A stretch of 32,693 nucleotides of DNA from Alphaproteobacteria bacterium (GTDB lineage: Bacteria; Pseudomonadota; Alphaproteobacteria; Rhizobiales; Beijerinckiaceae): NCBI GenBank assembly GCA_016869435.1, contig VGEB01000023.1, positions 1 through 32,693 on the forward strand, written 5' to 3'. Every line of letters starts with the position of its first letter. Position 1 is the first letter of the stretch. The notes under the pieces were generated by a model, which was given only the letters and a program-made list of their open reading frames with translations, was not told the DNA's origin and did no database searches. Below are positions 1 through 32,693 of this stretch, piece by piece. Made by a program: the position numbers and the translations under genes.

Positions 1-29
1 ATCGCCGTCGATGTGATAGCTTTGTTCAT
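1..29 (-). CDS. 5' end of a gene leaving the window (unknown)
   Basis: An ATG on the minus strand at 29-27 opens a frame reading MNKAITSTA to the window edge. A purine-rich Shine-Dalgarno sequence (GGAAGGAAAG) lies about 7 nt upstream of it. Only nine complete codons are visible, so no function can be given. It would be divergently transcribed from the universal stress gene at 236. Confidence 0.4.
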
Positions 30-132
30 GGCGTTGCTTTCCTTCCGTGGAATCAGCACCCCGAGCCTACAAGCTCAAGGTGAGCAACGCCGCTCCTCCT
101 ATTTCAACATCGGTCGGGACATCGCCTAGTGA

Positions 133-152
133 CGCAATCGATTTACATTGCG
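133..152. promoter_or_regulatory. Inverted repeat in divergent intergenic region
   Basis: CGCAAT and ATTGCG form a perfect 6-bp inverted repeat separated by 8 bp. It sits between the leftward gene start at 29 and the universal stress gene at 236. It could be an operator for either gene. It is not an FNR/FixK box, so no regulator is proposed. Confidence 0.3.
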
Positions 153-235
153 CGCTAAACGAGCTTCGGCTTTGTTTGTTGTTTCGAACGCCCCCTGCGC
201 CATATCCCTAAAGAATCTCCTGATGGAGGGCGCCG

Positions 236-670
236 ATGTATCGCAAGATTCTTCTGCCCATCGATATTACCGAACCTGAGATGACGGACCGCGCGCTCGC
301 CGTTGGGCAGGCATTGGCTAAGGCCTTCAACGGCGACATACGGCTCGTCAACGTGCAGTCGCTGTTACCGATTGCCTTTCTTGATTACGTGCCGGAAAAT
401 TTTGATCTCCAAGTGCGTCGCGGTCTCGAGAAGGAGATGGCGGCGGTCGCCGCCAAGATTCAGTATGCGCCTGAACGCATATCCACCAAAGTGCTGTTCG
501 GCCCTGTCTATCAAAAGGTTCTGGCGGAAGCTGAAGACTGGGGCGCTGACCTTATTGTACTGTGCTCGCATAGGCCTGGAATGGATCGTTTTCTCATCGG
601 CTCTAACGCCACGACGATCGTCAATCACGCGCAATGTTCGGTGCTGGTGGTGCGAGGCGTCGCTGCGTAA
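236..670 (+). CDS. Universal stress protein (UspA family)
   Basis: A 144-residue single-domain UspA protein, the usual length for the family, probably a cytoplasmic dimer. It begins with the typical strand MYRKILLPIDI and ends with the family's nucleotide-loop and C-terminal strand region (SHRPGMDRFLIGSNATTIV then CSVLVVR, residues about 111-140). The ATP-binding motif of the family is G-x2-G-x9-G-[ST]. Here the start of the loop reads SHRPG rather than SHGRTG, while the later GS is kept, so ATP binding is likely but not certain. A GGAGGG Shine-Dalgarno sequence 5 nt upstream supports the ATG at 236. It appears monocistronic and divergent from the gene leaving the left edge. Stress or redox induction is typical of the family, but no regulator box could be identified. 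Confidence 0.92.
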   Translation: MYRKILLPIDITEPEMTDRALAVGQALAKAFNGDIRLVNVQSLLPIAFLDYVPENFDLQVRRGLEKEMAAVAAKIQYAPERISTKVLFGPVYQKVLAEAEDWGADLIVLCSHRPGMDRFLIGSNATTIVNHAQCSVLVVRGVAA

Positions 671-849
671 ACCTCCAGAACTCCCCGCCTGTAGCGTCGC
701 TTCAAGAAAGCAGGGCGATATTTCGCGAGATGATGAAGCTAAGATGGCGCCGCGGTGACGGCGCTTTCACGAAACTCTCATCGCTCTCTCACATGACTCT
801 GCTACCGACCCGTCGATGCGGCGAAGACGCGATGTCGCGGGAGGATGCT

Positions 850-1032
850 ATGTCGAAAGACGCGATGCAGACCGAAAAGTCCGAAAGCAATACCGGCAAA
901 ATCGTCGGCGGCGCGATCGCCGCGGCCATCGGCGGCACGATCGGCGCGCTGCTGTTGGGCGGCTATGCCGTCCTGCCGGCCGCCGTCGTCGTTGGACTGC
1001 TCGGCGTTGCGCTTGGAGCGGTGTTCGACTGA
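850..1032 (+). CDS. Small glycine-rich membrane protein
   Basis: A 60-residue protein with a short polar N-terminus (about 16 residues, MSKDAMQTEKSESNTG). It is followed by a long Gly/Ala/Val/Leu-rich hydrophobic stretch (residues about 17-58) that can form two glycine-zipper-like membrane helices. A GGGAGG Shine-Dalgarno sequence 5 nt before the ATG at 850 favours this start over the in-frame ATG at 832. A rho-independent terminator lies 78 nt downstream. I do not recognise the family. It resembles small inner-membrane proteins often found beside stress genes, but no function is assigned. Confidence 0.65.
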   Translation: MSKDAMQTEKSESNTGKIVGGAIAAAIGGTIGALLLGGYAVLPAAVVVGLLGVALGAVFD

Positions 1033-1109
1033 GAGCGAGTTCGCGCCGGGCGACGTGAAATTCGGGTCCGGCTCGAAGGCGTAGGTTTTGAGTTCGCGCG
1101 TGAAACTTG

Positions 1110-1142
1110 GCGGCTTCAAAGGCGAAGCCGCTTTTTCTTTTT
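1110..1142 (+). terminator. Rho-independent terminator
   Basis: A perfect 8-bp stem, GCGGCTTC (1110-1117) with GAAGCCGC (1124-1131), encloses a 6-nt loop and is followed by TTTTTCTTTTT. It terminates the small membrane protein gene and separates it from the SH3-protein gene. Confidence 0.85.
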
Positions 1143-1366
1143 AGGGAGCGTCGCTCCGACCCGCCAATAAGGGGAATGAGATAACCTTAAATTGAACTGG
1201 CGCGCTGGTCTCCTTGGCTGTGGCTTTGCTAAACGGAAGCGTAGGAATATGAAATGCGTCGCGGGGAATATGGCCTTGGGCGGAACCGTTTTGCTCCGAT
1301 TTCGTTACTCCCCTAGAGCCAGAGCCTCGCGCTGAAAAAGGCTTAGTTTTAACTGGGAGGTAGAAG

Positions 1367-1849
1367 ATGAATAAAATTCTGGGATTTGCTGCCGCGGCCG
1401 CCGTTCTGTTTGGAGGCTCCGCTTTCGCCGATCCGGTGACCAGCCCGGCGAACGTCCGGTCCGGGCCCAGCCCGAAATGGCGCGTGGTGGCCACCCTGCC
1501 GGCGGGAACCGATGTGACGGTGGTCGATTGTGGCGCCGGCTGGAAGCGCGACTGGTGCGAAATTCAGGCGGGCTCCGTCCATGGCTTTGTCGCCGCGGGC
1601 GTCCTTGGGACGCAGGGAAATAATGTGCTTATCGCGCCCGTCGTAACCAACAACCAGGTCGCGATCTACAAGGGCCCTGGCGTCAACTACAAGATCATCG
1701 GAAACATTCCGGAGAACCAGACGGTCAACCAGGGCGCATGTTACCAAGGCACCGGCGGCGTCATCTGGTGCCAGGTGAATTATGGCGGCAAATCGGGCTA
1801 CGCGATCCAGTCCGAGCTGCAGCGTCAGAACGCGCTCTTCCCGCTGTAA
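1367..1849 (+). CDS. Secreted SH3-domain protein, two SH3-like repeats
   Basis: A 160-residue protein with a Sec signal peptide (residues 1-21, cleavage after SAFA). The mature part has two bacterial SH3-like (SH3b) units. Residues about 26-80 start with the motif NVRSGPS, and residues about 90-152 carry the related YKGPGVNYKIIG. Each has the Val-Arg/Tyr-x-Gly-Pro signature and a conserved Trp-Cys. Four Cys in the mature part could form disulfides. The family is periplasmic and often binds peptidoglycan or partner proteins; the ligand here is unknown. The ATG at 1367 is preceded by GGGAGG. It is flanked by two hairpin terminators and so stands alone. Confidence 0.85.
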   Translation: MNKILGFAAAAAVLFGGSAFADPVTSPANVRSGPSPKWRVVATLPAGTDVTVVDCGAGWKRDWCEIQAGSVHGFVAAGVLGTQGNNVLIAPVVTNNQVAIYKGPGVNYKIIGNIPENQTVNQGACYQGTGGVIWCQVNYGGKSGYAIQSELQRQNALFPL

Positions 1850-1859
1850 TTCGCGCAGC

Positions 1860-1899
1860 GCGGCGCGGCGTGGACATTCCGCCGCCGCGCCGCTCTTTC
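1860..1899 (+). terminator. GC-rich hairpin, likely terminator
   Basis: An 11-bp perfect stem (GCGGCGCGGCG at 1860-1870 with its complement at 1883-1893) starts 10 nt after the SH3 gene stop. It is followed by TCTTTC. The T-run is short, so termination efficiency is uncertain. Confidence 0.6.
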
Positions 1900-1962
1900 G
1901 AGCACTGCCCGGACGCCCTATGATGCTACTGCGGCCACGCAGCCGCAGCGAGGGCCGCCACC

Positions 1963-2853
1963 ATTCGAGCCGAAAATTCACAAGCCGCCGCAGCGCGCGT
2001 CTCGCCGCTGGTCCGGCGCGCGCTCGCCCCTAATCCCGGTCCCTTCACCTACACTGGCACGTGCAGCTATATCGTCGGATCCGGCGACGTGGCGATCATT
2101 GATCCCGGACCTGACGACCCGCGCCACGTTGAAGCGCTGCTCGCGGCGATCAGCAATGAAAAACTACGCTATGTGCTTGTCACCCATACGCACCGCGACC
2201 ACTCTCCGGGGGCGCGCGCACTGAAAGAGGCGACGGGCGCCACGATAACCGGATGCCGGCCCTACGCGCCTTCTGAGTCCAACCGCGTCGGCGGTCCCAA
2301 TCTCGACGCCGCGCATGACTTGGCGTATGCGCCGGATATTGTGCTCAAAGACGGCGACGCGCTCGAAGTGGGCGGCGCGTCGCTAGAGGCTTTGGAAACG
2401 CCAGGGCATACGGCGAACCATCTCTGCTTCGCGCTCGCAGAGGAAGAGGCGCTCTTTACCGGCGACCATGTGATGGCGTGGGCGACGACCGTCATCGCGC
2501 CGCCGGATGGCTCGATGAGCGACTATATGGCGTCGGTCGAGCGGCTGCGCGCGCGCCGCGACAGCGTTTACTGGCCGGGTCATGGCGAACCAATTCGTGA
2601 TCCCCAGCGCTATCTGCGCGCCCTGATACATCACCGGCGCGCGCGAGAAGCTGCGATTCTCCAACGTCTCGAAGCCGGGGACGAGACGATCGCCGAGATC
2701 GTCGCGCACATTTACGAAGGCGTTGACAAGCGCCTCCACTTCGCCGCGGCGATGACGACGCTGGCCCATCTCGAAGATTTAATCTCGCGCGGTCTCGTCG
2801 ATTGTGCGGGAACGCCTGGACTGCAGTCGCGTTTCGGGGGCCGCTGGACTTAA
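1963..2853 (+). CDS. Metallo-beta-lactamase-fold hydrolase (LACTB2-like)
   Basis: The zinc-binding motif THTHRDHSPG (H-x-H-x-D-H) and later metal ligands in TPGHTANH, FTGDHVM and WPGHGEP define an MBL-fold hydrolase. It is followed by a winged-helix-like C-terminal region (about 85 residues), as in the LACTB2/glyoxalase-like subgroup. The first GTG (2089) is too late: codons upstream encode conserved family sequence (PLVRRALAPNPGPFTYTGTC then YIVG). That frame opens only after a TGA at 1921 and contains no ATG, GTG or TTG. An ATT at 1963 has a GAGGG 8 nt upstream and is used here provisionally (296 aa). A one-base frameshift from the ATGs at 1920/1923 is the alternative. The 3' end overlaps the convergent FtsB-like gene by 4 nt. 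The substrate is unknown. Confidence 0.8.
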   Translation: MRAENSQAAAARVSPLVRRALAPNPGPFTYTGTCSYIVGSGDVAIIDPGPDDPRHVEALLAAISNEKLRYVLVTHTHRDHSPGARALKEATGATITGCRPYAPSESNRVGGPNLDAAHDLAYAPDIVLKDGDALEVGGASLEALETPGHTANHLCFALAEEEALFTGDHVMAWATTVIAPPDGSMSDYMASVERLRARRDSVYWPGHGEPIRDPQRYLRALIHHRRAREAAILQRLEAGDETIAEIVAHIYEGVDKRLHFAAAMTTLAHLEDLISRGLVDCAGTPGLQSRFGGRWT

Positions 2854-3191
2854 GGCGCTTCCGACGCCTGCAGAAAGATCACGACGTCGTTTTTGTGCAC
2901 GCGGCCCAGCCGCTTGCGGGCTTCCTCGTCAAGAATGTCGGCGTCGACGGCATCACCCTTGATGAGCGCCAGACGGCTTTCCCAATGCATGCGTTGAAGC
3001 TTGAGCAGATTGCGCTCCAGGCGCAACTGTTCGAGCTTTTGCTCATATTCTTCGCCGGTCTTCAGCCCGCGCTGACCGTTAACCCCGTGCCAAATGAAGT
3101 AGGCGGCCATGACGCCAGCCGCCGTGTACAGAGCGAGCGGGAGTACGAGCGCGCGGAGAAAAACACGGAGACGATGCATGACCGCCAACAT
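2850..3191 (-). CDS. FtsB/DivIC-family septum formation protein
   Basis: A 113-residue bitopic membrane protein. It has a short cytoplasmic N-terminus, one membrane helix (residues about 13-34, ending AAYFIWHGVNG), then a periplasmic coiled coil (YEQKLEQLRLERNLLKLQ) and a short acidic tail with the motif DILDEEARKRLGRV. This is the layout of FtsB/DivIC, which join FtsL and FtsQ in the divisome. Starts are possible at 3191 or at the fifth codon (3179); neither has a strong Shine-Dalgarno sequence. In many alphaproteobacteria this gene lies by eno and pdhA, but here it sits between an MBL hydrolase gene and a PopZ-family gene. Confidence 0.85.
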   Translation of the reverse strand: MLAVMHRLRVFLRALVLPLALYTAAGVMAAYFIWHGVNGQRGLKTGEEYEQKLEQLRLERNLLKLQRMHWESRLALIKGDAVDADILDEEARKRLGRVHKNDVVIFLQASEAP

Positions 3192-3220
3192 AACTTAGGC
3201 GGGTTTAAGCGCCGTTAAGG

Positions 3221-3862
3221 CTATATCGCTTTTTTGGTTCCAGACCGCGCCAGCCGCTCGATTTCGACACGAACGAGCCGCTCGACCAGCGAGGGCAGAT
3301 TGGCGTCGAGCCATTGCTGCAGCATTGGCCGCAGCATTTCTTGAACGCCGTGATTTAGGATTTCGCTCTCACTAAGCGCCACACTGGCCGCAAGGGCCTG
3401 AAATTGCGACGCGACCGCAGCTGCAGCGTCGGCCGACAGCAGCGACTTCTCGGGCCCGGCGTCGGGGATCCCTATACTCGAATATTGCTGCTCGACCGCG
3501 CTTTTATCATCAATCTCCGCTGGCGCGCCTTCCCTTTTCTGCTCGCTCTCGCGGGCGGCGAAACGCAGCAACCGCGCGTCGCCTGTCTCTAGCTTCTCGC
3601 GACGCGGGTCGAACGCGAGCGATGACGGCGGTTCATCGTCGCGTCGATCAAGCGCGGGCGTGGGATAGGCTTTACCCGCTAATGACGGCGCATCGACATC
3701 CGGGCGAATGCGGCGACGGTCGTCGCCGCGCAAGCCGGGGAGGCCGTCGTCATCTGCGATGATGCGACGGATCGAAGCGAGAATTTCCTCCATGGAGGGC
3801 TCATTCGCGCGCGCTTCGTCCTGGAACGAGTGCGACGGGGCGGATGCGTTCGCTGCGCTCAT
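3221..3862 (-). CDS. PopZ-family polar organizing protein (DUF2497)
   Basis: A protein of about 213 residues if started at the ATG at 3862 (MSAANASAPS). The conserved N-terminal helix SMEEILASIRRIIADDD and the C-terminal block ending LRPMLQQWLDANLPSLVERLVRVEIERLAR are the hallmarks of PopZ/DUF2497. Between them lies an acidic, Pro- and charge-rich disordered linker. In Caulobacter, PopZ forms a polymeric matrix at the poles that tethers the centromere-ParB complex; by family, the same role is likely here. An in-frame ATG at 3928 would add 22 basic residues that do not look conserved. The gene lies directly upstream of the FtsB-like gene on the same strand. Confidence 0.88.
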   Translation of the reverse strand: MSAANASAPSHSFQDEARANEPSMEEILASIRRIIADDDGLPGLRGDDRRRIRPDVDAPSLAGKAYPTPALDRRDDEPPSSLAFDPRREKLETGDARLLRFAARESEQKREGAPAEIDDKSAVEQQYSSIGIPDAGPEKSLLSADAAAAVASQFQALAASVALSESEILNHGVQEMLRPMLQQWLDANLPSLVERLVRVEIERLARSGTKKAI

Positions 3863-4001
3863 GGAATTCTGCCGCTTTGCGCGGAAGGCGCCGCGCATGA
3901 GGGTGGACCGCATCTCTGACCGCGCCAAACCCGCGAATCAATTCGGCCCGAATGAATTCCACACTTTTCGCGCTATGATGTCACCCGCATTCGCGAAATT
4001 C

Positions 4002-5471
4002 TTATCGGCCGTCCGGCGTGTCGAGACCCAACCATTGTTCATGGACCTGATAAAGATGAACGCTCGGATCGTAGACCACGACGGCGAGGTTGATTTCTTG
4101 CGCCGACAAGCGCCCGATCGATCCTAACGCAGCATAGGAAGCAACGACGCGATCGCGCTGGGACGTGACGAGATTGACCCTGGCGTTGAGAAGCGCCTGC
4201 TGCGCATTTAGCACGTCAAGGGTCGTGCGCTGCCCGACGTTGGCCTCCTCCCGCACGCCGGCGAGCGCCGTCTCCGCCGCCTTAACCGCCGCCTGGCCGG
4301 AGATGATCGACGCCTTCGCGGTCTCGAGGAGGCCGTAACTCGAAACGACGCTGGCGCGCACGCTGTCGCGCTGAACATCGGCGTTGAGCCTCGCCTGCCC
4401 GAGCTGTTCCTTTGCCTGTCGAACTGAAGCGTATTCAGAGCCGCCCTGGTAGAGCGGCACGTTCAATTGTCCTATCGCGGAAGCGGTAAATTGTCGGGAG
4501 CCCGGCAGTCCGAGAAATGAATCGAATTGGTTTGAAACCTGGGTATTGACCGAGAGGCTCGGCATCAACGCGCCTTCCGCGACCTTGACGGCGAGTTCGG
4601 CGGCGTCGACCTGATGCAAGGCGGCAGTCACGCCAGGATGCTCAACGAGAGCGACGGCGATCGCCTCCTCCAGCGACTTCGGCAGCAGCGGTTCGAGGCT
4701 GCGCCCAGGCTGCAAATGCTTAGGTTCGCTGCCGATGATTTGGCGATAGTTCGCCATGCTGTTTTTAAGCTGCGCCTGCGCGGCGTAAAATTCGGAGCGG
4801 GCCAGCGCCACGGACGCTTCCGCCTGAGCCACGTCGGTTCGCGTCACCTCACCGACCTGGAAGCGATCGCGCGTCTGCTTGAGCTGCTCCTCCAGAACCG
4901 AAACGTTGTTCTTGCGCAGCGAGACGACCGCGGTGTCGCGCAGCACGTTCATGTATGCGGTCGCGCCGTTCTGAAGAGTCGCCTGTTCAGTCAGACGCAT
5001 TGTCGATCGCGCCGCGAAGACGCCTGATTCCGCCTGCCGCACAGAATTTTCGGTGCGGAAGCCATCGAACAGCGTCTGCGACACGTTCAAAGTCGCGCCG
5101 CGTGGATAGCCAGTGTAGGTGTCCTGAAAATCACCGCTCGCGCCGGAGGCGGCGCCAGCCTGCTGGCTGCTGCTGCCGCCAAACGGTATCTTGATCGCAG
5201 CATATTGGGCGCCGTACTGCGCGGTGATGCTGGCTTTCGGTCGAAGGCCCGCCTTTGCTTTCGGCGCGTCCTCGTCCCGCACGCGCACATTGGCGCGGCT
5301 TTGGTTGAGATCCGGATTGCCGTAATAGGCCCGCGCAAGAGCCGAGAGCAGGGTTTCGGCCGAAGCCTCACCAGGCGAGACGGTGAGGAAGGCAAGCGCC
5401 AAAGCGGCGGACGCGCAGGACAGGAAGTTGGCTGTTCGCCGCTTCCCGAGGCCAAACCCGTCAGTCGCCAT
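4002..5471 (-). CDS. tolC: TolC-family outer membrane channel protein
   Basis: A protein of about 489 residues with a signal peptide (hydrophobic SCASAALALAFLTVSPGEASA, cleaved before ETLLSALARAYYGNP). Two outer-membrane efflux protein repeats follow. Typical motifs include NPDLNQSRANVR near the N-terminus, VRQAESGVFAARSTMRLTEQ and GEVTRTDVAQAEASVALARSE in the first half, and GQRTTLDVLNAQQALLNARVNLVTSQRDRVVASYALG-like sequence in the second. It should form the trimeric outer-membrane and periplasmic tunnel for type I secretion or RND efflux. The ATG at 5471 with GAGGAGAGG upstream is preferred over 5546, because the extra N-terminus would precede the signal peptide. It lies downstream of the pcm-like gene, an arrangement common in Rhizobiales. 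Confidence 0.92.
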   Translation of the reverse strand: MATDGFGLGKRRTANFLSCASAALALAFLTVSPGEASAETLLSALARAYYGNPDLNQSRANVRVRDEDAPKAKAGLRPKASITAQYGAQYAAIKIPFGGSSSQQAGAASGASGDFQDTYTGYPRGATLNVSQTLFDGFRTENSVRQAESGVFAARSTMRLTEQATLQNGATAYMNVLRDTAVVSLRKNNVSVLEEQLKQTRDRFQVGEVTRTDVAQAEASVALARSEFYAAQAQLKNSMANYRQIIGSEPKHLQPGRSLEPLLPKSLEEAIAVALVEHPGVTAALHQVDAAELAVKVAEGALMPSLSVNTQVSNQFDSFLGLPGSRQFTASAIGQLNVPLYQGGSEYASVRQAKEQLGQARLNADVQRDSVRASVVSSYGLLETAKASIISGQAAVKAAETALAGVREEANVGQRTTLDVLNAQQALLNARVNLVTSQRDRVVASYAALGSIGRLSAQEINLAVVVYDPSVHLYQVHEQWLGLDTPDGR

Positions 5472-5496
5472 TGTTCCCCAACCTCTCCTCGCGCGC

Positions 5497-5516
5497 GCGG
5501 CCGCTCTCCGGCCGCG
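5497..5516. repeat. 20-bp GC-rich palindromic repeat, copy 1
   Basis: The hairpin GCGGCCG-ctctc-CGGCCGC plus a final G lies in the tolC leader. It is identical over 20 bp to 5642-5661 inside the end of the pcm-like gene. Confidence 0.5.
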
Positions 5517-5579
5517 GTGAGTCGCTACGATGAACGCTGAATGCAACGCTAGAAATGTGATTGAGGCGAAATGGCGGCG

Positions 5580-6284
5580 CTAAAGGCTAAACGCCGGCGC
5601 CTGAGCGAAACCTTCAAGAACTGGCGCGCTGGCCGAGAAGAGCGGCCGCTCTCCGGCCGCGCGGCCTTCTTGACGCTCGAAGCGCACGACTTGCTGGCCG
5701 GCGCGCGGCTCAGGCCTGACAATCGCAAGCAACCGTCCGTCGGGCGTCAGCTGCTCAAACAAGGCGTCGAGGCCTGCTTGAGCATGTCCCTGGACGATGA
5801 TGACGTCGTAAGGGCCGCCGCTGCGGAAGCCCTTTTCCAGCGGTCCCAGCTCCAGTTGTACGTTTTCGCAGTTCAGCGCGTCGACCCCTGTCCTGGCGCG
5901 CGCATAAAGCTCAGGGTCGCATTCGAGCGCGACGACCTTCTCCGCAAGTCCAGAGAGCAGCGCGGCCGAGTAGCCGGCCCCGCCGATATCGAGCGCCTTT
6001 TCGGTTGCTTTGATCTCGGCCTCCTGGAGCATTCGTGCGAGCACGAGCGGCGGCAGCAGGCTGCGCTTGTGTCCGCCAGCGGATTTCACGCAGACCGCGA
6101 GATCGGAATAGGCGAGCGACGCGAGGGAATCGGGCAGGAAAAGCTCGCGCGGAACGCTGAGAAAGCGTTCCAGCAAGGGCACGTCGGTAACGTCGAAAGG
6201 ACGAAGCTGGCGCTCAACCATGGTGTGCCGGAGCGTCGCCGTCGCCTCACGCGCTTTCGCCACTCGCGTCACCTTGTCCAACAT
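5580..6284 (-). CDS. Divergent protein-L-isoaspartate methyltransferase-like protein
   Basis: A 234-residue protein aligning by eye with the PCMT family: MVERQLRPFDVTDVPLLERFLSVPRELFLP, then AYSDLAV. The family's SAM-binding motif I (usually EIGTGSGY) reads DIGGAGYSA, and the active-site segment around ISQP reads KRSLLPPLVLARM. It may therefore be a non-repairing paralogue of Pcm. Pcm itself methylates isoaspartyl residues of aged proteins using S-adenosylmethionine. The C-terminus contains a copy of a GC-rich 20-bp repeat. The gene is upstream of tolC on the same strand and may be co-transcribed with it. Enzymatic activity is uncertain; family membership is likely. Confidence 0.8.
   Translation of the reverse strand: MLDKVTRVAKAREATATLRHTMVERQLRPFDVTDVPLLERFLSVPRELFLPDSLASLAYSDLAVCVKSAGGHKRSLLPPLVLARMLQEAEIKATEKALDIGGAGYSAALLSGLAEKVVALECDPELYARARTGVDALNCENVQLELGPLEKGFRSGGPYDVIIVQGHAQAGLDALFEQLTPDGRLLAIVRPEPRAGQQVVRFERQEGRAAGERPLFSASAPVLEGFAQAPAFSL
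5642..5661. repeat. 20-bp GC-rich palindromic repeat, copy 2
   Basis: An exact copy of 5497-5516, located within codons near the 3' end of the pcm-like gene and encoding part of its RAAGERPL segment. A third, shorter and imperfect relative is at 10580-10597 inside nadA. Confidence 0.5.
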
Positions 6285-6388
6285 TCGATATCCGGCTTGC
6301 GCCGGCCCCCTCGCAGGAGATGCTGCAGCGCAGGAATTCGCCGCCGGCGCTTTATAGGAGCCGACTCACGTCATGTCCATCGCTCGGC

Positions 6389-6847
6389 TTACAACTCAGC
6401 GCCCACGAGCATACGGACGCCGTCGCCGCTTTCACCCAGTCGGCGCATTTGTTCGAGCGAGGTCTTGTCGAGAACGTCGGCGATGGCCTCACGCGCCTGA
6501 AGCATGACGAGGCGCACCGCGCACCTCGTCTCGTCTACGCAATCGTCGCAGCGACGATAAACCGTTTTGCTCGCGCATTGGATGGGTGCGAGCGGCCCGT
6601 CGAGCGCGCGCACGATATTGCCGACCCCAATCTCCTCTGGGGGGCGCGCCAGCATATAGCCGCCGCCCTTGCCTTTTTTCGAATAAACGAAGCCGGCGTT
6701 GCGCAATTCGCCCAAGATTGCGTCGAGAAACTTTTTTGGAATTTGGTTCGAGGCGGCGATATCCGCGACTAGCGCCGTTTCGCCCGGCCGCACTCCGGCC
6801 AAGTGAACCATAGCCTTGAGACCATACTTGGCTTTTTTCGTCAGCAT
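6389..6847 (-). CDS. Rrf2-family transcriptional regulator with Cys cluster
   Basis: A 152-residue Rrf2-family protein. It has an N-terminal winged helix (MLTKKAKYGLKAMVHLA, then recognition helix region QIPKKFLDAILGELRNAGFV) and the wing KGKGGGYMLARPP. A cysteine cluster follows at C91, C100, C103 and C109. IscR, RirA and NsrR use three Cys here for an Fe-S cluster. The four-Cys arrangement suggests Fe-S or redox sensing but not a specific subfamily. It is divergent from a TSUP transporter and cysK, so it probably controls sulfur uptake or cysteine synthesis, as CymR-type Rrf2 proteins do in other bacteria. That role is inferred from context. Confidence 0.9.
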   Translation of the reverse strand: MLTKKAKYGLKAMVHLAGVRPGETALVADIAASNQIPKKFLDAILGELRNAGFVYSKKGKGGGYMLARPPEEIGVGNIVRALDGPLAPIQCASKTVYRRCDDCVDETRCAVRLVMLQAREAIADVLDKTSLEQMRRLGESGDGVRMLVGAEL

Positions 6848-6967
6848 TCCCTGTTTGACCTTTAGGGGACTCGGCGAATGACTCGCGCAATTCCCTTATT
6901 CACTGGCATTCTAATGGAATTCTGCCGGTTTTCTATATTTATGGGCGAAACAGGTCAGCTGCCAGAA

Positions 6968-6995
6968 TTGACAAAGTCGACTCACTTTATAGAGT
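6968..6995 (+). promoter_or_regulatory. Promoter of TSUP-cysK unit with overlapping palindrome
   Basis: A consensus -35 TTGACA (6968-6973) and a -10-like TAGAGT (6990-6995) are spaced by 16 bp. The -10 is embedded in an imperfect 12-bp palindrome, ACTTTATAGAGT (6984-6995, one mismatched pair). The palindrome is a plausible operator for the divergent Rrf2 protein; this link is inferred. Confidence 0.5.
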
Positions 6996-7023
6996 AAAAT
7001 TCGGTCTCGCCAGGAAAGGGAAA

Positions 7024-7827
7024 ATGGCGACAGTCTTCGACGCGCTGAGCACAATTAATCCGCTCTATTCCATTTCTGGCTTCGCCGTCGGCGCGCTCGT
7101 CGGCTTCACCGGCGTCGGCGGCGGATCGCTGATGACGCCGATACTTATGCTGGTTTTCGGCATCGCCCCAAACACCGCGGTTGGGACCGACCTGCTCTAC
7201 GCCGCCATCACCAAGACAAACGGCACGCTCGTTCACGCCCTGCACGGCACAGTGGATTGGCGCATCACGCGCCGGCTGGCCTATGGCAGCGTGCCTGCGA
7301 CCGTTGCGAGTCTGGTCCTTCTCTCTTGGCTCGGCAAGGCGGGCGGTCACGCGGCCAACGGCCTGATTACTTCGGCTCTCGGATTCGCTCTGCTGCTCAC
7401 CGCGTGCTCAATCCTCTTTCGGCGATTGATCCTGGATCACATCGCGAGGCACACCAGCAATATGAGCGACAGACGCTCGCTCTGGTTGACGGTGACCCTC
7501 GGAGTCTTTCTCGGCGTGCTGGTGTCGATCTCCTCCGTCGGGGCCGGGGCGATCGGCATGACCGTGCTGCTGGCTCTTTATTCGCACACGCCGACCGCGC
7601 GTCTTGTCGGCTCCGATATCGCCCATGCCGTGCCGCTGACGCTGATCGCCGGCTTCGGACATTGGCTGATGGGCGGCGTCGACTGGTTGCTGCTGTTCTC
7701 GCTTCTTATCGGTTCAATTCCGGGCATCGCGTTGGGGGCCCATTTCGCGGCGCGGGTTCCCGACCGCTATCTACGGCCCGCCTTGGCGAGCGTCATGGCC
7801 TTCGTCGGAATCAAACTCTCGATATAG
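7024..7827 (+). CDS. TSUP (TauE/SafE) family sulfite/organosulfur transporter
   Basis: A 267-residue, very hydrophobic protein with about eight membrane helices in two homologous halves. Each half starts with the family's glycine-rich signature: GFTGVGGGSLMTPIL (residues about 35-49) and SISSVGAGAIGMTVLL in the second half. TauE/SafE (TSUP) proteins move sulfite, sulfoacetate, thiosulfate or similar anions across the inner membrane. The adjacent cysK and divergent Rrf2 regulator suggest a sulfur anion here. The start is supported by GGAAAGGG 4 nt upstream. CysK follows 27 nt downstream, probably on the same transcript. Confidence 0.9.
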   Translation: MATVFDALSTINPLYSISGFAVGALVGFTGVGGGSLMTPILMLVFGIAPNTAVGTDLLYAAITKTNGTLVHALHGTVDWRITRRLAYGSVPATVASLVLLSWLGKAGGHAANGLITSALGFALLLTACSILFRRLILDHIARHTSNMSDRRSLWLTVTLGVFLGVLVSISSVGAGAIGMTVLLALYSHTPTARLVGSDIAHAVPLTLIAGFGHWLMGGVDWLLLFSLLIGSIPGIALGAHFAARVPDRYLRPALASVMAFVGIKLSI

Positions 7828-7854
7828 TCCACAATTCTCCCTCAGGAGCGCGAC

Positions 7855-8838
7855 ATGTTGCAGACAGTGCCGAAGTTCACGCCGCCGACGAAACCCGGCC
7901 GAGGCCGAATCTACGACTCGATTACCCAAACGATTGGCGATACGCCGCTCGTTCGGCTGGATCGATTGGCGCGGGAGCGCGGCGTAGAAGCGAATCTCCT
8001 CGCCAAGCTCGAATTCTTCAATCCAATCGCGAGCGTCAAGGACCGCATCGGCGTCAGCATGATCGAGGCGCTCGAGAAGAGCGGCAGAATTACGCCGGGC
8101 AAATCGGTGCTGATCGAGCCGACGTCCGGCAACACCGGCATCGCTCTCGCGTTCGTTGCAGCTGCGCGCGGTTACCGACTTATCCTCGTCATGCCGGAGT
8201 CGATGTCGCTGGAGCGGCGCAAGATGCTGGCGCTGCTCGGCGCCGAGCTGGTGCTCACGCCGGCCTCGCAGGGCATGAAGGGCGCGCTCGCCAAGGCCAA
8301 TGAACTCGCCGCCGAAAATTCCGACGCAGTCATCCCGCAGCAGTTCGAGAACCCTGCAAACCCGGACATTCACCGCGCGACCACGGCGGAGGAAATCTGG
8401 AACGACACGAATGGCGAGGTTGACTATTTCGTTTCCGGCGTCGGCACTGGCGGCACGATCACGGGCGTCGGCCAGGCGCTCAAGGCGCGCCGGCCCGGCT
8501 TGCGCGTGGTGGCCGTGGAGCCCGAAGATTCCGCCGTACTTTCAGGACGCCCGCCCGGCCCACACAAGATTCAAGGGATTGGCGCAGGCTTCGTGCCGCC
8601 CATTCTCGATCGAAGCGTCATCGACGAGATCATCACCATCGGCAATCAGACAGCGTTCGAGACGGCGCGGCTGCTCGCTCGGATAGAAGGCATTCCGGTC
8701 GGCATCTCGTCCGGCGCCGCGGTCGCGGCCGCATTGGAGATCGCCGTCCGTCCGGAAGCCGCCGGCAAAAACATCGTCGTGATCATTCCCTCCTTTGCGG
8801 AGCGCTATCTTTCGACGGCGCTCTTCGAGGGGCTCTAA
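7855..8838 (+). CDS. cysK: Cysteine synthase A (O-acetylserine sulfhydrylase)
   Basis: A 327-residue PLP enzyme of fold type II. The lysine that binds PLP is K62 in [11 protein letters not shown]. The substrate loop [11 protein letters not shown] and the phosphate-binding [11 protein letters not shown] are intact, and the C-terminal [10 protein letters not shown] is also typical. It makes L-cysteine and acetate from O-acetylserine and sulfide in the cytoplasm. AGGAG lies 7 nt before the ATG. It is the second gene after the TSUP transporter, and the Rrf2 regulator upstream may control both. The ending [14 protein letters not shown] matches CysK rather than cystathionine beta-synthase. Confidence 0.95.
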
Positions 8839-8867
8839 CGGTCACGGCGCGGGCGGCGGCGCGCGTC

Positions 8868-9266
8868 TCAGGTTTTGGAAGATCCGTTTCTGTTGCGCTT
8901 TTGCGGCGGCTTAGTTGCGGGCGCGGGCGGGGCCGCCTGTGCAATCTTGCGACGATGCAGCGCATGACGCGAATAGGCGCCGATGACATAGCCCACAGCG
9001 ACGATAACGATATAGACAATTACTAAGAAGCCGCCCCGCTGATTGGCGGACGCCGCCCGTTCCAGAAGGGCGATGACGTCGGTCTGGTCGATAAATTTGT
9101 CGGCGATCACGCCGCAGATGATGCCGACGATCGGCACGAGCCAGGATGGCAGCCGGAAAAAGCCGAGCGCTATCGCTATGAGGAATGCGACGAGCCCGAA
9201 GACGTGCAAGAACTCGATCAAGATCGACTGCATGATGAGTCCTACAAAGCGGACGAGCTTGATCAT
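8868..9266 (-). CDS. Small integral membrane protein of unknown function
   Basis: A 132-residue protein with three predicted membrane helices: residues about 15-35 (FLHVFGLVAFLIAIALGFF), 40-56 (SWLVPIVGIICGVIADK) and 80-98 (FLVIVYIVIVAVGYVIGAY). A basic, Pro- and Ala-rich cytoplasmic tail follows. AAGGAAG precedes the ATG at 9266. The gene lies 34 nt beyond pyrB on the same strand and could be co-transcribed with it. Convergent cysK ends 29 nt away. I do not recognise the family. Confidence 0.7.
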   Translation of the reverse strand: MIKLVRFVGLIMQSILIEFLHVFGLVAFLIAIALGFFRLPSWLVPIVGIICGVIADKFIDQTDVIALLERAASANQRGGFLVIVYIVIVAVGYVIGAYSRHALHRRKIAQAAPPAPATKPPQKRNRNGSSKT

Positions 9267-9300
9267 TTCACTTCCTTGCCCTCATTGATTTTGGGAAAGC

Positions 9301-10251
9301 TTACACGTTCGGCAGGTGCTGCGCGAGCGCTTCAAGCACCGCCATGCGCACCGCGACGCCCATCTCCACCTGTTCTCGAATAAGAGAGCGCGCGCTGTCG
9401 GCCACCGCTGTGTCGATCTCGACGCCGCGGTTCATCGGACCCGGATGCATCACGAGCGCATCCGGCGCCGCGCAGGCAAGCTTCTCCTCGTCGAGGCCGA
9501 AGAAATGGAAATATTCGCGCGCGCTCGGCGTCAGCGCGCCGGCCATGCGCTCGCGCTGAAGGCGCAGCATCATGACGATATCCACTCCTTCGAGTCCGCG
9601 CTTCATGTCGTGGAACACCTCAACGCCCAGCCGCGAGAGGCCGTCGGGCGCAAGCGTCGAAGGTCCGATCACCCGCACACGGGCGCCCAGCGCGCCAAGG
9701 AGCAAAATGTTCGATCGGGCGACGCGCGAATGAAGAATGTCGCCGCAGATGGCGACCGTCAGTCCCTCGATGCGGCCCTTGTTGCGCCTGATCGTCAGAG
9801 CGTCGAGAAGCGCCTGAGTAGGATGTTCATGGGCGCCGTCGCCAGCGTTGACCACGGAACAATCGACCTTGCGCGCGAGAAGATGAACCGCCCCGGCGTG
9901 CGCATGACGGACCACGATGATGTCCGGCCGCATCGCGTTGAGCGTGACCGCCGTGTCGATCAGCGTCTCGCCTTTCGACTCCGAGGAGCGCGCGACCGAC
10001 ATGTTCATCACGTCGGCGCCCAGACGCTTCCCAGCGATCTCAAAGGACGCCTGGGTACGCGTCGACGGCTCGTAAAAGAGATTGATTTGGGTTCGCCCGC
10101 GCAAACTCGAACGTTTTTTGTCGACCCGGCGCGAAACCTCGATCGCCTCCTCGGCCATGTCGAGTAGGGTCACGATGTCGGGACGAGTCAGCCCTTCGAT
10201 GCCGAGAAGGTGGCGGTGCGGGAAAGAAGCTTGCGTCGCCCCTGTTTGCAT
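9301..10251 (-). CDS. pyrB: Aspartate carbamoyltransferase catalytic subunit
   Basis: A 316-residue ATCase from the ATG at 10251 ([21 protein letters not shown]). The carbamoyl-phosphate motif STRTQASFE and the downstream [12 protein letters not shown] are intact, as are the aspartate-binding regions ([10 protein letters not shown], then [12 protein letters not shown]). It condenses carbamoyl phosphate and aspartate to carbamoyl-aspartate, the first committed pyrimidine step. In-frame ATGs at 10341 and 10371 would add a basic 30-40 residue extension that lacks conservation features, so they are not used. No dihydroorotase gene follows on this strand; the next gene is a small membrane protein. 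Confidence 0.95.
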
Positions 10252-10457
10252 GCGCCGTCTATACCAGCTTTGACCCACGCCGGAAGCATGATGTCGCCGG
10301 CGAGTCGGAGTCGGTTGATCGCGTTTCAGTTCCCTTGACATATACTCGCCCCGAGCACATGTCTTGCGCAATGACGGTTGCGAGATCCTAATCCGCAGCT
10401 TAGTCTTGAAAGCTTGAGCGCTCCGAGCGGGAACCCCTCTCGGAGATTTTATGGGGG

Positions 10458-10486
10458 TTACTTATACTCAAGCTGAGTATAAGTAA
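10458..10486. promoter_or_regulatory. 29-bp palindromic operator of the nad operon
   Basis: Two perfect 13-bp arms (TTACTTATACTCA and TGAGTATAAGTAA) flank a 3-bp centre (AGC). A good -10 hexamer, TATACT (10463-10468), lies inside the left arm. The right arm ends against the nadA Shine-Dalgarno AAAAGG (10485-10490), 12 nt before the ATG. Binding here would block transcription. NadQ and NrtR are known repressors of NAD genes, and either could be the ligand. Confidence 0.75.
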
Positions 10487-10498
10487 AAGGTTCCGAGC

Positions 10499-11599
10499 AT
10501 GACTCTTCTGACAGCCGACATGCGCAACGTGTCGAGTGGCGCACGCGAGCTACCCAGGAATGCCCTCGGCGTCGGCCCGAGCGGCCGCTTTCCGGCCCTG
10601 CCCCGCCCTGCTCTCGAATGGACGCCGGAAATCCAGGCCGCGACAGCCCATCTTTACGAACGGGTGGCGAGAGTCGTTCCGCCGGTCGAGTGGCCGTTCT
10701 TTGCCCCTTATGTGAAGGCGATCAACGATCTCAAACATGTGCGCAACGCGACCATCCTTGCGCACAACTACATGACGCCAGAAATCTACCACTGCGTGGC
10801 CGATCATATCGGCGACAGCCTGCAGCTCGCCAAGCTCGCGGCGAAATCCGACGCCGACATCATCGTTCAGGGCGGCGTGCATTTCATGGCCGAAACGTCG
10901 AAGCTGCTCAATCCGGACAAGGTCGTGCTCATGCCCGACCTCAAGGCGGGCTGCTCACTCGCTGAGTCCATCACCGGAGCCGATGTGCGCGCCTTGCGCA
11001 GGCAATATCCGGGCGTGCCGATCGTCGCCTATGTGAACACCTCGGCCGATGTGAAGGCTGAGGTCGACATCTGCTGCACGTCATCGAATGCGGTCAAAGT
11101 CGTCGAGAGCCTTGGCACCGATCGTGTGATCATGGTTCCGGACCGCTATTTGGCGCAGAACGTCGCCGCGCAGACGAAGGTGAAGATCATCGCCTGGCAT
11201 GGCGCCTGCGAGGTGCATGAGCGCTTCACGGCCGAAGAGATCGAGAACTACCGCGCCGATAACCCCGGCGTGAAGGTCCTCGCCCATCCCGAATGCCCGC
11301 GCGAAGTGATTGAAGTTTCCGACTTCGCCGGCTCGACGGCGGCGATGATCGACTATGTCCGGACCAAGAAGCCGGCCCGCGTGCTGCTCGTCACCGAATG
11401 CTCGATGGCGGACAACGTCGCCGCAGAGACGCCGGACGTCGAATTCGTGCGGCCCTGCAACTTCTGCCCGCATATGAAGCGGATCACACTGCCGAAAATA
11501 CTCGATAGCCTGCTTTACGTCCGGGAAGAAGTGACGGTCGATCCGGCGGTGGCCGAGCGCGCGCGCCGCAGCGTGCAACGCATGATCGATCTGGGCTAA
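10499..11599 (+). CDS. nadA: Quinolinate synthase A
   Basis: A 366-residue NadA, a [4Fe-4S] enzyme condensing iminoaspartate with dihydroxyacetone phosphate to quinolinate in NAD synthesis. Recognisable motifs are [41 protein letters not shown], and conserved Cys in [17 protein letters not shown] and [14 protein letters not shown]. The first 25-30 residues vary in the family. The ATG at 10499 has AAAAGG 8 nt upstream. It opens the nad operon behind a palindromic operator and is followed after 38 nt by a DUF4202 gene, then nadB and nadC. Confidence 0.96.
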
Positions 11600-11637
11600 G
11601 CTCTTGGCCGCCTCGGCCAGACGAAACTGGGTGAACT

Positions 11638-12258
11638 ATGCCGGCGCTCGATGCGACGATTGCGGCCATCGACGCCGCCAATGCCGACGACCCCCGTCAG
11701 ATTGAGGGCCGAGCTTTCGAGCTGGTCTACGCCGAACGCATGAGCGCGCGGCTCGCATCGCTCTATCCCGACGCCTCCGATCTCCTCAAGATTGCGACGC
11801 GGGCGCAACACCTGCGCCGCTGGGAGATTGAGCGTTCGAAATATGAGGAAGGTCGCCGCGGCTACAATGATTGGCGACGCGCTTGCCGCATACATCACGC
11901 CAATCTCGTTGCAGACATCATGCGCGCCAATGGTTACGACGACCCAGCGATCGCGCATGTCGGCGCGCTGATTCGCAAGGAACAGCTCAAGAAAGACCCT
12001 GAGTCGCAGGCGCTCGAAAACCTCGCCGCGATCGTCTTTCTCGAGCACTACTTCGACGACTTTCTGGAAAAGCACCGCGATTACGAAGACGACAAGCTCG
12101 TCGACATTCTCGGCAAGACGTTGTGCAAAATGTCGCCCAGGGGCCATGCGGCGGCTCTTGCTCTTCCTTTCGCCCCACGCGCGCGCGGCCTTGTCGAAGC
12201 TGCCCTTGCCCGCGAGGCCGATGCGCTCGCGCGGCTCGCGGCAGTCGCGGTCGATTAG
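11638..12258 (+). CDS. DUF4202 family protein
   Basis: A 206-residue, helix-rich soluble protein matching DUF4202 by overall pattern. It has RAFELVYAERMSARLASLYPDASDLLKIATRAQHLRRWEI, then KYEEGRRGYNDWRR followed by HH, and later LIRKEQLKKDPESQALENLAAIVFLEHYFDDF. Several conserved His, Asp and Glu (AQHLRRW, CRIHH, LEHYFDDF) resemble a metal-binding HD-like helical bundle, but no activity is known to me. It sits between nadA (38 nt) and nadB (7 nt) on the same strand. It is therefore probably expressed with, and connected to, NAD metabolism. The start has only a weak GGGTGA upstream. Confidence 0.8.
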   Translation: MPALDATIAAIDAANADDPRQIEGRAFELVYAERMSARLASLYPDASDLLKIATRAQHLRRWEIERSKYEEGRRGYNDWRRACRIHHANLVADIMRANGYDDPAIAHVGALIRKEQLKKDPESQALENLAAIVFLEHYFDDFLEKHRDYEDDKLVDILGKTLCKMSPRGHAAALALPFAPRARGLVEAALAREADALARLAAVAVD

Positions 12259-12265
12259 AGAGTCG

Positions 12266-13810
12266 ATGCGCGAGGATTTGCCTCCCATCATTATTGTCGG
12301 CGGCGGACTCGCGGGCGTGTTCTGCGCGCTTAAAATGGCGCCGACGCCAGTGGCGATCTTCGCGCCGACGCCGATCGGATACAGCGGCTCATCCTTTTGG
12401 GCGCAAGGCGGCATCGCCGCCGCTGTCGAAGAAGGCGACACGCCGGAAAATCACGCGAACGATACGGTTGCAGCAGGCGGCGGCATTGTCGATCGCGACG
12501 TCGCGCTCGCCATGGCGCGAGAAGCGCGCGCACGTATCGAAGATCTCGCAGCGATGGGCACGCCTTTCGATCGATCGGCGCTCGGCGGCTTCGCGCCGTC
12601 GCAAGAGGCGGCGCATTCGCGGCGGCGCATCGTTCGCGTCAAAGGCGACGTCGCCGGGCGCGCGATCATGGACATTCTGGCGAAGGAAGTCGCCAGAACC
12701 CCATCGATCCACATCGTCGAAGGCTATTCGGCGCAGGAAATCGTGATGCGCGACGGCCGAGCGGTCGGCGTCCGCGCCCGCGATAACGACGGCATGATCC
12801 ATGAGACTCCCTGCGCGGCGCTGATTCTCGCGACGGGCGGAATCGGCCATCTTTATCGGGTCACGACCAATCCGTTGGAGGCGCGTGGAATAGGCGTCGC
12901 CATGGCGGCGCGCGCTGGCGCGTTGATCGCCGATGCGGAATTTGTTCAGTTTCACCCGACGGCGATCGATATCGACGCCGACCCGGCGCCGCTTGCGACC
13001 GAAGCTCTCCGCGGCGAAGGGGCGACGATTGTTGATCGCAACGGCCGACGCTTCCTGCTCGACATCGATCCGAATGGCGAACTTGCGCCGCGAGACATTG
13101 TCGCGCGCGGCGTCTTCGCCAGCATTCAGGCCGGAAAGGGCGCGTTTCTTGACGCCCGCGCGGCGGTCGGCGCGGAATTCCCCACGCGCTTTCCCACGGT
13201 TTACGGCAGCTGCATGGGCGCGGGGATCGATCCCTCGCGCGAACTCATCCCGATCGCGCCAGCCGCGCATTATCACATGGGCGGCGTTTGGACTGACGCA
13301 CGCGGCCGTACGAGCCTCGATGGTCTCTGGGCCGTCGGCGAAGTTGCGTCGACGGGCGTCCATGGCGCGAACCGGCTCGCTTCCAACTCTCTGCTTGAGG
13401 CGATCGTTTTCGGCGCCCGCGTCGCAGAGGACGTGCGCGCAACGTCGCTCGCTTCCATCGAATGGCGGCCCCAGGCGGATCAAATCGAGCCGATACCGCG
13501 CGATCGCGACTTTGCGGTCATCGAGGAGTTGCGCGATCTGATGTCGGCGAATGTCGGCGTCATCCGCAACGGCCCCTCGCTCGCGGTCGCGGTAAGATCC
13601 ATCCGGCGCATGATGTCGCGGACGAGCGATATCGAGGCGCATAACATGTTGACGACGGCTCTTTTCATCGCAGCCGCGGCGCTCACGCGACGCGAGAGCC
13701 GCGGCGCGCACTTCCGCTCAGATTTTCCGCAGGCGGACCTCACCCTTGCGCGACGTTCGCTCAACACGCTCGACGCCGTTCTGCGCGTCGCCGACGAGGT
13801 TGAGGCATGA
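12266..13810 (+). CDS. nadB: L-aspartate oxidase
   Basis: A 514-residue flavoprotein oxidising L-aspartate to iminoaspartate, the substrate of NadA. It has the FAD dinucleotide-binding motif [15 protein letters not shown] (residues 8-22), then [26 protein letters not shown], the capping-domain [29 protein letters not shown], and the C-terminal FAD segment [34 protein letters not shown]. The ATG at 12266 is chosen because the upstream in-frame extension would run into the DUF4202 gene and has no family sequence. Its last four bases overlap nadC (ATGA), indicating translational coupling. Confidence 0.95.
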
Positions 13811-14661
13811 CCTTCGATTTGTCGCCGATATTGATCGAAGAGGCGGTCCGAGCGGCGCTCGCCGAAGATCTTGGCCGCGCCGGCGACGTCACGACGCAGG
13901 CGACCATCCCCGCGAATGCGCAGGCTCATGCGGCCATCGTTGCGCGCGACTCGGGCGTCGTCGCCGGACTTCCCGCGGCGCGCGTCGCCTTCGCCATGAT
14001 GGGGCCCGAAATCCTCTTTGAAGAACAGTCGAAGGACGGCGACTCCGTTGAGCCAGGAACGCAGATCGCCATTGTGTCCGGCTCGGCGCGCGCCATTCTC
14101 TCCGCCGAGCGCGTCGCGCTTAATTTTCTCGGCCGGCTGTCAGGCGTCGCCACGCTGACCGCACGCTACGTCAGCGCCGTCGCCGGCGCGTCTGCGCGAA
14201 TCTGCGACACGCGCAAAACAACGCCATCGCTGCGCGCCTTGGAAAAATACGCGGTGCGCTGCGGCGGCGGCGTTAATCACCGCTTCGGCCTCGACGACGC
14301 CGTGCTCATAAAAGACAATCACGTCGCCGTCGCCGGCGGCGTCGTTCAGGCTCTCAGAGCGGCCAAGGCGCATGTCGGCCATCTCGTGAAGATCGAGATA
14401 GAAGTCGACACGCTGGACCAATTGCGTGAGGTTCTCGACGAAGGCGCCGACGCCGTGCTGCTCGACAATATGACGCTTGACGATCTGCGCAGCGCCGTCG
14501 CGCTCGCGCGAGGCCGAATAATCTGCGAAGCCTCGGGCGGCGTCACGCTCTCGAACGTCGCCGAGATTGCGAAAACAGGCGTCGATCTCATTTCCGTCGG
14601 CGCGCTGACGCACTCCGCCGCCACGTTTGATATCGGCTTAGACATAGAAATCAGTCGATAG
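13807..14661 (+). CDS. nadC: Nicotinate-nucleotide diphosphorylase (carboxylating)
   Basis: A 284-residue quinolinate phosphoribosyltransferase converting quinolinate and PRPP to nicotinate mononucleotide, CO2 and pyrophosphate. Motifs include [80 protein letters not shown] and the barrel end EASGGVTL with [13 protein letters not shown]. It overlaps nadB by 4 nt and completes the nadA-nadB-nadC pathway. A strong GC-rich hairpin follows 11 nt after the stop and probably ends the operon. Confidence 0.97.
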
Positions 14662-14672
14662 TTAGTTCCAGC

Positions 14673-14706
14673 GAAGCTTCGGCCGGGGGAGCCACCGGCC
14701 GGCTTC
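14673..14706 (+). terminator. GC-rich hairpin after nadC
   Basis: GAAGC-tt-CGGCCGG pairs with CCGGCCG-GCTTC around an 8-nt loop (12 bp with a 2-nt bulge). The T-run after it is weak (CTTGG). It is the likely end of the nad operon. Confidence 0.5.
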
Positions 14707-14771
14707 CTTGGCGCCGCTCCCGCTGTTATAACCCCCACGCTTTCACAGACCCTCGAGCAACGTCAGGAGCC

Positions 14772-15554
14772 ATGCCTTCGTCCTTCGTTCGCAAGCTGAT
14801 CAGCCGAGTGCGGCGAAGGCTTTGGAGCTCTCCGATCTCGTCAATGCCAGCGCAGTTGAGGCCAGAGGCGACGCGCGACAAAAGCCTCGCCGCCGAGATC
14901 AGCGATTACGAGCGCACTGTCGGCTTTGCCCACAGCGCGGGCTCGATGCCGCTGCGCACCTTGCTGCGCATTGAGCGGCTGCTGACCGGAACGTCAATCT
15001 TTTCGGTCGAAACCGGCTGCGGCAAGTCAACGATTTTTCTTTCCCGCATCGCGGAACGGCATAAGGTTTTCTGCTATGACGATCGCGGCCAGGAGGCTTC
15101 GAGCGTCGACTATTTCATGAACTGTCCCGCGACCCGGTCGGATCGCCTCGAACTTGTCTTTGGTCCGACTCAGCTCACGCTGCCGCGCCACGAGGGCCAT
15201 GTTCCCTACGATCTCGTCCTGATCGACGGCCCGCACGGTTTTCCGTTCCCGGAACTCGAATATTACTACTTCTATCCGCACCTGAAGACCGACGGGCTGC
15301 TGATCATCGACGACATCCATATCCCGACCATCAGCCGGCTTGCGGACTTCCTCAGCGAGGACCGTATGTTCGAGAAGGTGGAGTTCGTCGGCTCGACGGC
15401 CATTTTCCGCCGTACCGACGCGCCGGTCTTTGATCCGTTGGGCGACGGTTGGTGGCTGCAGGATTTCAATCGTCGGCGCGCGTCGTTCCTCAAAGACATC
15501 TATCTGCAGGACGGGAAGCGCCGGGCCCCGATTTCATTCGAGAAAATCTACTAG
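14772..15554 (+). CDS. Class I SAM-methyltransferase-like protein
   Basis: A 260-residue protein with a Rossmann-like methyltransferase pattern. The motif-I region is IFSVETGCGKSTIFLSRIAERHKVFCYD (residues about 77-104), a DLVLIDGPHGF strand sits at motif IV, and LLIIDDIHIPTISRL follows. This resembles the Methyltransf_24-type proteins often found near surface polysaccharide genes. Motif I reads ETGCGKST rather than the usual ExGxGxS, so SAM binding is plausible but unproven. The substrate is unknown. Its TAG stop is contributed by the palindromic element at 15552. An AGGAGCC lies just before the ATG. Confidence 0.7.
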   Translation: MPSSFVRKLISRVRRRLWSSPISSMPAQLRPEATRDKSLAAEISDYERTVGFAHSAGSMPLRTLLRIERLLTGTSIFSVETGCGKSTIFLSRIAERHKVFCYDDRGQEASSVDYFMNCPATRSDRLELVFGPTQLTLPRHEGHVPYDLVLIDGPHGFPFPELEYYYFYPHLKTDGLLIIDDIHIPTISRLADFLSEDRMFEKVEFVGSTAIFRRTDAPVFDPLGDGWWLQDFNRRRASFLKDIYLQDGKRRAPISFEKIY

Positions 15555-15666
15555 AGCAGGTTCCGAAAAAGTTGACAGACTTTTTCGATGAGAACCTGCT
15601 CCAACGTTTTGATTTTGAGCGATTCCTTATCGATCACATGATTCCATGTGATCGGGAAGCGCTCTA
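15552..15666. repeat. Composite palindromic intergenic element (two hairpins)
   Basis: A 115-bp element bounded by TAGAGC and GCTCTA. Hairpin 1 pairs GAGCAGGTTC (15554-15563) with 15592-15601, plus GAAAAAGT with ACTTTTTC inside. Hairpin 2 pairs CGATCACATG (15631-15640) with CATGTGATCG (15645-15654), plus an outer GAGCG-CGCTC stem. It resembles the mosaic palindromic elements (RIME type) scattered in Rhizobiales genomes. Its two ends supply the stop codons of both flanking convergent genes. Confidence 0.8.
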
Positions 15667-16545
15667 AGCTAACGCTTGCGCGACGAAGGGCGTTCCATTC
15701 GCCTGCGACAACCGTCCCAATCGCAGGCCGCGCTTCTCCAACATTGCCGGCAGCTTGGGCGAAAGCAGAAAGGCGAGCTCCTGCTCGCGCGTGATGGTTA
15801 CCGTATCGAGCTTTCGCAGGTCCTCGTCCACATGTCCGGGATGGCACATGATGAGGTGTCTTCTGCCCGGCGCTCGTAAATAGCTCTGGAAGGCTTTCGC
15901 GTAATCGAAGCTCGGGTGAAAATCCGAAAATCCCGCGAAACCATCATTTACGTCAAAGCCACGGTAGCGCGCCTCCCGACTGAAGCCGCTCGCAAGCGAG
16001 AACGCGGCGAGCGCCTTTCGAGCGTTGGCGCCCCGGGTAAGAATGCGATGCAAGACATCTCCAGCGTCGCGCACCCAGGTCCGGCCCTTAAGATTTCGCG
16101 CGGACATGGCGTCGAGCAGCGCCGTCCTTATGCCGGGGAGGACATGAATATGTTGATGACCATCGACATGGCCGGGCGGGCGATCCATCACCGCTTCGAA
16201 TCTGTCGAACTGCCGATCAATCTCTTGGCGAATTTCGTCAAGCGGCAGCTCCTTCTTGAAGGCCATCCGGACGACTTGCGGGAGCGGGGGAAATTCTCCG
16301 TTCGGCGCAAATTTCGGCATCGAGGAGAGAGGCCGTCCCAGGGTCAGATTGAAATGCAGGCCGATGTCCGCGTCGCGCCCCCGGCGAACCAGCTCCAAGC
16401 CCATGGCCGGCCAACGGGGCCCATTTACGAGCGCCGAAACTGCTGTAATCCTTCCCGCATCGAGCGCTTCCAGAATGCCGGCGCTGACCCCATAGGACAG
16501 GCCGTAGTCGTCCGCGCATAACGCAACAATCTGGTCTTTACCCAT
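15664..16545 (-). CDS. ChbG/YdjC-family polysaccharide deacetylase (HpnK-like)
   Basis: A 293-residue protein with the metal-binding motifs of the ChbG/YdjC carbohydrate deacetylase family: CADDYGLS near the N-terminus (Asp-Asp), HVDGHQHIHVLP in the middle and MCHPGHVDE near the C-terminus. By family it removes an acetyl group from an N-acetylated sugar. HpnK of hopanoid clusters and ChbG are relatives. The next-door glycosyltransferase suggests action on a lipid-linked or surface glycan. The ATG at 16545 has GGAGGAAG 9 nt upstream; a TTG at 16572 is not needed. Its stop codon comes from the palindromic element. Confidence 0.88.
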   Translation of the reverse strand: MGKDQIVALCADDYGLSYGVSAGILEALDAGRITAVSALVNGPRWPAMGLELVRRGRDADIGLHFNLTLGRPLSSMPKFAPNGEFPPLPQVVRMAFKKELPLDEIRQEIDRQFDRFEAVMDRPPGHVDGHQHIHVLPGIRTALLDAMSARNLKGRTWVRDAGDVLHRILTRGANARKALAAFSLASGFSREARYRGFDVNDGFAGFSDFHPSFDYAKAFQSYLRAPGRRHLIMCHPGHVDEDLRKLDTVTITREQELAFLLSPKLPAMLEKRGLRLGRLSQANGTPFVAQALA

Positions 16546-16588
16546 CGGCCCGCTTCCTCCGCCGCTCGGCAATTATCCCTATGCTACT

Positions 16589-16610
16589 CCAATAAATATT
16601 GGTTTAAACC
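16589..16610. promoter_or_regulatory. Two abutting palindromes in a divergent promoter
   Basis: CCAATAAATATTGG (16589-16602) and GGTTTAAACC (16601-16610) are both perfect palindromes and share GG. They are AT-rich and lie in the 70-bp gap between the deacetylase and glycosyltransferase starts. A shared operator for the two divergent genes is possible. Confidence 0.4.
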
Positions 16611-16615
16611 GCTTC

Positions 16616-17590
16616 ATGAACAGTCCCGACATATCGCTTGTGATCCCTGTTTTTAACGAGGCGGCGAATCTTCGGCCGCTGGCGGCGAGAATTGCGTCCG
16701 CCCTCGACGTTTGCGACGTCTCCTATGAGGCGGTCTTCGTCGACGACGGCTCCGGCGACGAGAGCCTGGACATTCTGCGGGACCTCTGCGCCGAGGAGCC
16801 GCGCTTTCGCGCCCTGGCGCTTTCACGCAATTTCGGCAAGGAAGTCGCGATCGCCGCCGGGCTTGACGACGCCAGAGGACGCGCGGCCGTGATCCTGGAC
16901 GCCGATCTCCAGCACCCGCCGGAAGTGATCGCGCAATTCATCGAGAAGTGGCGTGAAGGCTACAAGAATGTCTACGGCCAGCGTATCGACCGCGCCACCG
17001 ATCCTAAGCTGCGCGTCGCGCTCACCCGCCTCTTTTACCGCTTGCTGGAGAATTTCGGCGACGTGCGGCTGCCGCCCGGCGCCGGCGACTTCCGGCTCCT
17101 CGATCGGCAGGCGGTCGACGCGCTGCTGACGATGCGCGAACGGGCGCGCTTCAATAAGGGCCTGTTCGCCTGGATCGGCTTCAAATCGATCGGCGTGCCT
17201 TTCGAAGTCGAGGAACGGGCGACCGGAAAGTCGAAATTCAATTTCTCGAGGCTGGCGCGTTTCGCGCTCGACGGGCTGATGTCCTTCTCCTCAATTCCGC
17301 TCAAGGTTTGGACCTATGTCGGAATGAGCATATCGGCCTTCGCCCTCGCCATGGCGGTATATTATTGGGCGCGCACCATGCTCTTTGGCGTCGACACGCC
17401 GGGCTTTCCCACGCTGGTGGTGTCGATCGCCTTTTTCTCCGGCGTTCAGCTGATTTCTCTTGGCGTGCTCGGCGAGTATGTCGCGCGCATCTTTAATGAG
17501 GTAAAGGGAAGGCCGCTTTATCTCGTCGCAGAAAGACTGGGCGGTGAGGAAACCAGCGCGAAAGCGGGCGATAAGGATTTAAAAACATGA
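16616..17590 (+). CDS. GT2 glycosyltransferase, polyprenyl-phosphate type
   Basis: A 324-residue family 2 glycosyltransferase of the DPM1/GtrB/ArnC type. The N-terminal catalytic domain shows SLVIPVFNEAANL, VDDGSGDES, LSRNFGKEVAIAAGL and the metal-binding DADLQHPPEV. It ends with RFNKGLFAWIGF and the juxtamembrane segment VEERATGKSKFNFSRLARFALDGLMSFSS. Two membrane helices (residues about 235-257 and 270-292) anchor it in the inner membrane. Such enzymes transfer a sugar from a nucleotide donor to undecaprenyl phosphate. The divergent ChbG-type deacetylase may modify the same product. Shine-Dalgarno evidence is poor; the start is placed by the domain. Confidence 0.9.
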   Translation: MNSPDISLVIPVFNEAANLRPLAARIASALDVCDVSYEAVFVDDGSGDESLDILRDLCAEEPRFRALALSRNFGKEVAIAAGLDDARGRAAVILDADLQHPPEVIAQFIEKWREGYKNVYGQRIDRATDPKLRVALTRLFYRLLENFGDVRLPPGAGDFRLLDRQAVDALLTMRERARFNKGLFAWIGFKSIGVPFEVEERATGKSKFNFSRLARFALDGLMSFSSIPLKVWTYVGMSISAFALAMAVYYWARTMLFGVDTPGFPTLVVSIAFFSGVQLISLGVLGEYVARIFNEVKGRPLYLVAERLGGEETSAKAGDKDLKT

Positions 17591-17633
17591 TGATGGGCGC
17601 GCTTCTTCAACTATTTCATTCACTGTTAGCCGC

Positions 17634-18074
17634 ATGTCATTGACAAGGCGCAAATTCATGAACTCAGACGGCGGCCGTGCGCTTCTGCGCGGCAAAAACG
17701 TCATCATCGCCGCGGCGCTGATCGCGCTCTTTGCCGCCTTCGGCGTGCGCATCTGGCGTTTCGCGGCGGCCCCCGGCCTGCCGACCCTGCTCGAAGGATT
17801 GCCGGAGTCAAAGACGGAAGCCGATCAGCAGATTTTCCAGTCACGGCTCACCGAACGTTTCCACGTGGGATCGACCGAGGTCGACGATCTTATCGACGAA
17901 TTGCGCGACGACGGCTTTATGGTCGACGCCGACAAGGACATCGCGACCTTTGAACGCGGCGCGAACATCACGGATAAATGTCGCCGCAGCGCCAATATTC
18001 GCTGGTCGCGGGGAGAAGGCGACGAACTCGCCACGATAACCGGCGGATATACCCTCCACTGCCCCGAGCGCTGA
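17634..18074 (+). CDS. Single-pass membrane protein, unknown function
   Basis: A protein of up to 146 residues with a basic N-terminus, one membrane helix (about residues 24-46, IIAAALIALFAAFGVRIW) and a periplasmic domain of about 95 residues. That domain contains ERFHVGSTEVDDLIDELRDDGFMVD and two Cys. The ATG at 17658 (MNSDGG) with AAGG upstream is an equally good start. It lies between the glycosyltransferase gene and murJ on the same strand. I do not recognise it. Confidence 0.7.
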   Translation: MSLTRRKFMNSDGGRALLRGKNVIIAAALIALFAAFGVRIWRFAAAPGLPTLLEGLPESKTEADQQIFQSRLTERFHVGSTEVDDLIDELRDDGFMVDADKDIATFERGANITDKCRRSANIRWSRGEGDELATITGGYTLHCPER

Positions 18075-18113
18075 AGAGCGCAGGCTTAACGGAATCCTGC
18101 TAGGACGATTGCG

Positions 18114-19676
18114 ATGATTCGCAATCTGCTCTCGGTTGGCGGCTTCACCCTGCTTTCGCGCGTGACGGGATTTCTGTCGCTTGCGATGCAATCCGCCATT
18201 ATGGGCGCCGGCGCCGTGTCCGACGCCTTCTTTATCGCCCAGCGATTGCCGAACAGTTTTCGCGCGATCTTTGGCGAAGGGGCGTTCAATGCCGCCTTCG
18301 TTCCTTCCTATTCGATGGCGATTGAGCAGGAGGGCGACGCGGCCGCCGAGGAATTCGCCGGCGAAGTTTACACGTTGCTGCTTGCCTCGCAGATCATATT
18401 GCTGGCGATCGTCTGGGTCCTCACGCCGCAATTCGTTTCGCTGCTGGCTCCGGGCCTCGACGACCGTCCGGAAAAATTCGCGCTGGCCGTCAATCTGACG
18501 CGCATCACCTTTCCCTATCTGCTCTTCATCACGCTTTTTGTCCTGCATATGGGCGCGCTGAACGCTCATGGCCGGTTCGCGCTTCCAGCCTTCGCGCCTA
18601 ATCTCATGAATCTTACGGTGATGGCGGCGCTCGCCGTCGCTTTTCTTTTTCCAAACGCCGGATATGCCGCGAGTTGGGGCGTCACCATCTCGGGCGTTCT
18701 GGAGCTCTGGCTGTTGATGTGGCAGGCGCGGCGTATCGGCGTTCTGCAGAGGTTGCGCAAGCCGCACTGGCCGCGCGTGCGCGATTTCTTCATCCGCCTT
18801 GGGCCGGCGATCATCGGTTCGGCGAGTCCCCAGATCGCCGTGCTCGCCGACACGATCCTTTCATCGATGCTTCCGGACGGCGGGGTGTCATCGATTTCCT
18901 ACGCGGAACGGCTTTACCAGCTTCCTGTCGGAGTCATCGGCATTGCCGCCGGCACCGTGCTGCTGCCGGAGATGAGCCGGCGGCTCGCCGCGGGCGATGA
19001 GGCTGGCGCTTACCACGCGCAAAGCCGCACAATGGCGCTCACTGTCGCGCTCGCCGCGCCATTCTTCATCGCCTTCGACACGATTCCGGAACTGATCGTC
19101 GCCGGGCTTTTCCAGCGCGGCAAATTTTCAGCCGCAGACGCCTACGCGGCGGGCGACGTGCTCGCCGCCTATGGCGCCGGTCTGATGGCGCTTGTGCTGA
19201 TCGCCTCAGCGCGCGCGAGTTTTCAGGCGCGCGGCGACACCAGAACGCCAATGCTCATCGCGCTTGGGGCGCTCGCCGCGAATGTCGCGTTGAAAATCAT
19301 TTTGTTCCGGCCGCTCGGCGCCGTCGGGCTCGCTACTGCGACGTCGGTCGGACTGTGGATCAACCTCGCCGCGCTCGTCGGAATCGCTCTCGCCCAGGAA
19401 TGGATGCGTTTTGACGCCATTTTCGTAAAGACGCTCGGCGCGACATTTGTCGCCTGCGCCTTTCTATCCGCTGTCGCGATCTTCGGCCGTTCGTTGGCGC
19501 TGGCGCTCGGCGCTCATTTTGGCGTACTCGCCAATCTCGTCGCCCTTACGTCGCTCGCCGTTGCTGGCGCGTTCGTCTACGCCGGCGCGCTCGTCGGCGC
19601 GCTTCGCGCGGGCGGGGTGACGATTAGAAGCCTCAGGCGTCGAATGTCAGACGAATTGCGCCAAGCCAGGGATTGA
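18114..19676 (+). CDS. murJ: Lipid II flippase MurJ (MviN family)
   Basis: A 520-residue polytopic membrane protein with about 14 helices of the MOP superfamily. It starts with the MurJ signature RNLLSVGGFTLLSRVTGFL, then GAVSDAFFIAQRLPNSFRAIFGEGAFNAAFVPSY. Mid-protein it has SSISYAERLYQLPVGVIGIAAGTVLLPEMSR and SFQARGDTRTPM. It flips undecaprenyl-linked lipid II to the periplasm for peptidoglycan synthesis. TAGGACG precedes the ATG. Its 3' end overlaps the convergent gene at 19647 by 30 nt. Confidence 0.96.
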   Translation: MIRNLLSVGGFTLLSRVTGFLSLAMQSAIMGAGAVSDAFFIAQRLPNSFRAIFGEGAFNAAFVPSYSMAIEQEGDAAAEEFAGEVYTLLLASQIILLAIVWVLTPQFVSLLAPGLDDRPEKFALAVNLTRITFPYLLFITLFVLHMGALNAHGRFALPAFAPNLMNLTVMAALAVAFLFPNAGYAASWGVTISGVLELWLLMWQARRIGVLQRLRKPHWPRVRDFFIRLGPAIIGSASPQIAVLADTILSSMLPDGGVSSISYAERLYQLPVGVIGIAAGTVLLPEMSRRLAAGDEAGAYHAQSRTMALTVALAAPFFIAFDTIPELIVAGLFQRGKFSAADAYAAGDVLAAYGAGLMALVLIASARASFQARGDTRTPMLIALGALAANVALKIILFRPLGAVGLATATSVGLWINLAALVGIALAQEWMRFDAIFVKTLGATFVACAFLSAVAIFGRSLALALGAHFGVLANLVALTSLAVAGAFVYAGALVGALRAGGVTIRSLRRRMSDELRQARD

Positions 19677-20027
19677 GTCGACGATCTCTCGCAGCTTTTC
19701 AGGGCCCAGTTTGGCTTCGGCATAACCGAAAATCTCATGGCCCAGCGCCGGGATTTGGCTCATTTCAATGCCTGCGCCGGTGAGCTTGGCGCCAAGGCCC
19801 ATCAGCCCGCCCATGCCGCCCATCAATCCGCCGAGGCCGCTGCCGCCGCCGGCGGATTCGGCAGACTCGATCGCCACCTGCGCGCCGGGGAGCGTGTCGA
19901 GAAATTCGCCGACAGCGCCGTCGGGCGACTCTTTTTGAAGGAAGCCCAGGACGAGGCCAACCGCGGTTCTGGCGACCTCCGCGTCAACGCCAAGGGCCAC
20001 AGAGACTCGCGCCACCAGTTCATCCAT
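19647..20027 (-). CDS. DUF2267/DUF2780-like small protein, paralogue 1
   Basis: A protein of about 126 residues from the ATG at 20027 (MDELVARVSVALGVDAEVARTAVGLVLGFLQ). It has a helical N-terminal domain of the kind seen in DUF2267/DUF2780 proteins. A Gly-Met-rich linker (GGGSGLGGLMGGMGGLMG) and a C-terminal helical part ending LREIVDSIPGLAQFV follow. It shares the TAVGLVLGFL segment pattern with the next gene upstream. The last 30 nt are antisense to the end of murJ. The function is unknown. Confidence 0.7.
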   Translation of the reverse strand: MDELVARVSVALGVDAEVARTAVGLVLGFLQKESPDGAVGEFLDTLPGAQVAIESAESAGGGSGLGGLMGGMGGLMGLGAKLTGAGIEMSQIPALGHEIFGYAEAKLGPEKLREIVDSIPGLAQFV

Positions 20028-20181
20028 ATCGGGCCCCACACTTCCGAAGTCGGAAAACGCGAGGACTGTCGCCGCGACGGGGATGAAAATCAAGGCCGCT
20101 CCGCTCGCGCTTTCGCACGAGGTCGGTTGGACTTGGCGGGACGGCTGACGCGCGCTTACCGCACGCGTCAGCTCCGGAACC

Positions 20182-20613
20182 TTACGCTGATCGGCGAAGA
20201 TCGGTCCGTGTGCCAGTTCGCTCGCGCAAGGCAGGCAGAATGCTTCGGATCTTCTCGACCCCATCGGCTCCAATGATCGTTTCGGCGCTTTTCAGAACTT
20301 GGCGCACCAAAGCGTCGGTTTGAGCTTCGCTAATCCCCAGTTTTTCGAGCTGTCCAGCGAGAATGTTCACATCGGCGCGGCCACGACCGAAAAGACTCGT
20401 CATGCCTTCTATGGTCTGAGTGACGCCGCCGTCGCCGACAAACTGCGCCGTGTCGACGGCCTCTTGGGCGCTCGGCATCTTGGCGATCATGACCTGCACA
20501 TTGCCCGTCTTATCCTTGTCGCGAAGAAAACGAAGCACGAGGCCAATCGCCGCCTTGGCGATGTTCGGATCGAGCTTCGTCTCGGCGATGACGTTTTTGG
20601 TGAGATCTTCCAT
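20182..20613 (-). CDS. DUF2267/DUF2780-like small protein, paralogue 2
   Basis: A 143-residue soluble protein: MEDLTKNVIAETKLDPNIAKAAIGLVLRFLRDKDK, then MIAKMPSAQEAVDTAQF, and a C-terminal half with a helical LEKLGISEAQTDALVRQVL. The N-terminal third matches paralogue 1 (IGLVLRFL versus VGLVLGFL; MPSAQEAV versus LPGAQVAI), so the two arose by duplication. GGGGGAGG precedes the ATG. A 154-nt gap separates the two genes. The function is unknown. Confidence 0.75.
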   Translation of the reverse strand: MEDLTKNVIAETKLDPNIAKAAIGLVLRFLRDKDKTGNVQVMIAKMPSAQEAVDTAQFVGDGGVTQTIEGMTSLFGRGRADVNILAGQLEKLGISEAQTDALVRQVLKSAETIIGADGVEKIRSILPALRERTGTRTDLRRSA

Positions 20614-20696
20614 TGGGCGTCCTCCCCCGCAAACACTGCGGTTGCGGGAGAGATGTCGCGGCGACGTCCGCCTTCAAGCGTGACTATATTCCAGCG

Positions 20697-21929
20697 CTAT
20701 GCGGCGTCGAGGCCGTAAAGCGAGTGCAGCGTGCGGACCGCGAGTTCGGTGTAGGCCTCGTCGATCAGCACGGAAAATTTGATCTCCGACGTGGTGATTG
20801 CGCGGATGTTGACGCCCTTCTCCGACAAAGCGCGGAACGCCTGAGCGGCGACGCCGGCATGGCTGCGCATGCCGATCCCAATCGCCGAAACCTTGGCGAC
20901 GTCCTTTTCGCCGGTGATATGCGCGAAACCGACCGCATCCTTGACCTTTTCAATGATCGCAAAGGCGCGCTCATAGTCAGCCGTGCCGACCGTGAAGGTC
21001 ATGTCGGTCATGCCCTCTTCCGAGACGACCTGCACGATCATGTCAACGTTGATTCCTGCCTCGGCCAGCGGCATGAACACCGCGGCCGCGACGCCCGGCT
21101 TGTCGGCGACGCGCCGAAGCGTGATTTGCGCCTCGTCGCGCGAGAAGGCGATGCCTGTGACGACTTGGGCTTCCACAATGTCCTCCTCGTTGCAGATCAA
21201 CGTCCCCTGCCCCGGATTTTCCGGGTCGTCGAAGGACGAGCGCACGTAAGTCGGGACGCCATGCACCATGGCGACCTCGACTGAACGCACCTGCAAAACC
21301 TTTGCGCCGAGCGACGCCATTTCCAGCATCTCTTCGAAAGAGATCTTGTCCATCCGGTGCGCCTTCGGCACGACACGGGGATCAGTGGTGTAGACGCCAT
21401 CGACGTCCGTGTAGATGTCGCAGCGGTTGGCCTTGATCGCCGCGGCGAGGGCGACGGCGCTGGTGTCGGAGCCGCCGCGGCCGAGCGTCGTGATCCGTCC
21501 ACTGTTCTTGTGCACGCCCTGAAAGCCCGCGATGACGGCGATTTCTCCGCGGCCGAAACCGTCAACGATGCCCGAGCCGTCGATCGATTCGATTCGCGCC
21601 GCGCCATGCGCGGCATTGGTGTAGATCGGCGCTTGCCAGCCGAGCCAAGAACGGGCGGGCATGCCCGCCTTCTGCAAGGCGATCGCTAGAAGTCCGGCCG
21701 TCACCTGCTCCCCGGAAGCGACGACGGCGTCATATTCGCTCTGATCGTAAAGCGGCGCCGCCTCTTTGCACCAAGCGACGAGCTCGTTGGTCTTGCCGGC
21801 CATCGCAGAGACGACGACCGCGACCTCATGCCCGGCGTCGACCTCGCGTTTCACGTGGCGCGCGACATTATGGATGCGATCGACAGTGGCGACCGACGTG
21901 CCGCCGAATTTCATGACCAAGCGTGACAT
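20697..21929 (-). CDS. lysC: Aspartate kinase
   Basis: A 410-residue aspartokinase phosphorylating aspartate at the head of the lysine, threonine and methionine pathways. The N-terminal kinase domain has VMKFGGTSVA, VVSAMAGKTNELV, VASGEQVTAGLLA, TLGRGGSDTSAVALAAA and DVDGVYTTDPR. Two ACT regulatory domains follow (TLRRVADKPGVAAAVFMPLAEAGINVDMI, and IGIGMRSHAGVAAQAFRALSEKGVNI), so feedback inhibition is expected. The ATG at 21929 begins MSRLVMKFGG. Upstream in-frame codons add a non-homologous extension. It is divergent from the TIR genes. Confidence 0.96.
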   Translation of the reverse strand: MSRLVMKFGGTSVATVDRIHNVARHVKREVDAGHEVAVVVSAMAGKTNELVAWCKEAAPLYDQSEYDAVVASGEQVTAGLLAIALQKAGMPARSWLGWQAPIYTNAAHGAARIESIDGSGIVDGFGRGEIAVIAGFQGVHKNSGRITTLGRGGSDTSAVALAAAIKANRCDIYTDVDGVYTTDPRVVPKAHRMDKISFEEMLEMASLGAKVLQVRSVEVAMVHGVPTYVRSSFDDPENPGQGTLICNEEDIVEAQVVTGIAFSRDEAQITLRRVADKPGVAAAVFMPLAEAGINVDMIVQVVSEEGMTDMTFTVGTADYERAFAIIEKVKDAVGFAHITGEKDVAKVSAIGIGMRSHAGVAAQAFRALSEKGVNIRAITTSEIKFSVLIDEAYTELAVRTLHSLYGLDAA

Positions 21930-22054
21930 GAGGACCGGGAAATGGGCGAGACGCTCGCGTCCCGCGGGAAGCGGCGCTATATGTGTCCGCGCCGGCAGGC
22001 CTGTCAACGGCGGCGATCGCCAAGCATTCTGCCTTTTTCTTTGGAGAAGTTTTC

Positions 22055-22465
22055 TTGCCGTATAGGGTTTTTATCTCTCACGGCTGGCATGACAAATGGA
22101 TTGCGCGACAAATGGCGCGCCTTATCGCCGATGCGGGAGGATCGCCTTTTATCGATATCTTTGACATCGAAATCGGTGATCGCATCGCGGAACGCGTATT
22201 GGAGGGCACCCGGGAATGTCGCGAACTGGTTGCGCTGCTGACGCCTTGGTCCGTCGAGCGCAATTGAGTCTGGGCGGAAATCGCGGCGGTTTGGACTCTC
22301 GGCAAACGCTTTGTCGGCGTCACCTACGGCGTAACCATCGAGGAAATCGAGAAGAACCATGGCGGAATGGCGTTCCTCGGCGCGACAAATCTCGTTGCCC
22401 TTGACGACTTCGATGGTTACATAAGCCAGCTAGCGCAGCGCATCCGATTGGAGAGCGACCAGTGA
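22055..22465 (+). pseudogene. TIR-domain protein, interrupted by in-frame TGA
   Basis: From a TTG at 22055 with GGAGAAG 5 nt upstream, the frame encodes a TIR fold. It has YRVFISHGWHDKWIARQMA, then IDIFDIEIGDRIAERVLEGTRE and VALLTPWSVERN. It then meets TGA at 22265-22267. The same frame continues past the stop as VWAEIAAVWTLGKRFVGVTYG and on to a TGA at 22463-22465, about 136 codons in all. The stop falls where homologous TIR domains carry Trp (W-V-W-A-E), just before the Glu expected to be catalytic in NADase TIRs. A single TGG to TGA change would explain it. Its end overlaps the next TIR gene by 4 nt. Read-through or a sequencing error is possible. Confidence 0.75.
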
Positions 22466-22848
22466 AAGCCTTCATGTCTTACAATTCGAAGGATGCGGCC
22501 TTTGCGAGCGCCTTGCGCGAGAGCATCGAACGGGACGGCGTCCGAGTGTTCGACCCTGCGCGCGATACTCCTCCCGGCCTCGATCTGTTTTCCCGCCTTC
22601 GCGAAGAAATTGAAGCGTCCGACGTTCTAATCCTCGTCGTTCCCGAGACGGGAACGGCCAATGCGAACACTGCATTTTTCGAGGCGGGCGCGGCGAAAGC
22701 GCTAGGGAAAAAAGTGCTGGCGGTGATGCCCGATGCGAGAGGCAGACAATCGCCAAGCGGCATCGCCGACTTGGCGATTTTCGAGGCGGCCGACAAACCG
22801 GTTGATGACGTGGCGAAAACATTGGTTCACGCCTTCGAGCCCGCCTAA
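22462..22848 (+). CDS. TIR-domain protein, possible NADase or NDT-like
   Basis: A 128-residue single-domain protein. It starts MKAFMSYNSKDAAFASALRESIERDGVRVF, followed by LREEIEASDVLILVVPETGTANAN, then AFFEAGAAKALGKKVLAVMPD. This is the TIR/nucleoside deoxyribosyltransferase-like flavodoxin fold; the Glu in FFEAG sits where the catalytic Glu lies. The GTG start overlaps the upstream gene's stop (GTGA), and GGAGAG lies 6 nt before it, so the two are translationally coupled. No effector partner or sensor gene is adjacent. An anti-phage or NAD-degrading role is only a possibility. Confidence 0.75.
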   Translation: MKAFMSYNSKDAAFASALRESIERDGVRVFDPARDTPPGLDLFSRLREEIEASDVLILVVPETGTANANTAFFEAGAAKALGKKVLAVMPDARGRQSPSGIADLAIFEAADKPVDDVAKTLVHAFEPA

Positions 22849-22910
22849 TTAGTTGAGCAAGCCCAAAATAGCGCTAACGGCGCGTTGCCCCCGAGCAAGC
22901 AGAGGTTCTG

Positions 22911-23672
22911 TTGTCATCGCCTCATTCCGCCAGCGTCGACCCTGAGGACGTCGCGCGCTTCAACCGGTTGGCCGAGCTCTGGTGGGACAGAAACGGCAAG
23001 ATGGGGATTCTCCACGAGATCAACCCCGTCCGCGTGGACTATATCCGCGACCACGTCCGCCGGTTTATTCGGCACGACCTCGGCGCGTTGAATGCGCCTG
23101 GAGACCGTCCTCTTGAGGGCGTGCGTATTGCCGACATCGGCTGCGGCGGCGGCATATTGAGCGAGTCGCTGGCGCAGCTCGGGGCGCGCGTGACCGGCGT
23201 CGATCCTGCGCCAAACAACATCGCCATCGCAAAAAAGCACGCCGAGAAGTCCGGATTGGAGATCGACTACCGCAATATCACCGCCGAAGACCTCGCCGCA
23301 GCCGGCGAGCAGTTCGACGCCGTGGCCGCCCTCGAAGTCATCGAGCATGTCGAAGGGCCGCGAGAATTCATCGCCATGCTGGGGCGGCTGCTGAAGCCCG
23401 GCGGGCTCCTCTTCCTCGCGACCATAGACCGGACGATGAAGAGCTATCTGCTGGCGATCGTCGCCGCCGAATATGTGCTCGGCTGGGTGCCTAAGGGTAC
23501 CCACAATCACGACAAATTCATTCGGCCCGACGAACTCTCGTCATGGGTGCGCCAAGGCGGCATGCGGGAAATTGACCGAGCTGGAATGAGCTTGCAGCCG
23601 CTGACAAAGACCTGGCGCAAAAGCCATGACACCGACGTCAATTATCTGATGGCCGCGAAGAAAGAGGGCTGA
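22911..23672 (+). CDS. ubiG: Ubiquinone biosynthesis O-methyltransferase
   Basis: A 253-residue SAM-dependent methyltransferase that methylates the ring hydroxyls in ubiquinone synthesis, near the inner membrane. The family signature at the N-terminus is DPEDVARFNRLAELWWDRNGKMGILHEINPVRVDYI. SAM motif I is IADIGCGGGILSESLAQLGARVTGVDP, then AALEVIEHVEGPREF. It ends with TWRKSHDTDVNYLMAA, also typical. The TTG start at 22911 (MSSPHSASVD) has AGAGG upstream; no ATG fits the domain start. It stands apart from the TIR pair by 62 nt. Confidence 0.95.
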   Translation: MSSPHSASVDPEDVARFNRLAELWWDRNGKMGILHEINPVRVDYIRDHVRRFIRHDLGALNAPGDRPLEGVRIADIGCGGGILSESLAQLGARVTGVDPAPNNIAIAKKHAEKSGLEIDYRNITAEDLAAAGEQFDAVAALEVIEHVEGPREFIAMLGRLLKPGGLLFLATIDRTMKSYLLAIVAAEYVLGWVPKGTHNHDKFIRPDELSSWVRQGGMREIDRAGMSLQPLTKTWRKSHDTDVNYLMAAKKEG

Positions 23673-23743
23673 TCTTGCGCCGGGTTTGGGGCTTCGCTTC
23701 AGGCTCTTGTTCGCGCCATAAGGCGACAGTAGAATCTGAGCCT

Positions 23744-24406
23744 ATGCCAATAGACTCCCTTCCGCGCTTCCGCGTTTTCCTCTCGCTCGCCGCAACCCTG
23801 GTCTTGGCCTTCGCTTTTGGCGTAGCCGAAGCGAAACCTAAGGCGGAGACCAAACCGAAGGCCGAAGAAGCTCCGGCTGAAGACGCCGGCTCGAAAGCCG
23901 CCAATAAGCGCAAGCCGGCCAAGAACGAAAAGGCCGAGAAGCCGGCGGCCGACAAAGGCTCCGACAAGCCGGAGCAGATCGGCAGCTTCGGAGAATGGGG
24001 CGCCTACGCCGCTCAGAGCGGGCGCAATAGAACCTGCTATGCGCTCGGGCAGCCGAAGGAGCGCACCCCGAAATCCAAGCTCAAAGACTCCTCCGCCTAT
24101 ATCTTTATCTCGACGCGGCCCGCCGAGAATATTCACAACGAGGTCGCAATCAGTCTTGGCTATCCGACCAAAGACGGTTCCGCCGCAATGGCCGACATCG
24201 ACGGCGACAGTTACGAATTGATCACCAAGGGAACGAACGCCTGGGTGAAAGATCAGACTCGTGAGCGGGAATTCGTCGGCGCGCTGCGTGGCGGCTCCAA
24301 GCTCATCGTGAAGGCTTCTTCGTCCAAGGGCACAAGCACGACCGACAGCTACTCTCTCAAAGGATTGTCGGAAGCGCTCACCCGCGCCGTGCAGGAATGC
24401 AAATAG
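23744..24406 (+). CDS. Invasion-associated locus B (IalB) family protein
   Basis: A protein of about 220 residues from the ATG at 23744. A signal peptide (FRVFLSLAATLVLAFAFGVAEA) is followed by a low-complexity Lys/Pro/Ala/Glu linker (residues about 30-75). The IalB-like domain then starts GSFGEWGAYAAQSGRNRTCYALGQP and ends in ALTRAVQECK, with two Cys that may form a disulfide. IalB-like proteins are secreted or periplasmic in alphaproteobacteria; their molecular role is not settled. The in-frame TTG at 23675 would add residues before the signal peptide and is rejected. It ends immediately against the convergent cupin gene. Confidence 0.85.
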   Translation: MPIDSLPRFRVFLSLAATLVLAFAFGVAEAKPKAETKPKAEEAPAEDAGSKAANKRKPAKNEKAEKPAADKGSDKPEQIGSFGEWGAYAAQSGRNRTCYALGQPKERTPKSKLKDSSAYIFISTRPAENIHNEVAISLGYPTKDGSAAMADIDGDSYELITKGTNAWVKDQTREREFVGALRGGSKLIVKASSSKGTSTTDSYSLKGLSEALTRAVQECK

Positions 24407-24952
24407 CTACCGCGGCCCAGACGCGGTCGGAACCTCTCTGACCGAAGCCGCAATGGCGCGGATCTCGGGCGCCACGCCAGGATATTGCGTCGCCAGCTGA
24501 TTGAGATCGCCGATCTCGACATCCTGCGGCGTGACGCCCGGCCATTCAGTGCTCGCGCCAAAAAACCAGCGTCCGCTCCCTAAAAGCCGCGCCGTATGAA
24601 AAGTATCGCCGGGAATGAGCAGCTGAACGCGCTGGCCGGCGCGCAGATCCGGTCCGACGACGATGCGCTCGGTCGAGCCGTCGTTATGCAGCATGAACAG
24701 CTCCAGCGGATCGCCTAAGTAATAATGATAGAGCTGATCGTTGCGAATCCGGTGCAGCCGCACCGGCGCGTGCGGCGTCACAAGAAAATAGAGCGCCGAA
24801 CCCACCGGCCCGCTGCGTGCGAAGGGCGCCGGGAGCGCGTCGGCGGCGAAGGAGAGCTTGCTCGTATAAGTGATGCGGACAAATCCGCATGTCGCGTTCG
24901 GCTCGAGCGCGAGCAGATCGATGATCTCTTGATAGCTCAGAGCGTCGGACAT
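24407..24952 (-). CDS. DUF985 cupin-fold protein
   Basis: A 181-residue soluble cupin of the DUF985 (YML079w-like) family. Visible family features are SYQEIIDLLALEPNATCGFVRITY, SALYFLVTPHAPVRLHRIRNDQLYHYYLGDPLELFML and VGPDLRAGQRVQLLIPGDTFHTARLLGSGRWFFGASTEWPG. The last includes the His and Trp of the barrel. No reaction is established for the family. AGGAG lies 8 nt before the ATG. Its stop codon directly abuts the stop of the IalB-like gene (TAGCTA). Confidence 0.88.
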   Translation of the reverse strand: MSDALSYQEIIDLLALEPNATCGFVRITYTSKLSFAADALPAPFARSGPVGSALYFLVTPHAPVRLHRIRNDQLYHYYLGDPLELFMLHNDGSTERIVVGPDLRAGQRVQLLIPGDTFHTARLLGSGRWFFGASTEWPGVTPQDVEIGDLNQLATQYPGVAPEIRAIAASVREVPTASGPR

Positions 24953-25186
24953 GGCGCGCGGCTCCTGGGTCCATCCAGCATAAATCTAATGATACCAAGT
25001 ATTTGACCATAGAAAATACCGCCTGTGGTCCTTGTTCTTCCAGCCCGCTTCCGCAGACTGCGCATTAGCCACGGCAGTCCCCCTGTTAGCTGTCTTGGCG
25101 GACGGCGACGGCGCTCATCGCTGCATCATCCGTCGCCGTCCCTGTCCCTCCGGCGAACGCCGGACAACAGAAAGATGGAGAGGCAA

Positions 25187-25354
25187 ATGGCCGTTAATGT
25201 TCACGGAGGCGCGGAAGTCGGCAAGATCCTCGCGTATCTTATTGGCTTCACCGCATTCGTCGTCGTCGCTCTTACCTGGGTCCCGCATTGGATATCGCCA
25301 GATAGCGCAAACATCGCCGGAAACACCGGCGGCACAGCGCGCATGATCCAATGA
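25187..25354 (+). CDS. Small single-pass membrane protein
   Basis: A 55-residue protein: polar N-terminus (MAVNVHGGAEVGK), one membrane helix (ILAYLIGFTAFVVVALTWV) and a short polar tail. GGAGAGG lies directly upstream of the ATG at 25187. It lies 135 nt before tRNA-Gly. The family is unknown to me. Confidence 0.65.
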   Translation: MAVNVHGGAEVGKILAYLIGFTAFVVVALTWVPHWISPDSANIAGNTGGTARMIQ

Positions 25355-25489
25355 CGCGGCGACGCTCCGGGAGTCCGTCCCTTCTGGAGCGTCGACTTCA
25401 GGCGCGCCGCGCCTGTTGCAAAGCAAATTCGTTTCCGGCATAACGACGCCCGCGACGGTTCGGCGACACGCTTTGCCGGCGCGACGGAT

Positions 25490-25564
25490 GCGGGTGTAGC
25501 TCAGGGGTAGAGCACAACCTTGCCAAGGTTGGGGTCGAGGGTTCGAATCCCTTCGCCCGCTCCA
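25490..25564 (+). tRNA. tRNA-Gly (GCC)
   Basis: A cloverleaf with 7-bp acceptor stem (GCGGGTG/CGCCCGC, one G-T pair) and anticodon arm CAACC-TTGCCAA-GGTTG giving anticodon GCC. It has a T arm with GGTTCGAATCC and an encoded CCA at 25562-25564. It lies 50 nt upstream of ispE. Confidence 0.97.
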
Positions 25565-25614
25565 GTTCAAAGGGCTCCGCGAATTCGATCCCTACGTGCG
25601 GAGACCGGGGTTAG

Positions 25615-26481
25615 ATGCTGACGACGCGCGCCCCGGCGAAGATCAATCTCACCCTTCACGTCCTCGGCCGCCGGCAAGACGGCTATCACGAGCTCGAAAG
25701 TCTCGTCGCCTTTTCCGGCGCAGGCGACACTCTATCCTTCTCGCCCGGCGAAGCGCTGTCGCTCGATCTTTCGGGACCTACGTCCTCGGCCGCCGGCGCC
25801 GGCGATGACAATCTCGTGCTGCGCGCCGCGCGACGGCTCGCCGACGAAATAAAGGGCCTGCGGATCGGACAGTTTCGACTGGAGAAACGCCTTCCCGTCG
25901 CGGCGGGAATTGGCGGCGGCTCATCGGACGCCGCCGCCGCGCTGCGTCTTTTGGCGAAAGCGAATGATCTCGCGCTCGACGATCCGCGCCTTCGCGAAGT
26001 CGCGCGCGCCGTTGGTTCGGACGTGCCGGTCTGTCTAGAGCCGCGAGCGCGCATGATGCGCGGCGCTGGTGAAAGTCTTGGCGCGCCGATTCGTCTTCCG
26101 CTGCTGCCGGCGGTGCTGATCAATCCCGGCGTTCCGGTCGCGACGGCGCCGGTCTTTGCCGCGCTCGGATTGCAGCCGGGCGCTTCGCTCGATCGCGGCG
26201 GGCATATGGAGATCGGCGCCCGGCCAAGCGCGGAAGACGTTCTCGCCTTGCTGGCAAAGGGCCGCAACGACCTTGAAGACGCCGCCTGTCTGCAGGCGCC
26301 TGTGATTGTCGATGCGCTCGCCATATTGCGCGCGGCGCGCGGCTGCAGGCTCGCGCGCATGTCGGGTTCGGGCGCGACATGCTTCGCGCTGTTTTCGACG
26401 CGACGCGACGCCGTTCGCGCCGCCCGCGTCATTCGCGCCCAACATCCCGGATGGTGGGTCAAGACGGCCGTGCTGAGATGA
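25615..26481 (+). CDS. ispE: 4-diphosphocytidyl-2-C-methyl-D-erythritol kinase
   Basis: A 288-residue GHMP kinase of the MEP isoprenoid pathway, phosphorylating CDP-methylerythritol. It starts with [28 protein letters not shown], then has the ATP-binding loop [18 protein letters not shown] (residues about 98-115), and [13 protein letters not shown] near the C-terminus. GGAGA lies before the ATG. Its last bases overlap the rlmB-like start (ATGA), showing coupling. It follows tRNA-Gly and could not be mistaken for another GHMP kinase given the LTLHVLGRR motif. Confidence 0.96.
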
Positions 26482-27290
26482 GCCGTCGGGCACCGCCGAA
26501 AGATCGAAGCGCGCATGACGCAGGCCGCCGCGCGCCGATCGCTAAACCGGAGGCGCGTGGGCCGTTCCGCCCCGCCTCGCCCGATCTCGTCGTGCTTTAT
26601 GGCGCGCATCCGGTGCGCGCGGCGCTGACCGCGCGCAAGCGCAAGCTGCTGTCGCTCTATGCGACCGAGACCGCGCTACCGCGCATCAAGGATCTGGCGC
26701 AGGCGGCGGATCTCGAGCCGCGCCTCGTCGAAGCGCGCGAACTCGAGCGGCGTCTCGGCGCAGAGGCCGTGCATCAGGGGCTGTTGCTCGAGGCGCGTCC
26801 GCTGCCAGAGGCTGATATTTCCGACATCGTCAGCGTCAGCGGCGTCGTGCTCGCGCTCGACCAGATCACCGATCCGCACAACGTCGGCGCGATCCTGCGC
26901 ACGGCCTGCGCCTTCAACGTCGATGCGGTCATCGTCACCGAACGCCACAGTCCAGAATTTTCCGGCGCGCTCGCCAAAGCGGCGTCGGGCGCGCTGGAAT
27001 TCGTCACGATCGTCTCCGTGGTCAATCTCGCGCGCGCGCTCGACGAGCTTGCCGAGCGTGGCTATGCGCGCGTCGGACTGGATTCGGAAGGCGCTGAATC
27101 GCTCTCGACCATTGCGCTGTCAAAGCCGCTGGTCCTCGCGCTCGGCGCCGAGGGCAAGGGATTGCGGCGCCTCACACGCGAACGCTGCGACGCGGTCGCG
27201 CGGCTCGATCTTCCTGGGCCAATCAAGAGCCTCAATGTGTCGAACGCCTGCGCCGCAGCCTTGAGCGTCGTGACGATGCGGCTCGGATGA
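26478..27290 (+). CDS. rlmB: 23S rRNA 2'-O-ribose methyltransferase (RlmB, SpoU family)
   Basis: A 270-residue SpoU/TrmH-family enzyme with trefoil-knot motifs [20 protein letters not shown] (motif 1), [20 protein letters not shown] (motif 2) and [21 protein letters not shown] (motif 3). The N-terminal [16 protein letters not shown] is the substrate-binding domain typical of RlmB, which methylates the ribose of G2251 in 23S rRNA. The N-terminal ~30 residues are basic and likely disordered. ATG 26478 overlaps the ispE stop by 4 nt. TrmL-type relatives lack the N-terminal domain, which favours RlmB. Confidence 0.9.
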
Positions 27291-27365
27291 CAGCGCCGGG
27301 ATTGACCTCTCAGCCGGCTTGGACGCATAGAGAAGTCGCGCGACGCGCCTCAAACGACGCTATGG

Positions 27366-27441
27366 GCCGGTTTAGCTCAGCTGGTAGAGCAACTGATTTG
27401 TAATCAGTAGGTCGCGGGTTCGAATCCTGCAACCGGCACCA
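27366..27441 (+). tRNA. tRNA-Thr (TGT)
   Basis: A cloverleaf with acceptor GCCGGTT/AACCGGC and anticodon arm CTGAT-TTGTA-ATCAG giving anticodon TGT. It has a T arm containing GGTTCGAATCC and an encoded CCA at 27439-27441. The CRISPR-Cas locus begins about 340 nt downstream. Confidence 0.97.
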
Positions 27442-27784
27442 AGTAAATCAAATAGTTAGTCTCTTAGCTCTCTTTGGCGCTTAGGTCTTGGTGACCAAAT
27501 GGTGACCACGTTCGGTTCGCGCGTTGCGACCATCTTTGCCGATCCGAAGGGCCTCCTGCACACAGCCGGACGGAGGCCATATCGCGGTGAAATTTCTATC
27601 GATCGCGGCGGGAATGCTCGCAGGAGGCGCCGAGCAAAATGCGAAACGAGCTGTCTCGCTTGGGGACGTGCGTTCCGGGTGCGACCGCAGTGGCGATTTC
27701 GCGATGCGCGCCGCTCGACAGGCGCCCGTCTTTAGGAAATACGGTTCAGCGACCAAACCGATCAGGACGCAATACAGATCGTTG
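27442..27784. other. Intergenic region between tRNA-Thr and the CRISPR locus
   Basis: Apart from a 9-bp direct repeat, TGGTGACCA (27489-27497 and 27500-27508), no gene is visible. Frames on both strands are open but show no family signature or ribosome-binding site. A decayed integrase or att relic is possible because tRNA 3' ends are common integration sites, but I cannot show it. Confidence 0.5.
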
Positions 27785-27880
27785 CAAAAAGGAATCCCCC
27801 CGCCGCGTCGCCGCGACGGGGGTAATCCTTCAGTGATTTCAAAGAAACCACCTTGCCGTGGCTTCCCTTCCGATTTCCCA
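27785..27880 (-). ncRNA. tracrRNA of the type II-C CRISPR system
   Basis: On the minus strand from about 27880 downward, the RNA begins with an anti-repeat (27879-27855). It pairs with the first 25 nt of the crRNA repeat at 24 positions (one A-A mismatch). A hairpin at 27851-27833 follows (GTGGTTTC, UUU loop, GAAATCAC). Then comes a long GC-rich stem-loop (27828-27791) with T5 after it (27790-27786), a textbook intrinsic terminator. This is the anti-repeat, nexus-like and terminator layout of tracrRNA. It guides RNase III processing and Cas9 loading. The 5' end is estimated from a promoter-like sequence, so it may start a few nt earlier. Confidence 0.85.
27855..27879 (-). repeat. Anti-repeat of tracrRNA
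   Basis: 24 of 25 bases match the CRISPR repeat (the A of CCCTACC is T here on the plus strand). Beyond 27880 the similarity ends, so only the 5' 25 nt of the repeat would pair with the tracrRNA. Confidence 0.9.
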
Positions 27881-27885
27881 TCCCA

Positions 27886-27914
27886 ACAAAAGCAGCTTGG
27901 CCATTGCCCGTCAA
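27886..27914 (-). promoter_or_regulatory. Putative tracrRNA promoter
   Basis: On the minus strand, TTGACG (27914-27909) could be the -35. A weak TTTTGT (27891-27886) is 17 bp downstream and would place the start at about 27880. It overlaps a possible divergent cas9 promoter. Confidence 0.4.
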
Positions 27915-27925
27915 TCGGCTTTGAT
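27897..27925 (+). promoter_or_regulatory. Putative cas9 promoter
   Basis: TTGGCC (27897-27902), a 17-bp spacer and TTTGAT (27920-27925) form a weak sigma70-like promoter. It lies 30 bp before cas9 and overlaps the tracrRNA promoter on the other strand. Confidence 0.3.
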
Positions 27926-27955
27926 AGAGTTGTCCACTTTTCACGGAGCTTATTT

Positions 27956-30900
27956 ATGCGTGTCCTGGGGCTGGATGGCGGCATTGCGTCCATAGGATGG
28001 GCGTTCATCGAAATCGAAGAAAACAACGACGGGAAATCAGCGCGCGGCGGGATCATCGACGCCGGAACCTGGATGTTCGACGCGCCGGAGGAAAAGAGCC
28101 AGACGGGGACAAAGCTCAAATCCGAACTGCGCCGGACGTTTCGCGGGCAACGCCGCGTTATTCGACGCCGGCGACAGAGAATGAACGAGGTCCGCCGAAT
28201 TCTTCATCGCCATAGCCTCTTGCCGTCCGCCGAGCGCGATGCGCTGAAGCAGCCGGGATTGGACCCGTGGAAAATCAGGGCCGAGGCGCTCGATCGATTG
28301 CTCAGCCCCGTCGAACTTGCCGTCGCGCTCGGCCACATCGCACGACATCGCGGCTTCAAATCAAACTCCAAGGGTGCCAAATCCACCGACGCAGCGGATG
28401 ACGATTCGAAAAAAATGAAAAAGGCCGCCGCCAGCACGCAAGAAAAACTCGCGCGCTTCGAAACTCCCGCCCGCATGATGTGCGAGGACGAGAGCTTCCT
28501 TGTGCCAGGAACCGATGTGCGCCGTTTCCGCAATCGGGAAGGCGATTACTCGCGCTCGCTCATGCGCGACGATCTCGCGGCGGAGGTTCGCGCCCTGTTT
28601 CGAGCGCAACGCCGATTGCAAGCGGATCACGCGACCAAGGAACTCGAAGATGAGTACATGGATGAAACGCGCGAGAACAGAGCGTTTCATCAACGCCCCC
28701 TGCAAGACAGCGAGAAGCTGGTGGGTCCTTGCCCTTTCGAGCCGGAAGAGAAGCGGTCGCCCAAACGCGGCTATTCTTTCGAATTGTTCCGCTTCCTGTC
28801 GCGCTTGAACCATCTGACCCTGCGGGAAGGAAGGGAAGAGCGGACTCTTACCGTCGATGAAATCAGAACCGCTGCGGCCGATTTCGGCGTAACTGCGAAG
28901 TTCACTTTTGCAGCCTTGCGCAAGAAATTGAGGCTTCCCGAGACTACTGTCTTTGTCGGCGTGAAGACGAACGAAGAGAAGAATGATGTCGTGGCGCGTT
29001 CCAGCGAAGCGGCGGCGGGAACCGCGCGCCTGCGGCGCATCATCGTGGACGCACTCGGCGAACTGGCCTGGGGCGCGCTTGTCAACGCCCCCGAACGTTT
29101 GGACAAGATCGCGGAAATTATCACGTTCCGAAACGACCTCGATCGAATACGGGAAGGTCTGCAAGCAGCTGGCTTCGATGCGGCGCTGATCGAGGCGCTC
29201 GTCAAGGCCGCGGGCAATGGAGCGCTCGATGCCTTCACCGGCGCCGGCCACATCTCGGCGAAGGCCGCGCGCAATATCATTCCCGGTCTGTATAAGGGCC
29301 TCACCTATGACAAAGCCTGTGCGCAAGCGGGCTACGATCACACCGCGAGCCGCGAGCGTAACGCCTTCGATGTGGGCGTCCATGGCAAGGAGGCGCTCAA
29401 GAGAATCCTCCAAGAGGAACGCATTTCGCGCGAACTCGTCGGCAGCCCGACGGCGCGCAAGGCGCTGATCGAAGCGGTCAAGCAGATCAAGGCCGTCATC
29501 GAAAAATACGGCGTTCCCGATCGCGTCCATGTCGAACTGGCGCGCGACGTCGGCAAGTCGATCGACGAGCGCCGTGAAATCCATTTCGGCATCGAGAAGC
29601 GCAACAAGCAAAAGGATAAGCTGAGAGAACTCTTCGAGAGGGAAGTCGGCCGCGCGCCGCAGGACGGCGACCGCGGAAAGGAGGAACTGCTGCGTTTCGA
29701 ATTGTGGAACGAGCAGAAGGGTCGCTGTCTCTATTCCGACGCTTACATCAGCCCGACGCAACTCGTCGCCTCCGACAACTCAGTGCAGGTCGATCACATC
29801 CTGCCATGGAGCCGCTTTGGCGACGATTCTTTCCTCAACAAGACGCTCTGCACGGCGAAGGCCAATCAGGAGAAGAAGGGCCGCACGCCATACGAATGGT
29901 TCAAGACCGACAAAACGGAGGCGGAATGGGACGCTTTCGTCGCGAGGGTTGAATCGATCCAATATATGAAGGGCTTCAAGAAGCGAAACTACAAGCTCAA
30001 GACCGCGGAGGAAGCGGCGGAAAAGTCCCGCAATCGCAATCTCAACGATACACGCTGGACATGTCGGTTACTTGCCGAGGCTCTGAAGCAGCTCTATCCG
30101 GCGAACGAAAAAAACGCGAAAGACGAGGGCGTGCGTCGCATTTTCGCGCGCCCTGGCGCGCTGACCGACCGTTTGCGCCGAGCCTGGGGCCTGCAATGGT
30201 TCAAGAAGAACGAAAAGGGCGAACGCATCCCCGATGACCGCCATCACGCGCTCGACGCGATCATCGTCGCGGCGACGACCGAATCCTTGTTGCAGCGCGC
30301 GACGCGCGAGGTGCAGGAGATCGAACGAAAGAAGGCTCACTACGATCCAGCGAAGAATGGTTACGACTTGATGAAGAACATCACGGCGCCCTGGCCGGAT
30401 TTTCGGGAACAAGCGCTGGAGGCTGTCGAGAAAGTGTTCGTGGCGCGCGCCGAGCGGCGCCGCGCGCGCGGCAAGGCGCATGATGCCACCATCCGCCATA
30501 TCGCGACGCGCGATGGCGAGCAGAAAGCGTACGAGCGCAAGAAGGTTGCCGATCTCAAATTGAGCGATCTAGAAAGGGTGAAGGACGCGGATCGCAACGC
30601 TGCGCTCGTCGAGAGCCTGCGCAAGTGGATCGCGGCGGACAAGCCCAAGGACAATCCGCCGCTCTCGCCCAAGGGCGATCCGATCTCCAAGGTGCGGCTC
30701 GTCACCAAGAACAAGGTGAACATCTCTCTCGATACCGGAAATCCCGACCGCCTAGCGACCGTCGATCGCGGCGAGATGGCGCGGGTGGACGTTTTCCGCA
30801 AGGCGAACAAGAAGGGCAAATACGAATATTATCTCGTGCCTATCTATCCGCACGAAATCGCGACTATGGACGTGCCGCCAATGCGAGCGGTGCAGGGAGG

Positions 30901-31201
30901 CGGCGACGATGATAAGTGGCCAGAAATCGATTCAACATTCGAATTCCTTTGGTCGATAAACCAGCTCTCATTGCTTGAAATTACAAAGCCCGATGGCGAG
31001 GTCGTCCGATCATACTTTCGTAGTCTCGATCGCAATACTGGAGCGCTTACGGTTTCGGATATTTCGAACTCGACAGCGACCAGGAAGGGGATAGGAACCA
31101 GGACACTTCTCGTCTTTAAGAAACTTCATCTTGATCGCCTTGGTCGAATTTTTGAAGTCGAGCGTGAGTTGCGTACATGGCGTGGAAAGGTTTGCACCTG
31201 A
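27956..31201 (+). CDS. cas9: CRISPR-associated endonuclease Cas9, type II-C
   Basis: A 1081-residue compact Cas9, the size expected for type II-C. Motifs in order: RuvC-I LGLDGGIASIGWAF with D7; arginine-rich bridge helix (residues about 60-82, RRTFRGQRRVIRRRRQRMNE); the conserved GHIARHRGFKSNSK; RuvC-II VHVELARD with E527; HNH VQVDHILPWSRFGDDSFLNKT with D613, H614, N628 and N637; RuvC-III DDRHHALDAI with H764 and D767. All catalytic residues are present, so both nuclease lobes should be active. ATG 27956 has CGGAG upstream; the frame is open for another 144 codons upstream, but these lack homology and cross the tracrRNA. It overlaps cas1 by 25 nt. Confidence 0.97.
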   Translation: MRVLGLDGGIASIGWAFIEIEENNDGKSARGGIIDAGTWMFDAPEEKSQTGTKLKSELRRTFRGQRRVIRRRRQRMNEVRRILHRHSLLPSAERDALKQPGLDPWKIRAEALDRLLSPVELAVALGHIARHRGFKSNSKGAKSTDAADDDSKKMKKAAASTQEKLARFETPARMMCEDESFLVPGTDVRRFRNREGDYSRSLMRDDLAAEVRALFRAQRRLQADHATKELEDEYMDETRENRAFHQRPLQDSEKLVGPCPFEPEEKRSPKRGYSFELFRFLSRLNHLTLREGREERTLTVDEIRTAAADFGVTAKFTFAALRKKLRLPETTVFVGVKTNEEKNDVVARSSEAAAGTARLRRIIVDALGELAWGALVNAPERLDKIAEIITFRNDLDRIREGLQAAGFDAALIEALVKAAGNGALDAFTGAGHISAKAARNIIPGLYKGLTYDKACAQAGYDHTASRERNAFDVGVHGKEALKRILQEERISRELVGSPTARKALIEAVKQIKAVIEKYGVPDRVHVELARDVGKSIDERREIHFGIEKRNKQKDKLRELFEREVGRAPQDGDRGKEELLRFELWNEQKGRCLYSDAYISPTQLVASDNSVQVDHILPWSRFGDDSFLNKTLCTAKANQEKKGRTPYEWFKTDKTEAEWDAFVARVESIQYMKGFKKRNYKLKTAEEAAEKSRNRNLNDTRWTCRLLAEALKQLYPANEKNAKDEGVRRIFARPGALTDRLRRAWGLQWFKKNEKGERIPDDRHHALDAIIVAATTESLLQRATREVQEIERKKAHYDPAKNGYDLMKNITAPWPDFREQALEAVEKVFVARAERRRARGKAHDATIRHIATRDGEQKAYERKKVADLKLSDLERVKDADRNAALVESLRKWIAADKPKDNPPLSPKGDPISKVRLVTKNKVNISLDTGNPDRLATVDRGEMARVDVFRKANKKGKYEYYLVPIYPHEIATMDVPPMRAVQGGGDDDKWPEIDSTFEFLWSINQLSLLEITKPDGEVVRSYFRSLDRNTGALTVSDISNSTATRKGIGTRTLLVFKKLHLDRLGRIFEVERELRTWRGKVCT

Positions 31202-32082
31202 GCCGACCGGCACGGCTCAACACCGCCGACGGGCAGATCGTCGTCTCGCAGGACGATGGCGAGGCGCGCGTTCCTTTGGAGGACGTGGCCTATCTGGTGC
31301 TCGACGCGCCGCACGCCACGCTCACCTCGACGTTGCTTTCGGCCTGCATGGAGGCGGGCGTCGTCATCGTTTCCGTCGACGCCCGCCACACGCCGAACGG
31401 CGTCGCCCTGCCCTTTCATTCGCACCATCGGCAGGCGGGCGTCGCCGCTACGCAAGTCGCCCTCGGCGAGCCATTCAAGAAACGATGCTGGCAGCGCGTG
31501 GTCGTCGCCAAGATCGAGAACCAGGCGGCGCATCTCGAAAGCCTGGACCGCGACGCGCAAGCTCTGCGCGCCATGGCGAAGCTCGTCGGCTCCGGCGATC
31601 CCGACAATGTCGAGGCGCGGGCGGCGCGCGAATATTGGCGCGCCCTCTATGAAAATTTCACGCGCGACGACGCGGCCGACCTGCGCAACAAAATGATGAA
31701 TTACGGCTATGCGGTCGCCCGTGCCGGAATCGCCCGCGCGCTTGTGGCGTGTGGCCTTCTACCCGCCTTCGGTCTGCATCACGCGAGCGTGACGAACGCC
31801 TTCAACCTCGCCGACGATATTCTCGAACCCTTTCGCCCCTTCGTGGACGCGATTGCAGCCACGCGCGCGAAGGATCGCGAGAAGACGGACGATCTCACGA
31901 TCGACGACCGCCGCGCCATGGCGGGGGCGCTGCTCGCGAACGCGCGCATTGGAAAGGAAACCGTGAGCCTTCTCGTCGCGAGCGAGAAGGCGGCGGAGAG
32001 CCTCATTCAGGCGATGGAGGGTGCAAGCGCTGCGCTTCTGCGGCTTCCGTCCTTCGTCGCGCCGAAGGGGAGTTCGCCATGA
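31177..32082 (+). CDS. cas1: CRISPR-associated protein Cas1, type II
   Basis: A 301-residue Cas1 integrase subunit that, with Cas2, inserts new spacers. The N-terminal beta domain begins MAWKGLHLSRPARLNTADGQIVV, then YLVLDAPHATLTSTLLSACMEAGVVIVSVD. The catalytic Glu is in NVEARAAREYWRALY, the His in LLPAFGLHHASV, and the Asp in FNLADDILEPFRPFVD, all typical of type II Cas1. It overlaps cas9 by 25 nt and cas2 by 4 nt (ATGA), so the three genes are one tightly coupled operon. Confidence 0.96.
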   Translation: MAWKGLHLSRPARLNTADGQIVVSQDDGEARVPLEDVAYLVLDAPHATLTSTLLSACMEAGVVIVSVDARHTPNGVALPFHSHHRQAGVAATQVALGEPFKKRCWQRVVVAKIENQAAHLESLDRDAQALRAMAKLVGSGDPDNVEARAAREYWRALYENFTRDDAADLRNKMMNYGYAVARAGIARALVACGLLPAFGLHHASVTNAFNLADDILEPFRPFVDAIAATRAKDREKTDDLTIDDRRAMAGALLANARIGKETVSLLVASEKAAESLIQAMEGASAALLRLPSFVAPKGSSP

Positions 32083-32408
32083 AAACCGAGGAGGTTCGCT
32101 ATATGTGGCTCTTCGTTTTCTTCGATCTGCCGGTAAAGACGAAAGTCGAACGGCGCAACGCCACGCGGTTTCGCAATTTCCTCAAGGACGACGGCTTTCT
32201 GATGCTGCAATTGTCCGTCTACGCGCGCGTCATGCGCGGCGAAGAAGCTGTGGAAAAACACCTCGCGCGGGTCACGAAGAACCTTCCGCCCAAGGGGAGC
32301 GTGCGTACATTGAGCGTCACCGAGCGCCAATACGCCCGCATGAAGCTCCTGATCGGCGAATCGACAAAAAATGAAAAAGCCGCTCCCCAACAACTGGTTC
32401 TGCTGTGA
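32079..32408 (+). CDS. cas2: CRISPR-associated endoribonuclease-fold protein Cas2
   Basis: A 109-residue Cas2, the structural partner of Cas1 in spacer acquisition. It starts MKTEEVRYMWLFVFFDLPVKTKVERRNATRFRNFLKDDGFLMLQLSVYARV, where LFVFFDLP carries the conserved Asp and the ferredoxin-like strand. NLPPKGSVRTLSVTERQYARM follows. The start overlaps the cas1 stop (ATGA). A start at the internal Met of YMWLFVFFDLP (32103) would leave only the core, but coupling favours 32079. Its stop lies within a strong hairpin at 32405. Confidence 0.95.
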   Translation: MKTEEVRYMWLFVFFDLPVKTKVERRNATRFRNFLKDDGFLMLQLSVYARVMRGEEAVEKHLARVTKNLPPKGSVRTLSVTERQYARMKLLIGESTKNEKAAPQQLVLL

Positions 32409-32438
32409 TTTTGGCCCCGGCAAGAGGGCGAAAATCAC
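32405..32438. terminator. Strong hairpin between cas2 and the CRISPR array
   Basis: GTGATTTTGGCCC (32405-32417) pairs with GGGCGAAAATCAC (32426-32438), 12 of 13 pairs, with an 8-nt loop. The cas2 TGA stop (32406-32408) is inside the stem. It may stop cas operon transcription, array transcription from the opposite side, or both; the following plus-strand T-run is short (GGCTTTTC). Confidence 0.55.
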
Positions 32439-32466
32439 TGGCTTTTCATTCGTTTGCGCCAGAGCG

Positions 32467-32693
32467 AGCCTACCACAGGGAAATCGGTAGGGAAGCCACG
32501 GCATGGTTGGTCTTTGCGCCGCATGAGCGACGAGCCTACCACAGGGAAATCGGTAGGGAAGCCACGGCGAACAACTTCAAACGCTCAGTCATCGTCGGAG
32601 CCTACCACAGGGAAATCGGTAGGGAAGCCACGGCCGTTCAAGCGTCAGTGAGGTCGACCGCAACAGCCTACCACAGGGAAATCGGTAGGGAAG
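32467..32693 (-). CRISPR. CRISPR array, 36-bp repeats, 30-bp spacers (runs off window)
   Basis: Repeats lie at 32467-32502, 32533-32568, 32599-32634 and a partial one at 32665-32693. The full copies are identical, as is the visible part of the fourth. The three spacers (32503-32532, 32569-32598, 32635-32664) are each 30 bp, as usual for type II. The repeat carries CCTACC and GGTAGG as an inverted repeat. Strand is set by the tracrRNA: crRNA should read on the minus strand, beginning GCCGTGGCTTCCCTACCG. The array continues to the right, so its size and leader end are unknown. Confidence 0.95.

Follow-up and report, generated by a model that had tools for sequence, protein, structure and literature searches.

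A CRISPR-Cas locus of type II-C lies at the end of the window, and it very probably guides Cas9 against phage DNA in a Methylocystis-like alphaproteobacterium. The window is the whole of one contig (G000:C23), 32,693 bp in length, from a fragmented assembly whose 209 contigs total 3.16 Mb. Genes, key residues, repeat, tracrRNA structure and phage matches can all be seen in it. The locus looks intact and, as judged from its sequence, is an ordinary type II-C system with a truncated array. The operon and the stretch that follows it contain:

27956 to 31201, plus strand: cas9, 1081 aa, type II-C
31177 to 32082, plus strand: cas1, 301 aa, type II (NMENI) family
32079 to 32408, plus strand: cas2, 109 aa
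32406 to 32437, strand unassigned: hairpin-forming stretch separating operon from array, its first bases being the cas2 stop codon

The initial annotation had described a single overlapping operon, and the coordinates bear this out, with 25 nt shared by cas9 and cas1 and 4 nt (ATGA) shared by cas1 and cas2. The locus belongs to type II, with its split RuvC and HNH Cas9, on the evidence of family models and conserved residues. Cas9 scores 617 bits against NCBIfam TIGR01865 (cut-off 100) and has the Pfam domains HNH_4 and RuvC_III. Its predicted nuclease residues are D7, E527, H764 and D767 for RuvC and D613, H614 and N637 for HNH. The residues D7, E527, H614, N628, N637, H764 and D767, all of which had been named from the sequence alone, are identical in the eight Cas9 sequences compared, that of the window included, and invariant in a 13-row alignment. 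The type II Cas1 model gives 277 bits (cut-off 120) and the Cas2 model 75.7 bits (cut-off 24.5), both from NCBIfam. PADLOC agrees on the type II Cas1 and Cas2 and reports this Cas9 without a subtype label. Cas1 residues E146, H202 and E217, which we take to be catalytic, fall in stretches aligned to the E. faecalis Cas1 chain 5xvn.

The length of 1081 aa is confirmed and is ordinary for this branch, the PDB chains of Nme1Cas9 and Thermo/GeoCas9 having 1082-1095 aa. Nme1Cas9 followed by Thermo/GeoCas9 are the closest PDB matches by sequence. A fold search with the AlphaFold model of Cas9 places Nme1Cas9 first (TM 0.36-0.40), with Thermo/GeoCas9 also among the best. The model is mediocre (pLDDT 71.8, pTM 0.43), which accounts for the low TM scores, and the fold search adds little to the evidence from sequence.

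Cas9 matches occur in 6 of 39 genomes of the same genus, the window's own included, five of them close (67-100% identity), and in 21 of 298 genomes of the family. The close relatives are in Methylocystis assemblies, at 67-84% identity. The phylogenetic check proposed in the initial annotation was run as a quick maximum likelihood tree of 48 Cas9s, without a II-A or II-B reference and with several long branches flagged. The window groups with G032 and G012, and then with G179, G037, G017 and L007. A set of 10 rows adds G186, L055 and Tistrella mobilis, and a set of 15 rows (SH-aLRT 100) adds Pasteurella, Ilyobacter, Pontibacillus, L018 and L052, so that this Cas9 sits in a Pasteurella-like II-C branch. 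Nitrobacter and Novosphingobium are in a second branch, apart from this one. Neither csn2 nor cas4 is present in the Ilyobacter and Pasteurella stretches, which do have cas1 and cas2. The Pasteurella cas9 lacks an annotation and contains an in-frame stop, and the Pontibacillus stretch has cas9 alone, without cas1 or cas2.

Assignment to II-C is supported by gene content, the Cas1 and Cas2 models, the Cas9 tree and the strand of the tracrRNA. Excerpts of PMC3936727 give the II-C gene set together with transcription of the array in the direction opposite to that of the cas genes. The only cas genes in the window are cas9, cas1 and cas2. The argument made earlier from the lack of csn2 and cas4 holds for the window, where neither is visible, but the stretch past the array is missing. 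Likewise, the genes, tracrRNA and array are present, but the contig ends inside the array and genes beyond it are invisible, so the description of the locus as complete was too strong. It is barely conceivable that the locus is of another type II subtype, II-A or II-B, with its extra gene past the contig end. Such a gene would go unseen, and the tree has no reference from either subtype; against this stand the gene order, the placement of Cas9 in a branch with cas9-cas1-cas2 loci and a tracrRNA opposite to the operon. In addition, of four ORFs tested past the arrays in two relatives, G012 and G179, none matched csn2 or cas4.

The prediction of a tracrRNA is upheld by covariation in nine loci, and its strand, which had not been given, is the minus strand. 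It is found upstream of cas9:

27786 to 27881, minus strand: tracrRNA gene, predicted extent, with antirepeat, nexus hairpin and terminator with T run
27855 to 27879, minus strand: antirepeat, paired with the crRNA repeat at 24 of its 25 nt, with one A-A mismatch
27833 to 27851, minus strand: nexus hairpin of 8-9 bp, with compensatory changes in nine loci
27797 to 27822, minus strand: terminator hairpin of 11 bp, G+C-rich, followed by a T run

The fold of the single sequence is more stable than those of its shuffles (z -5.2, 0 of 200). Across the nine loci, 97.9% of cells in the nexus and terminator helices are paired, compared with 44-54% when the helices are slid. Both sides have changed in 12 of the 22 pairs, a figure that none of 500 shuffles reached; the counts of further pair types were matched by 9 of 500. 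When crRNA and tracrRNA are folded together, the antirepeat is paired over 24 bp around its one A-A mismatch.

Antirepeat and terminator lie on the minus strand, so the direction of the tracrRNA is away from cas9 and that of the crRNAs toward cas2. Transcription of the array is therefore predicted to be opposite to that of the cas operon, from the strand and terminator of the tracrRNA and from the side on which the protospacers share a flank. A duplex does not by itself reveal the strand, since an antirepeat is complementary to either reading, and array and tracrRNA could in principle be transcribed from the plus strand. This is highly improbable. On the minus strand a covarying hairpin and a T-run terminator come after the antirepeat, and the minus-strand repeats end beside the spacer in TGnTAnnnT. 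The four phage sites have their common motif on the 3' side of the minus-strand guide, while on the other side 0 of 8 bases are common to all.

A promoter for the minus-strand tracrRNA is suggested by the sequence TTGAC, seen by eye upstream of the antirepeat in eight of nine loci (TTGAAC in the ninth), with a -10 that is indistinct in several. A sigma-70 scan of 27400-28100 found no promoter-like site, so this promoter stays putative. A tRNA-Thr gene (27366-27441) is located about 345 bp before the 3' end of the tracrRNA. ARAGORN found no tRNA-Thr in the scanned stretches of seven relatives, and the locus is thus not tied to that tRNA.

The array had been reported to follow the operon, and 36-nt repeats are indeed found from 32467, 32533, 32599 and 32665:

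32467 to 32502, minus strand: CRISPR repeat 1, 36 nt; on the crRNA strand GCCGTGGCTTCCCTACCGATTTCCCTGTGGTAGGCT
32503 to 32532, minus strand: spacer 1, 29/30 match to the portal gene of IMGVR_UViG_3300020198_000120
32533 to 32568, minus strand: CRISPR repeat 2, 36 nt
32569 to 32598, minus strand: spacer 2, 26/30 match to a phage-type HNH endonuclease gene (G033:C348)
32599 to 32634, minus strand: CRISPR repeat 3, 36 nt
32635 to 32664, minus strand: spacer 3, without a credible target
32665 to 32693, minus strand: CRISPR repeat 4, 29 nt, then contig end

The three full repeats are identical and the spacers are 30 nt long. Two repeat searches found no further copies on other contigs of the assembly. 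Related arrays have as many as 59 repeats. Read as crRNA, the consensus repeat has TGGTAGGCT at its end in all eight arrays compared and TGGTAGGTT in Tistrella; on the minus strand of the window each repeat ends, beside the spacer, in TGnTAnnnT. This has the shape of an extended -10 and may be a crRNA promoter. Promoters inside the repeats of II-C arrays, and acquisition of spacers at the array's 3' end, are described in the available parts of PMC12080349 and, likewise, in those of PMC12638026, which caution that II-C may comprise subgroups that differ in their acquisition end.

Of the four related arrays with a visible far end, three (G012, G179 and G033) have a degenerate final repeat on the cas-distal side, and L007 does not. 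Two adjacent spacers are common to two assemblies of the same genus, G033 (L145, G033:C49, 1-1786) and G032 (L042, 1-120). They are the most cas-distal on the G032 contig, which is consistent with old spacers being cas-distal and with acquisition next to cas2. A stem that shares the 5' end of the 32406-32437 hairpin is predicted in six of seven related loci (-4.2 to -15.8 kcal/mol). The hairpin is possibly a terminator, perhaps bidirectional, between convergent transcripts, or alternatively a leader element.

Two of the three spacers in the window match phage-type genes. The spacer 1 target agrees at 29 of 30 bases and is on contig G028:C60, apparently the same as IMGVR_UViG_3300020198_000120, which has equal length. 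The site falls within a gene for a portal protein (phrog_21, E 6.6e-82). This links a methanotroph with an uncultivated phage contig. The spacer 2 protospacer (26/30) is in the HNH gene (phrog_333, E 1.2e-8). In arrays of relatives, a G033 spacer has a 28/30 match shortly downstream of a tape-measure gene, and a G032 spacer has a 26/30 match with two neighbouring ORFs that lack a PHROG match.

A total of 169 unique spacers were collected. Of these, 127 were searched against the 39 genomes of the genus, in batches of 38, 55 and 34; 37 were also searched against the 298 family genomes, and 23 from G179 against 10 genomes of its own genus. Sixteen spacers of L007 and two of G186 were outside these genome searches, and one of G012 was included only within a whole-array query. 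Part of the first-look candidates was scored (for example, two per genome in the family set), so spacers without a match are misses rather than absences. Chance was taken to explain the places with 5 mismatches in G291, G124 and G079 and those with 7 in G025, G018 and G019.

Among viral contigs, exact searches with 21-22 nt of the three window spacers gave nothing; the spacer 1 query ended in the mismatched base. A PAM-anchored pattern for spacer 1 found a single contig, apparently G028:C60 again, and that for spacer 2 matched no contig. A candidate contig for spacer 3 from such a pattern was dropped, having 8 mismatches on extension. BLAST against phages with 38 spacers (3 from the window and 35 from G032) and the whole G012 array gave spacer matches at chance level, as did the G012 array against plasmids, where the Tistrella array was recovered.

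Four protospacers with 4 or fewer mismatches belong to the repeat class of the window, those of spacers 1 and 2 and those from G033 and G032, and all four are followed by N4CCA. The sites are few, and two of them carry 4 mismatches. The G033 spacer (G033_24) is classed by repeat sequence, the Cas9 search of G033 having given no match. On the 5' side, 0 of 8 printed bases are common to the four sites. In the G179 class, N4GCA follows three sites with 3 mismatches, two of them independent: two are in the G179 genome (ParB-type and MT-A70 genes) and one is a homologous site in G205. Of four places with exactly 5 mismatches, one fits the motif of its class. The site in G029:C53 (5 mismatches, N4CCA) was kept separate from the four counted sites. 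With random flanks drawn from the same targets, three adjacent unanimous columns appeared for the four sites in 36 of 200000, and two unanimous adjacent columns in 2 of 200000 for seven sites or 28 of 200000 for six, with the homologue removed.

The guide base adjacent to the PAM is mismatched in four of five N4CCA sites (window spacers 1 and 2, G033_24 and L037_10; not L042_34). Phage escape or a quirk of acquisition was considered for this; the sites are too few to decide. Two spacers of G179 match their own genome at 27 of 30 bases (L195 2818 and 9560, G179:C1). One match is in the MT-A70 gene and one in the ParB-type gene, and the last 8 guide bases contain 3 and 2 of the 3 mismatches, respectively. 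These may be self-targets that are tolerated within an integrated element.

The two flanking motifs go with different PAM-interacting domains of Cas9. Over residues 922-1081 the window is 88-90% identical to G032 and G012 and 60-62% to G179 and G037, compared with 80-83% and 76-78% over residues 1-815. D1025 aligns with the PAM-reading H1024 of Nme1Cas9, and G179 and G037 have N at this position. In excerpts of PMC9433092, D at the H1024 position goes with C at PAM position 5, and H or N with a purine; protospacer flanks and the residue at 1025 agree with this rule in both classes. No G037 protospacer was found in the spacer searches. On balance, we lean towards siblings with near-identical repeat and tracrRNA whose PAM-interacting domains have diverged or been exchanged, changing PAM base 5 from C to G (Asp 1025 to Asn). 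The earlier statement that the PAM differs between orthologues holds by inference, for N4CCA here and N4GCA in the sibling. If the reading of the siblings is correct, the one-residue PAM rule of Neisseria-like enzymes extends to enzymes about 30% identical to them, and nature provides two enzymes that differ in PAM yet have compatible guides. The motif N4CCA is itself already known, from ThermoCas9.

A locus that is decaying or inactive and kept by chance is improbable. Only 3 full repeats are seen, and G017, of the same genus, keeps cas9 and tracrRNA with no array or Cas1 match found. However, every reading frame of the window locus is intact, the catalytic residues are conserved and the tracrRNA pairs covary; moreover, the full repeats do not differ from one another, relatives sustain long arrays, and spacer 1 is nearly identical to a known viral contig.

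The G017 case (L039, G017:C225) has features of its own. Its cas9 (2667-5864, minus strand) is 67% identical, with catalytic residues and tracrRNA kept and an antirepeat at 5932 on the plus strand. The search of this 90%-complete assembly for an array and for Cas1 found neither; Cas2 was outside the search. Just beyond cas9 there is a single crRNA handle of 25 nt (2530-2554, plus strand), with 23 of 25 nt kept, and exactly 30 nt before it is TGATAGACT, like the promoter end of a repeat. Counting both strands, the 11.8-kb contig has 4 copies of the pattern TGnTAnnnT. The remaining upstream repeat is hardly recognisable (16/36), and the G017 genome has no match to an 11-nt seed plus N4CC. G017 possibly has an orphan Cas9 that uses a single fixed guide, or else a decaying locus.

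For the locus of the window, a working cycle can be proposed, in which expression, promoters, PAM, cleavage and acquisition end are all deduced from sequence. The plus-strand operon would produce Cas9, Cas1 and Cas2, and a short minus-strand tracrRNA of about 90 nt, made up of antirepeat, nexus hairpin and terminator, would be made upstream of cas9. The crRNAs would be transcribed from the array toward cas2, probably by way of the extended -10 promoter at the 3' end of each repeat. Paired over 24 bp, crRNA and tracrRNA would guide Cas9, which would cut phage DNA beside the PAM 5'-NNNNCC(A)-3', and Cas1-Cas2 would insert new spacers at the cas2-proximal end.

Since Cas9s of such size and subtype are familiar, the locus alters the picture little by itself. 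In practice it could be used as a compact Cas9 with a guide design supported by covariation and a PAM predicted from phage matches and one residue. For comparative work, it belongs to a group of siblings whose PAM and PAM-interacting domain seem to vary in step, with a nearly constant guide RNA. Among the papers listed in literature searches, none is described as about a native Methylocystis Cas9 or about the Tistrella mobilis Cas9 itself, and there is nothing on Methylosinus with type II-C CRISPR-Cas; in the main text of PMC7606464, as far as available, 'Methylo' does not occur.

Among records that carry an organism name, the nearest is that of Methylocystis sp. Bin_68_1 (JALHNQ010000061, L005), which seems to be identical with contig G032:C61. 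Its Cas9 is 82-84% identical, with the same architecture and tracrRNA layout, and it differs in one repeat base, with no common spacer found. The nearest system in a named plasmid record is that of plasmid pTM3 of Tistrella mobilis KA081020-065 (NC_017958), which has 36-nt repeats, a 66-nt period and an antirepeat upstream of cas9 on the opposite strand. It differs at 4 repeat positions and in 55% of aligned Cas9 residues, its Cas9 being 45% identical over its length. Neisseria meningitidis Nme1/Nme2Cas9 are alike in size and are top PDB matches, and they share the II-C gene set and opposite-strand array according to excerpts of PMC3936727; the predicted N4CC resembles the Nme2Cas9 PAM given in excerpts of PMC9433092. 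Identity with Nme1Cas9 is, however, about 30%. ThermoCas9/GeoCas9 come from the thermophile Geobacillus and match nearly in full length (residues 4-1073), at about 28% identity. The titles of PDB entries 9ar4 and 9ar6 give ThermoCas9 bound to NNNNCCA PAM DNA, the same motif as is predicted here.
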